A DNA stretch of 64,000 bases from the NCBI GenBank assembly GCA_030648295.1, contig JAUSID010000289.1, positions 1 to 64,000 on the forward strand, written 5' to 3'. A program made the translations under genes and the position numbers. The stretch is from Opitutaceae bacterium. GTDB lineage: Bacteria; Verrucomicrobiota; Verrucomicrobiia; Opitutales; Opitutaceae. The first letter of the stretch is position 1, and each line of letters starts with the position of its first letter. Of the stretch, positions 1 through 64,000 are shown in pieces. The notes beneath the pieces were generated by a model. The model worked only from the letters and a program-made list of their open reading frames with translations. It did no database searches and was not told the DNA's origin.

Positions 1-116
1 GCAAGGTCGATCTGAACGAATACAAGCGAAAGCAGGCCGCGCCCGGACTGAAGATCACGCCGCTGGCCTTCGGCGTGGGCCGAAGGATCCCGATCGTACA
101 AAAGTACGTCAGCTAA
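1..116 (+). CDS. nadE: NAD+ synthase, C-terminal end (partial)
   Basis: Only the last 37 codons and a TAA stop at 114-116 are present; the first in-frame codon starts at 3. The visible sequence contains [14 protein letters not shown] followed by [10 protein letters not shown]. This matches the conserved C-terminal tail of glutamine-dependent NAD+ synthases (NEYKRRQAPPGLK...AFGxGRRxPI), which make NAD+ from nicotinic acid adenine dinucleotide in the cytoplasm. The N-terminal glutaminase and the ATP pyrophosphatase domains lie outside the window. The call rests on this short tail alone. Confidence 0.75.
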
Positions 117-135
117 GCGGCCGAACAAGCTTCGT

Positions 136-294
136 TGTAGGAGCCTGCTTGCCCGTTCGACAAGCTCAGGGCCCCGAGCCCCGAGGGGCAGGCGACTGGG
201 AGCGCGACCGCCCCCGGTCGCATTGAGATCGTTGCGACCGAGGGCGGTCGCGCTCCCAATCAATCCATCGCCTGCAAGCAGGCTGTCTCCTACA
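136..294. repeat. Composite nested palindromic repeat
   Basis: The outer arms are TGTAGGAGCCTGCTTGC (136-152) and its imperfect complement GCAAGCAGGCTGTCTCCTACA (274-294). The inner perfect 17-bp arms are TGGGAGCGCGACCGCCC (197-213) and GGGCGGTCGCGCTCCCA (242-258), with a further GGTCGCA/TGCGACC pair between them. Half-copies of the inner arm occur at 28113-28138 and 36446-36471. The segment also contains GTTCGACAAGCTCAGGGC (154-171), a short motif that is often dispersed in bacterial genomes. It lies between two converging genes and fills most of the gap. It looks like a REP/MITE-type repeat. Confidence 0.8.
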
Positions 295-333
295 TCAGAG
301 TCGGTGAGCCTCCTCGTAGAAACCGATGTAGAA

Positions 334-2511
334 TCAAAACAGCTCCCCTTGCACGCCGCTCGGCGGCACGCGGCCGAGAAAGGCACCGTAACGCTCGAGC
401 CAGTCGTTCAGTTTTTCCGTGTAGTAATCCGCATCATACGGCGCGGTCGCAGGATCGTGGAGGTCGACCGGCCGGGCGCACTGCCAGTCGTTCGGCCGCG
501 CTTTGGTCCGGCGGGTGATGTAATACGTCACGCGCTCACCCATGCGCGGCCGGCGGTTGAGCTGGAGCGCGGCTTCGGCCGCAGCGCGGCGCGGTTTGCC
601 GCCTTCAGCCACAAAGCGCTCATACGCGTCCGGATTCTGGCTCAGCGCCTCGCTCCGCGCCAACTCCTCGACGGGCACCGCCAGCGCGACGAGCTTCTTG
701 CGATAATCCTCGAGCAGCACGAGCGGTGACGCGGGCGACGCGCCGAGCAGGAATTGGATCAGCTGGTCCGTCAGCTTCTTGAGGTACGGCTCGGTCCCCC
801 GCGACCGCAGCGCGCTGCCGCGGAGCGTGATTTTGTGTCCGTCGAAAATCGCGTAGTTCTTTGCCTTGTAGCAGAACATCGCGCGATACCGGCCATCGTA
901 TTCGAGATCGATCCCGGCGGGCAGGATCGGCGATACGAGCGCGAGCAGCTCGTCGGGATTGTCGAAGTACTTTTCCGACGAGAGATAAATTCCATCGGTG
1001 TCCGCCTCGAGGATCGTGCAGCCCTGCCGGGCGAACTCGTCGATCAGCTGCTGCAGCAGTTCGCGGCCGCGACGAGTCACCTCGGCGGCCAGTCCGCCAT
1101 CGCCGAAGCGGGCGCCGGAAAACCCGAGATAGCCATAAAATGAATTGATCAGAATCTTGAAGCTCGCCTGGCGCGCCTGCGCTTCGTTCCGCTCCGCCTC
1201 GGTCGGCGCGCTGCGGGCGAGTTGCTTGTATTTCAGCCGGTACTCGCGCAGCCGCCTCAGCAGCGGAATGAAAACGCCCAGCGTGTCGTTCCTGGGGTTC
1301 CGATTGATCGCCAGCAACAGGCTGGGATAAAGCGACGCCACGTCGAAGTGCAGCACGTGGTGGAAGACCCCCTCCTTGAAACTGCGCGTGTAACCACCCT
1401 CGAACGGCTTCACCTCCGGTGGCAACGGGCAGGCCTGCCGCGCGTGATAATATTCCTCGAGAAACAGAAGATCGATTTTCGACGTGGCGCCCCGCAGCGT
1501 CGCGTCCTGGAGTTGAATCGGGAACGTCCGCGTTTGCTCGAAGTATGTTGGCAGCAGCTGATCCGCCAGTCCCTGCGTCTCGCGCAAGTCGTCCTCGAGA
1601 TAGGCGCAGAACCGCGCCCGGTCCTCGAAAAACGCCTGCTGAATCTTGCTGCCCTCGATGTAGGTTCGCCCGGCGCTGTCCTCCTCGGTGATCCCGAAAT
1701 AGACCGCAGCTTCCTTCAGCCCATATGAGGTCAGCTCGCGCGTCGTGATGTCGTGGAGATTGATCAGCAGGTAGGTGTCGACGACGGCACGGCCGGGAAG
1801 GTCGCAGCGCAGGAAATCGATCCACCGCTCGGCGACCTTGAGCCGGCTGGTGCGGAATGCCGCCGGTTGATCGTAGCGCCCCCACGCGCAGGCCACCTTG
1901 TGCCGCCGGCAGCGCTGGCGCAGGTAATCCAGGTCGAACTTGAAGAGGTTGTGTCCCTCGATCACGTCGGGATCGATCGCGTGCAGCGCGGCGCAGAACT
2001 CCTCCAGCAGTTTTTTTTCCGCCGCCGCCGTCATCTCGTCGAGCAGCAGCAGCCGGTTTTTCCCGGCCGTCCGCAATCCGATCGCCAGAATGCGATCGTC
2101 GGCGCGCCGCGCATCGGGAAACCCGCCCTCGGGCGCGGCGACTTCGATGTCGAGCTGCATCCGCCGCAGCTGGCCGAAGCTGAGATCGCGATACAGCCGC
2201 TGCCGGTGCTGGAGCAGATACTGGTTTTCCAGCGGGCGGACGACATCGACGCTGATCCCTTCCCGCGCCTGCCGCGTGAAGAGGTTGAAACTTTCCAGAT
2301 CGTTCGCGTGCAGCAGCCGGTCGAACGGCCCCTCGCCTTGCAGCCGCTCAATGCTCAGCGGCCCCGGCGCCACGTCGGCCGGCGTATCATTGAGCCACGC
2401 AAACGGCCGGAAGGCATCATGGCGGGTTTCGCGCCCGTCCTGGCCGTTGTTCACCGTGGTGTGAACACGGCCGGTGCCATCGACCCAGACGCCGCAAAGC
2501 GATCCCGCCAT
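334..2511 (-). CDS. Family B DNA polymerase (Pol II-like)
   Basis: The product is 725 residues and carries both 3'-5' exonuclease and polymerase motifs. Exo I is DIE at 121-123, Exo II is in GHNLFKFDLDYL (about 186-197), and Exo III is YLEDD (304-308). Polymerase motif A is FDVASLYPS (389-397), motif B is KILINSFYG (452-460), and motif C is DTDG (504-507). All catalytic acidic residues are present, so it should be an active proofreading polymerase. The protein ends in QGELF, which resembles the C-terminal beta-clamp-binding peptide of E. coli Pol II (QLGLF). It starts 3 nt after the stop of the small membrane protein at 2515-2859, so the two are probably co-transcribed. A role in repair or translesion synthesis is inferred from the family. 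Confidence 0.92.
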   Translation of the reverse strand: MAGSLCGVWVDGTGRVHTTVNNGQDGRETRHDAFRPFAWLNDTPADVAPGPLSIERLQGEGPFDRLLHANDLESFNLFTRQAREGISVDVVRPLENQYLLQHRQRLYRDLSFGQLRRMQLDIEVAAPEGGFPDARRADDRILAIGLRTAGKNRLLLLDEMTAAAEKKLLEEFCAALHAIDPDVIEGHNLFKFDLDYLRQRCRRHKVACAWGRYDQPAAFRTSRLKVAERWIDFLRCDLPGRAVVDTYLLINLHDITTRELTSYGLKEAAVYFGITEEDSAGRTYIEGSKIQQAFFEDRARFCAYLEDDLRETQGLADQLLPTYFEQTRTFPIQLQDATLRGATSKIDLLFLEEYYHARQACPLPPEVKPFEGGYTRSFKEGVFHHVLHFDVASLYPSLLLAINRNPRNDTLGVFIPLLRRLREYRLKYKQLARSAPTEAERNEAQARQASFKILINSFYGYLGFSGARFGDGGLAAEVTRRGRELLQQLIDEFARQGCTILEADTDGIYLSSEKYFDNPDELLALVSPILPAGIDLEYDGRYRAMFCYKAKNYAIFDGHKITLRGSALRSRGTEPYLKKLTDQLIQFLLGASPASPLVLLEDYRKKLVALAVPVEELARSEALSQNPDAYERFVAEGGKPRRAAAEAALQLNRRPRMGERVTYYITRRTKARPNDWQCARPVDLHDPATAPYDADYYTEKLNDWLERYGAFLGRVPPSGVQGELF

Positions 2512-2514
2512 TGG

Positions 2515-2859
2515 TCACGCGCTCAGGCGCGTATGGTACACCATCACCAGAGCCACGAGCAGCAGCACGATGGTGATCGTCATCAGCAATCCGGCCTTGT
2601 CGCGTTTACGGTAAGCCATCCCGGCGAGCGCGGAGAGTCCAAGCCAGCAGACGATCTTCACGATCATCCAAACCGGGAAGCCGTAGTTCATCTTCGCCTG
2701 CAACCCGAACCCGCCCACCGCGGCGAGCAGGCTGGCGATGCCCGTGATCATCATCACGCGCTTGCGGGTCTCCGGCGGCGCCGCGAAGGCATAAAAAGTA
2801 TAGCCGGTGAGCACGAACAGCGCACCAAGGTGAAGGATGTAGTAGACGATTGGGCTCAT
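2515..2859 (-). CDS. Small four-helix membrane protein, unknown function
   Basis: The product is 114 residues starting MSPIVYYILH. An in-frame ATG 60 nt upstream would add a basic, non-hydrophobic leader, so I chose the inner start. Four hydrophobic segments are visible, around residues 6-26, 36-52, 62-80 and 90-110. The short loops contain PPETRKR and YRKRDK, which would orient positive charge to the cytoplasm. No catalytic motif is recognisable. It lies just upstream of the family-B polymerase and downstream of the 6S RNA terminator. Nothing suggests a functional link with the polymerase beyond shared transcription. Confidence 0.7.
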   Translation of the reverse strand: MSPIVYYILHLGALFVLTGYTFYAFAAPPETRKRVMMITGIASLLAAVGGFGLQAKMNYGFPVWMIVKIVCWLGLSALAGMAYRKRDKAGLLMTITIVLLLVALVMVYHTRLSA

Positions 2860-2918
2860 GGGAAAATCGCCGGCAGCTGAGCGCCGCCATCGAACGGCGT
2901 CCAACCTTTTCGAGATCA

Positions 2919-2947
2919 AGAAAAAAGCCGGCCCGAAGGCCGGCTTT
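2919..2947 (-). terminator. Rho-independent terminator of the 6S RNA gene
   Basis: A perfect 10-bp stem AAAGCCGGCC / GGCCGGCTTT (2924-2933 and 2938-2947) encloses a four-base loop. Read on the minus strand it is followed directly by a run of six T (2926-2921). This is a textbook intrinsic terminator for minus-strand transcription arriving from 2964-3144. Confidence 0.9.
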
Positions 2948-2963
2948 AGTCAGTTGAAAGGAT

Positions 2964-3144
2964 GACACCCCACCTGTGCCGTATGCTCAAAGGCTCAAGA
3001 CCTTTGTAGGTTTAGGTGGGAACCTCCGCCACAGCGTCTGCCTTCCGATTTACGGCCTGGCATCTTCCGCGACGGGTTCAGCTCCCGTGTTTATTCCAAG
3101 GCAAAGAGCAGTTATTGAAAGCACCTCGAACACTGCAGGGTGTC
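2964..3144 (-). ncRNA. ssrS: Predicted 6S RNA
   Basis: The segment is 181 nt, bounded by complementary ends GACACCC (5' end at 3144) and GGGTGTC (3' end at 2964). It has no coding capacity. The 5' arm reads GACACCCTGCAGTGTTCG. The GTGTTCG following a closing stem is typical of 6S RNA, and the 3' arm is rich in bulged pairing back to it, giving the long interrupted rod expected of 6S. A sigma70-like promoter sits just upstream at 3152-3179 and a strong intrinsic terminator just downstream at 2919-2947, so it is an independent transcription unit of the right size. 6S RNA binds the housekeeping RNA polymerase holoenzyme. I recognised this by structure and short motifs, not by alignment; another structured RNA is possible. 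Confidence 0.65.
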
Positions 3145-3151
3145 TTGCCGT

Positions 3152-3179
3152 AAGCTAGGTCGGTCGGTCCATCCGTCAA
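3152..3179 (-). promoter_or_regulatory. Sigma70-type promoter for the 6S RNA
   Basis: On the minus strand there is a -35 box TTGACG (3179-3174), a 16-bp spacer and a -10-like hexamer TAGCTT (3157-3152). The first base of the predicted RNA follows 7 nt downstream. The geometry fits a housekeeping promoter; the -10 hexamer is only a partial match. Confidence 0.6.
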
Positions 3180-3391
3180 ACCCGATCGCCCGAATGATTC
3201 CCATCGTGGGCCCGCCGGCGCGCATTTTTTCCCCGACGCGGGCGGCGGCGACGGGGAAACGGCTTGCGTTAACCTCATGCCAAAGCAGCGTCTTTCGACA
3301 GCGTGACGCCGGACTTACCCCTCCGATCCGAACGGGAGAAATTCCACCGACGTCCCTGCGTCATCGGCGACTTTGTCGCGATCATTCCAGC

Positions 3392-4819
3392 ATGGCCCGG
3401 GTGCTACTGATCAACCCGTCCTACAAGGTCACCTACGCGAGTACGATGGCGCGCTTCGGCGTGCCGTTCTACCCCGTCCTTTCCCTCGCGACCATCATTC
3501 CGAAGGTGAAGGCGTCCGGCCACGAGGTGCAGGTCATCGATCTGTGCTACGAAGACTTCAACGTGGCGCGGCTGCGGGACCGCATCAAGGCGTGGCGGCC
3601 CGACGTCGTGGGCCTGACCGGAACCACGCCGCTCTTTTCCCAGATTCGGACGATCGTAAAGCTGGTCCGCGAGATCTCACCGGATATCGTCACCGTCGGT
3701 GGCGGACCGCATTGTTCGGCGCTGCCCGAGCAGTCGCTGGAGGAGGCCGGTTTCGACTTTGTCTGCTTTGGCGAAGGAGATTTCACGCTGGCGCAAATCG
3801 CCGACGGCCGCGACTCCGCGGGCATCCCCGGCATCGTCCGCCGTGATGGCACCGGTCGCACGGTCAAGAACCTGCCCAATACGTGGCTGAAGGACCTCGA
3901 CGAGTTGCCCTACCCGAGCTGGGACGAGTTCAACCTCGCGCAATACGAAAGGTACTGGTCGCGACTCATCGCCCGCCGCAAACCGGTCGCGTTCTTCGAG
4001 ACGACCCGCGGCTGCGTCTTCTCCTGCAATTACTGCGGCTCGAAGAACACCGTCGGCCGCGGCTTCCGCAAGAAATCCGTCGCCCGCGTGATCGACGAGT
4101 TGAAGTACAGCAAGCGCCATGGCTTCCGCGAATTTTTCATCGTGGACGACATCTTCACGACCGATGTGCCGCGCGTGAAGGAAATCTGCGAAGCAATCAT
4201 CCGCGAGGATCTCGACATCGCCTGGAGTTGCGCCAACGGCATCCGCGTCGACTCGGGCGATCAGGAGATGTTCACGCTCATGCGCCGCGCCGGATGCTAC
4301 AAGGTCGCGTTCGGGTTCGAATCGGGCGACGACCGCGTGCTGAAGGAATTCGGCAAGGGCGGCCGCGCGACGGTGGAGGCGGCGCGCAGCACCGTCGCCA
4401 TGGCCCGCAAGGCCGACATCGACGTGTTCGGTTTCTTCATGGTCGGGCTGCTCCAGGACACGGCGGAATCAATGGCGAAAACGATCGAGCTGGGACGCGA
4501 ACTCCAGACCGATGTGCTGAAGATCAGCATCTCCGTGCCGTTCCCCGGCACGCCGATGTATGCGGAATTGAAGTCGAAAGGGCTGCTCAACCACTTCGAC
4601 TGGGACAAATACAACGTCTACAACCCGCAGCGGCTTTACCAGCACCCCACGCTTTCGTGGGAGACGATCGACCGGTACTACAAGCTGGCATATCGCCGCA
4701 TGGTGCTGACGAACCCGGCGTTTTATTATCGACGGCTGCGCCACGGACTGCGGACCGGCGAATTCTTCTACGACGTCTATTACTTCCTGCGTTTCGTCCT
4801 GGCCGGCGCGAAAATCTAG
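3392..4819 (+). CDS. B12-binding-domain radical SAM protein
   Basis: The product is 475 residues from ATG at 3392 (MARVLLINPS). The N-terminal about 150 residues form a Rossmann-like cobalamin-binding domain, with GLTGTTPLF at 74-82 and TVGGGPHCSA at 101-110. The radical SAM core follows with the cluster motif CVFSCNYC, giving C208, C212 and C215 (CX3CX2C). Later GFESGDDRVLKEF and SVPFPGTPMY are typical of the BchE/MiaB-like B12 radical SAM superfamily. The C-terminal region is tyrosine-rich and helical. Members act as methyltransferases, cyclases or hopanoid/lipid-modifying enzymes; the substrate cannot be told here. It is transcribed alone and converges on the clpS pair. Longer upstream readings would start in non-coding-looking sequence. 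Confidence 0.88.
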   Translation: MARVLLINPSYKVTYASTMARFGVPFYPVLSLATIIPKVKASGHEVQVIDLCYEDFNVARLRDRIKAWRPDVVGLTGTTPLFSQIRTIVKLVREISPDIVTVGGGPHCSALPEQSLEEAGFDFVCFGEGDFTLAQIADGRDSAGIPGIVRRDGTGRTVKNLPNTWLKDLDELPYPSWDEFNLAQYERYWSRLIARRKPVAFFETTRGCVFSCNYCGSKNTVGRGFRKKSVARVIDELKYSKRHGFREFFIVDDIFTTDVPRVKEICEAIIREDLDIAWSCANGIRVDSGDQEMFTLMRRAGCYKVAFGFESGDDRVLKEFGKGGRATVEAARSTVAMARKADIDVFGFFMVGLLQDTAESMAKTIELGRELQTDVLKISISVPFPGTPMYAELKSKGLLNHFDWDKYNVYNPQRLYQHPTLSWETIDRYYKLAYRRMVLTNPAFYYRRLRHGLRTGEFFYDVYYFLRFVLAGAKI

Positions 4820-4827
4820 CGCGGAAA

Positions 4828-5289
4828 TCAGCTGCCGAGGATGCCGTCGTCCAGGTGCTGGATAATCAGCTCCTGGATCGTCGCGAGGAAAAGATAGCAC
4901 ATGAACGCCTTTCGCAGCGGCTCGCTCAAGGTCGCCACGTCCACGTCACCGCCCTCGAGCGTCTCGTCGCCGAATGGCTTTAGGTAAACTTCCCGGAGCC
5001 GCAGCCGGACCGCCGCGCAGGCCCGCAGGATCACCTCTGCGTTGTTCTCATCGAAGGAGACCACGCCTTCGCTGAAAAATTCGTCGTCGAACAACGCGAG
5101 CAGCGTGCGGACGTCGTCGTTTTGCGAGCTGAGCAGCTCTCCCGACCACGCGTCGCGAAACTCGGCATCGATGTCGCGCACGGCGAGCGGGGCGGCGAGC
5201 TCCTTTTTGAGCGAATCGCCGAGCTGCTTGATGACATCGAGCAGCGGTGCCACGACCGGCAGCGCCAGTTTTACTTCAATTCGCTTCAT
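4828..5289 (-). CDS. ClpS-linked hypothetical protein
   Basis: The product is 153 residues (MKRIEVKLALPVVAPLLD...). It is largely helical and acidic, with no membrane segment and no recognised catalytic motif. The start codon overlaps the 3' end of clpS by 14 nt, so the two are translationally coupled. A ClpS-adjacent small helical protein of unknown function (DUF2017) is known in Actinobacteria. The position here is analogous, but I cannot confirm homology by eye. A role in adaptor-mediated ClpAP proteolysis is therefore an inference from context only. Confidence 0.65.
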   Translation of the reverse strand: MKRIEVKLALPVVAPLLDVIKQLGDSLKKELAAPLAVRDIDAEFRDAWSGELLSSQNDDVRTLLALFDDEFFSEGVVSFDENNAEVILRACAAVRLRLREVYLKPFGDETLEGGDVDVATLSEPLRKAFMCYLFLATIQELIIQHLDDGILGS

Positions 5290-5572
5290 CCGGTTCGAGG
5301 ACGGCAGTGAGGTGCCATTGCTGCAAGGTGAACACGTAGGCTTCCGCTTTTTCCCTCAGCCCGCTCCACACGATCGAGCGGCCCTGCTCGTGGACCTCCA
5401 GCATCTTCTTGCGCGCGGTCTGTTCATCGAACCCGAACACCTTCTTGAACACCAACACCACGTAGGACATGAGGTTGACGGGGTCGTTGAGCACCACGAC
5501 GCGCCACACGCCGTCGAGCTTGAGTTCGGTCTCGGTTTCGGTCGCGGGAAGGGTTTCGGAGCTGCGCGGCAT
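5276..5572 (-). CDS. clpS: ATP-dependent Clp protease adaptor ClpS
   Basis: The product is 98 residues starting MPRSSETLP. The ClpS core is clear: VVLNDPVNLMSYVVLVF (about 31-47), then KVFGFDEQTA and MLEVHEQGRSIVWSG, ending with the AEAYVFTLQQW helix. It contains the N-degron pocket region (NDP and the M-x-V/F-x-x-V face). ClpS binds the N-domain of ClpA and delivers substrates bearing hydrophobic N-terminal residues. The length is normal for the family. An earlier in-frame start 81 nt upstream would add a non-conserved leader, so I chose the inner ATG. It is followed, with overlap, by the hypothetical gene at 4828-5289. Confidence 0.93.
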   Translation of the reverse strand: MPRSSETLPATETETELKLDGVWRVVVLNDPVNLMSYVVLVFKKVFGFDEQTARKKMLEVHEQGRSIVWSGLREKAEAYVFTLQQWHLTAVLEPDEAN

Positions 5573-5701
5573 GACGCGCCCGCAGTAAACGCCCGCCGAC
5601 GGCTCGCGCAACTCGCAAACGAAATTGCCGAAACCGTTCGATGCGTCACGCATTGCTCGCCGGACGCAAAAGACAAGTCATGGTGATATTGCGACTGAAG
5701 A

Positions 5702-6619
5702 TCACGGGGCAGGCTTCGGCCCGGATTCGATCTTTCGAGCCATGAATACGATCACGGCGCCGGTCTTGCGCAGCGCGCGCAGCGCGGTGACAACGGCCGC
5801 AATCGGGAGCATCGCCGCACCGAGCAACACGGCCGCCACGCGCTGCCTGCCGCTCGCGTGGCCGCGATCCACCCCCTTCAGGACGAGGTAAAAAAGGTTG
5901 TGCGGCAGACCGAGACGGTTCTGCCAGGTCTGGACGAGGCTGAACGAATCGTATTCCGGCGCGCAGGTGCTCTCGCCTTCGATCCGGAGCCCGCGTCGCT
6001 CCAGCTCTGCGCGCAGAACCACCGCGGGGAAATGACAGAGATGGCGCGGCACATCCAAATGGAACCATGCGGCCGGGTTCGCCTGCGCTTCCGGCGACCC
6101 GAAGTCCGGCACGGAAAGCAACAACACGCCACCGGGCCGCAGCACCCGCGCCACTTCGTCCAACACCCTCCCAGGCGCCCGCATGTGCTCGAGGCTGTGC
6201 CAGCTCACCACGGCGTCGAATTCACCTGCGTTGAATCCCTGCTCGTACACTTCGCCGACCTTGATGTTCAAGCCGTGCTTTTCCCGCGGAATCGCCGCCG
6301 CGTCGTGAGTCGCCTCCGTACCGATCGCCTGCCAACCCGCCGCGGCAAAACACGCCAGCAGGTGACCCGGCCCGCAGCCCACGTCCAGCACACGACCAGC
6401 CCGCCCCACTGCATCCATCACTTTACGCGCGCGCCGGCGATAAAGTTGCTGCTGGATCGATTCGACCAGCGCCGGAAATCGCCGGCGACCCGGCTGGCCG
6501 TAATAGACCTCCCCGTAATAACGCGCCCCGTCGTCGGGCGCGGGCGTTGTCACCCACCAGCCTTCCGGCGCGCGTTCGAGTGAAAACGCTTCACCGGTAA
6601 TGTAGTCGCGGGCGCGCAT
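5702..6619 (-). CDS. SAM-dependent methyltransferase with C-terminal membrane segment
   Basis: The product is about 305 residues with the start taken at MRARDYITGE, one base after the stop of the upstream glycosyltransferase. An earlier ATG at 6655 would overlap that gene by 35 nt. Motif I VLDVGCGPGH lies at about 78-87, followed by FDAVVSWHSLEHM and LRPGGVLLLSVPDFGS, as in class I methyltransferases of the glycan and lipid type. The last about 60 residues hold a hydrophobic hairpin (VAAVLLGAAMLPIAAVVTAL) that would anchor it to the membrane. With the adjacent DPM1-like glycosyltransferase it probably modifies a cell-envelope glycolipid or glycan. Confidence 0.85.
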   Translation of the reverse strand: MRARDYITGEAFSLERAPEGWWVTTPAPDDGARYYGEVYYGQPGRRRFPALVESIQQQLYRRRARKVMDAVGRAGRVLDVGCGPGHLLACFAAAGWQAIGTEATHDAAAIPREKHGLNIKVGEVYEQGFNAGEFDAVVSWHSLEHMRAPGRVLDEVARVLRPGGVLLLSVPDFGSPEAQANPAAWFHLDVPRHLCHFPAVVLRAELERRGLRIEGESTCAPEYDSFSLVQTWQNRLGLPHNLFYLVLKGVDRGHASGRQRVAAVLLGAAMLPIAAVVTALRALRKTGAVIVFMARKIESGPKPAP

Positions 6620-6620
6620 C

Positions 6621-7406
6621 TCACCGGCGGGTCGGCTGCGGCTTGCGCGTGGCATCGGGCGACGTGGGATGCGCCGCCCGCTGGGTTGGCGCGTTGCGGC
6701 TCAGCCGGTGCGCGAGCGCAACCCGGATGCAGCCCAGACCATAACGAACGGACCGGCGGAAGCTGATCGAACTGGCGTCCGCAAAATATTTCGTGGGACA
6801 CGTCACTTCGCCGATGCCATAACCCTGGCCGAGGATCCACACCAGCATCTGGTTGTCGAAAATGAAGTCGTCATCGAAGGCTTCGAGCGGCGACTGCTCG
6901 AGCATGCGGCGCGAAAAAGCCCGGTAGCCGGTGTGATATTCCGAGAGCTTCGCGTTCAACATGAGGTTCTGGAAAAGCGTGAGTACGCGGTTGCTCACGT
7001 ACCGCCACCACGGCATGCCGCTGCGAAACGCGTGGCCGCCGAGGATGCGCGAGCCGAGCGCGCACGGATAAACGTCGTATGCCACCACGCTCGCGAGCGC
7101 CGTGATCAGCTTTGGCGTGTATTGATAATCCGGGTGCACCATGACGACGACGTCGGCCCCTTGCTCCAATGCCGTGCGGTAGCAGGTCTTCTGGTTCGCG
7201 CCGTAGCCGCGGTTGCGCTCGTGCACGATCACGTGCACGCCCGGCAGCGTGCGTGCCACCGCCACCGTCCGGTCGAGACTCTGGTCGTCGACCAGGATGA
7301 TATGGTCCACGACCCCTTGCGCGACCACCTCCTCATAGGTGCGCAAGAGCGTCTTTTCGGCGTTGTACGCGGGGAAAACGACCACGATCTTGCGGCCATT
7401 GATCAT
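6621..7406 (-). CDS. Family 2 glycosyltransferase (DPM1-like)
   Basis: The product is 261 residues from MINGRKIVVVFPAYNAEKTL. The GT-A fold is shown by FPAYNAEKTL (11-20), VDDQS (39-43), the NRGYGANQKT segment (65-73) and HPDYQY (91-96) in place of the DxD motif. There is no membrane segment, so it is a soluble or peripheral enzyme, typically adding a sugar from a nucleotide donor to polyprenyl phosphate. It is the first gene of a two-gene unit with the methyltransferase. The 99 bp between its start and the start of the divergent gene at 7506 must hold both promoters. An upstream start at 7481 is less likely because it runs into that region. Confidence 0.87.
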   Translation of the reverse strand: MINGRKIVVVFPAYNAEKTLLRTYEEVVAQGVVDHIILVDDQSLDRTVAVARTLPGVHVIVHERNRGYGANQKTCYRTALEQGADVVVMVHPDYQYTPKLITALASVVAYDVYPCALGSRILGGHAFRSGMPWWRYVSNRVLTLFQNLMLNAKLSEYHTGYRAFSRRMLEQSPLEAFDDDFIFDNQMLVWILGQGYGIGEVTCPTKYFADASSISFRRSVRYGLGCIRVALAHRLSRNAPTQRAAHPTSPDATRKPQPTRR

Positions 7407-7505
7407 GGTCGCGACGTGGTGGCGTGATCGCGCGGCCGCCGCCCTGAGATTTCCTTGCGCCTGCTCATCCGGGTCCGACACTGCAGGCCCTCGATTCAGT
7501 CGACA

Positions 7506-9374
7506 ATGGAAGAAATCGTTTTCCGAGGCGTCGCCTCCCGATCCGCGACCTCCGGCAGCCCGGGAAGGCCGTTGGCGTCCGCCCGCCCGTCATCGACCGC
7601 CATTGTCATCGTTCTGCTGGTCCTGGCGGTCGCGGCGGCGTTTTTCCCGGCCGGCTCCGCTGGTTTTGTGAACCTCGACGACGACGCGTACGTTGAATTC
7701 GCGCCGATGGTAAATCGCGGGTTCACGCGCTCGGGCGTGGTGTGGGCGCTGACCTCGATCCACACCGCCAACTGGCACCCGCTCACGACGTTTTCGCACA
7801 TGCTGGATTGCCAGTTGTTCGGACTGAAACCAGCCCCCATGCATTGGGAAAATATTCTGTGGCACGCCGCGAACGCCGTGCTGGTTTTCCTCGTGTGGCA
7901 GCGCTCCACTCGTACCGTTTGGCGCGCCGGCATCATCGCCGGACTGTTCGCGCTTCATCCGCTGCATGTCGAGTCCGTCGCATGGATCTCGAGCCGAAAG
8001 GATCTGCTGAGCACATTTTTCTGGCTCCTCGGTATCCTGGTTTACGTCGGCTGGACGCGGCGGAAATCGGGGGTGCGTTACCTCGGGGTGGTGGTGTGCC
8101 TCGTGCTGGCCCTGCTCGCGAAGCCGATGGCCGTGACGTTTCCGTGCACGCTCGTGCTGCTCGATTTGTGGCCGCTCGGACGCTGGCCGGCGCAAAAGCT
8201 GTGGCCGCTCCTCCGCGAGAAAGGAATCCTGTTCGTCGTCGTGCTGCTGCACGCCGGCGGCACGTTCCTCGTCCAACATGCCGCGGGCGCGGCGGACTAT
8301 GCGGCCCGGTTCGATCTGGGAATGCGCATCGGGAACGCGTTCGTCGCGTACGTGCGCTATCTCGGCAAAACCATGTGGCCGGAGTCGCTCGCACCTTTGT
8401 ATCACATGAGTCGCGGCTGGCCGGTTCTCACCGTGCTGGGCGCGATCGTGCTGCTGGCATTGATTTCAGCCGCGGTTTGGTGGCAGCGGCGGCAATGCCC
8501 GTGGCTCGCGTTCGGCTGGCTATGGTTTCTCGGTACCCTCGTGCCGGTGATCGGGCTCATCCAGGTTGGCGCGCAATCGATGGCCGATCGCTACACGTAT
8601 GTGCCACTGCTCGGTGTGTTCACGGCCATCGCCTGGTTCGGCGCTGAACTGGTCGCACGCGCGCCGCAGCTGCGCCGGCCGTTGCAGACCGCCGCCATCG
8701 TCGCCCTCTCCGCGTTCGCCGTTCTCACCGCCCATCAAAGCCGCGCGTGGTCGAACAGCATTTCCCTTTATCGTCACAGCCTTGCCGTCGGTGAGGATAA
8801 TCCGGGGATTCGATATCTGCTCGCCAACGCGCTCAGCGCCGCCGGCCGGCCGGAGGCCGAGGTTGTCGCCGAGTTCCAGCGGGCACTGAAACTCGAGCCC
8901 GGCTACATCAACGCCCGCACGCAGCTGGCCGGCATCGCGCTGCGCCAAGAACGGATGGACGAGGCGGTGCGTTTGTCCGAGGAAAACGTGAAGTACGAAC
9001 CGCAGAACGCGGGAGTGTATTTCAACCTCGCGGTACTCGCGTCACGTCAGAAACGCACCGCCAACGCCCTGCGATTTTACCAGGAGGCAATCCGGCTGAA
9101 ACCGGACTACGGCACTGCATTCCTCGAACTCGGGCGGCTCCATGCCCGCGAGAACAAGTTGCCGGAGGCGCTGAAATATTACGCGCGCGCGGCGGAGCTG
9201 ATGCCGTGGGATCTGCCGACCCTCACGGAGTACGGCATCCTCGCGGCGAATCTTGGCGATCTCGCCACGGGCCGCCGTGTGCTTGCCCGCGCCGTCTGGA
9301 TCGATCCGAACCACGGCCCGGCGAAGCAAAACCTCTCGGTTTTGGAAGGGCTGATCAGGAATCGGCGGAGCTGA
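7506..9374 (+). CDS. TMTC-like multi-pass membrane protein with C-terminal TPR repeats
   Basis: The product is 622 residues from ATG at 7506. The N-terminal about 400 residues carry roughly ten hydrophobic segments. The early luminal-type motif FVNLDDDAYV, followed by HTANWHPLTTFSHMLDCQLFGL, is characteristic of the TMTC/DUF1736 glycosyltransferase-like family (PMT-related GT-C fold). The region AGLFALHPLHVESVAWISSR is the strongest family signature. From about residue 430 onward there are four or five TPR units (YINARTQLAGIALRQERMD; PDYGTAFLELGRLHARENK). Eukaryotic TMTCs O-mannosylate cadherins using dolichyl-phosphate mannose. Here it is divergent from a DPM1-like transferase, which would be the matching polyprenyl-phosphate sugar donor enzyme. 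Confidence 0.85.
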   Translation: MEEIVFRGVASRSATSGSPGRPLASARPSSTAIVIVLLVLAVAAAFFPAGSAGFVNLDDDAYVEFAPMVNRGFTRSGVVWALTSIHTANWHPLTTFSHMLDCQLFGLKPAPMHWENILWHAANAVLVFLVWQRSTRTVWRAGIIAGLFALHPLHVESVAWISSRKDLLSTFFWLLGILVYVGWTRRKSGVRYLGVVVCLVLALLAKPMAVTFPCTLVLLDLWPLGRWPAQKLWPLLREKGILFVVVLLHAGGTFLVQHAAGAADYAARFDLGMRIGNAFVAYVRYLGKTMWPESLAPLYHMSRGWPVLTVLGAIVLLALISAAVWWQRRQCPWLAFGWLWFLGTLVPVIGLIQVGAQSMADRYTYVPLLGVFTAIAWFGAELVARAPQLRRPLQTAAIVALSAFAVLTAHQSRAWSNSISLYRHSLAVGEDNPGIRYLLANALSAAGRPEAEVVAEFQRALKLEPGYINARTQLAGIALRQERMDEAVRLSEENVKYEPQNAGVYFNLAVLASRQKRTANALRFYQEAIRLKPDYGTAFLELGRLHARENKLPEALKYYARAAELMPWDLPTLTEYGILAANLGDLATGRRVLARAVWIDPNHGPAKQNLSVLEGLIRNRRS

Positions 9375-9479
9375 ACGCAAGCGGTTCAGACGTATCTCCG
9401 AGCCGCGGCGGCCGGGGTAACGAGTCTGATCCGACCGGTCCCGTCCAGCCTCCTCACGTCGGCTGCTCCGGGCATCGAA

Positions 9480-11243
9480 TCACCGGCCGCTGCCCTCGGC
9501 CACGGCGACGGCGACGCGGGCCTCGGCTTCCGCGAGCGGCACCTTGGCGACGTCCTTCTGATTCCGCCATTTCAGTTCGATGATTCCCTCTTTCAGCCCT
9601 TTGCCGCCGATCGTCAGCCGCAGCGGGATCCCGATGAGATCAGCGTCCTTGAATTTCACGCCCGGGCGCTCGGCGCGATCATCCACGAGGACATCGGCTC
9701 CGGCTCGCTCCGCCGCGGCGGCAAGTTTCTTCGCGACCTCCATCGCCTCGGGCACCTGCGGATCGAGGACGCAGACGAGCACCTGGAAGGGTGCGGAGTT
9801 CCACGGCCACACGATTCCGTCCGCGTCATGCGACTGCTCGATCACCGCCTGCATCGTGCGGCTGATGCCGATGCCATAGCACCCCATCACCATCAGCTGC
9901 GATTGCTTCTGGCCGTCGGTGTAGGCCGCACCGAACTTTTCCGCGTACTTCGTTCCCAGCTTGAAAATGTGGCCGACCTCGATCCCGCGCCGCACCTGCA
10001 GCGGCTGGCCGGACTTCACGTCGGGTTCGCCCGGTCGCACGCGGCGGAAATCGCCGAACTTCGTCACCGCGAGATCGCGCGTCACGTTCACGTTGCGCAG
10101 GTGAAATCCATCCTTGTTCGCACCGGTGGTGCCGTTCCCGATCAGTCGGACTGCGTGATCGGCAAAAACTCCAGCGAGCGCCGCCGGCTCCTTGATCGTC
10201 CCCTTCACCGCGCCGAGACTGCCCGGTTTCGCGCCCAGGACCGGGACGATTTCATCCGGCGTCGCCGGGCGGTGGAGTCCAAATCCGAGTGAACCGAGCT
10301 TCGCCTCCTCAAGTTCGTCGCTGCCTCGAAGAATCACGAGGAACGGCTTCCCATCGCCAATGAAAACCAGCGTCTTGAACTGCCGGTCCGCGGGAACTGA
10401 ATACGGCGCCTGCTCGAGCGCCGCGATCGTCACGACGCCCGGCGTCGCGAACTCCTCCACGGCACCGGCCGGCGCGGCGTCCGCGAGGTCGGCGGGCACC
10501 AGCCCGCTTGTCGCCTTTTCGCGGTTCGCGGCATAGCCACTCGCCTCGTTGTAGATCACGTCGTCATCGCCGACTTCGGCCGGCACCATGAACTCGTGCG
10601 AATAGCTGCCACCCATGACGCCAGTGTCGGCTTCAACGGCGATCGCCTGCACGCCAACGCGGCGGAAAAAGCTCTCATAGGCCGTCTTCATCGCGTGGTA
10701 GCTCCGGATTGCACCGTCGTCGTTCGCATCGAACGAATACGCGTCCATCATGATGAACTCGCGCGCCCGCATCAGCCCGTAGCGCGGCCGGATCTCGTTC
10801 CGGAACTTCGTGGCAATCTGATAAAAATTCTTCGGCAGGTCGCGGTAGCTCGTGATCTCCGCCTTCACCAGCGGGGTGATGACTTCCTCGTGCGTTGGGC
10901 CGAGGACAAATTCCGGCTCGCGCGATGCGCGTTTGCCTTCGCCGGCACTGTCCGCCCGGAACATGATTTCGCGCGCCGCCGCCCAGCGCGGCCCCTGTTG
11001 CCATAATTCGGCGGGATGCACGTGCGGCATCCACAGTTCAATCGCCCCCGCGGCGTCGAGTTCCTCGCGGCACATCTGCGTGAGCTTATGAATCACCCGC
11101 AACCCGAGCGGCATGTAGGTGTAGAGCCCACCGCTGAGCTTGCGAACCAATCCCGCGCGAACAAGCAGCTTGTGGGAGGCGATTTCCGCGTCGGCCGGAC
11201 TCTCTTTCAGCGTGGGGATGAAGAACTGTGACCAGAGTTTCAT
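9480..11243 (-). CDS. proS: Prolyl-tRNA synthetase (bacterial type with editing domain)
   Basis: The product is 587 residues starting MKLWSQFFIPTLKE. Class II motifs are present: KLSGGLYTYMPLG (about 35-47), GPTHEE (115-120), motif 2 FRNEIRPRYGLMRAREF (148-164) and motif 3 around GCYGIGISRTMQAVIEQ. Between motifs 2 and 3 is the inserted YbaK-type editing domain (about 235-395; FLVILRGSDELEEAKLG, GSLGAVK), which hydrolyses misacylated Ala-tRNA. The anticodon-binding domain closes the protein. Length and order are those of the bacterial long form. An open reading frame extends 82 codons further upstream, but it runs through a repeat element and lacks conservation, so I rejected that start. Confidence 0.96.
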   Translation of the reverse strand: MKLWSQFFIPTLKESPADAEIASHKLLVRAGLVRKLSGGLYTYMPLGLRVIHKLTQMCREELDAAGAIELWMPHVHPAELWQQGPRWAAAREIMFRADSAGEGKRASREPEFVLGPTHEEVITPLVKAEITSYRDLPKNFYQIATKFRNEIRPRYGLMRAREFIMMDAYSFDANDDGAIRSYHAMKTAYESFFRRVGVQAIAVEADTGVMGGSYSHEFMVPAEVGDDDVIYNEASGYAANREKATSGLVPADLADAAPAGAVEEFATPGVVTIAALEQAPYSVPADRQFKTLVFIGDGKPFLVILRGSDELEEAKLGSLGFGLHRPATPDEIVPVLGAKPGSLGAVKGTIKEPAALAGVFADHAVRLIGNGTTGANKDGFHLRNVNVTRDLAVTKFGDFRRVRPGEPDVKSGQPLQVRRGIEVGHIFKLGTKYAEKFGAAYTDGQKQSQLMVMGCYGIGISRTMQAVIEQSHDADGIVWPWNSAPFQVLVCVLDPQVPEAMEVAKKLAAAAERAGADVLVDDRAERPGVKFKDADLIGIPLRLTIGGKGLKEGIIELKWRNQKDVAKVPLAEAEARVAVAVAEGSGR

Positions 11244-11340
11244 GAAAGCCGGGCAGGCAAACAAGCCGGTGACCGCGGAGCAAGGCGCAACGTGCCGCGC
11301 AGCGTTCACGGACGTGAAACGGTTTGTCGTCCGATACGCG

Positions 11341-11372
11341 GCGGAGAAAGGAGCAGGGAGAAGGGAGCAGGA
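11341..11372 (+). repeat. 32-bp G/A-rich dispersed repeat, copy 1
   Basis: The sequence GCGGAGAAAGGAGCAGGGAG followed by AAGGGAGCAGGA recurs with two A/G changes at 44922-44953. The internal structure is two tandem GGAGAAnGGAGCAG units. It sits about 50 bp from the MITE-like copy at 11423. Confidence 0.7.
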
Positions 11373-11422
11373 CCGGAGCGGAAAGATGTCACTTGGAGCC
11401 TCTGACGCGTTCAGCCGGATCG

Positions 11423-11588
11423 ATTCAGTGGCCAACCGCGAATGAACGCGAATGGACGCAAATTCCAGAGGAGGGGGAGGATTGCCCAAGTGAAACCATG
11501 GTCACCGTTTGGTTGATCGTTTCCATGCTCCCAAGAGATGCCCGCTCCATTCGCGTGAATTGGCGTCTATTCGCGGTTGAACTGAATT
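11423..11588. mobile_element. MITE-like element, copy 1
   Basis: This is a 166-bp non-coding segment with imperfect terminal inverted repeats. The left end is ATTCAGTGGCCAACCGCGAA and the right end complement is ATTCAGTTCAACCGCGAATA. Subterminal CGCGAATGAACGCGAATGGA is mirrored at the other end. A copy about 90% identical lies at 31336-31504. There is no transposase inside, so it fits a non-autonomous miniature element moved in trans. No target-site duplication is obvious. Confidence 0.75.
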
Positions 11589-11667
11589 GTTCCGGCTGTC
11601 TTCAGAAAGCCGCCGGCGCCACAACAGTCTTGCCCCTCGCGCTCCGCGCCGTGCTCCTTGCCCTTTC

Positions 11668-12279
11668 ATGTCTGCCTCCAATGAACGCCGGCCGTGGCCG
11701 ATGAAGTGGGTCGTGCTCGCCATCGTGGTGGTGATTGTCCCGTACACGTTTCTCACGCTGCGTTACCGGAAGGAGGGTCCCGCCTTCCAGCCGTATCAGG
11801 ACATGAAAAACCGCGCCAACGTCAGCCGGCTGCTTGCGGCCGGTTATCAGCGGATGCCGCTGACCGCGCATCGACCGGCCGATTCACTTCATCTCCTGCG
11901 CTCCGTCACGGCGACTCGCGCGCCTGGTGGTTTACCGGCGGAGCTTAAAGCGACCCTGATCGAGGCGCCGCTGCTTCCGACCGAAATTCTCCAAGTCTCG
12001 GCCGCGCCGACCGCGAATGGCGTGCAGGCCTATCCCATCCAGTTCACCTGCCGGCTGCCCGACGACCAGCAGATGCTCGCCGGGGCCGAGCTCTACCTCA
12101 AGAACGACGAAGCCGTGATCGTGCCGACCTTCGAACGCGTCGGCGGCGACTTGATGACCCGCACCCGCGAGCCGGCCGTCGTGGTCACGATTCCGGCCGG
12201 CGTGCTGAAGCCCGGGCCGCACCGGATCACCGTCGCCGCCGAGCGTTCCGGCGCCACGTGGGAGGTGGACGTGCGGTGA
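11668..12279 (+). CDS. Membrane-anchored hypothetical protein
   Basis: The product is 203 residues, start MSASNERRPWPMKWV. One N-terminal transmembrane helix (about 13-29, VVLAIVVVIVPYTFLTL) would anchor a periplasmic domain of about 170 residues. The conserved-looking segment FQPYQDMKNRANVSRLLAAGYQR follows the helix. The C-terminal half has an immunoglobulin-like beta pattern (QFTCRLPDDQQMLAGAELYLK, then HRITVAAERSGATWEVDV). No enzymatic motif is seen and I do not recognise the family. It precedes the efflux operon by 304 bp and is probably a separate unit. Confidence 0.7.
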   Translation: MSASNERRPWPMKWVVLAIVVVIVPYTFLTLRYRKEGPAFQPYQDMKNRANVSRLLAAGYQRMPLTAHRPADSLHLLRSVTATRAPGGLPAELKATLIEAPLLPTEILQVSAAPTANGVQAYPIQFTCRLPDDQQMLAGAELYLKNDEAVIVPTFERVGGDLMTRTREPAVVVTIPAGVLKPGPHRITVAAERSGATWEVDVR

Positions 12280-12583
12280 GGGCACGCATCCCGCCCGAAA
12301 AAAAGAAGATTGCATGGAAAGCCAGCGCGACTATCGCCGTGCTGACCGCGCTAACCCCCAACCTACCGTGTTTTGCCGCCCGCTGTACCCCAATTGAGCA
12401 AACTTCGGCGCGGCAAATCAGGACCTGGCAGAACTCACGCTCACGACGGAGAATTTCCGTCACCTTTTAGTGGTCGCCGCGTCTTTGCGGACCGCGCGAC
12501 AATCGTTCCTTCTTCGGCTTGCCGAAGGCATTGCGTCTGATCACCCACCCACTCACCTTCTCCTTCGCAAGTCACATCTCGTC
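12280..12583. other. Intergenic region upstream of the efflux operon
   Basis: The region is 304 bp without coding content. It contains an inverted repeat GACGGA-GAATT-TCCGTC (12446-12462) and a hairpin CTTCGGC-TT-GCCGAAG (12512-12527). The first lies about 120 bp upstream of the efflux start codon and is placed where an operator could act. No convincing -35/-10 boxes are visible. Confidence 0.5.
12446..12462. promoter_or_regulatory. Candidate operator palindrome upstream of the efflux operon
   Basis: The 6-bp arms GACGGA / TCCGTC have an AT-rich centre (GAATT), all within the promoter region of the MacAB-like operon. Size and AT-rich centre fit a dimeric repressor site. No adjacent regulator gene exists to support this. 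Confidence 0.3.
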
Positions 12584-14116
12584 ATGGCAAAATCCAAAAG
12601 TTACGGCGGCCTGATCGCCCTCATCCTCGTCATTGCGGCGGCGGCAGGCGGGACCTGGTATTTCTTCCGCGGGAAGACGGACAAGGCGCCCGAGTTCCAG
12701 ACCACCAAAGTCGCACGCGGCGACATCACCCAGGCCGTGACCGCCACCGGTGATCTGCAACCGGTCGTCACGGTCGATATCGGCGCGCAGGTCTCCGGCC
12801 AGATCAAGGAGGTGCTGGTCGATTACAACTCGCGTGTGAAGGCCGGCGACGTGCTCGCGCGCATCGACGAGTCCACGCCGACGCAGCGGCTGCGCCAGGC
12901 CGAGGCCGACCTCGAGTCCACCAAGGCCAGCAACAAGCTGCTTCAGCTGAATCTCGCCCGCACCAAGGAGCTGTTTGGCAAGAACCTCGTTTCGCAGCAG
13001 GAACTCGACAACATCTCCGCCCAACTCGCGCAATCCAACGCCAGCCTTCTCACCCGCGAAGCCGCCGTCGCCAACGCGAAGCTTGACCTCGAGCGCTGCA
13101 CCATCCTTGCGCCGATTGACGGCATGGTCCTCGATCGCAAGACGGACAAGGGCCGCACGGTCAATGCCAGCATGAACGCCCCGACGCTGTTCACGCTGGT
13201 GAACGATCTTTCCAAGATGCAGATCAACGCGGCCGTCGCCGAGGCCGATATCGGCACGATCTCGGAGGGCCAGGAGGTCAAGTTCACCGTCGATGCTTTC
13301 CCCAGTCGTACGTTTACCGGCGTCGTCCGGATGGTCCGCAGCAACGCGAGCGTGACCCAGAGCGTCGTTTCCTATGCCACGATCATCGACGTCAGCAACG
13401 AGGATCTCAAGCTGCGACCCGGCATGACGGCGAACGTATCCATAATCGTGCAACAGCGCCCCGGCGTCCTGCTGGTGAAAAACGGCGCCCTGCGCGTGCG
13501 GGTGCCGCCGGATTTGCTGGCCGTGCCGCCGCCAACTCCCGGCGCCTCGGACACGAAGGAAAAGGGAGGCAAAGGTGGCGCGCCGGTGGCGACGATGACG
13601 GACGACGAACGGATGACCGCGACCTTTTCGATCATGCGCGAAATCGGTTACGAACGCGGTTCGCCGGCTACGCCTGACCAGATTGCCAAGGCGAGGCAGC
13701 TCGCGAAAGACAAGGGCCTTGATCCGGATTTGATCGCGGCGCGGCTCGCCACGCCCGCAAGTCGCAAGGGCGATCGCGGTGGCGGTGGCGATCGCGGCGG
13801 TGGCGGCGGCCCCCGCCGCGGCGGTGGCACGTCCGGCGTCGATCGCGGGTACAACAGCACCGTGGTGACGCGCACGCTCTACAAGTTTTCCGACGCAAAT
13901 GCCGCGGAAAAGAAACTCGTTCCCGTGCAGGTCAAACTCGGCATCTCCGACGGGTTTTCCACCGAGGTGCTCGAAGGACTCGCCGAAGGTGACACCGTCA
14001 TCACCGGTGTGATCATGCCCGGCGCGGTCGTCCCGCCGCCGCAGGCCCCGGGCGGCAGCTCACCCAATCCGTTCAGCGGGCGCGGCAGCTTTGGCGGTTC
14101 CCCGCGCGGGCGTTGA
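12584..14116 (+). CDS. MacA-like periplasmic adaptor subunit of an ABC efflux system
   Basis: The product is 510 residues from MAKSKSYGGL. An N-terminal membrane anchor (about 8-28) is followed by a lipoyl half (VDIGAQVSGQIKEVLVDYNSRVKAGDVLARID), an alpha-helical hairpin rich in K/Q/E/L, the second lipoyl half (CTILAPIDGMVLDRKTDKG) and a beta-barrel domain (RPGMTANVSIIVQQ). This is the MacA/HlyD order. Between the barrel and the membrane-proximal domain is an extra stretch of about 110 residues. It includes a small helical segment (TDDERMTATFSIMREIGYE) and a Gly/Arg-rich linker (GDRGGGGDRGGGGG) not usual in MacA. The two following genes encode the cognate ATPase and permease. It would link the inner-membrane pump to an outer-membrane channel, which is not encoded here. 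Confidence 0.88.
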   Translation: MAKSKSYGGLIALILVIAAAAGGTWYFFRGKTDKAPEFQTTKVARGDITQAVTATGDLQPVVTVDIGAQVSGQIKEVLVDYNSRVKAGDVLARIDESTPTQRLRQAEADLESTKASNKLLQLNLARTKELFGKNLVSQQELDNISAQLAQSNASLLTREAAVANAKLDLERCTILAPIDGMVLDRKTDKGRTVNASMNAPTLFTLVNDLSKMQINAAVAEADIGTISEGQEVKFTVDAFPSRTFTGVVRMVRSNASVTQSVVSYATIIDVSNEDLKLRPGMTANVSIIVQQRPGVLLVKNGALRVRVPPDLLAVPPPTPGASDTKEKGGKGGAPVATMTDDERMTATFSIMREIGYERGSPATPDQIAKARQLAKDKGLDPDLIAARLATPASRKGDRGGGGDRGGGGGPRRGGGTSGVDRGYNSTVVTRTLYKFSDANAAEKKLVPVQVKLGISDGFSTEVLEGLAEGDTVITGVIMPGAVVPPPQAPGGSSPNPFSGRGSFGGSPRGR

Positions 14117-14136
14117 GGTTTCCACCCACTTCGCGC

Positions 14137-14916
14137 ATGCAGCCCGTCGTCCAGATCAAGGACATTCACAAGATTTACGAGTCGGGCGAGGTGCCCGTGC
14201 ACGCCGTCCGCGGCGTCACCCTCGACATCGCACCCGGCGAGTTCATCGCCCTCATGGGCGCCAGCGGCTCCGGGAAATCCACCCTGATGAACATGCTCGG
14301 GTGTCTCGACCGGCCGACCAAGGGCACCTACCTGCTCGACGGGATCGACATCGACAAGCTCGACCGCAACGAGCTCGCCGACCTCCGCAACCAGAAGCTC
14401 GGTTTCGTCTTCCAGGGCTTCAATCTCCTCGCCCGCACCACCGCACTCGAGAATGTCGAGCTTCCCATGCTCTACGGCCGGCACCGCCGCGCCTCGAGCG
14501 ATCAGATTCGCGAACGCGCCATGCACTGCCTCGAAATCGTCGGTCTGGCGAATCGCTTCGATCACTTTCCGAACCAGCTCTCGGGCGGCCAGCAGCAGCG
14601 CGTCGCAATCGCTCGCGGCCTGGTCAACTCGCCCCAAGTCCTCCTCGCCGACGAACCGACGGGCAACCTCGACTCGAAAACCTCCGTCGAGGTCATGGGC
14701 GTGTTCCAGAAACTCAACGAACAGGGCATCACCATTGTCATGGTGACGCACGAGTTCGACATCGCCCGCTACTGCCGGCGCAACCTCATCCTGCGCGACG
14801 GCATCGTCGTGCGCGACGAACCCGTGAAGGAGCGCTCCATGGCCGAAAAGGAGATGGACAAGGTCCGGTTGGCCGAAGCGGCGGCAAAACTAACCTCTGG
14901 CGCCCACGCCGCCTGA
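14137..14916 (+). CDS. ABC transporter ATP-binding protein (MacB/LolD type)
   Basis: The product is 259 residues from [18 protein letters not shown]. Walker [10 protein letters not shown] (41-49), Q-loop in FVFQGFNLL (90-98), signature LSGGQQQ (148-154), Walker B VLLADEP (168-174) followed by TGNLDS, and switch His in MVTHEFD are all present, so it should be an active ATPase. It belongs to the MacB/LolD/FtsE-like branch. In E. coli MacB the ATPase is fused to the permease; here the two are separate genes 12 nt apart. The start lies 20 nt after the stop of the adaptor gene. Confidence 0.93.
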
Positions 14917-14928
14917 CGCCGTTCCGAC

Positions 14929-16137
14929 ATGCATTTCATCAACACTCTTCGCGTGGCCCTGCGCGCTCTCAGCCGCAACACCATGCGCTCCTTGCTCACC
15001 GCCCTGGGCATGATCATCGGGGTGGCCGCAGTCATCACGATGGTCAGCATCGGCAATGGCGCCAAGGTGCAGGTCGAGGCCCAGGTCGCCTCCCTCGGTC
15101 AGAACCTCATCACCGTGATGCCGGGCAGCTACAGCAGCGGCGGCATGCGCGGCGGCTTCGGCAGCTCCGCCTCGCTCACCCCGGAGGATGCCGAGGCGAT
15201 CGCGAACGAGGTGCCGAACATCGACGGGCTCAGCCCCGAGGTCCGCGACCGCAGCCAAATCCTCGCCAATGGCCTGAACTGGAACACCAACGTCAACGGC
15301 GTCGGACCCGACTACCCCTACGTCCGCAACTGGTCGATCGCGGCCGGCGCGATGTTCACCGACCAGGATGTGAAGTCGCTCGGCAAGGTCGCGGTTATCG
15401 GCAAGACGGTCGCGGATCAGGTTTTCCCGAACGAGGATCCGATCGGCCAGACGCTCCGGATCCGCAACCTGCCCTTCCGCATTATCGGCCTACTCTCGCC
15501 CAAGGGATTCAGCGTCTTCGGCTCGGATGAAGACGATGTCGTTCTGATTCCCTACACGTCACACATGCGCCGCGTCTCGCGTCGCACGAGCATCAGCATG
15601 ATCCGGATCCAGGCCGCGACGGCGGAGAAAATCGACGCCGTCAAGCTCGGGATCGAGGACTTGCTGACGCAGCGCCGGCGTGGCCGCGAACCGGATTTCA
15701 CCGTCCGTACCCAGGAAGAACTCGCCGCCGCCGCGACGCAGGCCAACAAGACGATGACCGGCCTGCTCGCCGGCATCGCCGGTGTTTCCCTGATCGTCGG
15801 CGGCATTGGCATCATGAACATCATGCTCGTGTCCGTCACCGAGCGCACGCGGGAGATCGGCATCCGTCTCGCGATCGGTGCGCACGGCAAGGACGTTCTC
15901 ACCCAGTTCCTGATCGAGGCGATCCTGCTGAGCTCACTTGGCGGCCTGGTGGGCATCGCCGTTGGGATCGCGGGCTCGCAATTCATCTCGAGCTATAACG
16001 GCTGGCCCGTCGTGGTGCCCACCTTGTGGATCGGTATTTCGGTCGCCGGCAGCGCCTTCGTCGGGATCATCTCGGGCTTCTACCCCGCCTACAAGGCCGC
16101 GCAGCTCGATCCGATCGACGCGCTGCGGTACGAGTGA
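14929..16137 (+). CDS. MacB-like ABC transporter permease
   Basis: The product is 402 residues from MHFINTLRVALRALSRNTMRSLLTALGMIIGV. The first transmembrane helix (about 20-42) is followed by a MacB periplasmic core domain (about 45-240, with GPDYPYVRNWSIAAGAMFT). Three C-terminal helices form the FtsX-like domain (GIMNIMLVSVTERTREIGIR). This four-helix type VII exporter topology drives efflux or lipoprotein release by mechanotransmission. Together with the adaptor and the ATPase it makes a complete inner-membrane pump. The substrate could be a macrolide, peptide or lipid and is unknown. Confidence 0.93.
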   Translation: MHFINTLRVALRALSRNTMRSLLTALGMIIGVAAVITMVSIGNGAKVQVEAQVASLGQNLITVMPGSYSSGGMRGGFGSSASLTPEDAEAIANEVPNIDGLSPEVRDRSQILANGLNWNTNVNGVGPDYPYVRNWSIAAGAMFTDQDVKSLGKVAVIGKTVADQVFPNEDPIGQTLRIRNLPFRIIGLLSPKGFSVFGSDEDDVVLIPYTSHMRRVSRRTSISMIRIQAATAEKIDAVKLGIEDLLTQRRRGREPDFTVRTQEELAAAATQANKTMTGLLAGIAGVSLIVGGIGIMNIMLVSVTERTREIGIRLAIGAHGKDVLTQFLIEAILLSSLGGLVGIAVGIAGSQFISSYNGWPVVVPTLWIGISVAGSAFVGIISGFYPAYKAAQLDPIDALRYE

Positions 16138-16531
16138 GCCCGGAGACCGTAGGTACCCCGTCCGCACTTTCTTGGGAGCGCACGACCCGGTCCGCATTTC
16201 CCTGGGAGCGCGGGCGTCTCGCCCGCAAGGTTTGCTAATATAGTCTTGGATCGTGCAGGCTTGCGACGATTTCATCGTTCTCTTTCTCTTAATCGTTCTC
16301 TTTCTCTTTCTCCCGGTTGGCCGAACGCGATCGGCGAGAAAGTTTACCCGCCTTTGGCGGCGCCGTAGGCGACCAGGGATAAAGAGAAAGAGGAAAGAGA
16401 AAGAACCGGTGACGCTCCTTTGGTTGCGGCCAAGGTGCCGCGGTTTGATGAGGGCGGGCAAGATGCCCGCGCTCCCAGTGCCCACCGCATTCTTGCTGCA
16501 TGCCGGCGCAACCTTCGCACCATTCGCGCCC
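16138..16531. other. Intergenic region filled by a long inverted-repeat element
   Basis: The 394-bp gap is mostly taken up by the inverted-repeat element at 16202-16478. A further degenerate GGGAGCGC motif lies at about 16173. I see no coding sequence with family resemblance. The stretch 16480-16531 should hold the signals for the next gene. Confidence 0.55.
16202..16478. repeat. Inverted-repeat element with pyrimidine/purine inner arms
   Basis: The ends are CTGGGAGCGCGGGCGTCTCG (from 16202) and the complement of a GCCCGCGCTCCCAG end (to 16478), each able to form its own small hairpin. Inside, a pyrimidine run of TTCTCTTTCTCTT units (about 16279-16312) is mirrored by a purine run of AAAGAGAAAG units (about 16380-16405). 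The segment of about 277 bp could fold back on itself. There is no transposase, so it is probably another non-autonomous repeat of this genome, sharing the GGGAGCGCG end with the REP-like family. Confidence 0.65.
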
Positions 16532-17815
16532 ATGCAACGTGCGCTTTCACTCCTCCTCTTCGCGCTGCCCGCCGGCGTCGGCATCGCCGCCCAATCGCAT
16601 CTCGACTTTCGCCGGGACGCCCTTGCGGCGTATGACCGAAAGGACTACCCGGCCGCCCGCGACGCGTTCGCCGCGGCATTGAAACTGCGTCCGGACTCGC
16701 CGCGTTATCTCCACAGCCTCGCGGCCATGTCAGCGATGTCCGGTGACAAAGCGGCCGCATTTCGCCTCCTCGAGCAACTCGCCGATCTCGGCGTGGCCAC
16801 GGCGATCGAACGCGATCCGAACCTGGCCTCGTTGCAGGCCGAGCCCGAGTTTCTTCGCATCCTGCGGCGATTCGCCGAAAATCGGAGCGCGCAGGGCGAA
16901 GCGGAGGTCGTCGCGGAAATGCCCGGCCGCACCGGTATCATCGAGGGCATCGCTTTTCGCCCGCGCACGGCCGACATCTTCCTTGGCGACGTTCACTTGC
17001 GCGGCATCTGGCGTCGCGATCGCACGGGGCAAATCACGCGTTTTTCCGCCGAGGATGAGGAACTGCTGGGCATCTTCGGCCTGGCAATCGATGAAGCCCG
17101 CAACACGTTGTGGGCCGCCATGAGTGCGCTGCCCGAAATGTCGGATTTCGCCGCGGACCTGAAGGGCCAGGCCGGGCTGGCGGAGTTCAATCTTTCCACG
17201 GGGGATCTGCGACGCGTCATTCCCGTTCCATCCGACGGACGCGATCACGTTCTCGCTGACCTGCTCGTGGCGGAGAATGGAATCGTGTACGCCACCGACA
17301 GCCTCGCTCCCGTGATCTGGCAGTTGTCGCCCGGCGACGAGGAGATGGTGAAACTCGCCGAGTCGAAGCAGTTCATGTCGCTTCAGGGCCTGGTCATTGT
17401 CCAGCGCATGCTCATTGTTTCCGACTACAACAACGGCCTGTTCGCTGTCGATCTGAAGGCGGGCGAACACGGGCGGTCGGCCGATGAAGCGATTCGGGCG
17501 TTCACCCCGCCGCCCAATGCAACGCTGCTCGGCATCGACGGGCTCGTGGCGGTGCCGGGCGGAATCGCCGCCGTGCAAAACGGTGTCACTCCGCAACGCA
17601 TCATCCGGATCGTGCTGTCGCCGGACCTGCAATCGATCACCGCCGTAGAGGTGCTCGCCTCAGCCGTGACTCACCTCGAGGATTTGAGCCTCGTTACCCT
17701 GATGAATGACCGGCCGACATTCATCGCCGGCGCCGGCTGGGAGGGTTTCGACCCGGCGAAGTCGGCCCGCCCGGCCGCGCACGCGGTTCGAATCATGCAG
17801 GTGGCGCTGCCGTGA
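16532..17815 (+). CDS. Exported TPR / beta-propeller-like protein
   Basis: The product is 427 residues from MQRALSLLLFALPAGVGIAA, a clear signal peptide with likely cleavage near residue 20. The next about 90 residues form TPR-type helical pairs (ALAAYDRKDYPAARDAFAAAL). From about 120 onward a six-bladed beta-propeller pattern of SMP-30/NHL type appears (GIIEGIAFRPRTADIFLGDV, GIFGLAIDEARNTLWAAM, LQGLVIVQRMLIVSDYNNG). SMP-30-like propellers often bind a metal and hydrolyse lactones, but I cannot place the metal ligands, so the enzyme role is open. It is expected to be periplasmic. The upstream extension runs through a repeat and is rejected. Confidence 0.75.
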   Translation: MQRALSLLLFALPAGVGIAAQSHLDFRRDALAAYDRKDYPAARDAFAAALKLRPDSPRYLHSLAAMSAMSGDKAAAFRLLEQLADLGVATAIERDPNLASLQAEPEFLRILRRFAENRSAQGEAEVVAEMPGRTGIIEGIAFRPRTADIFLGDVHLRGIWRRDRTGQITRFSAEDEELLGIFGLAIDEARNTLWAAMSALPEMSDFAADLKGQAGLAEFNLSTGDLRRVIPVPSDGRDHVLADLLVAENGIVYATDSLAPVIWQLSPGDEEMVKLAESKQFMSLQGLVIVQRMLIVSDYNNGLFAVDLKAGEHGRSADEAIRAFTPPPNATLLGIDGLVAVPGGIAAVQNGVTPQRIIRIVLSPDLQSITAVEVLASAVTHLEDLSLVTLMNDRPTFIAGAGWEGFDPAKSARPAAHAVRIMQVALP

Positions 17816-17890
17816 ACGAAACTCCGGACCTCAAGTCGGCGAAATAATGCCAACGTTCCTCGAGTTTTGGACTCGTAACGTGGCGGCGAG

Positions 17891-17923
17891 CGCCAGCGAG
17901 CCGGCGCAGACCACTCGCTGGCG
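17891..17923. other. Hairpin upstream of the TPR gene
   Basis: Perfect 10-bp arms CGCCAGCGAG / CTCGCTGGCG are separated by 13 nt, between two co-oriented genes. There is no T-run, so it is not a standard intrinsic terminator; it may be an attenuating or REP-like stem. Confidence 0.45.
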
Positions 17924-17993
17924 CCAGTGGTACGGTATCGGGAAGAACTTAAGGTGGTCGGCCCTTGGGTGAACGGGTAATACTTCACCTCCC

Positions 17994-18896
17994 GTGAAAG
18001 CCGCCAGCATCCTCTTGCTCTTCGCCCTGACAGCGTTGCTCCGCGCCGCGCCGGCGAGTTCCGATCCCGCGGAGGATCGTTTTGCCCACGCGCTGGAACT
18101 GAAGCGCCAGCGGAGATATCAGGAGGCGCGCACCGCGCTCGAAGCCTTTGTGACCGGGCATCCGAACCACGCCGCGGCCTGCCACGAGCTTGGGCTGATC
18201 TGGCGATCACGAACGGACAACGAGGCCTTCGAGCAGGCGGTCAAGTGGCTCGGCCGCGCCGTCGAACTCGAGCCGCAGAATCCGCGCTACCTCGGCGATT
18301 ACGGCGGCACCTCGCTGCAATTCGCGAGCCGCACGCGCTCGTTGTCCGCCGCCACCCGGGGGCGCGAGGCGATGGAAAAGGCCGTCGCGCTGGCTCCCGA
18401 TTACCTGGATGCGCGGCAGGGTCTGTTTGAATACTACCGGCAGGCCCCGTGGCCGCTTGGCAGCGCCGCGAAGGCGAACGCGCACCTCGAGGAGATCCGC
18501 AAACGCGATCCGGACCGCGCGTTGTTGCTCAGCGTGAACGCAAAGGTCGCCGCCCGCGATTTCGACGGCGGCTTCAAAATCTGCGAAGAAATCCTGGCAA
18601 AAAAGCCGGATGATTACGCCGCGCTATACTATTACGGCCGGACGGCATCCCTCAGTGGCCGCAACCTGGAACCGGGACTCGCGGCGCTGAAAAAATGCCT
18701 CACGTTGGTGCCGCCGACTCCCGCCTCGCCGTCGCACAGCAATGTGTGGAATAGGATCGGAACCGTACTGGAAAAACTTGGCCGGCTCGACGAAGCCCGG
18801 CCGGCCTACGAGTCCGCCCTGAAGCTCGACGCCGGTAATACCCAGTCCGCCGATGCGCTGGCGAGGCTTGGGGTCCGCAAAAAAACAACAAATTAG
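17994..18896 (+). CDS. Exported TPR-repeat protein
   Basis: The product is 300 residues with a GTG start at 17994. A signal peptide (MKAASILLLFALTALLRAAP) is followed by TPR-like helical repeats through most of the protein. Examples are RFAHALELKRQRRYQEARTA, AVKWLGRAVELEPQNPRYLG, KPDDYAALYYYGRTASLSG and LGRLDEARPAYESALKLDAG. No catalytic residues are evident. It should act in the periplasm as a protein-binding scaffold. The stop codon overlaps a short palindrome at 18896-18916. The preceding gene also encodes an exported TPR-type protein, but the 178-bp gap suggests separate expression. Confidence 0.78.
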   Translation: MKAASILLLFALTALLRAAPASSDPAEDRFAHALELKRQRRYQEARTALEAFVTGHPNHAAACHELGLIWRSRTDNEAFEQAVKWLGRAVELEPQNPRYLGDYGGTSLQFASRTRSLSAATRGREAMEKAVALAPDYLDARQGLFEYYRQAPWPLGSAAKANAHLEEIRKRDPDRALLLSVNAKVAARDFDGGFKICEEILAKKPDDYAALYYYGRTASLSGRNLEPGLAALKKCLTLVPPTPASPSHSNVWNRIGTVLEKLGRLDEARPAYESALKLDAGNTQSADALARLGVRKKTTN

Positions 18897-18916
18897 GTTT
18901 TCGCGCCGCGAAAACC
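18896..18916. repeat. Short GGTTTTCGC palindrome
   Basis: The 9-bp arms GGTTTTCGC / GCGAAAACC have a GCC loop. Two near-identical palindromes lie in tandem at 43411-43458. The recurrence in unrelated intergenic places suggests a small dispersed repeat that may also act as a transcript-end stem. Confidence 0.6.
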
Positions 18917-18932
18917 CCGCCACTCCTGTGGG

Positions 18933-19730
18933 ATGTCTGCGTCGCCCCTGGTGGAGTTTCGCGAGGTGACCAAGCGCTTCGGCGCCGGTCCGCTCGTGCT
19001 CGACCGCATTTCGTTCACGGCACGCACGGGAGATTTTCTGTCGCTGATTGGCCCGAGCGGCTGCGGCAAGTCCACCCTGCTGCGACTTGTCGGCGGACTC
19101 AGCCCCATCACCGGCGGAACGCTGCTCATTGATGGCATGACGCCCGCCGACGCCGCGGCCGAGCTCGCGTTCGTGTTTCAGGAACCGACGCTCCTGCCGT
19201 GGCTCCGTGTCGCTGCCAACGTCGAGGTGCCGCAGAAGCTCCGCGGGGTACCGGCCGCGGAGCGCGCAGTCGTGCGGCGTCGGGTTCTGGAACTGGTGCG
19301 GCTCACCGCCAAAACCGACGCGTATCCGCGCCAGCTTTCCGGCGGCCAGAAAATGCGCGTGTCGATCGCCCGCGCGCTCGCGCTTTCACCGAAGCTCCTC
19401 CTGCTCGACGAACCCTTCGGCGCGCTCGACGAGATGACGCGCGAACATCTCAACGAGGAACTGCTCGCGATCCGCGAGCAGGAGGCATGGACCGCGTTCT
19501 TCGTGACGCACTCCGTGGCCGAGGCGGTCTTCCTCTCGAATCGGATTCTCGTGATGTCCGCGAATCCCGGCCGGATCCATTCCGAGATCGCGGTTCCATT
19601 CCCCTACCCGCGCACGGCGCAGACGCGATTGTCGCGGCCGTACCACGATCTCGTGGCCGAGGTCTCGCGGATTCTTCGGTCGGTCGAGCCACCGGACGGC
19701 GCGGTAACCGCCGGCGTCCAGTCCGCCTGA
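18933..19730 (+). CDS. ABC importer ATP-binding protein (NitT/TauT family)
   Basis: The product is 265 residues from MSASPLVEFREVTKRFG. Walker A GPSGCGKST (40-48), Q-loop FVFQEPTLLPW (80-90), signature LSGGQ (135-139), Walker B LLLLDEP (156-162) with FGALDE, and switch His in FVTHSVAEA are present. The family imports nitrate, sulfonates, taurine or thiamine-pyrimidine precursors. It is followed 12 nt later by its permease, and the NMT1/THI5-type binding protein lies at 21956. That binding protein favours a pyrimidine (HMP)-type or sulfonate substrate. There is no TPP riboswitch upstream, so a thiamine role is unproven. Confidence 0.9.
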   Translation: MSASPLVEFREVTKRFGAGPLVLDRISFTARTGDFLSLIGPSGCGKSTLLRLVGGLSPITGGTLLIDGMTPADAAAELAFVFQEPTLLPWLRVAANVEVPQKLRGVPAAERAVVRRRVLELVRLTAKTDAYPRQLSGGQKMRVSIARALALSPKLLLLDEPFGALDEMTREHLNEELLAIREQEAWTAFFVTHSVAEAVFLSNRILVMSANPGRIHSEIAVPFPYPRTAQTRLSRPYHDLVAEVSRILRSVEPPDGAVTAGVQSA

Positions 19731-19742
19731 GCGCGAAAGCCG

Positions 19743-20534
19743 ATGAAACCGCGCGCGATGAAAATCATCCTGCCCCTGGCTGCCGGCGCCGTCGTCATCG
19801 CGGTGTGGTATGCGATTCATTATTTTCTCCACGAGGAAATGCGTTTCCTCCTGCCCACACCGGGAGCCGTGCTTGCCGCCTTGCGCGATAACGCCCCGGC
19901 GCTGACCCGGGCCGCGATTAACACAAGCGAGGGCGCGCTGCTCGGATTCGGACTCGCCATCGTCGTCAGCTTCGCGCTCGCGATTGTGCTTTCGCTGTCA
20001 CCCACGATTCGCACGAGCCTTTATCCGTATCTGATGGCGCTCCAGATGACGCCGCTGCCGGTGCTCGCCCCGATTTGCGTCATCTGGGTCGGCGCGGGGC
20101 TGAAGAGCGTGTCGTTGCTCACCTTCGTCATCGCGTTCTTCCCGCTGGTGGTGAACACGACCCAGGGGCTGATCTCGACCGATCGGAATCTCGTCGAGTT
20201 GTTCGGGCTGTATCGCGCAAGCCGGCTTCAACAACTGCTCCTGCTGCGCGTGCCGGCGGCATTGCCATATTTTTTTACCGGGCTGCGGATCGCCGCGACG
20301 ATTGCCCCGATTGGCGCGGTCGTCGCGGACATGAATGCCGGCTCCTCCGCCGGCGACGGCGGCGGGCTTGGGTTTCAGGCCGTGATTTATTCGAGCCAGG
20401 CGAAATACCCGGCGTTGTTTGCCACGGCTGCGGTGACATGCGTGCTCGGCTTCATCCTGAACGCCGCCGTGATCGCGCTCGCGTGGTTCGCGTTGCACCA
20501 CTGGCACGATTCCTACGAACGGAGCGATCGATGA
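19743..20534 (+). CDS. ABC importer permease (NitT/TauT family)
   Basis: The product is 263 residues from MKPRAMKIILPLAAGAVV; an alternative ATG lies 15 nt inside. About six transmembrane helices are visible. The cytoplasmic coupling segment is VELFGLYRASRLQQLLLLRVPAALPYFFTGLR, shown here by its core LYRASRLQQLLLLRVPAALP. This matches the EAA loop of BPD_transp_1 permeases. It pairs with the ATPase immediately upstream to form the membrane core of the importer. A large palindromic repeat follows its stop codon and separates it from the remaining component. Confidence 0.9.
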   Translation: MKPRAMKIILPLAAGAVVIAVWYAIHYFLHEEMRFLLPTPGAVLAALRDNAPALTRAAINTSEGALLGFGLAIVVSFALAIVLSLSPTIRTSLYPYLMALQMTPLPVLAPICVIWVGAGLKSVSLLTFVIAFFPLVVNTTQGLISTDRNLVELFGLYRASRLQQLLLLRVPAALPYFFTGLRIAATIAPIGAVVADMNAGSSAGDGGGLGFQAVIYSSQAKYPALFATAAVTCVLGFILNAAVIALAWFALHHWHDSYERSDR

Positions 20535-20602
20535 AATCGGTGAGAGGCTCGTCTCGAATGCCACGTCGTACTACTTCACTTCCGAAGTCGGATACCTCCG
20601 GA

Positions 20603-20791
20603 GCCCCGAAGGGGCGTGATACAACAGCCCAGGGCAACGCCCTGGGTAAACCGCATCCCAATTATTTTGAGCCCTGAAGGGGCGTTATATTCTCAAGGCC
20701 GGGTTCGGGTCGCCCCTTCAGGGCTCCAGCTCTCTTCTGCAATTTACCCAGGGCGTTGCCCTGGGCTCACATTCTTCCGCCCCGTTGGGGC
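20603..20791. repeat. Head-to-head palindromic repeat pair
   Basis: Two copies of a compound repeat lie in opposite orientation. Left copy: GCCCCGAAGGGGC (20603-20615), GCCCAGGGCAACGCCCTGGG (20627-20646) and GCCCTGAAGGGGC (20671-20683). Right copy: GCCCCTTCAGGGC (20712-20724), CCCAGGGCGTTGCCCTGGGC (20747-20766) and GCCCCGTTGGGGC (20779-20791). Every unit is itself a hairpin. This fills the 349-bp gap 20535-20883; I see no gene there. Similar AGGGCAACGCCCT palindromes are known as dispersed repeats in Verrucomicrobiota and Bacteroidota. Confidence 0.85.
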
Positions 20792-20883
20792 GGGGACTGC
20801 GTCCGAGCTAACTTCGGAATCGAACAATTTCCTGACACTCCCTCGGCGCCTGGTTCCGGTTTCCCAGCGTAACGACGAAAGGA

Positions 20884-21846
20884 CTACACGAACCAGTACA
20901 CGTACACCGCGAACGAGATGGCCGCGGCACCGGCGGCGGCGGCGAGTGACCAGAGAAGATTCCGCTTCCGCGCGGCGATCGCAAAGGTCGCGATGATGAC
21001 GGCAGCCTGCGCGCCGAGCATGCCAAAGAAAAAACGCCCGCTGCGCCGATGGTGGCGCTCGGCGGAAATATTGTTCTTCCGCACCTGCAGTTCGAGCAGG
21101 TTGGCGATCGCCTGATTGAGACGGGCCTCCGCATCGTAACGCGCCGCAGTGTAACGCATCCGCACAAACGTGAAATCGCGCCGCAATGACTGCTCGCCGG
21201 CCGCGAGCGATTTTTCGATCTCATCGATCGCGCGGTTCACCGGCGTCGTCGCCGCATCGAGCGCGTTCGCGCGCTCGCGCGCGGCGGTGAGCGCGCGCGC
21301 CAGTTCGTCGTCGCTGACATCGGAAAGCAACGCGGCGATTTTGGGCTCCAGTTGCTGGCTTTCGATCGCCTCCAGCGCGGCCTTCACCTTTCCGTCCAGC
21401 GCGCCGGCCGGCGGAATGGCTGCGAGCTCACCTTTTTCCAGTGCCGTCCGGACTCCGGCGCTAATCGGCGCGGCGAGTTTGCCGAGGTCGAGCGCATGCA
21501 CATCGACCGTGGCCTGCAATAGATCGAGCGTGTTGCGCTGGAGCGCGGCGCGAACCCGCTTGGCCTGAAAATAACTCCACTGGTCGCCCGCTTTGGATTG
21601 CTGCTGGGCGGCGAGCGAGCGGTCGTATTGCGCGCGCGTCATTTCGCTCGAGGCCAGCCCGGCCAGCATCGTCGCGATGACCGTCATCACCACAGGCGTG
21701 GCGCTGAAAATCTTGCCCCAAATTGTCTGGGGCACATCGGCCTTCAGTTCCTCGGGAATCTTGATCTTCACGACGGCTGGCGCGTCTTCCGCGATTGCAT
21801 TGCGGCGAGCTTGGGTAAATCCGGGGCTCGCTACGAGCCTCCACAT
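20884..21846 (-). CDS. DUF4337-type membrane protein
   Basis: The product is about 320 residues from MWRLVASPGFTQARR; earlier starts would run into the divergent binding-protein gene. It has an N-terminal helix (VVMTVIATMLAGLASSEM), then AAQQQSKAGDQWSYFQAKR, the hallmark of DUF4337. A long helical, probably coiled-coil middle (about 130-250) is followed by two C-terminal membrane helices after RHHRRSGRFFFGML. Compared with typical DUF4337 proteins of about 200 residues, the helical middle is longer by roughly 100 residues. Function is unknown. It is transcribed divergently from the ABC binding protein and so interrupts the transporter cluster. Confidence 0.75.
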   Translation of the reverse strand: MWRLVASPGFTQARRNAIAEDAPAVVKIKIPEELKADVPQTIWGKIFSATPVVMTVIATMLAGLASSEMTRAQYDRSLAAQQQSKAGDQWSYFQAKRVRAALQRNTLDLLQATVDVHALDLGKLAAPISAGVRTALEKGELAAIPPAGALDGKVKAALEAIESQQLEPKIAALLSDVSDDELARALTAARERANALDAATTPVNRAIDEIEKSLAAGEQSLRRDFTFVRMRYTAARYDAEARLNQAIANLLELQVRKNNISAERHHRRSGRFFFGMLGAQAAVIIATFAIAARKRNLLWSLAAAAGAAAISFAVYVYWFV

Positions 21847-21955
21847 TGTGCGCGTTGCCCTGTTCCACCGCCATCCCTCCTGCCAGCCACTGCATTCCGC
21901 CTGAGGTTTCGTGGTTGCCGCCGCGCACGAGTGCATAATGTTGCGACCCTTGCCG

Positions 21956-22930
21956 ATGATCTCCCACGCCCGGCTTCTGTTTCTGTTGTCGTTCTTCTGC
22001 GCGCTGCCGCTGCCCGCCGCCGAAAAGAAACCATTCAAGTTAATTGTGCAGCTCGACTGGGTGGCCGAGCCCGAGCACGGCGGCTTTTATCAGGCCCAGG
22101 CGCGCGGTTTTTTCGCGGCCGAGGGACTCGACGTGACCCTGATTCCGGGCGGCCCGGGCGCGTTCGTGATGCCCAGCGTCGCCACCGGCAAGGCCCATAT
22201 CGGCCAGGCCGACAGCACCAACACCCTGCTGCAACAGGCCGAGGGGTTGCCGGTCGTCCAATTCGCCGCGGTGTTTCAGGACGACCCCTCCGGAATCCTC
22301 GTCCACGCCGATAGCGCGGTGCGCCGATTCGAGGACTTGCAGGGCAGGACAATCATCGCGCGACCGGAGTGGGCGTTTCTCAAGTTCCTGCAGAAAAAAT
22401 ATCATCTTCAGTTCGATATCGTGCCGCAGAATTTTTCCGTCGCCGCATTCCTCGGCAACAAGGAGGCGCTGCAGCAGGGCTATTTCATCGCCGAACCCTT
22501 CCACATCACGAAAGCAGGCGGCAAGCCGCCGCGGTTCCTGTCGACGTGGGATGCGGGTTTTCGCGCCTACGCCGTGCTCGTGACTGGCCGCCGGTTTGCG
22601 CGCGAGCACCCCGAGGAGTTGCGGGCTTTCACGCGTGCCTACATTCGCGGATGGCGTGACTACCTCGAAGGCGACCCTGCCGCGGCGCATGCCGCGATGA
22701 AGCAGGCGAACGCCAACAACACCGACGAGTTCATGATGTTTTCCCGCCAGATGATCATCGACGAAAAGCTGGTCACGGGCCGCGATCGCGACGGCGATGC
22801 GCAGAACATCGGCCGGCTGAACCCCGCCCGATTCACCACTCAAATCGCGCAAATGGAGGAACTCGGCCTGCTGCCGAAAGGGAAGATGACGGAGGCGAAG
22901 GCGATGACGACCGAGTTTCTGCCCCGATAG
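21956..22930 (+). CDS. NMT1/THI5-like ABC substrate-binding protein
   Basis: The product is 324 residues from MISHARLLFLLSFFCALPLP, a good signal peptide; an ATG at 21938 is an alternative. The mature start KLIVQLDWVAEPEHGGFYQA, then GFFAAEGLDVTLIPGG and GKAHIGQADSTNTLLQ, matches the NMT1/THI5-like solute-binding fold used for pyrimidine precursors, nitrate and sulfonates. It is the expected partner of the ATPase/permease pair at 18933-20534. It is separated from them by a repeat cluster and a divergent gene, so it must have its own promoter. The ligand is unknown. Confidence 0.86.
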   Translation: MISHARLLFLLSFFCALPLPAAEKKPFKLIVQLDWVAEPEHGGFYQAQARGFFAAEGLDVTLIPGGPGAFVMPSVATGKAHIGQADSTNTLLQQAEGLPVVQFAAVFQDDPSGILVHADSAVRRFEDLQGRTIIARPEWAFLKFLQKKYHLQFDIVPQNFSVAAFLGNKEALQQGYFIAEPFHITKAGGKPPRFLSTWDAGFRAYAVLVTGRRFAREHPEELRAFTRAYIRGWRDYLEGDPAAAHAAMKQANANNTDEFMMFSRQMIIDEKLVTGRDRDGDAQNIGRLNPARFTTQIAQMEELGLLPKGKMTEAKAMTTEFLPR

Positions 22931-23001
22931 GCCGATTCGACCGACACCCCCTCGGTGGTCTCGGTCGCGGCGGCCGCGATGGGTATGGCAGCCGAACCGG
23001 A

Positions 23002-26000
23002 TTACAGGTCGAACGTCGCGGTGAGGATGAACTGCCGGGGATCGACGATCCGGTAGCCATTCGGCGTCCCGTCGGGATACGAACTGATCGGCTGCAGCCG
23101 GCCGCTCTCCTGGATATTCCGCACGTTCAGCTGCAAGGTCATGGCTACTTTGTCGGAGTAGACTTTCGTGCGGTAGGCGAGAAAGAGATCTCCATACAGG
23201 TGGGCCTTGTCGTAGACCGGCCGTGCGGGGTCGAGCTCGGTGATGATCGCGGGCAACTGCTCCATCCCGTAGTAGCCGATGGCGCCGCGATCCTCCCAGC
23301 GCAGCGCTCCGCCCACCGTGAAGCGCTTCAGCAGCGCGTTGTCGCCCAACCCGGCCAGCCGGTAGCTCGTGCTCAGGTTGGCGCGATACTTCCGGATCTG
23401 CGGCCGGCTCTTGCCTTCCGTCGCGGTGGCAATCTTCAGCGGGGCGATGACGCTGTTCTGCAGGAACTGCGCGGCCGAGGTGCGGTTGTCGTACCGCTCC
23501 GTGAACCACGGCCGGCCGATTTCAGGGTCGATGATGCTCTCCCAGACCGGCTGCCGCAGCTTGACCCAGTTGATGACGCCGGGCGACAGGTTCGAATCGA
23601 TCGATTCCGTGCGCGTGGCGTTCAGCTTCACCGTCCAGAAGTTGCTCGGATTGTAGTGGAGTTCGAATTCCGTGCCCTTGGCCGTCACATCCGTCGTCTC
23701 GGCGACGAGGCTGTTCTGCTCGTTGCGATCCTCGGAACGGATGAAGTAGGCCGGCTCCAGCTTGGTGAATTCCGAGATCCGCCGGTTGATTTCATCCTCG
23801 CTCAGCGTGACACCCTGTGCGGCCGCCGCGTTGGTGATCCAGCCGCGGGCGCGCACCACCAGTCCGACGTTCGAATACGGCGCGTCGAAATCCATCGAGC
23901 GCACCCGCTGGCCCAGGGTGCGCATGCTGCCGTTCCGGGAATTGAACTGCGTGGTCTCATACTTGTTCACCCGGGCGATCAGCCTGCCGCCAAACAGATT
24001 GACCGAGAATCCGTAGTCCTTCCCCTCGCCCGTCGGGTTCGGCAGCGGGTTGTTGAACAACCCGACCGCGAGATTCGCCGGCTGGAAGCTGTCGGACTGG
24101 TTGTAGTGGAGGTGAAACCATGGCTTCGGCTTCAACACCACGCCCGCCGTCTTGGTCGTGCCCTGATTTCGAATCCACCCGTTGTCGTCGAACGCATACA
24201 TCGATCCATCGATCAGCTCGATGCCGTCGGGCCCGAAGGTGAACCGCGGATCGGCGTCCCCGCGGTTGAAGGTGCGGTCCTTGCGGACGCCAAACGTGGT
24301 GACGACGCGGTCCTTCAGCAGGTGGCTCTGCAGGACGGCCCCGTTGGTCTTGAGGAGGCTGCGCGACCAGCCCGAGCTGGAGCCGAACCAATAGCCGGCC
24401 CCGAGGTCGGCTTGCTCGGTGACGAACTGCCCGGTGGCGCCGTTGCCCCACCGGAACGGATACGTGCCCGGCGCGAAGTCGCGCGGCGCATAGTCGACGT
24501 TCTGGCCGCTGGCGTCACCGACGTAGTACCGGTAATAGACCCGCGCCACGTTCGGCGGATTGAAGGCCGTTCCCTCCCGCACCTCGGTCGGCCGTGGATA
24601 CCAGGCATGCTCGGAATTGATGGTGTCGCGGTAGTTCGTCGAGCGCGACCGCGAGTCCTTGTATTCACCGTACGCAGACACCTGGTGCATGCCCAGCCAC
24701 CGGAATACGTTCTTCTCCTTCCGCAGATCGAGCCGGTATGCGAGCTGGAGGCGGGCCGTTTCCCGCTTGTTCGGGTTGTCCCGGTGCGCCTTCACATTGT
24801 AGATGCCGATGAACGGCCGCAGGAAATAGGGATTCGGGCTGCCATCGATCATCCGCTCGTTGGGGTCGACATGCAGGTAACCGGTCGCGCCCGAACTGCC
24901 GGGCGTGCCGAGCAGCGTGCGGAAGTTGCGGGTGGAGGCCTCCCGGTAATAACCCGCCTGCAGCGCGAGCAGGTTTCGCGGCGTGTCGAGGAAGATCTGT
25001 TCCAGCTGCACGTGCGTCGTCAGGGTGCGGTCCTCGTTGTGGTTCATCCCCGCCAGGTTGATGGACGAATAGTCGTACAGCTCCTTGCTGTCGACCGACG
25101 GGTCGCTCGAGAACAGCGGCTGGGAAGCCCGCACCGGCTCGGACACCGTGTTGACGAGGACGACGTTCTGGTTGCCGACCTCCGGACTCGTGGAACTGGT
25201 CGTCCGGCTCGGCGACCAGAAGCCCACCGTGCCGTTGTCGATGAAGAGCGTCGAGAGGGTGCGAAAATTGGCGTTCGAAAAATAGGGTGGCAACGAGGTG
25301 GCTGTCCACCGGCCGGGAACGGCCACGCCGTTGATCTTCGCCGTGGTGGTCACGGGATCCCAGGTCGGCGAGCCGGCCTTCTTCCAGCCGGTGACGGCGT
25401 CGCGCGGCATGGTCACGTTCGTCCGGGTGCCGTCGAGGTGGTAATAGGAATGCGATGCGGTCAGGGAGGTGTATTTGAACGGCTGGTAGCGAATCATCCC
25501 GTTCAGCCGCGTCGTGTCCGTGCCCGACGGCTTGCGCACGAATCCGTCATGCTGATACACAGCGCTGCCCCGGATCGCCAGCACACCCTTCTTCAGGACC
25601 CGGTTCAGGTCGAGGCTGGTGCGGTAACCCTCGTAGCTGTCGACGCGCGCCGCCAGCGTCGACCGCTCGCGGCTGACGTTGGCGGAGGCCGGCTGCATGT
25701 TGACGGTACCGGCGGCGTTGCCGAGCCCGAACACGGTCGAATTCGGTCCGCGGCTGATCTCGACCGCATCGATGTTGATTGGATCGATCGGCACGCGGCC
25801 GCTGGTTTCGAAGTTGCCGAAGGAAATGTTCGCCGGCCCGACACCGCGCACCCGGTTCGCGCCGTTCGGGTTAACCGAGGTGTTGTCGACCGGGCTGCCA
25901 TTTCGATCCACCGAGAAGTCCGTGTACGTGCCCGTGCCCTCGGTGCCGACCTCGTAAAGGAACACGTCGTTGATATCGAGCATGGCGAAGTCCGACATCT

Positions 26001-26361
26001 GCTCCTTCGTCACCACGGTGATCGCGGAGGCGAGATCCTCGACCTTGGAGTTCAGCCGGGTTCCGGACATGGTACTCGAGGCGTAGTAACCACGATCCTG
26101 CGACACGACCTCGAACGGCGAGAGGACAATCGTTTCATCCGGCGAGGCCTTCGCCGCCGGGATGGTGGTGCGCGGCGCGGCCTCCATGGCCGCCAGTTCA
26201 TCCGGATCGAGCCGGCCGTTGCCGTTTCGATCGTACTTCGCCAGGGTCACGGCATCGACGGCGGGCGTCTGGCCCAGGGAGAGGGTCGCGGCCAGCGGCG
26301 GTACCATCGCCGCGCGAACGAGCGCGGCCAGCGTGCGGGTAAGTCTGCTCGGAGTGTTCAT
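23002..26361 (-). CDS. TonB-dependent receptor with an N-terminal EF-hand
   Basis: The product is 1119 residues from MNTPSRLTRTLAALVRAAM, with an N-terminal export signal. Residues 44-55 read DRNGNGRLDPDE, a complete 12-residue EF-hand calcium loop (ligands D44, N46, N48, D52, E55). It is followed by the TonB box region ETIVLSPFEVV (76-86). The plug domain (about 100-250; VEISRGPNSTVFGLGNAAGT) and a large beta-barrel ending in FDL follow. The terminal aromatic residue is normal for outer-membrane barrel assembly. There is no STN or carboxypeptidase-like domain. It should import a large substrate across the outer membrane; the ligand is unknown. It is transcribed alone. Confidence 0.92.
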   Translation of the reverse strand: MNTPSRLTRTLAALVRAAMVPPLAATLSLGQTPAVDAVTLAKYDRNGNGRLDPDELAAMEAAPRTTIPAAKASPDETIVLSPFEVVSQDRGYYASSTMSGTRLNSKVEDLASAITVVTKEQMSDFAMLDINDVFLYEVGTEGTGTYTDFSVDRNGSPVDNTSVNPNGANRVRGVGPANISFGNFETSGRVPIDPINIDAVEISRGPNSTVFGLGNAAGTVNMQPASANVSRERSTLAARVDSYEGYRTSLDLNRVLKKGVLAIRGSAVYQHDGFVRKPSGTDTTRLNGMIRYQPFKYTSLTASHSYYHLDGTRTNVTMPRDAVTGWKKAGSPTWDPVTTTAKINGVAVPGRWTATSLPPYFSNANFRTLSTLFIDNGTVGFWSPSRTTSSTSPEVGNQNVVLVNTVSEPVRASQPLFSSDPSVDSKELYDYSSINLAGMNHNEDRTLTTHVQLEQIFLDTPRNLLALQAGYYREASTRNFRTLLGTPGSSGATGYLHVDPNERMIDGSPNPYFLRPFIGIYNVKAHRDNPNKRETARLQLAYRLDLRKEKNVFRWLGMHQVSAYGEYKDSRSRSTNYRDTINSEHAWYPRPTEVREGTAFNPPNVARVYYRYYVGDASGQNVDYAPRDFAPGTYPFRWGNGATGQFVTEQADLGAGYWFGSSSGWSRSLLKTNGAVLQSHLLKDRVVTTFGVRKDRTFNRGDADPRFTFGPDGIELIDGSMYAFDDNGWIRNQGTTKTAGVVLKPKPWFHLHYNQSDSFQPANLAVGLFNNPLPNPTGEGKDYGFSVNLFGGRLIARVNKYETTQFNSRNGSMRTLGQRVRSMDFDAPYSNVGLVVRARGWITNAAAAQGVTLSEDEINRRISEFTKLEPAYFIRSEDRNEQNSLVAETTDVTAKGTEFELHYNPSNFWTVKLNATRTESIDSNLSPGVINWVKLRQPVWESIIDPEIGRPWFTERYDNRTSAAQFLQNSVIAPLKIATATEGKSRPQIRKYRANLSTSYRLAGLGDNALLKRFTVGGALRWEDRGAIGYYGMEQLPAIITELDPARPVYDKAHLYGDLFLAYRTKVYSDKVAMTLQLNVRNIQESGRLQPISSYPDGTPNGYRIVDPRQFILTATFDL

Positions 26362-26566
26362 AGGTGGAAAACGGGCCTCGCGTTTTCGGTGAAAAACGGA
26401 GCCCGCCATGGGGTTGGGGTTCGGTGGCACCGAAGCACCGCACGATTGCGGCGCGGTATTCAACGCTCCGCGTCTTACAAAATAGTCAGGCAGGCCGCCG
26501 TCCGGCCGCGGCCGATGCACAAACCATTCGCCGCCCGACCTTCGATGGTCCAGCGTGACTTCGCGA

Positions 26567-28090
26567 ATGACGGCATCGGATCCATCAGTCGTGCGCTACG
26601 AATCGAAACCGCCTCCGGCCGCGAACCGCAGCGAGTTCACCATTGGCACCGCGGTGTTCCTGCGACTGCTGGCGCTGGTTCACCTCGTGGCGTTCGTCTC
26701 ATTCTGGGTGCAACTCGAGGGGCTCGTCGGTGCCAGCGGGCTGCTGCCGGCCAACGATTATTTCGCGGCGGTGCACAAACGGTACGGAGACTCCGCGTAT
26801 TTCCAGCTGCCGTCGCTCTGCTGGATTTTTGGCGCGGGCAAATTCCTGCACGTGCTGTGCGGCGCCGGAGTCATTCTGTCGGGCTTGCTGTTCGCCGGAA
26901 TCGCGCCGGCGATTTGCCTGGTCCTGCTCTGGCTCGGCTACCTCTCCCTCTCCTGCGCCGGCCAGATCTTCTTCAACTTCCAGTGGGACGCGCTGCTGCT
27001 CGAGACCACGCTCCTGGCGATCTTCGTCGCGCCGTGGTCGCGGCGGCCGGGCTCGCGCCACATTGAGCCGCCCCGGTTTGCGCGGCTCCTGCTTTGGTGG
27101 CTGCTCTTCCGGCTGATGTTTTTCGCCGGCGTGGTGAAACTTGCCAGTGGCGATCCGCTGTGGCGCGACCTCACCGCCCTCAATGTTCACTTCGAGACGC
27201 AGCCGCTGCCGACGGTGCTCGGCTGGTACGCGCACCAGCTTCCCGTGTGGTGGCACCGGGCGGAATGCGCCGGGATGTTCGCCATCGAACTCGTCGTGCC
27301 ATTTTTCATCTTTGCCCCGCGAATGCTGCGGCACAATGCGGCGCTCCTCCTCGCCGGCATGATGCTCGCCGTTGCACTCACCGGCAATTACACGTTCTTC
27401 AACTTCCTCGCCATCGCGCTATGCCTCGCCTGCTTCGACGATGCCTGGTGGCGCAACATCCTGCCGCAAAAAATTCGCCCGGCGCTGTCGCCAGACCCGA
27501 ACGCGCCACGCGCGCGCGTGCCAATCTGGCGGCAAGTAATCGTGACCTCGTTCGCCGTCCTGGTCTTCAGCTACACGCTCGCGCAATCGCTACCCGTGTT
27601 GGTCCCCTGGCTGGGGCTGCCACCAGGCTATCGGATCGCAGCGAGGCTCCTCGCGCCTTTCCGTTCCCTCAACAACTACGGGTTGTTCGCCATCATGACC
27701 AATCCGCGCCCGGAGTTGATCTTCGAGGGCAGCTCCGATGGCCGCGACTGGCGCGCCTACGAGTTTCCGCACAAACCCGGCGAACTGAAACGGCGGCCGA
27801 CCTGGGTCGCGCCGCATCAGCCGCGGCTGGACTGGCAGCTCTGGTTCGCGGCGCTGGGCGAGCCGGTGCAGAACCGATGGGTGTATTCGCTTTGCGAACA
27901 CCTGTTGCGTGGCACGCCCGAGGTGCTCGCGCTGCTGCGTCACAATCCGTTTCCGAATGGCCCGCCCCGCCACCTCCGCGTCGTCCGCTACGAATATCAT
28001 TTCACTGATCGCGCCACCCGCGCCCGAACGGGCCAGTGGTGGCGGCGCACGCCGATCGATTTCTACATTCCGTCCGCGAGGCTTCAGTGA
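26567..28090 (+). CDS. Lipase maturation factor (LMF1)-like membrane protein
   Basis: The product is about 507 residues from the ATG at 26567; a GTG 12 nt upstream is also possible. There are roughly eight transmembrane helices. Family signatures are FFNFQWDALLLETTLLAIF, MFFAGVVKLASGDPLWRDLT and FETQPLPTVLGWYAHQLP, which match vertebrate LMF1 and its bacterial relatives. The C-terminal domain (about 380-507; YEFPHKPGELKRRPTWVAPH, QPRLDWQLWFAALG) is the conserved hydrophilic part. LMF1 assists folding of secreted lipases in the ER. The bacterial role is not known, and no lipase gene is adjacent. Confidence 0.88.
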   Translation: MTASDPSVVRYESKPPPAANRSEFTIGTAVFLRLLALVHLVAFVSFWVQLEGLVGASGLLPANDYFAAVHKRYGDSAYFQLPSLCWIFGAGKFLHVLCGAGVILSGLLFAGIAPAICLVLLWLGYLSLSCAGQIFFNFQWDALLLETTLLAIFVAPWSRRPGSRHIEPPRFARLLLWWLLFRLMFFAGVVKLASGDPLWRDLTALNVHFETQPLPTVLGWYAHQLPVWWHRAECAGMFAIELVVPFFIFAPRMLRHNAALLLAGMMLAVALTGNYTFFNFLAIALCLACFDDAWWRNILPQKIRPALSPDPNAPRARVPIWRQVIVTSFAVLVFSYTLAQSLPVLVPWLGLPPGYRIAARLLAPFRSLNNYGLFAIMTNPRPELIFEGSSDGRDWRAYEFPHKPGELKRRPTWVAPHQPRLDWQLWFAALGEPVQNRWVYSLCEHLLRGTPEVLALLRHNPFPNGPPRHLRVVRYEYHFTDRATRARTGQWWRRTPIDFYIPSARLQ

Positions 28091-28112
28091 GGCTTTCGGG
28101 CGAACGGTTTTT

Positions 28113-28138
28113 TGGGAGCGCGACCGCCCCCGGTCGCA
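28113..28138 (+). repeat. REP-like half element TGGGAGCGCGACCGCCCC
   Basis: A 26-bp copy of the arm of the 136-294 repeat (TGGGAGCGCGACCGCCCC, then GGTCGCA) lies just after the LMF1-like gene. It forms a short hairpin by itself (GCGACC / GGTCGC). It lacks the opposite arm. Confidence 0.7.
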
Positions 28139-28217
28139 TTCCTGACCGACACGGGCTCCTATGGCGCACCCAGCGAAGTTGCCATTCACGCCGCGTCCCG
28201 CTTATTCAGTCCCACGC

Positions 28218-29438
28218 ATGCCGCCAACTTCCGCCCGCGATCGGTTCCTCGATTTGGTCCGCGCCGCGGTGCGCGAGCGACAGCTGCTCAAATTGACGCT
28301 CGGCAAATATCGCGGCCCTGACGCTTCGCTGCGCAACGTGTTCGTCCGCCCCGTTGATTTGAAGGCGGGCCCGCATCTCGCGTTTCTCTGGCGTCATGCC
28401 ACGCGCGACGTGACGAAAAACCACCCGCTCGCCGCCGCGGTCGGGGAACTGGAACGGCTGATTGGCGCCGATTTTCTCGACGCACATCTATTCACCACGA
28501 CGCAGAACGCGCAGCTCGAGACCAAGCCAGACGGCACGGCCCGGCTCAAGATCACCGCTGCGGCCACGCGCGCGGCGTCCGCTACGCCGCCGAGTCACGA
28601 TCGCGCGAAGTCACACGTCATCTCCGCGGACGCCGGCTGGCTGCGCGCGCTCGGCGTCACCAACGATCGTGGCCAGCCGCGCGAAGGCATGGCGGACAAG
28701 TTCCGGCAAATCCAGAAATTCGCCGAATTGCTTTCGCACCATCTCGCCGAAACGTTCGGTAATCCAGCCGGCGGGAGGAGCCCGGCCGCGAAGGATCAGC
28801 CGTTGCGGGTGGTAGACATGGGCAGCGGCAAGGGGTACCTGACGTTTGCGATGGCGGCGTTGCTCGGCGATCGCGCCACCGTGCTGGGCATCGAAGCGCG
28901 ACCTGAGCTCGCAGAACTGTGCAACCGCGTGGCGCAGGAACATGGGTTCGCGCCGCGATTGTCTTTTTCCTCCGGCCAGATAGCAGACACGCCGCTAAAA
29001 GGGTGCGACGTATTGATCGCCCTGCATGCATGCGACACTGCCACCGATGATGCCCTGGCGCACGGAATCGCGGCGGGCGCGCGACTTCTGGTGGTGGCGC
29101 CGTGTTGTCAAAAAGAACTGCGGCCCCAGCTCACCGCTCCGGCCGTGCTCGCCGAACCGCTGCGTCACGGGATATTTCAGGAGCGGCAGGCGGAATTCGT
29201 GACCGATGCGCTGCGAGCGATGCTGCTCGAATGGGCGGGCTTTCGGACGCGGGTACTCGAATTCATTTCCACCGAACACACCGCAAAAAATCTGATGATC
29301 ACGGCGACTCGCGCGCGGCCTCCGGGCTCCGTCGACGACGAAATGGCCAGGCAGATTCGAGCCTTGGCGGAATTTTTCGGCATCCGCCGTCAGCGGCTGG
29401 CATCGGCGCTGGAATTCTCGTTGTCCGCGCCGGACTGA
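28218..29438 (+). CDS. METTL25-like SAM-dependent methyltransferase
   Basis: The product is about 406 residues from MPPTSARDRF; an in-frame ATG 57 nt upstream is possible. The N-terminal about 150 residues are a family-specific domain (LLKLTLGKYRGPDASLRNVF). The Rossmann core has motif I RVVDMGSGKGYLTFAMA, then LGIEARPELAELCNR, LIALHACDTATDDAL and VVAPCCQKELRPQL. The HACD and APCCQ motifs are the signature of the METTL25/TRM13-like Methyltransf_32 group, some of which modify RNA. The C-terminal tail carries HTAKNLMITA. The substrate here is unknown, but RNA or a ribosomal component is the best guess. Confidence 0.85.
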   Translation: MPPTSARDRFLDLVRAAVRERQLLKLTLGKYRGPDASLRNVFVRPVDLKAGPHLAFLWRHATRDVTKNHPLAAAVGELERLIGADFLDAHLFTTTQNAQLETKPDGTARLKITAAATRAASATPPSHDRAKSHVISADAGWLRALGVTNDRGQPREGMADKFRQIQKFAELLSHHLAETFGNPAGGRSPAAKDQPLRVVDMGSGKGYLTFAMAALLGDRATVLGIEARPELAELCNRVAQEHGFAPRLSFSSGQIADTPLKGCDVLIALHACDTATDDALAHGIAAGARLLVVAPCCQKELRPQLTAPAVLAEPLRHGIFQERQAEFVTDALRAMLLEWAGFRTRVLEFISTEHTAKNLMITATRARPPGSVDDEMARQIRALAEFFGIRRQRLASALEFSLSAPD

Positions 29439-29630
29439 GTTACACAGGTCGCCCGCCGCACAACTCGACTGCACTCACCGCGTTGCCGGTGCCGCATCGT
29501 TGCAGAGAAATCCGCCGGGCCGCGCCTTGCACATCGCGGGCCAACGTGGTTCCCCGGCGCTGAAGTGTTTTAGCCGGGCACCTACTCCATCGCGGCAGAG
29601 TCAATGGGCCGCGGGAGGGGTGCGGGAGTC

Positions 29631-30197
29631 ATGAAACGGCGATTACGATTCATCAGCCTGGTACTGGCAACGACGGCGTCGGCCGCGGAACCGGCCGTCG
29701 AGTTTTCCGGCGTGTTGGTCGCGGACGGCCGGCCGAAGATTGCCCTGACCGACAAGAATACGCGCATCACGCGGTGGGTCGATCCGGGTGCAGAGTTCAA
29801 TGGCTACAAGGTGGCGCGTTATGTCGCTGATGAGGACGCCGTGCTCTTGCAGAAGGACGGACAGGAAATCCGGCTGCTGCTCATTCCGGCGAAAAGCCCC
29901 GAGGGTCCGCCCGCGCCCTCCGGGACGTTGCGGCCGGCCACACCGGTTGTCGCAGCCGCGAAGCCGGTGGTGCCCGCTCCCGCTCCCGTGCTCGCCCCGG
30001 AACCACCGACCCCGACGCCGAGCACCGGGCCCGCGACCGCCACCGGCAACGCCGCGATCACGCGATCGATTGAGCCCGGGGAAACGTTGCAGACCATTGC
30101 GCGCACCGCGGGGCTGTCCGTCGAACAGCTCAAGGTATTGAACCCAACGTTGAATGAGGGCTCGCTCCAACCCGGCCAGGTCATTCGGATCCGGTAG
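29631..30197 (+). CDS. Exported LysM-domain protein
   Basis: The product is 188 residues from MKRRLRFISLVLATTASAAE, a signal peptide, with a purine-rich GGGAG ribosome-binding site 6 nt upstream. A small beta domain (about 20-85; FSGVLVADGRPKIALTDKNT) is followed by a Pro/Ala-rich linker. A single C-terminal LysM domain follows (about 145-188; IEPGETLQTIARTAGLSVEQ ... LQPGQVIRIR), which should bind peptidoglycan. It ends with TAG immediately followed by the ATG of the Rsm22-like gene, so the two are translationally coupled. Confidence 0.82.
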   Translation: MKRRLRFISLVLATTASAAEPAVEFSGVLVADGRPKIALTDKNTRITRWVDPGAEFNGYKVARYVADEDAVLLQKDGQEIRLLLIPAKSPEGPPAPSGTLRPATPVVAAAKPVVPAPAPVLAPEPPTPTPSTGPATATGNAAITRSIEPGETLQTIARTAGLSVEQLKVLNPTLNEGSLQPGQVIRIR

Positions 30198-31280
30198 ATG
30201 ACCTGGTCCGACCTCGACTGGAACGCCCTCGATCGACTGCGCGAACGATTCCTCCGTGGCACCGCAGACTCCGGCGCGTATTGGGAAACTGCCGACGATC
30301 TCGCGGCGTACGATCTCACGTTTGGCGAACGGATTGGCTGGAAGTGGGATCACGTCCTGCGCGAACTTCGGTTGCGCGGTTGGCAGCCCGGTGGCCGGCG
30401 ACGACTGAAGACGGTGCTCGACTGGGGCTGCGGCAGTGGCGTCGCGTCGCGACGCGTAGTCGAATTTTTCGGGCCGGAAAGTTTCGAGTCGCTCACGGTC
30501 TGGGACCATTCGCCGCTGGCGGCGGATTTTGCCACCGAGGCGACGCGGCGGGCTTTTCCGAAACTGGACGTTTCGCAGGCCACGCCGGGTTTTCTCTCCG
30601 CGATCGAGGTCGTCGGGCTGCTGGTCGTGAGCCATGTGCTCAACGAACTGCCGCCGGAGGAGCTGGACGCGCTCCGACTGCTGGCGAAACGCGCCGAGGC
30701 CATCCTGTGGGTCGAGCCGGGAACCCACGAGATCAGCCGCAAGCTCGGCACGCTGCGGGAGGAATTGCGTGCGTCAGGATTTCGGGTACTCGCACCCTGC
30801 ACGCACGAGAACGAGTGCCCGATGTTCGCGATCGGCAACGAGCGCCACTGGTGCCATTTTTTCGCGCCGCCCCCTTCCGAGATTTTCGCTGACTCGAACT
30901 GGGTGAAGTTTGGGCATCGCGCCGGCATCGACCTGCGGAGCCTGCCCTATGCGTTCATCGCGCTCGATCGCCAGGCGTTACCGGGGGTCGCGCCGGAATC
31001 GGATCCCGCGCAAGGCATGTCGCCGGCGGCCGAGCCAGGCGATGAGGTGACGGAGCCGTTGCCCGATCTGTCGCGAATCATCGGCCGGCCCGAGCATTTC
31101 AAACCTTATGCGCGCTGGCTCAATTGCGATGCGGCCGGACTCACCGAGCTTGAGTTGCCCACGCGAAGCGACCCCGGCCTCTACAAGCAGCTCGAGCGCA
31201 CCAAAGCGCCGCTGGTGTATCGCTGGCGGCGTGACGGGCACAAAGTCCTCGCCGGCCAGCCGGTCGCCGAGTCCGGGTAG
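30198..31280 (+). CDS. Rsm22-like small-ribosomal-subunit methyltransferase-type protein
   Basis: The product is 360 residues starting directly after the stop of the LysM gene. Motif I VLDWGCGSG (73-81) is followed by VVSHVLNELPPEEL (143-156), WVEPGTHEISRKLGTLRE (171-188) and the cysteine motif APCTHENECPM (199-209) with WCHFF (218-222). These are the signatures of the Rsm22/METTL17 family, which binds the small ribosomal subunit during assembly. Family members carry an iron-sulfur cluster; here C201, C207 and C219 are candidate ligands, with one more cysteine needed. Pairing with an exported LysM protein is functionally unexpected. Confidence 0.85.
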   Translation: MTWSDLDWNALDRLRERFLRGTADSGAYWETADDLAAYDLTFGERIGWKWDHVLRELRLRGWQPGGRRRLKTVLDWGCGSGVASRRVVEFFGPESFESLTVWDHSPLAADFATEATRRAFPKLDVSQATPGFLSAIEVVGLLVVSHVLNELPPEELDALRLLAKRAEAILWVEPGTHEISRKLGTLREELRASGFRVLAPCTHENECPMFAIGNERHWCHFFAPPPSEIFADSNWVKFGHRAGIDLRSLPYAFIALDRQALPGVAPESDPAQGMSPAAEPGDEVTEPLPDLSRIIGRPEHFKPYARWLNCDAAGLTELELPTRSDPGLYKQLERTKAPLVYRWRRDGHKVLAGQPVAESG

Positions 31281-31335
31281 AGTCCGTCGCAACCCAAGCA
31301 GGGCACCGCAAGTGCCTTTGCTCTTAGCCGTATCG

Positions 31336-31504
31336 ATTCAGTGGACAACCGCGAATGAACGCGAATGGACGCAAATTCCAGAGGAGGAGGGGAGAATTGC
31401 CCAAGTGAAACCATGGTCACCGTTTGGTTGATCGTTTCCATTCTCCCCCCAAAGACGCGCTCTCCATTCGCGTGAATTGGCGTCTATTCGCGGTTGAACT
31501 GAAT
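31336..31504. mobile_element. MITE-like element, copy 2
   Basis: This 169-bp element is nearly identical to 11423-11588, with the same ends (ATTCAGTGGACAACCGCGAA on the left, TTCGCGGTTGAACTGAAT on the right). Differences cluster in the middle, where the first copy has TGCTCCCAAGAGATGCCC and this one TTCTCCCCCCAAAGACGCG. It has no coding capacity. Both copies lie in intergenic gaps in the same orientation. Confidence 0.75.
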
Positions 31505-31531
31505 TAGTCCGGGTTGGAAGTATTCAGTCCG

Positions 31532-31607
31532 GGTGGAGCGGCTTGCTCCCCAAGTCGCTTTTTTCGACTGAACGGTTCAAGCGCGCTGAGGAGCAGCGCG
31601 CTCCACC
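31532..31607. repeat. Inverted repeat GGTGGAGCG...CGCTCCACC
   Basis: The 18-bp arms (31532-31549 and 31590-31607) match at 15 of 18 positions. Between them lies AGTCG-CTTTTTT-CGACT, a smaller stem with a T-rich loop. The element directly follows the MITE-like copy. Confidence 0.5.
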
Positions 31608-31660
31608 TTTCAGTGGATTCGAATTCCCAGCGAGGACGCACTTCGACTGCATCGTCATCT

Positions 31661-31729
31661 TAGTTTGTCGGGGTCGAACGCGTGCTTCCAACCCCGCAGC
31701 ATATTGGTCATCCCACTCCCGACAAACTA
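31661..31729 (-). terminator. Stem-loop at the DUF1501 stop codon
   Basis: Perfect 12-bp arms TAGTTTGTCGGG (31661-31672) and CCCGACAAACTA (31718-31729) are present; the right arm contains the stop codon of the minus-strand DUF1501 gene. The loop has a further GGGGT/ACCCC pairing. Without a T-run it is not a classic intrinsic terminator, but its position suggests it caps the 3' end of the mRNA. Confidence 0.45.
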
Positions 31730-33181
31730 CGCGATCACGTCGCTCACGATCCGGCCGTGCACATCGGTCAGCCGAAAGTTTCGGCCCTGCGTCCGGAACG
31801 TCAGCCGCTCGTGATCGATCCCCATCAGATGCAGAAGCGTCGCCTGCAGGTCATGCACATCGACGGGATTCTCGACCACGTTGTAGCCCAGCTCGTCCGT
31901 GGCGCCGTACGTGAAACCGCGCTTCACTCCGCCTCCCGTCATCCAAATCGTGAAACACCGCGGATGGTGGTCGCGGCCATAATCGTCGGCGGTCAGTTTC
32001 CCTTGCGAGTAGTTGGTCCGGCCAAACTCGCCGCCCCAAATCACGAGCGTGTCGTCGAGCAGCCCGCGTTGCTTCAAGTCCGTGACCAGCGCGTAGCCCG
32101 CGCGATCCACGTCGGCGCACTGGCGCCGGATCCGCTTGGGGAGACTTCCGTGCTGGTCCCAGCCGGGATGATACAACTGGATGAAACGCACGTCGCGCTC
32201 CGCCAGCCGCCGCGCGAGCAGGCAGTTCGCGGCAAACGTTCCGGGGGTGCGCGCCTCCTCGCCGTAGAGCTCAAAAGTGGATGCGGGCTCCGACGCGACG
32301 TCCGCCACCTCGGGTACGCTGGTCTGCATCCGATACGCCATCTCGTATTGCCCCACGCGCGCGGAGATTTCGGGATCGCCGAGATCTTCGAACTGGCGGG
32401 CGTGCAACTCGGCCAGCCGGTCTAGCATCAACCTCCTCGCGCCAGCCGGCAGTCCGTCGGGATCGCGGAGATAGAGCACCGGATCGCTGCCGCCACGAAA
32501 CTGCACTCCCTGGTGTATGCTCGGCAGGAAGGCATTGCCCCAGAGCCGCGAATACAGCGGCTGGTCGATCCGATCCTTCGAGATTAACACGATGAACGCC
32601 GGCAGATTTTCATTCGCGCTCCCCAGTCCGTAGCTGAGCCACGAGCCCATGCTCGGCCGGCCCGGCAACTGGTGCCCGGTTTGGAAAAAAGTGATCGCCG
32701 GGTCGTGGTTGATGTGCGGCGTGTGCATCGAGCGGACGAAGCACAGCTCGTCGACCATCCGCGCCGTCCACGGCAGCAACTCGCTGACCCATGCCCCGGT
32801 GCTGCCGTGGCGGGCAAACTGGAACTGCGCGCCCGCGAGCGGGAGCTGCGCCTGGTTCGCCGACATCCCCGTCAGCCGCTGGCCCATGCGCACGCTTTCC
32901 GGCAGATCCTGGCCATTCCGTTCATTGAGCAGCGGCTTGTAATCGAAGAGATCGAGCTGCGACGGCCCGCCCGCCATGAACAGGTAGATGATCCGTTTTG
33001 CGCGCGGCGCGAAATGCGGCTGCGCCAGGATCCCGGCGAAGGGATTCACCGCCCCCGCGGCGCTGAGCGAACGCGGCAGCAGCTGCGACAACGCGATGCC
33101 GCCGAGCCCGAGCGCGAAGCGGCCGAAAAAATCCCGGCGCGTCATGCCCAAATCGAGATGATCGCAGAACATTGTTTTCAT
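31727..33181 (-). CDS. DUF1501 protein (exported, Tat-type signal)
   Basis: The product is 484 residues from MKTMFCDHLDLGMTRRDFFG. The TRRDFFGRFALGLGG segment is a twin-arginine signal. The mature protein has the DUF1501 (sulfatase-like alkaline-phosphatase fold) motifs: IIYLFMAGGPSQLDLFDYKP, MHTPHINHDPAITFFQTG, VIWGGEFGRTNYSQ and GRDHHPRCFTIWMTGGGVKR. The conserved His/Asp residues that would bind metal are retained. Its start overlaps the stop of the DUF1549/DUF1553 gene by 4 nt (ATGA), so both are made from one mRNA. In Planctomycetota and Verrucomicrobiota these genes form a conserved pair, thought to act in the periplasm on complex polysaccharides; the precise reaction is unknown. Confidence 0.92.
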   Translation of the reverse strand: MKTMFCDHLDLGMTRRDFFGRFALGLGGIALSQLLPRSLSAAGAVNPFAGILAQPHFAPRAKRIIYLFMAGGPSQLDLFDYKPLLNERNGQDLPESVRMGQRLTGMSANQAQLPLAGAQFQFARHGSTGAWVSELLPWTARMVDELCFVRSMHTPHINHDPAITFFQTGHQLPGRPSMGSWLSYGLGSANENLPAFIVLISKDRIDQPLYSRLWGNAFLPSIHQGVQFRGGSDPVLYLRDPDGLPAGARRLMLDRLAELHARQFEDLGDPEISARVGQYEMAYRMQTSVPEVADVASEPASTFELYGEEARTPGTFAANCLLARRLAERDVRFIQLYHPGWDQHGSLPKRIRRQCADVDRAGYALVTDLKQRGLLDDTLVIWGGEFGRTNYSQGKLTADDYGRDHHPRCFTIWMTGGGVKRGFTYGATDELGYNVVENPVDVHDLQATLLHLMGIDHERLTFRTQGRNFRLTDVHGRIVSDVIA

Positions 33182-36100
33182 CGCCGCATCACCGCTTCGT
33201 CGTGATTCAAAATCATGCTCGCCACCATCGTCGCCGCCGCGAGCCGCGCCGGCGGCTGGACGCAAGCCGGCTTCGCCTCGCCGACGGAAAACAGTTTTTC
33301 CGCCGCCTCGGGTGAGTCCGCGAAGAGCCGCTCCTGCTCCTCGAGCGCGGCAACCAATACGGACACTTCGGTGTCGCGCGGCGTCCGGTTCGTCGCAGCG
33401 CGGAATCCCCAGCGTGCCTGGCTGGCCGCCGTGGCCCCGCCCTGCTCGAGCATGCGTGCGCCGAAGAGCCGAGCCGCTTCGACCATCTGCGTATCATTGA
33501 GCAGCGCCAGTGCCTGAAGCGGCGTGCTCGTTGCCTGCCGCTTCACGGTGCAGTTGGCTCGATCCGCGGCGTCGAAGGTGATCATGGCTGGATGGGGCAC
33601 CGTTCGTTTCCAAAAGGTGTAGAGACTCCGGCGGTGCAGCTCGTCTCCCCGGCCCTGCTCGTACTTCGGCTTGCCCATCGCGATTTCCTCCCACAACCCG
33701 GGCGGCTGATAGGGCTTCACGCTGGGTCCGCCGAGTCGTTCGACCAGCAGTCCGCTGACCGCCAGTGCCTGATCGCGCAGCATCTCCGCCGTGAGCCGTC
33801 GCGCCGGCGCGCGCGCGAGCAGCCGGTTCTGCGGATCGCGGGCACGCAACTCCGGCGTGGCCCGACTCGACTGCCGGTAAGTCGCCGACAACGCGATCTG
33901 GCGGAGCAGCGCTTTCACGTTCCAACCGCCCGCCACCAACTCGGTCGCGAGCCAGTCGAGCAGTTCGGGATGCGTCGGCGTGCTGCCGGTCACGCCAAAA
34001 TTATCGGCGCTCTCGACCAGCCCGCGCTCAAACATCTGCTGCCACAGGCGGTTCACCGCCACGCGCGCGGTGAGCGGGTTCGCCGGCGCCACGGCCCACT
34101 GCGCGAGCCCGAGCCGATTGCGCGGCGATGGCGGTGACATGGGCGGCAGCAGTCCCGGAGTGCCCGCCTGCACTTCGTCGCCCGGTTGATCGTACATCCC
34201 GCGCGTCAGTACGTGGGCCGGACGTGGCCGCAGCTCCTCCTCCATCACCATCACCTCCGGCACCGCGTCGAATGCTGCGACATATTCGCGCCGCAGCCGC
34301 GCCAGCGTATCCAGTTCGACGCGTACAGCTGGCGCGACGGTGCGCACATAGTGATCCTTCAACGCGACGCGCTGGGCCGGCGTGAGTTGGGTCGCTGGCG
34401 TTTGCCAGGCCTCTTTGAAATCGGTCCGTCCCGCCAAGTGCGTCGCCTCGAGCGGCGACAACTCACGCGCATACAGCCGAAACTCGTCAACCCGGCCGCC
34501 TTTGAATCCGCTGTCGCGAAACCGATGCCCAATCAGCAACGGCGGCTGTTTTTCCCGATCGTAAGTGATGTCGCCGCCGAGTTTGTCCCGGACCACCTCG
34601 ACCGCGGCGGATTGACCGTTGACGTAGATCCGCGCGCCGGCCGCCTGGCTCGACCCATCGTACGTGAGCGTGAGGTGCGTCCACTCGCCGGCCGGAATCT
34701 CATCGAGCGTGACGACCTTGAGCGAGCTGCCGGGCCAATGCCGATGCAACCCGAACGCCGCACGACCATGCTCGAGCACCAGCTCATAGCCGCGGCTGCC
34801 CGCATCCGTGTAAGCGAGGCTGCGGTGAAACACGACCTCGCGATCCGCCACGGCGGCGGGACGAATCCACAGGCTGAAGGAAAACGCGTCGCCGCGGGTC
34901 AGCACGGGCACGTCCGCAAGCGAGAAACCGTTGTCGCCGTTGAGCAGCGCTGCGCCGCCCCGCACGCCGTCGCCCAGCGTGGCGTGATCCACCACTTTCG
35001 CGAAGCGGTAGTTCCCCGATGAGTTCGGCGTTCCGCTTTCGCACAGTTCGTCGAAGTCGAGCGTCACGACCGCACCCTCAACCGCGGGGCCGTCGCCACT
35101 GCGCGCAACGAGCCACGCATCGAAGTCCAACGCCGCGGATTCGCGCCCCGCGCGGAGCTTTTCTTCCTGTCGGGCTATCTGTCGAAGCAACTGGGTGAGC
35201 TGAGATTCGGCCGCCGGATCGGGCAGCTTGAGCACCGGTGGTGGCATCAAATCGGAGAACCCCTTGAACGAGATCGCGCCAGCCTCGTCGATATTCTGGA
35301 AGAACGCCGCGAGTGAATAGTAGTCGCGCTGCGTGATGGGATCGAACTTGTGGTCATGACAGCGCGCACAATCGAGCGTGAGCCCAAGCACGGCGGTTCC
35401 GAAGGTCACCACGCGATCGTTCACGTACGCGACGCGATATTCCTCGTCGACGATTCCGCCCTCCTCGTTCTGCGCGTGCAGTCGGTTGAATGCCGTCGCG
35501 AGCCGCTGGTCACGCGTCGCCCCGGGCAAAAGATCGCCCGCGATCTGCTCGGTGAGGAATTGATCGTACGGCTGGTTCCGATTGAAGGCATTGATGACCC
35601 AGTCGCGGTACGGCCACATGGCTCGCGGCCGATCCATCTGGTAGCCGTGCGTGTCGGCGTAGCGCGCCACATCAAGCCAGTCCGCCGCCATCCGTTCGCC
35701 GTAGCGCGGCGACGCGAGCAGGCGTTCGACGACCTTCTCGTACGCATTCGCCTCGCGATCGCCAGCGAACGCGTCGAGCTCCGCCAGCGTCGGCGGCAAT
35801 CCCGTCAAATCAAACGAGACCCGACGCAGCCAGCGCTCGCGATCCGCTTCCGGCGAAGGCCGCAGCCCCTCCGACTCGAATCGCGCGAGGACAAAACGAT
35901 CGATCGCGTTTCGCGGCCACGCTGTGTCCCTTACTGCGGGCGGTTCGACGCGCTTCGGGGCGATGAAAGCCCAGTGGTCGGCGAAAGCCGCGCCTTCCGT
36001 CACCCAGCGCCGCAATGTTTCCTTCTGCGCCTCGCTGAGCGTTCGATGCGATTCCGGCGGCGGCATCCACTCGTCCTCATGCGGCGAGAAAATCCGCAGG

Positions 36101-36339
36101 ATCAATTCACTCTCGTCGGGCCTGCCCGCGACGATCACGCCCTCCTTGCGCTGCCCTTCTCGCGTATCGAGTCGGAGCTTGCCCTTGCGCTGTTCCGCGT
36201 CCTGGCCGTGGCACGGAAAGCAGTTCTCAGACAATATCAGTCGCACGTCGCGATTGAAGTCGACCGCGGGGGCGGCGACCGCAATGGGCGCGATCAAGAC
36301 TGCCAAAAACGTGCGCGTGGGAAGGGGCAAGCGGCGCAT
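33178..36339 (-). CDS. Exported cytochrome-c / DUF1549 / LamG / DUF1553 protein
   Basis: The product is 1053 residues from MRRLPLPTRTFLAVLIAPIA, a signal peptide. Domain order: a planctomycete-type cytochrome c-like domain with CFPCH heme motif (40-44) and KGKLRLDTREG; DUF1549 (about 118-330; RWLRRVSFDLTGLPPTLAEL); a concanavalin/LamG-type domain (about 430-590; FSFSLWIRPAA, GEWTHLTLTYDG, RIYVNGQ, GRVDEFRLYARELS); and DUF1553 (about 690-1000; TARVAVNRLWQQMFERGLV). The LamG insertion suggests carbohydrate binding. It is the first gene of a two-gene operon with DUF1501. An upstream start at 36444 would precede the signal peptide by 35 residues and is rejected. Confidence 0.93.
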   Translation of the reverse strand: MRRLPLPTRTFLAVLIAPIAVAAPAVDFNRDVRLILSENCFPCHGQDAEQRKGKLRLDTREGQRKEGVIVAGRPDESELILRIFSPHEDEWMPPPESHRTLSEAQKETLRRWVTEGAAFADHWAFIAPKRVEPPAVRDTAWPRNAIDRFVLARFESEGLRPSPEADRERWLRRVSFDLTGLPPTLAELDAFAGDREANAYEKVVERLLASPRYGERMAADWLDVARYADTHGYQMDRPRAMWPYRDWVINAFNRNQPYDQFLTEQIAGDLLPGATRDQRLATAFNRLHAQNEEGGIVDEEYRVAYVNDRVVTFGTAVLGLTLDCARCHDHKFDPITQRDYYSLAAFFQNIDEAGAISFKGFSDLMPPPVLKLPDPAAESQLTQLLRQIARQEEKLRAGRESAALDFDAWLVARSGDGPAVEGAVVTLDFDELCESGTPNSSGNYRFAKVVDHATLGDGVRGGAALLNGDNGFSLADVPVLTRGDAFSFSLWIRPAAVADREVVFHRSLAYTDAGSRGYELVLEHGRAAFGLHRHWPGSSLKVVTLDEIPAGEWTHLTLTYDGSSQAAGARIYVNGQSAAVEVVRDKLGGDITYDREKQPPLLIGHRFRDSGFKGGRVDEFRLYARELSPLEATHLAGRTDFKEAWQTPATQLTPAQRVALKDHYVRTVAPAVRVELDTLARLRREYVAAFDAVPEVMVMEEELRPRPAHVLTRGMYDQPGDEVQAGTPGLLPPMSPPSPRNRLGLAQWAVAPANPLTARVAVNRLWQQMFERGLVESADNFGVTGSTPTHPELLDWLATELVAGGWNVKALLRQIALSATYRQSSRATPELRARDPQNRLLARAPARRLTAEMLRDQALAVSGLLVERLGGPSVKPYQPPGLWEEIAMGKPKYEQGRGDELHRRSLYTFWKRTVPHPAMITFDAADRANCTVKRQATSTPLQALALLNDTQMVEAARLFGARMLEQGGATAASQARWGFRAATNRTPRDTEVSVLVAALEEQERLFADSPEAAEKLFSVGEAKPACVQPPARLAAATMVASMILNHDEAVMRR

Positions 36340-36445
36340 CAAAGTGCCGAGTCTCGCGCGCCGCGCAAGATTTCGCGCACGCGCCGTCCGACGTGTTTCC
36401 ATCGATAGAGCGATCCGACATCTACGAAAACGAAACTCCGTCACC

Positions 36446-36471
36446 TGGGAGCGCGACCGCCCTCGGTCGCA
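36446..36471 (+). repeat. REP-like half element, third copy
   Basis: TGGGAGCGCGACCGCCCTCG followed by GTCGCA matches the arm of the 136-294 repeat with one change. It sits between the pyruvyl transferase and the DUF1549/DUF1553 genes. Confidence 0.7.
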
Positions 36472-36500
36472 ATGGTTTGGAGCGGAGAACGTCCCAACGC

Positions 36501-37865
36501 TCAGATGCGCGCGCCGACTGTCTGCCGAAGCACATCCACCATCCGCTTCTGCCGTTCGGCCACCGTCGTCATGATGCTCTTCACTTTCGCCCTGGCTTTC
36601 GCCGGGTCACGATGGATGGCTTCGAGCCGCGACCACAGTTGCGCCCCATTCGTCTCGTCGATTTCAAAGAACCATTCGCCGGCTCCAAAATCGCGATACA
36701 TCTGCCCTTTGCAGGTATCCGTCGGCTGGCGCACGTAAAAGGTCGGCGTGCCATTGTGCAGCGCAATCAGCGGCGAGTGACACTCGACGCTCACCACGCA
36801 CTGCGCCTTCGAGTAAATCGATGCGGCCTCGTCGGGCAGCCAGTAGCTGTCGCGCCAAACCACGTTCTTCTTGATCTCGGCCGGCAGCGGATCGACCAGC
36901 ACTTCCTTGCCCATCTCGACCTGATAGGTCATCTCCGCGCAAACCATCACCTTGTTTCCCGTCGCCTTCACGTAAGAGACCATCATCTCGCGCAACTTCG
37001 TGTGGTCCTTCTCGGTCGTGCGGTCGTTGATCGCGTCCTTGATGTCATCGCTGGCCACCCGCTTCGTATTGCGGATCCGGTAATAGGGCGTGTAACGCAG
37101 CCGCGGGATCACGCAGATGAACTTTCCCTCTTCGAGCCGGTGTTCCTTCAGCCACGCGAAACCCTTCGCATCGTCGCGCAGGTGCATGCCGAGCTGCGCG
37201 TCGGGCCCGAACTCCAGCAGCGGCGTCTTCACGCCCTGCGCCTTCAGGTAATCGCGCGAGATCGTGTCCCGGCAGAAAAAGAACGCCGCGCGATCCATGA
37301 TGTAACGCAGGTCCTTCGGCAGATGAGTCGGCGGCAGCTTCAACGCCCGCTCCCGGATGCTCTTCAACGTGCCGCCCTCGGGATCGCGATCGCCGCCGAC
37401 CCCGGAAATCGGATCCGTGCTCACGCCGAAAACGCCCACCGGCTTGCCCGTCGCCTTTTGAAACGCCACCGCGTGATTGCTCGCCGGAAACCCCGAGCCG
37501 GATCCGCTGAGGTAAAGGTCGGTCTCGTCCCACGCCTTCGCCAGCGCGGCGCCCGGCTTGTCGTCCTTGCCGAGGCTGCCTTCCACGATCTTCAGCCGCG
37601 GGTAGCCGGCCGTGAGCAACTGCCGCGACCCATGGCCAAGGCTGCCCGGCCACAGCGTCACCTCGGCTTCGGGAAAATATTTCTCGATCAGGCTCAACGC
37701 GCCGGGAGTGTGCCCGATGTCGCCGATGTTCACGCTCTGCCACGAACTGCGCAGTAGAATCCGCGGCGGCCGGGCGGATTTCGCGGCCGCTGCGAACGAG
37801 CTCGGGAAAAGCGCTGCACTCGCGGCAGCCGTGGCGGAACGTTGGAGAAAGCAGCGACGGTTCAT
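36501..37865 (-). CDS. Polysaccharide pyruvyl transferase family protein with Tat-like signal
   Basis: The product is 454 residues from MNRRCFLQRSATAAASAALF. The RRCFLQRS start followed by an alanine-rich hydrophobic stretch is a twin-arginine-type export signal. The catalytic-type domain begins ILLRSSWQSVNIGDIGHTPG (about 40-59). Later come YLSGSGSGF, FCRDTISRDYLKAQGV, FGPDAQLGMHLRDD, and AQCVVSVECHSPLIALHNGTP near the C-terminus, matching the PS_pyruv_trans fold. Classical enzymes ketalise sugars with phosphoenolpyruvate in the cytoplasm. An exported form would lack access to that donor, so its role may differ. It lies 53 nt after the STN-type TonB receptor on the same strand and may be co-expressed. 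Confidence 0.8.
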   Translation of the reverse strand: MNRRCFLQRSATAAASAALFPSSFAAAAKSARPPRILLRSSWQSVNIGDIGHTPGALSLIEKYFPEAEVTLWPGSLGHGSRQLLTAGYPRLKIVEGSLGKDDKPGAALAKAWDETDLYLSGSGSGFPASNHAVAFQKATGKPVGVFGVSTDPISGVGGDRDPEGGTLKSIRERALKLPPTHLPKDLRYIMDRAAFFFCRDTISRDYLKAQGVKTPLLEFGPDAQLGMHLRDDAKGFAWLKEHRLEEGKFICVIPRLRYTPYYRIRNTKRVASDDIKDAINDRTTEKDHTKLREMMVSYVKATGNKVMVCAEMTYQVEMGKEVLVDPLPAEIKKNVVWRDSYWLPDEAASIYSKAQCVVSVECHSPLIALHNGTPTFYVRQPTDTCKGQMYRDFGAGEWFFEIDETNGAQLWSRLEAIHRDPAKARAKVKSIMTTVAERQKRMVDVLRQTVGARI

Positions 37866-37918
37866 GAAAGAGCGGAGACGGGAGAACTCAGGGCGGGACG
37901 AGGGACCGGGCATTGAAA

Positions 37919-40900
37919 TCAAAACGTGCCTTTGACGCCAACATTCCAATACGAGCGATAATCAGCCCGACCCCGCAGGATGCGATCGCTCGGCGTGCTG
38001 GGTCCATATGTTACCGTATCGTCGATCGCCTCGTTGACATTCCGGCCGCTGACGAAAACGGAAAACTGCCGCGTGAGCCGATATTCCGCCGTGAGGTCCG
38101 CACTCCGGCGGGGCAATAAATAGGTGAACGTGCCGGGCTCCGTGCCGGCGTTCGTGATCTGACCCTGCTTCACCCGGCCCTTGAGGTTCACCGCCGCCCG
38201 GACGGTAAACCGCGCACGACTGAACGTGAGGCCGTAGTTGATCGTCTTACCGACGAAACCGCTGAAGCTCGCCATCTCCGACCCTGCGAGGTGCTGGAGC
38301 GTGATGTTGCCGAACACCGTCAGGCCGCGCGCCCAATGCGGCAGGAACACCAGGTTCTGCCGGTAATCGAACTCCGCTCCACTCACGCGCGCGGCGCCGA
38401 CGTTCATCCGGGTGCTGACATCGTAGCCGAGCGCGGCGCCGTAGATCTCGGGATCGAGCCCCCACGGTTCGAGCACGTCATCGGTCGCCGGCACGATCCG
38501 CGTGCCCCAGAAATCCGTGATGTCGCGCCGATACAGCCGGGTCGAGAGCACGCCGGTCGAGGGCTCGTTGAAATAATACTCGAGCGCGACGCCGAAGCTG
38601 TCCGCGAACCAGGGCTTGAGCGCCGGGTTGGACAGCGTCAGCCGGCGCGAGGTCGACTCGGTGTCCGGCAGATTCATCGCCGGCAGGATATGCGTGAATT
38701 CCGGCCGGCTGATGGACCGCGCATACGAGAAGCGCGCAATCAGGTTCGGCCGGATCAGGACCGCCCCGTTGAAGCTCGGGAAAAATCCGTCGTACGACTT
38801 GTCCGTGTGCGCGCCGCGCAGGACGTAGGCGAGTTCGGAGCCGGCGACACTGTTCAAGGGTGCAATCGCCACCGGCCGCCCCGCGGCATCACGCACAATC
38901 GCGCCACTGGCGTCGCGGCGATAAATCCGCGTTGGATCGACCAGCGCGCCGTCACCGACGTCCTCGGTGTGCTCGTACCGCACGCCACCCGTGAGTTGAA
39001 GCCGGCCGTTGAAGAGCTTCGTGTCGAGCCGCAGGTAGGGCGCGGTGACCGTCTCGGTGATCACCCGCGAGCCGTTCACCAGGCTGCGATAGTAGTTCAT
39101 CCGGTTCGTCTCCGTCTGGACGAAATGCCCGGGGTTTGCCCGGAAGCTGTCTCCAATCGCCGCGAGGTTCATCCACTCCATCTTCTTTCCGAACAGCAGC
39201 TCGCGCTGGGAGTAGATCGGGTCGAACCATTGCGCGGCGTTGTCGTCGGTCGTGCGGATGAGCCCGTCGGCGCCCAGGTGCGTGGCATCGTAAGTCGAGG
39301 TGCCGAGGTCGCGGCGCTGCGAGCGAAGGTCGAAGCCGGTCTTCAGCACGAGCGGCAGCACCAGATCGATCTCGCGGCGCCCGTTGGCCGAAAGGCTGCG
39401 GACGATGTCATAGCCGTCGATCTTCGTGCCCTGCACCGTCTCCAGGCTGTAATTCTCGATTTGATACGCGTCCACGTCCGCGCCCGCGGCGTTCTTGACC
39501 GAGATGACGCCGGGGTGGTCGAAATTCATGTCCTCGAACCGGATGGTCAGGTTGCGGAAGTAGGCGTTGTTCGTCTGGAAATAGCCCTTGTCGAAATTGC
39601 GGTAGTGGTTCGATGCCCGCGAAAACGCGCTGTTGACCTGAAGCTGCCAGACCGGGCCGTTGTGCTTCCAGCGCAGGCTCGGCATGTAGGTCGTGCCGTC
39701 CTTCTGCCGCGCGTCGTAGACGGTCTGCGCGAATCCCGTGCCCGGCGCGCCCTGCGTGAAGTCGGGGCCGAACGACTCGACCCGCCCAACATCGAAATTC
39801 ACCTGGCGCACCCAGAATTCCGCTTTGAAGTAGGCGTATTGGAAACCGAACGTGAGCACGTCGCGGCCGGAGATGCGCCAGTCCGCGCCGGCGCTGACCG
39901 ACTGGCGCGTGCTGATTTTCGGCCGCTCCTGGAGCCGGTGCCGCACGAGATACGGTCTGTCCGGCGTCGTCGCCGGAAAGTTGGCCGACTGCCCCGCGAT
40001 CGTGGGCACCCAATCCATGGTCGCGCCCTGCCCGTTGGCCAGCGCCCGGGTGACCAGCCCGCTGAACGTGAAGCCAAAATTCCTGCTCACGGGCACGACG
40101 GCGCTGAGCTCGACGTTGGGCTCGAAGGGATACTCCTTTTTCGCGAACGGGCTCGGCACCTTCTTCAGCTCGAAATCGCCGCCCTTGAACGAGAGATACG
40201 TCTTGACGCTGTAGATCGGCCGCGCGCGCTCGAAGGCGCTCTTGCTGATCAGGTTCACCGTCCCGCCGATTGCGTTCGCCGGCGTATCGGGATTCTGGGA
40301 ACGCGTCACTTCCACGCGCGCCATGCTCGTGATCGAGATCTGTTCGAATTCCACCTGCCGGCCTCCGCCCGATGATGCGGCGCTGGCGAGGCTGTTGCCA
40401 TCGAGCATGATTGGCGTAGACCCCGGCGGCACGCCGCCGAGCGAGATGCTGCGGCCGTCGCTGCCGTCGCGGTTGAGGGTCACGCCGGGGAGGAACTTGG
40501 CGAATTCGCCGACGTTGCCCTCGGCAATGTCGCCGAAGGAATCCGTCGCGACGACATTCTTGATCTCCGAGGCGTAGCGCTGCTCGTTCACCGCGATGTC
40601 CGACGCCGCCATGTCGCGCGTCGTCGCCACCTTGAACGCGTCGAGCACGATCGTCTTTTCATCCCCCATCGCAGCGCCCGAGCCCAAACTGACGTTGCCC
40701 TCGGCGCGCTCGCCGGCGCGCACGGCCACGACCCGGGTTAGGGGCGAAAATCCGGTGTAGAGCACACGCACCACCGCCTCGCCGGCCGGCACCCGCGGGA
40801 AGGAATACTGGCCGTATTCGTCCGTAAACGTTTCGAGCCGCAGCGCCTCGACCACGACCCGGGCGTTGTTCACGTAGCTGCCTGTTTCCTGGTTGAAAAC

Positions 40901-41284
40901 CCGCCCCTCGATTGCACCTATTCCGCGACCGCTCGCCGCCGGCATGGCCGCCCGATCGACCGTCAATGCCCCGGTCCCTTCGTCCTGCACTGCGCGCAGC
41001 GCTGTGCCTGCCACGAGCCGCTCCAACGCATCACGCGCCGTGAATTCGCCCGTGAGCGCATTGGTGCGCACGCCCGCCACCTTCCCGGTGGAAAACAGAA
41101 ACTGCCCTCCCGCCTGATCGGAGAATTGCCGCAGCGTCGTCTCAGCGGGACCGGCCGGGATATCGAACGGACGCGTCGCCGGTACCGCTGCCGACAGCGC
41201 GGTCGCAATCCACGAGGCGGCAAGCCAGGCGAAGCCGGTTCGCCGCGAATACCGGGCAAGAAGGGGGCGGGACAAGATTTTCAT
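37919..41284 (-). CDS. TonB-dependent receptor with STN signalling domain
   Basis: The product is 1121 residues from MKILSRPLLARYSRRTGFAW with an N-terminal signal. The secretin/TonB N-terminal (STN) domain covers about 38-110 (FDIPAGPAETTLRQFSDQAG, FSTGKVAGVRTNALTGEFTA). A carboxypeptidase-regulatory-like fold follows (about 122-205; GAIEGRVFNQETGSYVNNAR). Then come a TonB-box region (KTIVLDAFKV), the plug (ISLGGVPPGSTPIMLDGNSL, ARVEVTRSQNPDTPANAIGG) and the barrel ending in F. STN domains relay ligand binding to a FecR-type anti-sigma factor. The FecR and ECF sigma genes are directly upstream on the same strand, so the three form a cell-surface signalling system that probably induces this receptor. 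Confidence 0.93.
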   Translation of the reverse strand: MKILSRPLLARYSRRTGFAWLAASWIATALSAAVPATRPFDIPAGPAETTLRQFSDQAGGQFLFSTGKVAGVRTNALTGEFTARDALERLVAGTALRAVQDEGTGALTVDRAAMPAASGRGIGAIEGRVFNQETGSYVNNARVVVEALRLETFTDEYGQYSFPRVPAGEAVVRVLYTGFSPLTRVVAVRAGERAEGNVSLGSGAAMGDEKTIVLDAFKVATTRDMAASDIAVNEQRYASEIKNVVATDSFGDIAEGNVGEFAKFLPGVTLNRDGSDGRSISLGGVPPGSTPIMLDGNSLASAASSGGGRQVEFEQISITSMARVEVTRSQNPDTPANAIGGTVNLISKSAFERARPIYSVKTYLSFKGGDFELKKVPSPFAKKEYPFEPNVELSAVVPVSRNFGFTFSGLVTRALANGQGATMDWVPTIAGQSANFPATTPDRPYLVRHRLQERPKISTRQSVSAGADWRISGRDVLTFGFQYAYFKAEFWVRQVNFDVGRVESFGPDFTQGAPGTGFAQTVYDARQKDGTTYMPSLRWKHNGPVWQLQVNSAFSRASNHYRNFDKGYFQTNNAYFRNLTIRFEDMNFDHPGVISVKNAAGADVDAYQIENYSLETVQGTKIDGYDIVRSLSANGRREIDLVLPLVLKTGFDLRSQRRDLGTSTYDATHLGADGLIRTTDDNAAQWFDPIYSQRELLFGKKMEWMNLAAIGDSFRANPGHFVQTETNRMNYYRSLVNGSRVITETVTAPYLRLDTKLFNGRLQLTGGVRYEHTEDVGDGALVDPTRIYRRDASGAIVRDAAGRPVAIAPLNSVAGSELAYVLRGAHTDKSYDGFFPSFNGAVLIRPNLIARFSYARSISRPEFTHILPAMNLPDTESTSRRLTLSNPALKPWFADSFGVALEYYFNEPSTGVLSTRLYRRDITDFWGTRIVPATDDVLEPWGLDPEIYGAALGYDVSTRMNVGAARVSGAEFDYRQNLVFLPHWARGLTVFGNITLQHLAGSEMASFSGFVGKTINYGLTFSRARFTVRAAVNLKGRVKQGQITNAGTEPGTFTYLLPRRSADLTAEYRLTRQFSVFVSGRNVNEAIDDTVTYGPSTPSDRILRGRADYRSYWNVGVKGTF

Positions 41285-41435
41285 TACAGGCGATTGGGGC
41301 GCGGAGTCGCCGCGCCCTATCCCCAAGACTCGGCGAGACGCGATTTCCGTTACGAAAAAGATCAAATCGAGAAACACCGCCCAGGGCCATCGCGAACCTG
41401 GAACGATCCCCGCCCTCCGGGAGCCGGTCAGCAGC

Positions 41436-42566
41436 TCAATGCAGGGGCAACAATACCGTTTCGATCGGCGTCCGCTCCTCCGCCCTCACGTCGACCGATG
41501 CCTTGAGCAGCCGGATGAATCCCTCGAGATTGTCAGCGCGGAAAACGCCCGTGAGGGTTCGCTGCCGCAGTATTGGGTCGCCGATCGTGAGCCGGTGGGG
41601 GTGATGCCGATTGAAGGCCGCAACGACATCGTCGAGGGGTGTGTTGTTGAAGACAAGTCGCGTGGCCTGCCAGCTCATCGCCGCTTCAATCTCTGCCTTG
41701 CCCACCTGGGCAATCGTCACCGGTGTGACTCGGGCAACCACGCCGTCCCCGGTTACGGCGCGCGCGATAATGGCGCGCTGGCCTTCGATGACCGCCGGAG
41801 CCACCGCGGCCGACTCCTCCGCCGGTGCGATGTCGGCGCCGCCGGTCGCCTCGACCCGTCGTTCCGGTTCGAGCTGCACCTTCCCTTCCGTCACCAGCAC
41901 CTCGATGCTGTCGGACCCGAGTCGGACGTTGAACGCCGTACCGACGGCCCGTACCGCGACCGTTCCGGCGGTGACGAAAAATGGTCGCTCCGGATTTTTC
42001 GCCACAATGAAGTGCGCTTCACCATCGACGAGCCGCACGCGCCGCTCGCCGGCCGTGAAAGCCACCTCGATGCGACTCGCACCATTGAGTTCGGCGACCG
42101 AACCGTCGGGGAGCGTCATTCGCTGAAGTGTGCTCGCCAGCACGCGGTAACTCACTTTCGGGACCTCCACCACCGTCGTTCCGACCGGCGGCGCAAACCC
42201 GGACCAACCCAGGAACGTCAGCACGACCGCCGCCGCAGTCGCGACACCAATGCTCGTGAGCCGCACCAGGCGGACGCGAGAGCGCTGGCGCCGCGCCTGC
42301 CTGACGACTGCATCCGCCATCGCGGCGAGATCGTCTGCCGTCGCGAGTTCGTCCATGCTGCGCCACGTTCCGCCCAGCCGGACGAATTCCGCGGCATGCT
42401 GCGGGTCGGCGAGTTTCCATGCTGCCAGCTCGCGCGCTTCGCTGCCGCTCAAGCCGCGATCCTGGCGCACGATCCACGCCGCGGCCGCCTCGGCCATCGC
42501 CAGGTCGGAGCCCGCCGATTCGCCGCCGCTCGTCGCGGAAAATTCGCGCTCAAACGATCCACTCAT
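41436..42566 (-). CDS. FecR-type anti-sigma / signal transducer
   Basis: The product is 376 residues from MSGSFEREFS. The N-terminal cytoplasmic DUF4880-type domain (about 24-68; EAAAAWIVRQDRGLSGSEAR) would hold the sigma factor. One transmembrane helix (about 103-122) follows, then the periplasmic FecR domain (about 145-235; LPDGSVAELNGASRIEVAFT, VRAVGTAFNVRL). A C-terminal STN-like segment (about 310-370; LVFNNTPLDDVVAAFNRHHP) closes the protein. Its ATG overlaps the stop of the sigma factor gene by 4 nt. It senses the STN domain of the receptor encoded 151 nt downstream. Confidence 0.93.
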   Translation of the reverse strand: MSGSFEREFSATSGGESAGSDLAMAEAAAAWIVRQDRGLSGSEARELAAWKLADPQHAAEFVRLGGTWRSMDELATADDLAAMADAVVRQARRQRSRVRLVRLTSIGVATAAAVVLTFLGWSGFAPPVGTTVVEVPKVSYRVLASTLQRMTLPDGSVAELNGASRIEVAFTAGERRVRLVDGEAHFIVAKNPERPFFVTAGTVAVRAVGTAFNVRLGSDSIEVLVTEGKVQLEPERRVEATGGADIAPAEESAAVAPAVIEGQRAIIARAVTGDGVVARVTPVTIAQVGKAEIEAAMSWQATRLVFNNTPLDDVVAAFNRHHPHRLTIGDPILRQRTLTGVFRADNLEGFIRLLKASVDVRAEERTPIETVLLPLH

Positions 42567-43120
42567 GAACGTGTGCCTCCCACGCCGTGCGCCCGGAGAA
42601 AGTCGGCGCAACGGCGCGTGCCTTTCGCCGCCAGCGATTCGACCGTGTGTTCGGCAATGCCGAGCAGCGCCGCGATTTCCTTCTGGGGCAGGCCTTTGAT
42701 TTTGCGGAGGAGAAGAACTTCACGGCAGCGTTCGGGTAGTGCGCGGATGGCCTCGGTGAGGAGCGCAAGCTCCTGCCTGCGGCAAACCTGCTCCACTACG
42801 TCACTGTCCTCTTCCAAGACGGCCAACTCGTCGTTTTCCGTGATCGAAATCAACTGGGCGCGCCCCTTGCGCTGGATGAAATCGCGGACCGCGTTGCGCG
42901 CGATCGCGAACAGCAGCGGCTTCGGCGCCCGCACCGTCCCGGTATTTTTCACGCGCAGCATCCGCGCGAAACAGTCCTGCACCAAATCGTCGACGTCGGC
43001 CATCGTCGGCAGCGATTGGCGCAAATACGACCGCAAGGGCTGCTCGTGGGGCAATACTTGCTCCGCGAACCAGTGCGACTGGTCACTGAAAGTTAGCTGT
43101 TCGGTCGGGGGCAAACTCAC
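42563..43120 (-). CDS. ECF-type RNA polymerase sigma factor
   Basis: The product is about 185 residues from a GTG at 43120; an open frame continues 42 codons upstream to 43246 but that leader has no family resemblance. Sigma region 2 is DVDDLVQDCFARMLRVK with the preceding YLRQSLPTMA. Region 4 is ALPERCREVLLLRKIKGLPQ, then KEIAALLGIAEHTVESLAAK, a helix-turn-helix. This is the FecI-like branch that pairs with FecR. It is the first gene of the sigma/FecR/TonB-receptor unit and would direct transcription of the receptor when released. Confidence 0.92.
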   Translation of the reverse strand: MSLPPTEQLTFSDQSHWFAEQVLPHEQPLRSYLRQSLPTMADVDDLVQDCFARMLRVKNTGTVRAPKPLLFAIARNAVRDFIQRKGRAQLISITENDELAVLEEDSDVVEQVCRRQELALLTEAIRALPERCREVLLLRKIKGLPQKEIAALLGIAEHTVESLAAKGTRRCADFLRAHGVGGTRS

Positions 43121-43310
43121 GCAGGTGAAGAAAGCGTGCGCGAGGTGTGCGCAATGCTTCAGTCTTGTCGACGTTTTTCGCGCCGATGCCGGCGCCCATC
43201 GCCAGGCTTTCGAGCGACGCGGCTGCTCCGACTCTCTCGTGGGCATTCCTCTCCCGCGCTTGACTCGCTTTCGCGGGTCTGGACCATGACCCCTTCATCT
43301 CTCACACACC

Positions 43311-43409
43311 ATGGGCCAACAACTGAACAAGGTCATCAAACGTAAACGTCGCGCGGCTTACTTGAAGCGCGTCAAAGAGCGCAACAAGACCGCAGCCAAG
43401 AAGAAGTAA
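43311..43409 (+). CDS. Small basic protein upstream of rimO (32 aa)
   Basis: The 32-residue product is MGQQLNKVIKRKRR followed by AAYLKRVKERNKTAAKKK. About 40% of residues are Lys or Arg, with a helical pattern and no acidic cluster. This composition is typical of very small ribosome- or RNA-associated proteins. The intact ATG, the clean stop at 43407 and the location 51 nt before rimO argue for a real gene, although it falls below usual length cut-offs. Two tandem hairpins separate it from rimO. I recognise no named family. Confidence 0.7.
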   Translation: MGQQLNKVIKRKRRAAYLKRVKERNKTAAKKK

Positions 43410-43410
43410 G

Positions 43411-43458
43411 AGGTTTTTGCTTCGCAAAAACCTTACGGTTTTCGCGGAGCGAAAACCG
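43411..43458. repeat. Tandem GGTTTT(T/C)GC palindromes
   Basis: The two hairpins are AGGTTTTTGC-TTC-GCAAAAACCT (43411-43433) and CGGTTTTCGC-GGA-GCGAAAACCG (43436-43458), each with 10-bp arms. They are related to the palindrome at 18896-18916. They occupy nearly all the space between the small basic protein and rimO and may attenuate transcription into rimO. Confidence 0.65.
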
Positions 43459-43460
43459 GC

Positions 43461-44873
43461 ATGATCAAAGTCAGTCTCATCTCCCTGGGCTGCGCCAAGA
43501 ATCTCGTCGATTCCGAGATCATGGTCGGCCACCTGCACCAGGCGGGCATGTTGGTCGTGCCGGAAGCCGAAAAGGCGGACGTCGTCATCGTCAACACCTG
43601 CTCGTTCATCGATTCGTCCAAGGAGGAATCGATTGGCCACATCCTCGAGATGCACGAGCAGCGCGGGATGCGGAAGCGGAGGAAGCACCAGAAGCTGATC
43701 GTGGCCGGCTGCATGTCGCAGCGGTTCGCGAAGGATTTGCCGAATGCTCTGCCGGAAGTGGACGCGTTCATCGGGCTGGATCAGGTCAACAAGGTCGCGC
43801 CCATCATCGAGGAGATTTTCGCGCGGGAACGCGGCGCCAATCACGTGCCGGTCTCGTTCATCGAAGGCCGCTCGACCTGGATTCCGGATTACGACACGCC
43901 GCGCTTCCGACTGACCCCGAAACATTTCGCGTACCTCAAGATTGCCGAGGGCTGCAATCACCCGTGCACCTTCTGCATCATCCCGCAGATTCGCGGCCGG
44001 CATCGCAGCCGCACGGTTGCGAGCGTGGTCGCCGAGGCCCGCCAGCTCGTTCGTGAAGGCGTGAAGGAAATCAACCTGATTTCGCAGGATACGACCTTCT
44101 TCGGCATGGACACGTGGGAGCAACGGCCCAGCCCGCGGACGCCGGTCGACTCTTCCCGCGGCACGGCGCTCACCACCCTCCTCCGGGAGCTGAACGCCAT
44201 CGAAGGGGATTTCTGGATACGGCTGCTCTACACGCATCCGGCGCACTGGAGCGATGAACTGATTCGCACCATCGCCGCGTGCCCGAAGGTGGCGCGGTAC
44301 ATCGATATTCCGCTCCAGCACATCAGCGACCGGATGCTCGGGTTGATGCAGCGCGAAACTACATCCGCGTACATTCGTGACCTCATCCGCCGAATCCGCG
44401 CCGGCATCCCGGGAATTGCGATTCGGACGACGTTCATCGTGGGATTTCCGGGCGAAACCGAGGCGGACGTCGACGAGCTGTGCGAATTCATTCGCGAGAC
44501 GCGTTTCGAGCGGCTCGGCGTGTTCAGGTATTCGCAGGAGGAAGGCACGCGCGCCGCGAAAATGGAGCCGCAGGTGCCGAGGAAGGTGAAGGAGGCGCGC
44601 TGGCACCGCGTCATGGCGTTGCAGAAGGAAATCGCGGCGGAGGTGAGCGAGGCATATGTCGGGCAGACGTTGAAAATCCTGGTCGAGGAGCCCGGCGTGG
44701 CGCGCGGCGAAGCCGACGCCCCCGACATCGATGGCCGCGTCTACCTGCCGATTACCGTGCCGGTGGGCGAATTCGCCACGGTGAAAATCACCGGCTACGA
44801 AGATTACGATTTGCTCGCACTGCCGGCCGGCGAGGAGCCGACCACGCGAAAAGTCGCGCGTCAGGCGCAATAG
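43461..44873 (+). CDS. rimO: Ribosomal protein S12 methylthiotransferase RimO
   Basis: The product is 470 residues from MIKVSLISLGCAKNLVDSEI. The N-terminal UPF0004 domain has C11, C47 and C84 for the auxiliary iron-sulfur cluster. The radical SAM motif is EGCNHPCTFCIIPQIRGR with C165, C169 and C172. The C-terminal TRAM domain covers about 400-465 (GQTLKILVEEPGVARGEADA). The motif SLGCAKNLVDSE and the IPLQHISDRMLGLMQR segment favour RimO over MiaB. RimO methylthiolates an aspartate of ribosomal protein S12. It is preceded by a small basic, perhaps ribosome-associated, protein. Confidence 0.95.
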   Translation: MIKVSLISLGCAKNLVDSEIMVGHLHQAGMLVVPEAEKADVVIVNTCSFIDSSKEESIGHILEMHEQRGMRKRRKHQKLIVAGCMSQRFAKDLPNALPEVDAFIGLDQVNKVAPIIEEIFARERGANHVPVSFIEGRSTWIPDYDTPRFRLTPKHFAYLKIAEGCNHPCTFCIIPQIRGRHRSRTVASVVAEARQLVREGVKEINLISQDTTFFGMDTWEQRPSPRTPVDSSRGTALTTLLRELNAIEGDFWIRLLYTHPAHWSDELIRTIAACPKVARYIDIPLQHISDRMLGLMQRETTSAYIRDLIRRIRAGIPGIAIRTTFIVGFPGETEADVDELCEFIRETRFERLGVFRYSQEEGTRAAKMEPQVPRKVKEARWHRVMALQKEIAAEVSEAYVGQTLKILVEEPGVARGEADAPDIDGRVYLPITVPVGEFATVKITGYEDYDLLALPAGEEPTTRKVARQAQ

Positions 44874-44921
44874 GCGGCTCATCAATTAGTCGTATCTGAT
44901 TTTCGAACGAGTGAATGTGCC

Positions 44922-44953
44922 GCGGAGAAGGGAGCAGGGAGAAAGGAGCAGGA
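44922..44953 (+). repeat. 32-bp G/A-rich dispersed repeat, copy 2
   Basis: GCGGAGAAGGGAGCAGGGAG followed by AAAGGAGCAGGA matches 11341-11372 with two A/G changes. It lies in the 263-bp gap between rimO and the histidine kinase. The rest of that gap is AT-richer than the surroundings (about 45040-45136) and probably holds the kinase promoter, though no definite boxes can be assigned. Confidence 0.7.
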
Positions 44954-45136
44954 ATAAGCCATAGCGGTACTCGTGCCGACGGGCTGTTGGATCTACGGGA
45001 GCCTGTTACGGCGGACTACTGGGGTGGTTACCGGGTATGCGTATCGCCACGGAGTATGATTAGTAAGTAACTGATAAGTATATCCGCATTTTGATTTCGG
45101 CGGATTTTATCGGGATGAAACTAGGGTCTAACACCT

Positions 45137-46705
45137 ATGTTTTTTGGGGTCCAACTTTTCAATGCCTTCGTCGAATATCGCGCCGACGTGTGCCTCGCCT
45201 TGTTAGCAGGCGCCGCTGTCTGCGGGGCGATCAAGGCGCGCGCATGGAAGCGTCGGTCCGATGTGACTCTCCCGGCGGACCGATGCGCCGCCGCCATGGG
45301 TCCCGTTATCCTGGCGATCGCCGCGGCCGAGCTGGCGACGGCTTTCGCGTGGGTGTCGGGCGGTTCGTTGGAAGTGATGCGCAGCGTGGTGTTGGTGGCG
45401 GGAGTGGCCGTCTCGATCGTGCTTCTGGTCGCGGAGCTTCGCTGTGAACGATTGCGCGCCGAATTGCGGAGGCATGCCGGCGTCGGGCAGCAACTCCAGC
45501 AGGCAAAGACCGCGGCGGACGAAGCGAGCCGGGTTAAAAGCGATTTTCTCGCGGTGATGAGTCACGAGATGCGCACGCCACTGAACGCGGTCACTGGCTT
45601 TGCCACGCTCCTCCGGGAAACCAGGCTCGACGATGCGCAACGCGATTACGTTCGCACCATCGCCGGCGAAGCGGCGCGATTGACGTCGTTAATCAACGAC
45701 ATCCTCGACCTGACCAAGATCGAGGAGGGCCGGCTGACGCTCGAGCGGCTGCCGTTCGCCCCGGTCGAAACGGGACAGGAGGTGTTGCGGTTGCTGCAAA
45801 ACCGCGCCGCCGAGCAGAAACTGGATCTTCGTTTCGAGCCGCTGTTGACATCGCCGCTGCTCGTCGCGGGCGACCCGCTGCGCTTCCGGCAGGTGTTGCT
45901 CAACCTGATCGACAACGCGGTCAAGTTTACGGCGAGAGGCTCGGTCACACTGTACCTTTCCTGGAAACCTCCGGCCGAACCGGGTGAGACGGGCGAACTC
46001 GGCGTCACGGTGAAAGACACGGGCATTGGAATCCCGGCGTCAAAGTTGAACAACCTTTTCCAGATGTTCATGCAGGTCGATACGTCGACGACGCGCCGTT
46101 ATGGCGGCACGGGGCTCGGGCTCGCGATCTGCCAGCGACTTGTCCGGTTGATGGGCGGCGAAATATCCGTGCGCAGCACCGTGGGCGAAGGATCGGAGTT
46201 CAGCTTTTCGCTGCCGGTCACCGCAGTGGCCGCACCCGTGGCTACGGTTGAAATCGATCCGCCGCCCGCGCCCGCGTCATCGCGACGCCCCCGCGTGCTC
46301 GTGGTCGATGACATGGAGACAAACCGCTTTCTGCTGGAAATCTTTCTGCGGCGGCACGGGTTCGACCCGGATGTCGCGTCCGGTGGCGAGGAGGCCATCG
46401 CCCTGGCGGCCAAGAAACCTTACGACGCGATCCTCATGGACCTGCAGATGCCGGATCTCGACGGCTACACTGCCGCCCGCCGTATCCGCGAAGCAGAGAC
46501 GGGGGGCCAACACACGCCGATTCTCGCCCTGACGGCATCCATCGCGAAGGGGACGCGCGACAAATGCCTCGCCGCCGGCATGGACGAACACCTCACGAAG
46601 CCGCTCGATTTGCGACGCTTCAAGGAATTGCTCGACGGCTACATCACGACCCGGACTAAACCCAATCCGGCCCGGCATGGTCCGGCGCACACCGCACGGT
46701 GCTAG
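45137..46705 (+). CDS. Hybrid sensor histidine kinase with C-terminal receiver
   Basis: The product is 522 residues from ATG at 45137. There are two or three N-terminal membrane helices (about 15-33, 53-72, 83-100) with almost no periplasmic domain, then a short coiled coil. The HisKA box FLAVMSHEMRTPLNAVTGFA carries phospho-accepting H143. HATPase_c motifs are LLNLIDNAVKFT (N box, 254-265), VKDTGIGIP (292-300) and RYGGTGLGLAIC (321-332). The receiver domain (385-500) has DD at 391-392, the phospho-acceptor D435 in ILMDLQMPD, and the conserved Lys in HLTKPLD. No output domain or partner regulator is adjacent, so the phosphorelay target is unknown. It would sense a membrane or cytoplasmic cue. 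Confidence 0.93.
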   Translation: MFFGVQLFNAFVEYRADVCLALLAGAAVCGAIKARAWKRRSDVTLPADRCAAAMGPVILAIAAAELATAFAWVSGGSLEVMRSVVLVAGVAVSIVLLVAELRCERLRAELRRHAGVGQQLQQAKTAADEASRVKSDFLAVMSHEMRTPLNAVTGFATLLRETRLDDAQRDYVRTIAGEAARLTSLINDILDLTKIEEGRLTLERLPFAPVETGQEVLRLLQNRAAEQKLDLRFEPLLTSPLLVAGDPLRFRQVLLNLIDNAVKFTARGSVTLYLSWKPPAEPGETGELGVTVKDTGIGIPASKLNNLFQMFMQVDTSTTRRYGGTGLGLAICQRLVRLMGGEISVRSTVGEGSEFSFSLPVTAVAAPVATVEIDPPPAPASSRRPRVLVVDDMETNRFLLEIFLRRHGFDPDVASGGEEAIALAAKKPYDAILMDLQMPDLDGYTAARRIREAETGGQHTPILALTASIAKGTRDKCLAAGMDEHLTKPLDLRRFKELLDGYITTRTKPNPARHGPAHTARC

Positions 46706-46732
46706 ACCCAACGTTTTTATTTTTGGACCTGT

Positions 46733-47539
46733 TTAATTTCCGCCGCTCGCCGCCGCGCTGGTCTTCGCCTGTGTCGTGGCCGCCTGCCTGGCCATCTCCG
46801 CGATGTCGGCAGCGGGCAACACCACCATCCACGTTGGCCGCCCGTTCGCGAAATGTTGCAGCGAGATCCCGAGCACGCGTCCTTGAGGATCGAATACGGG
46901 CGTCGCGATCGACTGCTCCGTCAGCATGAAAAACCGCCGCGGCTTCTCGACAATGCCAATCACCTCGGTCGCACGCACGGTCGGCACCCGTTGGAGCGTC
47001 TTGGGCGCGCGCGAGACGAAGAAATAGTTTCCCAGGACAACTCCTTCCGCCGGCTTGGTCAGATCGACGTGTGCATACTCGCGACCCGGCTCCACCGTTT
47101 CCGGCGCCATGAACGCGAGATCGAGGTCGGCATCCTTGAGGACAAATCGCGCCGGCACCTCCTTGCCGTCGGCGAGCCGCAGCTTCACTTCCTTGAAGTC
47201 GGTGCCGACCAGTTCCGGCGCGCGGCCCCCGCCCTGCTGCGAATTGCGCATGGCATCGAACTGTACCTGGGGATCAACCGCGGCGAGTGTCGTCACGGTC
47301 AACCCCGTCGCGGAAATGACGGTGCCGTTGATCTCGATTCGTTGTTCGCGCGCCGGCAGCTCCCGATCGCCCATCTTCATCTTCAGCGTCACGACGAGTT
47401 CCACCCCGACCACGGCGTCGGCGTATCGTTTGGCCAACGCCCGGCCGGCGGCGGCGTCGGCCTCCGGGGCCGCGGCGAGCGGCAGGGCAGCCCCCGCGAC
47501 CAGCGCGGCCGCAAGCACGATTGAGGAGGAATGTTTCAT
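46733..47539 (-). CDS. Trypsin-like pseudoprotease (inactive HtrA-type paralogue)
   Basis: The product is 268 residues from MKHSSSIVLAAALVAGAALP, a signal peptide. The chain follows the trypsin-like fold of its upstream neighbour: INGTVISATGLTVTTLAAVD aligns with the HtrA segment around the catalytic His, DADLDLAFM with the Asp segment, and EQSIATPVFDPQGRVLGI with the GNSGGP serine loop. The catalytic His is replaced by Leu or Ala (85-86) and the Ser by Ile (211); only the Asp (about 140) remains. There is no PDZ domain. Its ATG overlaps the stop of the active HtrA-like gene by 4 nt. A regulatory or substrate-holding role with that protease is likely but unproven. Confidence 0.8.
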   Translation of the reverse strand: MKHSSSIVLAAALVAGAALPLAAAPEADAAAGRALAKRYADAVVGVELVVTLKMKMGDRELPAREQRIEINGTVISATGLTVTTLAAVDPQVQFDAMRNSQQGGGRAPELVGTDFKEVKLRLADGKEVPARFVLKDADLDLAFMAPETVEPGREYAHVDLTKPAEGVVLGNYFFVSRAPKTLQRVPTVRATEVIGIVEKPRRFFMLTEQSIATPVFDPQGRVLGISLQHFANGRPTWMVVLPAADIAEMARQAATTQAKTSAAASGGN

Positions 47540-49623
47540 GGGGTTGATTTGACCGGCTTGAGGTTGATTTCGACGAACTGCGTCTGGCCTCGGCGCCGCA
47601 CGAGCAGCACCCACCATGACTTGCCGTTGGCCACCGTCTCTTCGCGCGAGCGTTTCAGGTCTTCCAGATTCATGACGCGGGTCGTGCCTGCCATTTCGAT
47701 GACGTCGTCGGCTCGCAATCCGGCCAGCGCCGCCCAGCCCGCGGGCACTGCGCTTTCCACGATTGCGCCCCGGGCATCGGTGGCGATCTGGAGTTTCACG
47801 CGATCGTCGAACGCGATGTCGCGCGCCGAAAACTCCAGCGCGAGATCCTGCCACCACGCCATTTCCGCCGGCGGAACCGGCTGCTCCTCCAGCGTCACCT
47901 TCACGTCCTTTGCCGCGCCCTCGCGCCAGATCGAGAATACCGCCTCGGTGCCGGAACGATACTGGCGTATCTGGCGTGCCAGTACATCGCTGTCCTCCTG
48001 CCGCCGGGCCGGGACCACGGTGCCATCGATGGCGAGGATGATGTCGCCGATTTGCAGGCCGGACTTCTCCGCCTGCGTGCCGGGGTAGATCCGCGTCAGC
48101 CGGGCACCACCGTCGGCCTTGACCCCGAGCCGCGTCGAGAGCTTGGGCGTGAGCGGCTGCGACGAGGCGCCGAGCCAGGCCTTGCGCGCCTGGAGGGTCA
48201 CGTTGCGTTCGTCGAGCGCGCGGAGTTCGACGACGGAACTCAGCACCGCGCCGTCGCGTCGGACGCTCGCGAGGACAGTGCGCACGCCCTTGGGCGCATC
48301 TTCCATCAGCGTCCGGGTCAGTTCGCGCAACTCGGCAACCGTGCCCACCGGCTTCCCGTCGACTGCGATCAGGATGTCTTCGCGGCGAAGCGTTGGCTCG
48401 GCCTGACCGCATGGGCCCGCCGGCCGGACATTCTCCAGCCACACGCCACGAACATCGGGCAGACGCTCTTCCCGCGCGAGCTTCGGGGTGATATCACGGG
48501 CCACCGCACCCCACGTCCGCAGTTCGACATCGTCCGCACGCGCTGGCTCGCGCTTGGTGAGCTTGAGCCGCGCGGACTGTTTTTTTCCCGCGCGTACAAA
48601 TTCGACCGTGAAATCACTGTCCGGCATCTGGCTTGCCTCGATGCGGTAAAAATGCGCCACGGCTTTTTCCTCGGCACCCTCGATGTCGTGACCATCGCAC
48701 GCGAAAATCACGTCGCCGGGTTCCAGCGCCGCCCCCGCCGCGGGGGAACCCGCGGCGACATCGCCGACGACCACGCCCTTGGCCTCCCCGTCGGCCTCCA
48801 GCCTGGGCTGCACCGTCAGGCCGGACCAGCCGCGGGTCACGCGGCCATGCTTGATAATCTGCTCGGCGACCACACGCGCGAGGTTGCTCGGAATCGCGCC
48901 GCTCAGGCTCACCACGCCGATTTCGTTGATGCCAACAATATCGCCGCGCGAATTCACGAGCGGACCACCGCTATTGCCGCCGAAAATCCGGGCATCGTGC
49001 AACACCCAGCGCACCAGTTGCCCGACGTCCTCGCCGCGCAACATCATCCGGCCGACCGTCTGCTCCGGCAGCACGAGCGAGGGGTTCGACACCACGCCGC
49101 GCGTGACCGATTGCGAGAGAAACCCGGGGCTGCCGAGCGCGAACACTTCCTCACCGGCGACCAGCGACGATGAATCGCCAAACTTCGCCGTCACCAGCGG
49201 TGCCGCATCCTTCGGCCGCTGCGTGAGCTCGAGCTGCAACACCGCCAGATCCGTCAGCGCATCCTGGCCGACGAGCCGCGCCTCGACATGCGAACCGTCG
49301 TAGAGGTAGCAGCGGAAAAAGTCACCATCCTCCGTGACATGACAATTCGTGACCAGATGCCCCTCGAGTGAAATGATGACGCCGCTGCCGCCGGTCCACT
49401 GCTTGGTCAGCCGGCCGTCGCTCGGCCGCAGGCGAATCGCCTCGATTCGAACAATCGAGGGAAAGACGCGCGTGAGCATCGGATCCTCGGCCGGCGTCAA
49501 TTTGGCCTGAGCAGACGCGGGCGGCTTGGCGCCATTGGCCGCCGCGAGAACGGCGGCGCCGCTCAAACACCACGCGCCGCAACAGAGAATCGCGCACATC
49601 CATCGGCTCATCAACAAGGTCAT
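47536..49623 (-). CDS. HtrA/DegP-like serine protease with several PDZ domains
   Basis: The product is 695 residues with the start at MTLLMSRWMCAILCCGAWCL, a signal peptide; an ATG 12 nt inside is possible. The catalytic triad is complete: H95 in LVTNCHV, D125 in DALTDLAVL, S218 in GGNSGGPL. Downstream are PDZ-type domains at about 285-360 (GVVVGDVAAGSPAAGAALEP), 400-470, 510-590 (LTRIYPGTQAEKSGLQIGDI) and a last one near 620-690 (VPAGWAALAGLRADDVIEM). This is about 200 residues longer than typical DegP, which has two PDZ domains. It should degrade or chaperone misfolded periplasmic proteins. It is followed, with overlap, by its catalytically dead paralogue. Confidence 0.9.
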   Translation of the reverse strand: MTLLMSRWMCAILCCGAWCLSGAAVLAAANGAKPPASAQAKLTPAEDPMLTRVFPSIVRIEAIRLRPSDGRLTKQWTGGSGVIISLEGHLVTNCHVTEDGDFFRCYLYDGSHVEARLVGQDALTDLAVLQLELTQRPKDAAPLVTAKFGDSSSLVAGEEVFALGSPGFLSQSVTRGVVSNPSLVLPEQTVGRMMLRGEDVGQLVRWVLHDARIFGGNSGGPLVNSRGDIVGINEIGVVSLSGAIPSNLARVVAEQIIKHGRVTRGWSGLTVQPRLEADGEAKGVVVGDVAAGSPAAGAALEPGDVIFACDGHDIEGAEEKAVAHFYRIEASQMPDSDFTVEFVRAGKKQSARLKLTKREPARADDVELRTWGAVARDITPKLAREERLPDVRGVWLENVRPAGPCGQAEPTLRREDILIAVDGKPVGTVAELRELTRTLMEDAPKGVRTVLASVRRDGAVLSSVVELRALDERNVTLQARKAWLGASSQPLTPKLSTRLGVKADGGARLTRIYPGTQAEKSGLQIGDIILAIDGTVVPARRQEDSDVLARQIRQYRSGTEAVFSIWREGAAKDVKVTLEEQPVPPAEMAWWQDLALEFSARDIAFDDRVKLQIATDARGAIVESAVPAGWAALAGLRADDVIEMAGTTRVMNLEDLKRSREETVANGKSWWVLLVRRRGQTQFVEINLKPVKSTP

Positions 49624-49685
49624 AAATGGGGACGGGGTCCCCGGGGAAAGAGGCGAACTGGGCGCGTGACGCAAGCGGCAAACGC

Positions 49686-51185
49686 TCAGAACGCCTGGGC
49701 GGCGGCCACGTACTTGCCAATGATCCCGTCGAAACTGCCATTGGTGAAGAAAACGACGACGCGCGGTTTGCCGCCGCCACTCGATGCCGGCTGCGTGTTC
49801 GCCAGCAGCTTTTCGAGCAGCGCCGCGTTGCTCGCGGCGAAATGCGCCTCGACTCCCTGGGTCTCGAGGTGTTGCGCCACCGCCTCGGGATCGAAGCGTT
49901 CCTCGGGCCGGAGCCTTTCGCCACGGTTCACCGGCCCAAGGTAAACCTCGTCGGCCTGCGCCAGGGCGCGCATGAATCCGGACTGCATCGTTTTTATGCG
50001 CGCGGTGTTGCTGCGCGGCTCGAACACCGCCGTGAGGAGCGCTCCCGCAAAGCGCGCCCGGAACGACTGCAATGTTTCCGCCAGCGCCGTGGGATGGTGA
50101 CCGAAGTCCTCAATCACCGTGACCCGCGCATTGCGCAGCAGGACCTCCTGGCGTCGCTTCACGCCCCGAAATCGCGCCAGCGAATCGAGGCCCATCCCGC
50201 GCGGATCCGGCGTATCCGAGTTCTGGACGGGCGCGGAATAGTCTGCCGCTGCCATGGCCGGCGTCGTGTGAGCCTCGGACGCCAGCGCGAGTCCGGCCGC
50301 TGTCGCCGCCATCGCGGCGTTGCGGGCATTGTAGAGTCCGGACATCGACCAGCGCACCTCCGTCCAAGGCAGGCCACGCCACTGCAGCTTGAACGATGCA
50401 CCGGTGCCGTCCTCCGCAAAATCGACCAGCCGGGTGTCGCACTTCTCGCCTGTGCCGACGGAAACCACGCGCGTCCAGGGCATCGCCCCCAACGCGCGCA
50501 GGTTCGAATCGTCGCCGTTGATGACCACAAAGCCGTTGCGTGGCACGATCCGCACCAGATGCGTGAACGTCCGCTGCACGTCGGCGAGGTCGCGAAAGAT
50601 GTCGGCGTGATCGAACTCGAGGTTGTTCAGCACCGCGATCCGCGGCGCGTAATGGATGAACTTGCTCCGCTTGTCGAAAAACGCGCTGTCGTATTCGTCG
50701 CCCTCGATCACAAACGGATCCGATTCGGTGCCGAGATGGCTGCCGGTCGGCGGATCCTGCGGCACACCGCCGATCAGAAACCCCGGATCACGGCCCGCCG
50801 CGCGGAGCAGAAACGCCGTCAGTGCCGTGGTCGTCGTCTTGCCGTGCGTACCGCAGATGACGAGGTTTCGCCGGCGGCGGAGGACGAGCTCGTTGAGCAT
50901 GGCCGGCAGCGAAGTGAAGGCGAGCGCGCGCGTATCCAGCAGCCACTCCACCTCGGGATTGCCGCGCGTCATCGCGTTGCCGATGACGACCAGATCAGGC
51001 GCGAGCGCCGCGAGCCGCGCGGGATCGTAGCCCTCGTGGACGGTGATGCCCGCATCGGCGAGCACCGTGCTCATCGGCGGATAAACGCCCGCGTCCGCGC
51101 CGGAAACCTCGTGGCCGTTCGCCCGCGCGAGCAGCGCCGCGTTGCCCATCGCCGTCCCACCCACGCCCATGAAATACGTTTTCAT
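49686..51185 (-). CDS. mpl: UDP-MurNAc : L-Ala-gamma-D-Glu-meso-DAP ligase Mpl
   Basis: The product is 499 residues from MKTYFMGVGGTAMGNAALLA. Mur-ligase architecture: N-terminal Rossmann domain; ATP loop VICGTHGKTTTTALTAF (P-loop 112-118); GDEYDSAFFDKRSKF and LNNLEFDHADIF in the central domain; and a C-terminal domain with EDFGHHPTA and FEPRSNTARIKTMQ. The EYDSAFFDKRSKF motif distinguishes Mpl from MurC. Mpl joins recycled murein tripeptide to UDP-N-acetylmuramate in the cytoplasm. Length is normal. The start sits 92 nt from a decayed gene fragment, marking the boundary of the accessory island. Confidence 0.94.
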   Translation of the reverse strand: MKTYFMGVGGTAMGNAALLARANGHEVSGADAGVYPPMSTVLADAGITVHEGYDPARLAALAPDLVVIGNAMTRGNPEVEWLLDTRALAFTSLPAMLNELVLRRRRNLVICGTHGKTTTTALTAFLLRAAGRDPGFLIGGVPQDPPTGSHLGTESDPFVIEGDEYDSAFFDKRSKFIHYAPRIAVLNNLEFDHADIFRDLADVQRTFTHLVRIVPRNGFVVINGDDSNLRALGAMPWTRVVSVGTGEKCDTRLVDFAEDGTGASFKLQWRGLPWTEVRWSMSGLYNARNAAMAATAAGLALASEAHTTPAMAAADYSAPVQNSDTPDPRGMGLDSLARFRGVKRRQEVLLRNARVTVIEDFGHHPTALAETLQSFRARFAGALLTAVFEPRSNTARIKTMQSGFMRALAQADEVYLGPVNRGERLRPEERFDPEAVAQHLETQGVEAHFAASNAALLEKLLANTQPASSGGGKPRVVVFFTNGSFDGIIGKYVAAAQAF

Positions 51186-51277
51186 TGCCCTACTCTGCAA
51201 CTCCGCTCCGAAATGCGGAAATCGGAATACAGATTTGTTCTTTTTTCGTTCGTCCGGTGCAGGAGGTGGAATAAGAA

Positions 51278-51607
51278 ATGTGGAATAAGAACCTTTCGCA
51301 CTTTGCCCATGGTTCGTGGGAGAGTCGTGGATGGAAACCAAAAAATGGCTGGCTGCACGACGTGAAGGTGGAAAAAGTTCTCGCGCCCGATCCGACGTTC
51401 AAAAATGCCGTCTGCCTCGACGGTGAAAAAGCGTGCCCGCCCGAAGATTGCGGCGGACTCGGCGGCTATTACGACATGCTGAAGAGCCTGGCCGATCCGA
51501 AAGATCCTGAGCACGACGACGTGACGGAGTGGCTCGGCGACGAATGGGATGCCGCTCGCCTCGATGTCGACCGCGTCAACGCGGCCCTGAAGCGGATGAG
51601 AGCGTGA
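51278..51607 (+). pseudogene. pRiA4b ORF-3-like protein, C-terminal fragment
   Basis: The last about 85 codons encode a good match to the C-terminal half of the plasmid pRiA4b ORF-3-like family: WLHDVKVEKVLAPDPTFKNA, then CLDGEKACPPEDCGGLGGYY and DVTEWLGDEWDAARLDVDRV. The family's N-terminal half (about 80-100 residues, ending with the DFGDxW motif) is missing. It is replaced by about 24 unrelated codons beginning MWNKNLSHFAHGS. A duplicated GTGGAATAAGAA (51267 and 51280) at the junction hints at how the 5' end was lost. It is probably non-functional, although a short open frame with an ATG remains. Confidence 0.75.
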
Positions 51608-51635
51608 GAAACGTGCGGCCCTGGCGCACGACGGC

Positions 51636-52205
51636 TCACGAGCGCGGAAGCGATTCCGGCGCCACCAGGAGTCGAATCGAACGCGCCTGGCCCGGCGTGC
51701 GCGCGATCAACCCCAGCCGTGCGAGCCGCTGCATCATCTGGTTCACTGTCGGCGCGGAAACGAGGAAATGCCGCTGGATATCCGACTCAGCCGGCGCGCG
51801 GCCATATTTGGAGATGTAGCGCTGGATGAACGCGAGGTATTGACCCTGCTTGGACGTGAAGCGACCGCGAACGCCGCCGCGCCGCGATTTAAGTGCCGGT
51901 TCGGCCTCGTCTTCGTCCGCTGCCTCCTCCCGTTCCTCGCGCGCCGCCGCTTCGTCTTGGGCGGCGACCTCCATGAGCCGCCGCGCCAGCGCCCGCGCGT
52001 CAGCGGCGGAGGTGCCAATGCCGATCTCATCTCCACGGATCTGTTTCGTGGCGGCCGGACATCTCTCGCTGATGCGGATGCTGACATTGTCACCGTAACC
52101 GGGCACCGAGCGGTTAAGGGAGACCTCCACGTCCCAATACCCGTCAACCAAGTTGAGCCTTACCGAAGAGTTTTCGTTCACGGCGTCGTTGAACCGCGTG
52201 GTCAC
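51636..52205 (-). CDS. LexA-type winged-helix regulator without S24 peptidase
   Basis: The product is 189 residues from MTTRFNDAVNENSSVRLNLV. The first about 75 residues are a small beta-rich domain of unknown family (GYWDVEVSLNRSVPGYGDN), followed by an acidic, Ala/Glu-rich linker (about 80-105). Residues about 118-182 match the LexA DNA-binding fold: TSKQGQYLAFIQRYISKYGR, then APAESDIQRHFLVSAPTVNQ and MMQRLARLGLIART. The C-terminal autoproteolytic S24 domain of LexA is absent, so it cannot respond to RecA by self-cleavage. It may be a regulator sensing something through the N-terminal domain. It lies in the decayed accessory island. Confidence 0.75.
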   Translation of the reverse strand: MTTRFNDAVNENSSVRLNLVDGYWDVEVSLNRSVPGYGDNVSIRISERCPAATKQIRGDEIGIGTSAADARALARRLMEVAAQDEAAAREEREEAADEDEAEPALKSRRGGVRGRFTSKQGQYLAFIQRYISKYGRAPAESDIQRHFLVSAPTVNQMMQRLARLGLIARTPGQARSIRLLVAPESLPRS

Positions 52206-52278
52206 GGCCTTTGCGAATCAGAAATTGGTGCGGTAATGGATTCGCGCGGGCTGCATGCATCGTGCGCTCATTACTTCG

Positions 52279-52494
52279 TCACAGGCATGCTCCCCCGCGC
52301 CGATGCGCGAGCGCGGCGAGCACGCGATCGAGAACGTCATCGAGATGTTTGCCGATGTCCTCAGCCAGAAAACGCAGCACGAAATACCCGTGTTGCTGTA
52401 GCAAGGCGTCTTTTCTCCGGTCGCGCCGGTAAGCTTCGGCGTCGGTGACCGTGCCGTCGTAATTGCGTTCCGCGATCTTGCGTTTCGCCCTCAA
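52279..52494 (-). pseudogene. DUF559-like endonuclease remnant
   Basis: About 70 codons resemble the C-terminal part of DUF559/Vsr-like proteins: TDAEAYRRDRRKDALLQQHG followed by YFVLRFLAEDIGKHLDDVLD. This fits the usual D-x-x-R-x-x-x-L-x-x-x-G-Y-x-V-L-R-F pattern. The N-terminal part with the catalytic residues is missing and no plausible start precedes it. The coding strand overlaps the promoter of the next gene. It is a degraded fragment. Confidence 0.5.
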
Positions 52495-52511
52495 TCCACC
52501 AGTTTCCTGCT

Positions 52512-52790
52512 GTGAACGCCTCACTAGAAGGCAGTGAAGCCGCCATTCTCGACCGGGTCCTCCGACCTGAGGCGCGCGACTGGCTGCGACCCGCCGCGGA
52601 GGCGATCCTCAGTCTCGGTTTTGACGAGCAAGATCACCTCCGTATGAGTGACCTCCTCACGAAGGCGAAGGCGGGCACGCTCGCACTCGACGAGGCCGCG
52701 ACGCTCGAAAACTACCGGCGCGTGGGACGATTGCTGGAGTTGATGAAATCACGCGCGCGGCGTTCGCTGCAACCTGACGCCGCCGCCTGA
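52512..52790 (+). CDS. Small helical protein paired with an HNH endonuclease pseudogene
   Basis: The product is 92 residues from a GTG at 52512 (MNASLEGSEAAILDRVLRPE). It is all-helical by appearance: an N-terminal segment AAEAILSLGFDEQDHLRMSD, then LTKAKAGTLALDEAATLENY and RRVGRLLELMKSRARRSL. Similar short proteins commonly precede an HNH endonuclease gene in many phyla, and here the next gene is a broken HNH endonuclease starting 4 nt after the stop. It may be the antitoxin-like or accessory half of that pair. It appears intact although its partner is not. Confidence 0.7.
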   Translation: MNASLEGSEAAILDRVLRPEARDWLRPAAEAILSLGFDEQDHLRMSDLLTKAKAGTLALDEAATLENYRRVGRLLELMKSRARRSLQPDAAA

Positions 52791-52794
52791 GCGC

Positions 52795-53020
52795 ATGTCC
52801 CGCGCGGATCGCGCCGTGGAACGCGAAGTGATCCGCCGCGCTGGCGGCCGGTGCGAATATTGCCATTTTCCGATGGAATGAACATTTCGCATGGGACGGC
52901 GCGTCGCTCCACGGGAAAACCGCGGTAGGTCGCGCGACGGTCGTCGTTCTTGCGATCAATCATCCCGACTCCATCGCCGTTCGCGAGGCGCTTCGTGACG
53001 AAGGTATATTCCAGCCGTAG
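52795..53020 (+). pseudogene. HNH endonuclease pseudogene with internal deletion
   Basis: The 5' part reads MSRADRAVEREVIRRAGGRC then EYCHFPME and stops at 52879; RCEYC is the first zinc/HNH cysteine pair of the family. From about 52880, in another frame, the 3' part reads HFAWDGASLHGKTAVGRATV then VVLAINHPDSIAVREALRDE, ending at TAG 53018-53020. This is the family's C-terminal end (HFxWxGxxLxGxTxxGRAT...LxxN). The central catalytic HNH region, about 50-60 codons, has been deleted together with a frame change. No single start would read through. Confidence 0.8.
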
Positions 53021-53344
53021 ATCAGGTAACCCCGCGGTTCCCCATGCGTGAACACGAGAGTCGAATCATCCGGAGGCCGAAGAAGGTTTTGCGCGCGGGC
53101 TGCGGCATTACGCCGGCAAGCAGCCCGGGCTGGGCCAGCAGGTGGAGCGCGTTGTACCCAACGTGCTTTCGACGTGAATCGGATTTTTCCTTGTCGGCCC
53201 GGCGTCGCGCTCGAACATTTCCGCACCGCCCACGCCCCGCAAACCCTCGCTGCTCGAGCGGCTGGATCGCGCGGGCGTGTGATCTTCCGGCGAAAACGAC
53301 CATGCCACCGGCTCTCTTCCGTGTCGGCGGGTTCCGTGCGCCAG
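53021..53344. other. Decayed region, no intact gene
   Basis: The 324 bp between the HNH pseudogene and the toxin gene has no good ribosome-binding site and no full domain. One frame (about 53062-53168) reads SNHPEAEEGFARGLRHYAGK and continues to a stop. Another (about 53220-53280) reads RKPSLLERLDRAGV. These look like pieces of former genes, but I cannot assign a family. Confidence 0.45.
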
Positions 53345-53632
53345 CTATGACTTTAGCCGCTTGATGAACTCGGCCTCGAAAACCTCATAAACGAGCGAGC
53401 GCTCCTCCATGAACACGGCTTCGATTGCGCCATCCGCGGCGTAGGCGAAGATAATGCGGGATCGGCCGACGCGGAGGCGGTAGTAGCCGGCGAGCGCGCC
53501 TTCGAGCGCACGGGTGTCGCCGCGCTCGGCGCGGAGCTCCCGCAACGCCTGCTTCACCGCGCGGCGGGGTTCCGGCACCAGGCGCTGGGCAAAAGCGATG
53601 ACTTGCGCGGCCGGGCGCAGGACGCGGGTCAT
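53345..53632 (-). CDS. RelE/ParE-superfamily toxin
   Basis: The product is 95 residues from MTRVLRPAAQVIAFAQRL. The compact RelE fold is indicated by two N-terminal helices (PEPRRAVKQALRELRAERGD) and the beta-sheet segment ALEGALAGYYRLRVGRSRII followed by FAYAADGAIEAVFMEERSL. The YYRLRVGRSRIIF block is the characteristic core carrying the basic residues used for mRNA cleavage. Its start overlaps the stop of the antitoxin gene by 4 nt. RelE-type toxins cleave mRNA in the ribosome; ParE relatives poison gyrase, and sequence alone does not fully settle which. Confidence 0.85.
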   Translation of the reverse strand: MTRVLRPAAQVIAFAQRLVPEPRRAVKQALRELRAERGDTRALEGALAGYYRLRVGRSRIIFAYAADGAIEAVFMEERSLVYEVFEAEFIKRLKS

Positions 53633-53877
53633 TCGGGGATGTCGTCCAGCCGGCCAAACTTCGTCTTGCCTGCCTTGTGCCCGGCGATGGCCTGCATGGC
53701 GGCGGGATTGCCCATGACTTCCAGGGTTTCGGCGATGGCGCTCATGCGCTCGTAGGCGATGACGCAGGCGACGGGCTCATCGTGTCGGGTAACGGTCACC
53801 ACCTTGCCCTTCTCCGCGGCCTTGATGAGGGCGGGAAAGCTGTTTTGCCCTTCGGAAATGCTCACGGTAGATTTCAC
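53629..53877 (-). CDS. Phd/YefM-type antitoxin
   Basis: The product is 82 residues from MKSTVSISEGQNSFPALIKA. The N-terminal Phd/YefM DNA-binding fold is shown by STVSISEGQNSFPALIKAAE, then GKVVTVTRHDEPVACVIAYE. The C-terminal about 30 residues (AIAGHKAGKTKFGRLDDIPE) would wrap around the toxin. It is upstream of the toxin with a 4-nt overlap, the usual antitoxin-first order, and probably represses its own promoter in the 255-bp upstream gap. It is intact, as is the toxin, within an otherwise decayed segment. Confidence 0.87.
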   Translation of the reverse strand: MKSTVSISEGQNSFPALIKAAEKGKVVTVTRHDEPVACVIAYERMSAIAETLEVMGNPAAMQAIAGHKAGKTKFGRLDDIPE

Positions 53878-54058
53878 GCAATTAACGGAGTTTCCAAAAG
53901 GCGGGCGTCAAGGCACGGCCCGTGACCTTGTGCTGTCCCCGTTCAAAGCGAATCGACTCCGATTATTTTTCGGAAGCCGAATAATGAGGACCGCCGCAGG
54001 GAGGCGCGCCGAACGGCGACGCCTTCGCCCTCGACCTCACTTCCGCCTCGGCCCGCTG

Positions 54059-54077
54059 GCGTAATTCCTCATTACGC
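54059..54077. other. Short hairpin GCGTAAT-TCCTC-ATTACGC
   Basis: The 7-bp perfect arms lie in the gap between the antitoxin gene and the third TonB receptor. There is no T-run on either side. It is only a minor structural feature and may be the end signal of the receptor mRNA on the minus strand. Confidence 0.4.
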
Positions 54078-54132
54078 TTCGCCCGCCGGCCTCCCGCGTA
54101 TCGTCGTGCAGATGTGACTGCACGCGTCCGGC

Positions 54133-57060
54133 TCAGAACCGGCCCTCGACTCCCGCGATGATCTTCGGCGTGGCGACGCGCGTCTGGAGCGGCCGGCTCT
54201 CGAATCCGCGGTAACGGTCGGTGATCGGCGCGTTGTTCAGGTTGTCGATCTGGAAGTACACGCCGAGCTGCCGCGAAAAATTGTATTTCGTCTTCAGGCT
54301 GATTTGCAGCCGCGGTTGCTCGTAGACGAGCAACACCGGGTTCGGCGAGCTCGTGACCAGAATCTCGCTGCGCCAGACCGCATTCAACCTGAGGTCGAGC
54401 TTGTGATAGACATAATTGATCCCGGCGTTGCCGGTCTGCGGCACAAATCCGGCCAGCTGCGAGGTGGACGATGCCCCGCCGTAGTCGCCCTTCGTTTCCA
54501 GCTTGGTGTAGTTGAGAGTCACCCCAAAGCCCTTCCAGAAGCCCGGCAGGAACGTGAGCCGCTGCTGATACGACAGCTCGAAACCCTGGTAGCGCGCGCG
54601 GCCGCCATTCGCCGTCGTCCGGATACGATAGCCTTCGTAATCGCCGCCGAATCCGTTGTTTGGGCCCGCCCCCACCACCTGGCTCGAGTCCGCAAACTGG
54701 AAGCCGGTGATCTCCTTGCGAAACACGGTGGCGGAGACAAGTCCCACCGGTTCGAAATAATATTCGATGCTGACGTCGAAGTTATCCGAGAACTGCGGTT
54801 TCAATCCCGGATTGGAGATGCTCACGACCTGATTCACGTCGTCGATGATGTCGCTCGGGATGATGCTATCGAATGAAGGACGGCCGATGCTGGTGGAGTA
54901 GCTGGCCCGGGTGACGAGGTTTCGCGTCGGCGTATATTTTAGGTGGATACCCGGAAACGCATTCTGGTAGTGGCCCTCGTTTCTCTTCCGGCCGGTGAAC
55001 ACCGGGGGCGTGCCGGTCGAGAGCGGGCCTTCGGCGTCCGTTTCCGTCCGCTCGACCCGTACGCCCGGCAGCATGGCCAGGCGGCCCAACTGGATGCTGG
55101 CCATGACATAACCCGCGTAGATTTTTTCCGTAATCCTGCGGTCTTGGCCGAGCCGCTGGTTGGTTCGAAAGGCGAGATCGTCGGACCAGTTCTGCGGGGA
55201 ATCCACCAGGTAGCGCGTCACCGCAAACGGATCCGGCCAGGGCGGCATCCGATTGCCTTTGTTGGCATCGCTGTACTTGCCGCCAGTGTCGAGGAAGGCG
55301 CCGAGGCCCTCGTCGCCCGTGTTGGCCCGCCCGTCGGGTCCGACGTGGGCCAACCGGCGGTTTTGATTCCACGCGCGGCGATCCTGTTGCTGAAGATTCA
55401 GCCCGGCTTTGAGCGACACCGGGATCGGGAAATCGAATCTGCGCCGGGCGTTCACCCGACCGCTGAACACCGTGTCTTCGAGGCCATTGTCCGCGAGCGT
55501 CACCTGCACGCCCGAAGTGTAGTTGTTGAGATCGTAGAGGTCCCGGCCGGCGGTCTGGGTGATTGTTGGCCAGGCCCGGTCCCCCGTGCGATCGATGATC
55601 CAGCCAAGATTGCCGCGCACCGCGAGGACCACCGAGCCCGGCAGATTTCCCGCTTTCGTCCTCGGATTATCATCGGGAAAGCCCCGGCGTTTGATCGCGT
55701 TCGAGTAGCTCGTGCCGTAGTCAATATCCCACGTGCCATTGCGAAACCGCACCGACGGGGCGAGCACCACGGTGCGCCCGGTGTTGTCCTGCGACCCCAG
55801 CGTCATGGTCGCATTCGAATTATTGTTCGGCACGATTTCCTGATAATCCGCCGTGTAACCGGGCCGGAAATTCGCGGCGGCGGCCGTTGTGGCGAACGCG
55901 AGACTGCGCGTATCGGGCGTTTCGTAGAACCAATTGTAGGAAGTATTGAACGTCAGGATGGTGCGTTCGCTCAGCTTGTAATCGACCTTGCCGCCGAGCG
56001 CGAGCCGGGTCCGCCCGGAACCCGCCGGCCGCGGCGCGGTGACGCTGGTGATCGGCGCCGGATCGGTCGTCGTATTCTGATAATTGAACAAAGCCGCGAC
56101 GTCCCCGCCCGGCTGCGAGTGATAAGTCGCCGTGAACAAGACGCCCACGTTCTCCTTGGGCCCGAGCCGGTCCGCGTAGGTGAAGTTCATGGACGGCCCG
56201 ACGTTCTTGATTGGCTCGCGCCACCACGGCTTGCTGCGCAGGAGGTATTTCGTGCGATAGACCCCGCCGATCGCGTAGGTGAAGGTGCGGGCCACGGCGC
56301 GATCGAACGCGCTCTTGGTCACCAAATTCACGTGGCCGCCGATGGAATTGGCGGCCATATCCGGCGTCGGCGCCTTCGTGAGCTCGATCATTTCGATCAT
56401 GCCCAGCGACGCCTGTTCGAACTCGAACACGCGTCCGAGTCCGCTCGAGTCGGAGGCGGCGAGCTGGCTGCCGTCCATGGAAACCGAATTCAGCGCGGCA
56501 TCGATGCCGCGGATCTGCACGGAGCGGATGTCCTGGCCATTGTACTCCCCGGAGACGCCCGGAAGCTGTTGCAGCAGGTCGCCGACATTGCCGTCGGCGA
56601 TGTTACCGAACTGATCGGAGGCCACGATGTTCTTCACGTTGGGAGCCTGCTGCTGGCGCGTAATCGCCAGTGCACTTCCCTCGCGGACACCCGACACCGT
56701 GAACTTGTCCATCGTGTAGAGATCCGATGTGAGCTTCACGTTATGGACCGGCTTGGCGACGGCGCCGGCTTCCACCGGAATCGTTTGCGGGGCGAGTCCG
56801 GTGTACGAAACGACCAGCGAACTCGGACCGGACGGCAGGTTGATCTCGAAATGACCATCACGATCGGTAAAGACCGTCCGGCCATCCGGCGCTTCGATCC
56901 TCGCCCCTTCCAGGTACAATGTCGTGGCGGCATTGCTGACGTAGCCGACCACAACGCCGGTCTCGCGGGCGGTCTTTCCCGGGGCTGGCGGGTCACCGGC
57001 TGCGGCGAACAGCGCGGTTGCGCTCAAAATCGACAGTATGGTGATAATTCGTGGGTGCAT
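54133..57060 (-). CDS. TonB-dependent receptor with carboxypeptidase-like N-terminal domain
   Basis: The product is 975 residues from MHPRIITILSILSATALFAA, a signal peptide. A CarboxypepD-regulatory-like domain (about 35-110; GVVVGYVSNAATTLYLEGAR, GHFEINLPSGPSSLVVSYTG) is followed by the TonB-box region YTMDKFTVSG (115-124). The plug contains QQLPGVSGEYNGQDIRSVQI and TKAPTPDMAANSIGG. The barrel ends in GVEGRF, with terminal Phe for outer-membrane insertion. There is no STN domain, so no sigma signalling is expected. A perfect 18-bp palindrome lies 38 bp upstream of the start codon. The sugar-catabolic operon at 58261-62034 is nearby on the same strand, making uptake of a saccharide plausible. 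Confidence 0.93.
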   Translation of the reverse strand: MHPRIITILSILSATALFAAAGDPPAPGKTARETGVVVGYVSNAATTLYLEGARIEAPDGRTVFTDRDGHFEINLPSGPSSLVVSYTGLAPQTIPVEAGAVAKPVHNVKLTSDLYTMDKFTVSGVREGSALAITRQQQAPNVKNIVASDQFGNIADGNVGDLLQQLPGVSGEYNGQDIRSVQIRGIDAALNSVSMDGSQLAASDSSGLGRVFEFEQASLGMIEMIELTKAPTPDMAANSIGGHVNLVTKSAFDRAVARTFTYAIGGVYRTKYLLRSKPWWREPIKNVGPSMNFTYADRLGPKENVGVLFTATYHSQPGGDVAALFNYQNTTTDPAPITSVTAPRPAGSGRTRLALGGKVDYKLSERTILTFNTSYNWFYETPDTRSLAFATTAAAANFRPGYTADYQEIVPNNNSNATMTLGSQDNTGRTVVLAPSVRFRNGTWDIDYGTSYSNAIKRRGFPDDNPRTKAGNLPGSVVLAVRGNLGWIIDRTGDRAWPTITQTAGRDLYDLNNYTSGVQVTLADNGLEDTVFSGRVNARRRFDFPIPVSLKAGLNLQQQDRRAWNQNRRLAHVGPDGRANTGDEGLGAFLDTGGKYSDANKGNRMPPWPDPFAVTRYLVDSPQNWSDDLAFRTNQRLGQDRRITEKIYAGYVMASIQLGRLAMLPGVRVERTETDAEGPLSTGTPPVFTGRKRNEGHYQNAFPGIHLKYTPTRNLVTRASYSTSIGRPSFDSIIPSDIIDDVNQVVSISNPGLKPQFSDNFDVSIEYYFEPVGLVSATVFRKEITGFQFADSSQVVGAGPNNGFGGDYEGYRIRTTANGGRARYQGFELSYQQRLTFLPGFWKGFGVTLNYTKLETKGDYGGASSTSQLAGFVPQTGNAGINYVYHKLDLRLNAVWRSEILVTSSPNPVLLVYEQPRLQISLKTKYNFSRQLGVYFQIDNLNNAPITDRYRGFESRPLQTRVATPKIIAGVEGRF

Positions 57061-57097
57061 GGTGGGCGGGGTGATCGTGGTTCGATCGGCTGGGGTA

Positions 57098-57115
57098 ATC
57101 GTGCATATGCACGAT
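57098..57115. promoter_or_regulatory. 18-bp perfect palindrome, candidate operator
   Basis: ATCGTGCATATGCACGAT is perfectly self-complementary and lies 38 bp upstream of the TonB receptor start codon. It overlaps the proposed -10 region. Size, perfection and position fit an operator for a dimeric repressor. The only regulator nearby is the DeoR-type protein at 61267-62034. Confidence 0.55.
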
Positions 57116-57130
57116 GTATCCGTTAATCAA
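57102..57130 (-). promoter_or_regulatory. Candidate promoter of the TonB receptor gene
   Basis: On the minus strand there is a -35-like TTGATT (57130-57125), a 17-bp spacer and a -10-like TATGCA (57107-57102). The -10 lies inside the palindrome, so a bound repressor would block it. The -10 match is weak, so this is tentative. Confidence 0.35.
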
Positions 57131-57320
57131 AGCCCATAAAACCTCGGCCTCTCGTGGGCCGCCCGCTGGCACGGCTCGAGATTCGGAATCGGAGGTGCTC
57201 ACGCGGGCCTCGCCAAAACCCGCGTTGCTTTTCTCCGCCGTGTTGCTGCATTGCGGTTCAACCGCGCGTTGATTCTCTGACGCACGACGCCGCTCGAGTT
57301 TGCAACAACTCCCTCCTTCC

Positions 57321-58196
57321 ATGCCGCCTTTACCGCCTCCCGCCGCGATCCCGCCAACCGCCGCCACCAAATACTGGATTGATGGCCGGCTCGTTCCGGC
57401 GGCTGAAGCCGCCGTGCCGCTCACTGATCTCGCGGTGAGCCGCGGTTACGCCGCGTTCGACGCGCTGCGTACGTATGGCAAGGTGCCGTTTCTGCTCGAC
57501 GAGCATTTGCAGCGGCTCGAACGAACTTGTGGCGAACTGTTTCTGAAGCTGCCGCGGCCGCGGGCTGAAATCCGCGACATCGTGCACGGGACGATCGCCG
57601 CCAACGCGTTGCCCGACTGCCTTGTCCGCATCTTCATCACCGGCGGCGATGCGAGCGGCTTTGTGCCCGAGCATCGCGAGCGCCTGCTGGTGCTCGTCGA
57701 TCCACTCCGCGCGTACGCGGCGCGCCAATACGAGCAGGGCATCGCGATCGCGACGTCGCGGCTGGAGCGCACGCTGCCCGGGGCGAAATCCACGACCTAT
57801 CTCGCCGGCGTCTGGGAAACCATCCGGGCAAAACAGCGCGGATTCGACGAGGTCGTGTTTTGCGACGTGAATGGCGACATCCTTGAAGGCACCACGTTCA
57901 GCATCGTCGTGGTGAAGGGAAATGAGCTCGTCTCTCCGCGTGCCGCGGTATTGCACGGCATCACGGGCGAACACCTTTTCCAACTCGCCGCCGAGGCCGG
58001 CTTCAAGATTCGACGCGCGCCGATTTCCCCCACAACCCTGGCGGCCGCGGACGAAGTGTTCATCACCTCGAGCACGCGCGAATTGATGCCGGTTTCCCGG
58101 GTGGACGAACGGACGATCGGGAACGGCAAGCCGGGCGCGATTACCCGCCACCTCCACGAAATGTACCGGACAAGCGTTCGCGCGATCTGCGGCTAA
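57321..58196 (+). CDS. Class IV aminotransferase (D-amino-acid / branched-chain type)
   Basis: The product is 291 residues from the ATG at 57321, after a proline-rich start. The fold-type IV PLP enzyme motifs are present: YWIDGRLVPAAEAAVPLTDL (18-37), SRGYAAFDALRTYG (40-53), the catalytic lysine K156 in LPGAKSTTYL, and E189 in DVNGDILEGTTFSI, which contacts the PLP ring nitrogen. The family includes D-alanine aminotransferase, branched-chain aminotransferase and aminodeoxychorismate lyase; residues for clear assignment are not conclusive. It is transcribed divergently from the TonB receptor and converges on the PfkB gene. Confidence 0.88.
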   Translation: MPPLPPPAAIPPTAATKYWIDGRLVPAAEAAVPLTDLAVSRGYAAFDALRTYGKVPFLLDEHLQRLERTCGELFLKLPRPRAEIRDIVHGTIAANALPDCLVRIFITGGDASGFVPEHRERLLVLVDPLRAYAARQYEQGIAIATSRLERTLPGAKSTTYLAGVWETIRAKQRGFDEVVFCDVNGDILEGTTFSIVVVKGNELVSPRAAVLHGITGEHLFQLAAEAGFKIRRAPISPTTLAAADEVFITSSTRELMPVSRVDERTIGNGKPGAITRHLHEMYRTSVRAICG

Positions 58197-58260
58197 GCCG
58201 GCGCCTTTTCCCGCGACGACGCTTTTTCCTGGGAGCTGTTTCCCAGGAGTTGCAACCGCC

Positions 58261-59289
58261 TCAGCCCCCGCCAAACCCAAACTGCGTCGCGAGCGCGCGG
58301 CACTCGGCAACGGGCCGGACGCCTTCGGAACACGTGGGATGCGCGAGTGACGCCGCGGCGGCGCACATGCCGAGTTCCAGCGCTTCACGAATCGGCCAGC
58401 CGTCGTGCAGCCCGTGGAGAATTCCACTCGCGAGCGCATCACCCGCGCCCGCCGCCCCCTGGATGAACGATGCGGGAACCTTGAGCGAGGGTTGCCAGAT
58501 CTTCACCCCGCTGCGACCGCAGGCGAACACCGCGGCGGGGAAATGAATGAATACCCATTCCTTCACGCCGGCGACCAACAGTTGCGCCGCCGCCCGCTCG
58601 ATTGCAGTGCGATCGATATTCCCATCGCGGCCGGTCTCGATCCCCGTGACGCGAGCCGCCTCGAATTCGTTGAGAAACAGGTAATCGAGATGCGGCAGCG
58701 CGGGCCGGACGATGCGCGGGAAGCGATCGCTGTGCTCGCTCACCACGTCCGCGGAAGTCTTCATTCCGGCCGCGCGCGCCGCACGGAACACCTCGACCGC
58801 CGCGGTACTGCCATCCGTCATGACTTCATCCAGGCGATCGAGCAGCAGGAGGTAGCCAAGATGAAAAATCCGCGCGTTGGTGGCCGTGAAGTTGAAGTGG
58901 CGCGATGCGAGCTGCGCATTCGCACCGCGGCAATGGAAAAAAGTACGGCGACCCGTCCCCTGCTCCGTCATCACGTCCGTGTATGAGGTCGGCGCGTCGG
59001 CCGACGTGCACAATTGGGTGCAGTCGATTCGATAGTCGGCGCAGTCCCGGCGGATGAACCGCCCGGATTCGTCGTTACCCACCAGCCCCACCGCTTCGAG
59101 CGGGAACGTCACGCCCATGCGCGAGAGGTTCTTCAGGAGATTATACGGCGAGCCGCCATTGCTCGAGACCTGGCTCGTGATGTTTGCGAGCGCGTCCTGC
59201 GGCGGCCAGCGATCGACGAGCTTCACGTGATCGACGATCCAGTTTCCACCGGCCATGATGCCGGAGCGAGGGTGTGCGGGGTCAGCCAT
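58261..59289 (-). CDS. PfkB-family carbohydrate kinase
   Basis: The product is 342 residues from MADPAHPRSGIMAGGNWIVD. PfkB features are ITSQVSSNGGSPYNLLKNLS (37-56), equivalent to the N-terminal GGxxxN signature, then GLVGNDESGRFI and LNEFEAARVTG. The C-terminal signature is FIQGAAGAGDALASGILHGL, with the catalytic base D284 in GAAGAGDA. It phosphorylates a sugar or sugar derivative using ATP. The start overlaps the end of the Gfo/Idh/MocA dehydrogenase gene by 8 nt; it is the last gene of the four-gene minus-strand operon. Confidence 0.9.
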   Translation of the reverse strand: MADPAHPRSGIMAGGNWIVDHVKLVDRWPPQDALANITSQVSSNGGSPYNLLKNLSRMGVTFPLEAVGLVGNDESGRFIRRDCADYRIDCTQLCTSADAPTSYTDVMTEQGTGRRTFFHCRGANAQLASRHFNFTATNARIFHLGYLLLLDRLDEVMTDGSTAAVEVFRAARAAGMKTSADVVSEHSDRFPRIVRPALPHLDYLFLNEFEAARVTGIETGRDGNIDRTAIERAAAQLLVAGVKEWVFIHFPAAVFACGRSGVKIWQPSLKVPASFIQGAAGAGDALASGILHGLHDGWPIREALELGMCAAAASLAHPTCSEGVRPVAECRALATQFGFGGG

Positions 59290-60436
59290 GACGTTTTTTC
59301 ACTTCGACGGCATTGTTCAATGATTGCGACGCCAGCGCCGCGGCCCAAATCCGATGGCTCATCACCGCCTCGTCCACCGTCGCGCAGCCAAACCGCCCGT
59401 CCAGTTTGCCCGCGCGCTCCGCGACGAACGCCGCCCACATTTGCAGCAGGATGTCGGGGAAGCCGGGCTCGAAGATTCCGCCGGTGATGACGGGAAACGC
59501 CATCTGGAATCCCAGGTCGGTCTGGTCCCAGATCTGTTCCTTCTCGCGGCGAAACGTCCACAACGTCTTCGGCGTTTTCGTCGAATAGCGGACACCCCCA
59601 TCCGTTCCGAGCACCTCGAAATACCACGTGTTCGTCTCGCCGGGCCCAAAACGCTTCAGCTCGATTCGCATCGGCGTCCTCGTGTCATGGTAATCGAAAT
59701 ACGTGCTGAGCGTGGCGTTGTCCCAGGTGTCGATCGGCGCCATACCGCCCTTGCCGTCCGGCCGCTCGGTGTAGATCCGCTGCAACTGCGCGTAGACGCT
59801 TGTTGGCGTCCAGCCGAGCCGCAGCGGGATGTGCACCACATGCATCCCGAGATCGCCGAGCACACCGACCTCGCCGCAAAACGCGGTCTGGCGTTTCCAG
59901 TTCGCCGGCTTTTTGGGATCGAGATCACTCGAATGCAGATAACCCGCGCGCACTTCAATCAGCCGGCCGAGCGTTCGGGAACGCGCCACCGCGAGCGCGC
60001 GCTGCGCTCCCGGCAGGAAGGGAAACTCCGAGCTCACGCGGACAAACCGGCCGCTACGCGCCACCGCGGCGGCGATTCGCTCCGCGGCCCCCAGATCGAT
60101 CCCAAACGGTTTCTCGGCCAACAGGTCTTTCCCCGCCTGCAGCACGTCGAGGTAAACCGTTTCGTGCAGCTGGTGCGGCACCGCCACATAGACGACGTCA
60201 ACGTCCGGATTGCGCAGCAGTTCGTGATAGTCGGTGGTGAGCTGGCGCACCGTCGGCACCTGGCGGAACCAGTCGAGCAGCTTGGGCTGCACGTCGCAGA
60301 CCGCCGTGAGCTCGGCGCGCACGGGGAAATTTTCCAGCACGAACCAGCGGGCGAGCGCGTTTGCAACCTCGCGGCCCATGAGGCCGCCGCCAATCACACC
60401 GATCCGCACGAGCGGTCTTGCTTCAGTTGTTGCCAT
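59282..60436 (-). CDS. Gfo/Idh/MocA-family oxidoreductase
   Basis: The product is 384 residues from MATTEARPLVRIGVIGGGLM. The Rossmann motif GVIGGGLMGRE (13-23), acidic CDVQPKL after the second strand, YVAVPHQLHETVYLDVLQ and the catalytic EKP (108-110) are present. The C-terminal beta-sheet domain has GEVGVLGDLGMHVVHIPLRL near residue 190, with the family H and D residues. Such NAD(P)-dependent enzymes oxidise or epimerise sugars and cyclitols. It lies 3 nt after the aldolase gene and overlaps the kinase gene, so it belongs to the same operon. Confidence 0.93.
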   Translation of the reverse strand: MATTEARPLVRIGVIGGGLMGREVANALARWFVLENFPVRAELTAVCDVQPKLLDWFRQVPTVRQLTTDYHELLRNPDVDVVYVAVPHQLHETVYLDVLQAGKDLLAEKPFGIDLGAAERIAAAVARSGRFVRVSSEFPFLPGAQRALAVARSRTLGRLIEVRAGYLHSSDLDPKKPANWKRQTAFCGEVGVLGDLGMHVVHIPLRLGWTPTSVYAQLQRIYTERPDGKGGMAPIDTWDNATLSTYFDYHDTRTPMRIELKRFGPGETNTWYFEVLGTDGGVRYSTKTPKTLWTFRREKEQIWDQTDLGFQMAFPVITGGIFEPGFPDILLQMWAAFVAERAGKLDGRFGCATVDEAVMSHRIWAAALASQSLNNAVEVKKRHG

Positions 60437-60439
60437 GGC

Positions 60440-61270
60440 TCAGCGCAGAAACTTCATCGCCGCACCCGCGGTTTCCCCGTCGTGCACGACCGCCATCAGA
60501 GCGCGGGTCATGGCCGCCGGTTTCGAATGCTGGATGATGTTTCGCCCGTAAACGATGCCCGCGGCGCCCAGCTTGATCAACGCTTCGGTGCGCTGGAGCA
60601 CCTCCTCCGCGGAAGCCTTGCCGCCACCGCGCACGAGGACGGGAACGTCGCCCGCAATCTCGATCACTTTGGCGTACGGTTCGACCGGCGTCGAGGGATC
60701 CGCCTTGATGATGTCGGCGCCCAGCTCCACGCCCTGCCGGACGAGGGGCAGGATTTTCCGGATGTCGCCATCGACCATGTAGCCGCCGCCCTTGTCATTG
60801 CGCTGAAACACGAGCGGCTCAATCATCAGCGGCATCCCGTAGCGATCGCACTCGGGTTTTAACGCGAGGATATTCTGGATACACTGGTCGGTCACCTCCG
60901 GGGCGCCGGGGATCTGGAACAGGTTGACCACGATGCAGGCGGCATCGAGCTGGACGGCCTGGAGCACGGGCTCCGCGATCATGCGGCTGAAAACGGCTTC
61001 CGGCAGCTCCGGGCCGTAGACGTTGGCGACATCGGAGCGCAGGACCAGCGCCGGTTTCATTTTTCCCGGTCGCGACTGCAAGTGGCGTGCCTGGCCGACC
61101 GTCAGCTGGATCGCGTCCGGATTCGCGTCCACCAGCACGTCGATCGTGCGGCGAATATCCTCGATGCCGGACAGGAAGGAATGCTCGTTGAAAAACCCGT
61201 GGTCGATGGCGACATCGAAGCAGCGGCGCGAGCGCGGATTGAATAGACGGTTTAGGCGTGGGCTCTTCAT
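60440..61270 (-). CDS. DhnA/FbaB-type class I aldolase
   Basis: The product is 276 residues from MKSPRLNRLFNPRSRRCFDV. The TIM-barrel aldolase motifs are FDVAIDHGFFNE (18-29), VNLFQIPGAPEVTDQ, PLMIEPLVFQRND and GADIIKADPSTPVEPY. K189 is the probable Schiff-base lysine, followed by LVRGGGKAS and GAAGIVYGRNIIQH with the phosphate-binding glycines. The family includes FbaB, LsrF and 6-deoxy-sulfofructose-phosphate aldolases. Its ATG overlaps the stop of the DeoR regulator by 4 nt. Kinase plus aldolase plus dehydrogenase suggests phosphorylation and retro-aldol cleavage of an unidentified sugar. Confidence 0.9.
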   Translation of the reverse strand: MKSPRLNRLFNPRSRRCFDVAIDHGFFNEHSFLSGIEDIRRTIDVLVDANPDAIQLTVGQARHLQSRPGKMKPALVLRSDVANVYGPELPEAVFSRMIAEPVLQAVQLDAACIVVNLFQIPGAPEVTDQCIQNILALKPECDRYGMPLMIEPLVFQRNDKGGGYMVDGDIRKILPLVRQGVELGADIIKADPSTPVEPYAKVIEIAGDVPVLVRGGGKASAEEVLQRTEALIKLGAAGIVYGRNIIQHSKPAAMTRALMAVVHDGETAGAAMKFLR

Positions 61271-62034
61271 GGGTGGGAAACGGTATTCACGGCGACGCCC
61301 GAGCGGCGCAGGACCGCCTTCTCGGCGGCGGTGAGCTTCGCGTCGGTGACAAAAAGCTGAAACGAATCCCAGCCGCCGAACCCGACGGCCGCGGGGTGAT
61401 TCCATTTCGCGGCGTGCGACACGAGGATGCATTTCCGCGCCCGGGCACACGCGGCCCTTTTCACCGCCGCCTCCGACAGCTCGGTCGTCGATGCGCCCTC
61501 ACGCGCATCCAGGCCGGACGCCGAAATCACGGCGACGTCGAATCGCAGCCCTCCGAGCCACTCGAGCGCCAGCCCGCCGACAAGGGCGAGACTGACCGCG
61601 CGCACCTCGCCACCGACCGCAACCACGCGGGCTTTCGCCCCCGTGCCAAGTTGCAGAACGGGGATCGAGTTCGTGACCACGGTGAGTTCGCGCCGGTCGA
61701 GTATCTGTCGCGCCACCTCGAGGCAGGTGGTGCCGGCATCCAAAAAAACGTGGCCGCGCGCCGGAAGTTCCATGGCGACGGCCCGGGCGATCGCAATCTT
61801 GGCGGCGACCGCGTCGACCGCTTTTCGTTCGAACCCCGGTTCCGTATCCCGGAACTCAGGATGCAGCGCGCCGCCGTGGGTCCGCAGCACCTTGCCCGCC
61901 GCCTCCAGCCGCCGCAAATCGCGGCGGACCGTGATGTCGGAGGCGCCGAGATGCACTGCGAGCTCGCCCACCGTGAGCCGGCCTTTTTGCCGCACGATGC
62001 TCTCGATGGCGCGATGACGTTCCTCGGCAAACAC
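61267..62034 (-). CDS. DeoR-family transcriptional regulator
   Basis: The product is 255 residues from a GTG at 62034 (MFAEERHRAIESIVRQKGRL). The N-terminal HTH is TVGELAVHLGASDITVRRDL (about 21-40) with RRLEAAGKVLRTHGGAL just after it. The effector domain resembles the ribose-5-phosphate isomerase fold (ARGHVFLDAGTTCLEVARQI, LTVVTNSIPVLQL, ASGLDAREGASTTELSEAAV). Such proteins repress sugar operons and respond to phosphorylated sugars. It is the first gene of the operon and probably represses it. The only direct link to the palindrome at 57098 is proximity. Confidence 0.93.
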   Translation of the reverse strand: MFAEERHRAIESIVRQKGRLTVGELAVHLGASDITVRRDLRRLEAAGKVLRTHGGALHPEFRDTEPGFERKAVDAVAAKIAIARAVAMELPARGHVFLDAGTTCLEVARQILDRRELTVVTNSIPVLQLGTGAKARVVAVGGEVRAVSLALVGGLALEWLGGLRFDVAVISASGLDAREGASTTELSEAAVKRAACARARKCILVSHAAKWNHPAAVGFGGWDSFQLFVTDAKLTAAEKAVLRRSGVAVNTVSHP

Positions 62035-62404
62035 GGTTCCAGCTAGCCGTGTTTGCGTTCACTCCCGCAAGCCTAAAAGGTCACAAACGGTCAGATTCGG
62101 TCTGGCCCGACCGTTTCGTGTCCTACCCGTCTTACCCGTCCTGCCCGTCTTCCACGTCTTCCACGTCTTCCACGTCTTCCGCGTCTTGCACGTCTTCCAC
62201 GTCTTCTCCGTCTTCTCCCGCGTTTCTTATTTCTGCCGTTTCTTATTTCTGTGTTTCCGATGTCTTCCCGTCTTCCCCGTCTTCCGCGTTGGCTTCCGTT
62301 TCTTCTTTCTGCCGTTTTCGCTTTTTGCCGTTTTCCTCTCCGAAGTCTTCCGCGTCTTCCCAGTCTTCCATGTCTCCCCGTCTTCCCGTCTTCCCCGTCT
62401 TCGT
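62035..62404. other. Intergenic region with a long low-complexity tract
   Basis: The 370-bp gap contains the promoter of the DeoR operon (near 62040-62100) and then the CGTCTTCC-rich tract. Two of the open frames across it are repetitive Ser/Pro/Phe runs with no family likeness, so I treat it as non-coding. Confidence 0.6.
62117..62404 (+). repeat. Pyrimidine-rich CGTCTTCCA-type repeat tract
   Basis: About 288 bp consists almost only of variants of the 8-9-mer CGTCTTCC(A/C), including three in a row as CGTCTTCCACGTCTTCCA. TTTCTTATTTCTG and CGTTTTC variants lie in the middle. On the plus strand it is strongly C/T-biased. It lies upstream of the DeoR operon and downstream of the HEAT/cytochrome gene. 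Such a polypyrimidine run is prone to slippage and could form unusual structures. Confidence 0.8.
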
Positions 62405-64000
62405 CTACTGGTTTTTCAAAAACGCGATCAGACTCGCCACCTCATCCTTCGCCATCGTCTGCTCCAGCCCGTCGGGCATCAGTGATACGCCGGAGGCGTT
62501 CAGCGAAGTGATGTTGCGCCGCAATACCGTTTCCTCGGTGCCGGCGGCCGTACGCAGCGTCAGGCTGCTTTCTGTTTCGCTCGCCAGCCAGCCGGAGAAC
62601 GAGCGTCCGTCCTGAATGACGATGGACAAGGTCTGGTAACTGGGCGCGACCTCGTAGTTCGGCACGAGAATGTGCAGGAGCAGCGCGTCCGCCGGCTGAT
62701 TCCGCACGCCGGAGAGATCCGGCCCGACCTTTCCACCCTGGCCTTCGTAGGTGTGGCACGCCGAGCACGCGCGGACGAAAGCCTCGCGCCCGCGCGCGAC
62801 GTCGACATTGGTGTTCAGGAGTTCGCGATAGGTCCGGTACACCTTCATCCGGTCGCCGCCTTCGATTTCTTTGAATATCGCCTCGGCGCCCTTTTTGACT
62901 TCGGCGTTTGCGTGCTTCAACAACTGGGTCCGGCGGACGGACGAAATCTCCGGCGCCGCAATCACGCCACCCCTGATGGCGTCGAACAATACCTCGATCA
63001 ACGGCGGCTTCGACGTCAGCGCCGCCACCACCGCCTCGCGAATCGCCGGTGTGTAGCGCGTCCAGTTCTCCTTCTTGATCAAGATTGCCCCGCCGCGCGG
63101 ATCTCCGAGCCGTTCGAAGGCGCGCACGGCCTGCAACTGCAGCTCGGGCGGTTGCCGCGCGTCGAGCAGCTGCGTCAGCGCCGCCCCGGCGAAATCCATG
63201 TCCGTGTATCCAAGCAGTGAAGTCACGGTCACGCGCTCCGGCGTCGGCGCCCGTCCGTCGGTCGCCCGCTCCGCGGCGGCACGGAAAAACTTCTGCAGCG
63301 CCGCATTCGGCGCGCCTTCTTTGCCGCCGAGAATCGAAGCGAAAACATTCGCATCGGCCTTCGCCTTCGTCCGGCCGCGAAGCCCTTCGGCGAGGCCGAG
63401 CACGGAGGAGAACCGCCACGCCCCGCCCTCTTCGCTGTTCAACATCTGGAGCAGAAACTCCCGGCACGCATCGGGGGTTGCGCCGGCCCCGAACACCCGG
63501 CCGAGATGCTCCATCACCGCCGCGAACGCGGGCGGGTTTTGTCCCCGACTCTGCTGGAGCGCGGCCAGAAATTCGGGCATCCGCGATCCGATGCCGCTCA
63601 GCACAGCGGCGCGGGTCCAGCGATCCTCGCCATCGCGCACCGCAATGGACGCCAGCGCGGGCACTGCCACCGCATCCTCGATCGAGCCAAGCACCAGGGC
63701 GGAACAGAACCGCACGCGCGGATCCGCGTCACGTGCGCTGGCCAGCACCGGCTTCAGCAATTCGCGCGCAGCCGGCAGCTTTTCGCCCGCCAGCTGCACC
63801 GCCTGCTCGCGCACGCGCGCGTCGGCATCGTCCAGCGCCGCCGCGATCAGGTCGGTTGAAAGTCCCCCCATGCTGCGCAGCGCCCACAGCGCGCGCGTCC
63901 GTGCTTCGGGCCGGGATGAGCCGCGTGCAACTTTCTCGAGCGGGGGAATCGCGGCGCGATCCCCGCGCTCCAGCAGCAGCCGGTAAGCACGCTCTCGCCA
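62405..64000 (-). CDS. HEAT-repeat / cytochrome-c protein, C-terminal part (partial)
   Basis: The frame is open from the window end to a TAG at 62405-62407, giving 531 residues of the C-terminal part; the N-terminus lies beyond 64000. HEAT-type helical repeats fill most of it (ARVREQAVQLAGEKLPAARE, DPRVRFCSALVLGSIEDAVA, LQLQAVRAFERLGDPRGGAI). Near the C-terminus is a cytochrome c-like domain with the heme motif CSACH (coded at 62753-62767). KVGPDLSGVRNQPADALLLH and MPDGLEQTMAKDEVASLIAF follow, as in PVC-type heme-binding proteins attached to glucose/sorbosone-dehydrogenase-like domains. It would be periplasmic and pass electrons from a sugar-oxidising domain encoded upstream. Confidence 0.88.
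   Translation of the reverse strand, partial: WRERAYRLLLERGDRAAIPPLEKVARGSSRPEARTRALWALRSMGGLSTDLIAAALDDADARVREQAVQLAGEKLPAARELLKPVLASARDADPRVRFCSALVLGSIEDAVAVPALASIAVRDGEDRWTRAAVLSGIGSRMPEFLAALQQSRGQNPPAFAAVMEHLGRVFGAGATPDACREFLLQMLNSEEGGAWRFSSVLGLAEGLRGRTKAKADANVFASILGGKEGAPNAALQKFFRAAAERATDGRAPTPERVTVTSLLGYTDMDFAGAALTQLLDARQPPELQLQAVRAFERLGDPRGGAILIKKENWTRYTPAIREAVVAALTSKPPLIEVLFDAIRGGVIAAPEISSVRRTQLLKHANAEVKKGAEAIFKEIEGGDRMKVYRTYRELLNTNVDVARGREAFVRACSACHTYEGQGGKVGPDLSGVRNQPADALLLHILVPNYEVAPSYQTLSIVIQDGRSFSGWLASETESSLTLRTAAGTEETVLRRNITSLNASGVSLMPDGLEQTMAKDEVASLIAFLKNQ

Follow-up and report, generated by a model that had tools for sequence, protein, structure and literature searches.

Described partners of HtrA-type proteases

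HtrA proteases are described as being controlled by PDZ ligands and by self-assembly, and those of the bacterial Do family are not known to work with a dead partner. The described systems closest to the locus reported here are MamE/MamO of magnetotactic bacteria, Deg5/Deg8 of the plant thylakoid lumen and Deg7 of plants, to which Nma111 of yeast is similar; in general, dead homologues are not rare, and four PDZ domains look unusual. MamO is reported to be required for proteolysis by MamE, though its triad residue can be mutated, and its protease domain alone is described as insufficient to activate MamE, the membrane TauE domain being needed; pseudoproteases are further reported to have arisen independently in three magnetotactic taxa (PMC4794232). 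The PDZ-less Deg5 is described as forming a 1:1 hetero-oligomer with Deg8 (PMC4877387), and one account gives its protease activity as not detected so far (PMC3640471). Deg7 is reported to combine an active protease domain and a dead one, the latter involved in trimerisation, with four PDZ domains, and a Deg7-type algal protein has the order PD-PDZ-PDZ-dead PD-PDZ-PDZ (PMC3473262).

We found a gene pair that resembles each of these in part, in a window (the whole stretch of DNA analysed, 64,000 nucleotides) from an Opitutaceae bacterium. The upstream gene encodes an HtrA-type protease (P1) and the downstream gene a trypsin-fold protein with a dead active site (P2). Like MamE/MamO, the pair places an active HtrA and a trypsin-fold pseudoprotease on separate chains encoded in the same gene cluster; unlike MamO, P2 has no TauE-type Pfam match and, in contrast to the metal-binding di-histidine of MamO, no conserved His (87 distinct sequences; best column 26%), and no magnetosome link was seen for the pair. 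As in Deg5/Deg8, a PDZ-less protein partners a PDZ-bearing HtrA, here as judged by gene pairing, but Deg5, unlike P2, keeps its full triad, and P1 has four PDZ domains where Deg8 has one. Together, P1 and P2 hold the domain inventory of Deg7 on two separate chains, whereas Deg7 unites them in one polypeptide whose dead domain lies in the middle. DegP, DegQ and DegS share the protease domain, triad and PDZ domains of P1 and the fold of P2; P1 differs from them in its four PDZ domains and in the missing activation Gln (see below). The pair is thus reminiscent of MamE/MamO, Deg5/Deg8 and the dead domain of Deg7, yet is a separate two-gene module, and among the titles listed and abstracts shown by open-access searches aimed at it we found no description of a fixed protease/dead-partner pair of this kind.

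Anatomy of the two proteins

P1 and P2 are encoded in two separate frames, both in the window and in 79 of 80 related loci, with the gene mpl upstream of the pair in the window. The coordinates, strand and 4-nt overlap previously given for the two genes were all correct, the overlap being an ATGA that joins the P1 stop to the P2 start (Table 1), and we infer from it that the two are translated in a coupled manner.

Table 1. Features of the P1/P2 locus, in window coordinates
Feature	Position	Strand	Remark or basis
P1 gene, 695 aa	47536..49623	(-)	Apparently exported HtrA/Do-type serine protease: one protease domain and four PDZ domains
P1 signal peptide, ~residues 1-28	49540..49623	(-)	By eye, and helix 2-31 in the model
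P1 Trypsin_2 domain, residues 79-232	48928..49389	(-)	Pfam
P1 triad His, H95	49339-49341	(-)	
P1 triad Asp, D125	49249-49251	(-)	
P1 activation-loop region, residues 180-211	48991..49086	(-)	Invariant N180, W206, H209
P1 triad Ser, S218	48970-48972	(-)	
P1 PDZ domain 1, ~residues 269-355	48559..48819	(-)	Pfam and model
P1 PDZ domain 2, ~residues 366-468	48220..48528	(-)	Pfam and model
P1 PDZ domain 3, ~residues 486-577	47893..48168	(-)	Pfam and model
P1 PDZ domain 4, ~residues 590-687	47563..47856	(-)	Pfam and model
ATGA overlap, 4 nt	47536..47539	(-)	P1 stop and P2 start
P2 gene, 268 aa	46733..47539	(-)	Apparently exported trypsin-fold pseudoprotease, PDZ absent
P2 signal peptide, ~residues 1-24	47468..47539	(-)	By eye, and helix 5-18 in the model
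P2 Trypsin_2 domain, residues 72-225	46865..47326	(-)	Pfam
P2 His-site residue, Ala86	47282-47284	(-)	Profile alignment to P1
P2 retained Asp, Asp140	47120-47122	(-)	Profile alignment to P1
P2 family motif KPR(R), residues 199-202	46934..46945	(-)	
P2 Ser-site residue, Ile211	46907-46909	(-)	Profile alignment to P1

P1 matches Pfam Trypsin_2 (95.4 bits) and, in four stretches, PDZ_2, and its structure model likewise displays four PDZ-like units. The earlier note had credited the upstream protein with a full His-Asp-Ser triad and extra PDZ-type domains, and both are present, as H95/D125/S218 and four PDZ domains. Throughout the family the triad is constant (H in 100/100, D and S in 101/101 of the rows that cover these sites, from an alignment of 106 rows in which some contigs are present twice, once per collection). 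Against the NCBIfam Do family TIGR02037, P1 scores 315 bits, under the cut-off of 416.2, and by its sequence it is a divergent HtrA rather than a canonical Do protease.

The divergence extends to the activation loop. HtrA proteases carry a QTDA motif ahead of the catalytic Ser, the Q of which we take to be Gln200 in DegP numbering. In DegP, Gln200 is reported to belong to the activation cluster (PMC11642142). The corresponding position of P1, matched by aligning it with a DegP-like chain, is Leu in the window and Gly (51), Leu (49) or Ala (1) among the 101 covering rows of the family; the next residue is His in all 101, and W206 and N180 are also invariant in these rows. Elsewhere in the same genome, the HtrA-like domains L001-L004 have QTDA and L007 has QIDA, by sequence, and the QTDA motif is absent from the more distant domains L006 and L008-L010. 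Given the replaced activation Gln and the score under the Do cut-off, P1 is probably not activated in the manner of DegP or DegS.

P2 was predicted earlier to keep a trypsin-like fold without PDZ domains, and several lines of evidence agree: its sole Pfam family at E up to 1 is Trypsin_2 (30.9 bits; cut-off 27.6); a model built from an alignment of 72 sequences has a mean pLDDT of 93.8 and an HtrA fold; Foldseek places DegP, HtrA1, DegS and MamO within its first 11 matches; and VIA-align ranks DegS (Z 19.7), DegQ (19.6) and Deg5 (19.5) first among solved structures, near-ties with one another and with MamO (18.5). Profile-profile alignment recovers P1 itself (probability 94.6%, E 6.5e-8) and sets Ala86 against the catalytic His, Asp140 against the Asp and Ile211 against the Ser, which bears out the proposed loss of His and Ser and shows that the Asp is kept. 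Visual inspection and an N-terminal helix in the model suggest a signal peptide in P2. The term paralogue holds for the shared HtrA fold, whereas an origin by duplication of this P1 is not established. Among solved proteins, the P2 profile reached at E up to 0.01 only the S1C domain of Clostridium thermocellum RsgI9 (E 0.00036, its best sequence-level match), which unlike P2 sits in an anti-sigma factor, and MucD (E 0.0083); with so few solved relatives within reach of sequence, we take the kinship to be old.

The catalytic loss is constant across the family. We aligned 107 P2 rows, 87 of them distinct, most supplied by a scan keyed on the Asp and neighbouring strand stretches and not on the His and Ser sites. 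At the Ser site the 87 sequences never display Ser (Pro 30, Leu 28, Ala 9, Val 8, Met 6, others 6), the His site is His in a single one (L146), the Asp is retained in 85, and none has the full triad. By eye, P2 is also the only dead member among the 11 Trypsin_2 domains of the window's own genome, the other 10 having kept H, D and S. A protease using another catalytic residue was rejected, as conservation is too low in every Ser, Cys and His column: the best reach 26% for H, 29% for C and 75% for S, the latter at position 84, which is not the nucleophile site. Other residues are nearly or fully invariant, including P200 and R201 in 87/87 and an acidic set of D89 and E127 (87/87 each), D136 (86/87), D138 (84/87) and D140 (85/87); R184 and K199 are conserved as well. 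The dN/dS values for the same 10 pairs are 0.039-0.182 for P2 and 0.044-0.175 for P1, with high dS in some pairs, and P2 is under about the same purifying constraint as P1. That P2 is a decaying pseudogene of a P1 protease domain, as the lost catalytic residues might suggest, is ruled out for practical purposes by this dN/dS range and by the residues invariant among the 87 sequences.

Linkage of P1 and P2 across genomes

Scanning named genomes with P2 as the only query returned 103 relatives, and the counts below cover the 80 loci that were kept. By their record titles, the 80 belong to Verrucomicrobiota and, in four cases (L131, L142, L155 and L165, all metagenome bins), to Planctomycetota. 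In 79 of them P2 is preceded on its own strand by a P1-type gene, cut in a few cases by the contig end, and the remaining locus (L115) starts at a contig edge. The spacing depends on the start-codon rule chosen: it is -4 in 32 of the 80 loci and otherwise -16 to +144, with -4 in all 26 two-gene pairs of L102-L128.

The two genes also co-occur at the level of whole genomes. Of 384 genomes of the class, 39 have both P1 and P2, two have P2 only and none has P1 only (Fisher p 2e-51, with genome relatedness ignored); these searches scored up to six P2 and up to three P1 candidates per genome, and all or nearly all candidates in G394, G435 and the genus set. In 38/39 genomes P1 and P2 share one contig and strand, and the match-to-match gaps of 39 one-contig pairs span 9 to 590 nt, being under 100 in 37. 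For P1, matches at E up to 1e-100 came from 42 genomes, of which the 39 at 768 bits or more were kept; the other three (G062, G074 and G087; 339-344 bits) were set aside as ordinary HtrAs and cover 435-440 of 674 positions, in the first two thirds only. For P2, dropping weak matches (E 3.9e-5 to 9.1e-4) reduced the class count from 46 to 41 genomes; those dropped were G450, G407, G183, G069 and G292, along with second matches of G211 and G389. From another P2 search G026, G048 and G069 were removed as weak matches in the same E range; when the stretches of G026 and G069 were searched with the P2 profile, neither gave a match.

At the genus level, P1 and P2 are found in the same 20 of 27 genomes (one P1 cut by the contig end) and both are missing from the other seven. 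In a phylum sample, P2 is present in 23/387 genomes, and of 20 stretches fetched after this search, partly out of the class set, 18 carry a P1 ahead of P2 in the same orientation, in one case with ~550 nt between the two. The mirror-tree correlation of P1 and P2 is 0.94 over 73 loci, a value to be expected from common descent alone. The earlier note had proposed a fixed active/inactive pair from a single locus; adjacency, joint presence and absence, constant triad states and similar purifying selection now strongly support it, and the pairing in related genomes is stronger than that note could know.

Exceptions are few. G394 and G435 have a divergent P2, with no Pfam family at E 0.001, near an alanine racemase or ribosomal S4 gene; the long P1 is missing from both genomes, whose other HtrAs are all of the ordinary type (best scores 173 and 207 bits). 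P2 is thus able to survive without its partner, be it as a lone gene or a remnant. In G529, P2 is on a short contig without P1 (L255), a different contig of the genome carrying a fragment of P1; at L256 the gene order is reversed and the P1 frame broken. By the earlier note, the idea of a pseudoprotease partner would fail if P2 homologues occurred alone or showed an alternative intact site. It largely survives this check: an intact site is missing from every P2 homologue examined, and those found without the partner are divergent P2s only (2/41 class genomes, G394 and G435, and G529).

The neighbourhood of the pair varies. Neighbouring genes include mpl at 21 or more of the 80 loci (some loci are truncated) and RimO at 16, and 13 other loci feature an AI-2E transporter, DnaB, an HlyD protein, an epimerase, a glutamyl-tRNA synthetase-like (GltX-like) protein, FKBP and others. 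A role for mpl as a member of the system was rejected, given its presence in so limited a number of loci. Since the neighbours differ between lineages, P1 and P2 would appear to form a self-contained two-gene unit, one that recurs across bacteria as distantly related as Verrucomicrobiota and the four Planctomycetota bins. At L155, another PDZ protein is encoded upstream of the pair.

Possible roles of the catalytically dead P2

We posit, with a probability of about 0.6, that P1 and P2 are two subunits of one periplasmic HtrA system in which the non-catalytic P2 sets the activity of P1. That the two genes stay linked across distant lineages makes a functional partnership of the dead copy with the live protease probable; the accessory or regulatory subunit and the mixed oligomer suggested by the earlier note are more conjectural. 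P1 would be the catalytic, PDZ-bearing subunit and P2 a dedicated non-catalytic one that has kept the HtrA fold and lost its chemistry; the two would be translated together and then exported to the periplasm. There they would most likely assemble, either in HtrA trimers that mix the two subunits or with one trimer of P1 on top of one of P2; the stoichiometry is itself conjectural. In such an assembly, P2 would more likely complete or stabilise the active conformation of P1 than inhibit it, a direction favoured by the absence from P1 of the canonical activation-cluster Gln. MamE/MamO and Deg5/Deg8 serve as precedents for such a partnership, the former with the reservation that P2 has no counterpart of the TauE domain on which activation by MamO depends. 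With an altered activation loop in P1 and a fixed partner beside it, an activating or assembling role for P2 is the most economical reading.

Adjacency does not by itself imply contact, because co-regulation alone can keep genes adjacent, and P2 might act in the same pathway without touching P1, its former active site binding a ligand or metal and the linkage reflecting joint expression. The trypsin-fold pseudoprotease MamO is reported to bind transition metals (PMC4794232), and the acidic set D89, E127, D136, D138 and D140 is kept in P2, but the want of a conserved His means that a site like the di-histidine of MamO is not expected, and the linkage outlasts changes of neighbours, which is more than joint expression would seem to need; we regard this reading as unlikely. 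P2 as a substrate-binding adaptor or chaperone, offering clients to P1 from outside the protease ring, is about as doubtful: the residues that shape the former Ser loop are kept (G212 in 84/87, P214 in 85/87, F216 in 83/87) and a four-PDZ P1 could conceivably bind clients and P2 together, but the C-terminus of P2 is atypical for a hydrophobic PDZ ligand. Only 2/73 P2 sequences end in Ile or Met, so that P2 is also unlikely to be a C-terminal PDZ ligand of P1.

Protease-inhibitor pairs are known for fixed pairing and overlapping genes. The P1/P2 locus resembles them in both, and P2 might accordingly be imagined as a specific brake, translated with P1 and silencing the protease until stress. The finding that the long P1 is without P2 in 0/39 class genomes fits either an inhibitor or an activator, but the missing activation residue of P1 suits a need for help better than a brake, and we consider inhibition distinctly improbable. 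Decay to a pseudogene, dealt with above, has next to no chance of being correct.

If P2 indeed sets the activity of P1, a recurrent module with a constant dead partner would represent another mode of HtrA control, one testable with two soluble proteins, and the pair would offer a natural experiment on the fixation of a pseudoenzyme. Few studies, to our knowledge, have addressed envelope quality control in these phyla. A bolder and rather speculative version of the two-subunit reading is that P1 is unable to switch itself on and that a P2 trimer supplies the missing contacts. Were this true, the on-switch of an HtrA would be its dead twin instead of a PDZ-bound peptide, P2 would found a family of built-in activator subunits, and one lineage would have diversified to three different pseudoprotease domains per protease. 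In three genomes a single P1 is followed by three P2 domains, of which the second and third share a frame, and in two genomes by two P2 copies; as a suggestion only, these tandem P2s could represent a diversified partner ring. By eye, the triad is missing from all thirteen tandem P2 copies of these five further genomes.

Possible fusion of the pseudoprotease to redox-type domains

A single frame in L179, one of the stretches from related genomes that hold relatives of the trypsin-fold pseudoprotease P2, runs from P2 into DUF7133 (168.9 bits) and a cytochrome c domain. It looks as if the pseudoprotease had been joined to an exported redox protein, with an assembly error being a possible alternative.

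Coordinates of the frames and genes discussed in this part
Stretch	Positions	Feature
L179	7971-11396	P2-DUF7133-cytochrome c frame
L134	8769-10052	gene immediately 3′ of P2
L178	8745-10103	gene immediately 3′ of P2
Window	51636-52205	189-aa protein with LexA DNA-binding domain
L118	7932-9700	additional P2-like frame

Genes near the pair

Several marine Opitutales display a gene of ~430-450 aa immediately downstream of P2, and the products of the two tested (L134 and L178) gave no match in a Pfam search at E 0.0001. The LexA domain of the window protein lies at its C-terminal end, and no peptidase domain match was found in this protein.

Copy number and order

The pair of P2 and the HtrA-type serine protease P1 is present in G029, a single-contig genome of 5,957,605 bases. 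In L250, L251 and L252 (genomes G480, G516 and G551), a single P1 precedes a tandem array of three P2 domains, all dead, of which the last two share one open frame; P2 occurs in two tandem copies in L253 and L254. The additional frame in L118, from an Oleiharenicola MAG, overlaps the 3′ end of the P2 frame. In L256 (genome G621), the order is reversed, with P2 preceding P1, and the P1 frame is broken.
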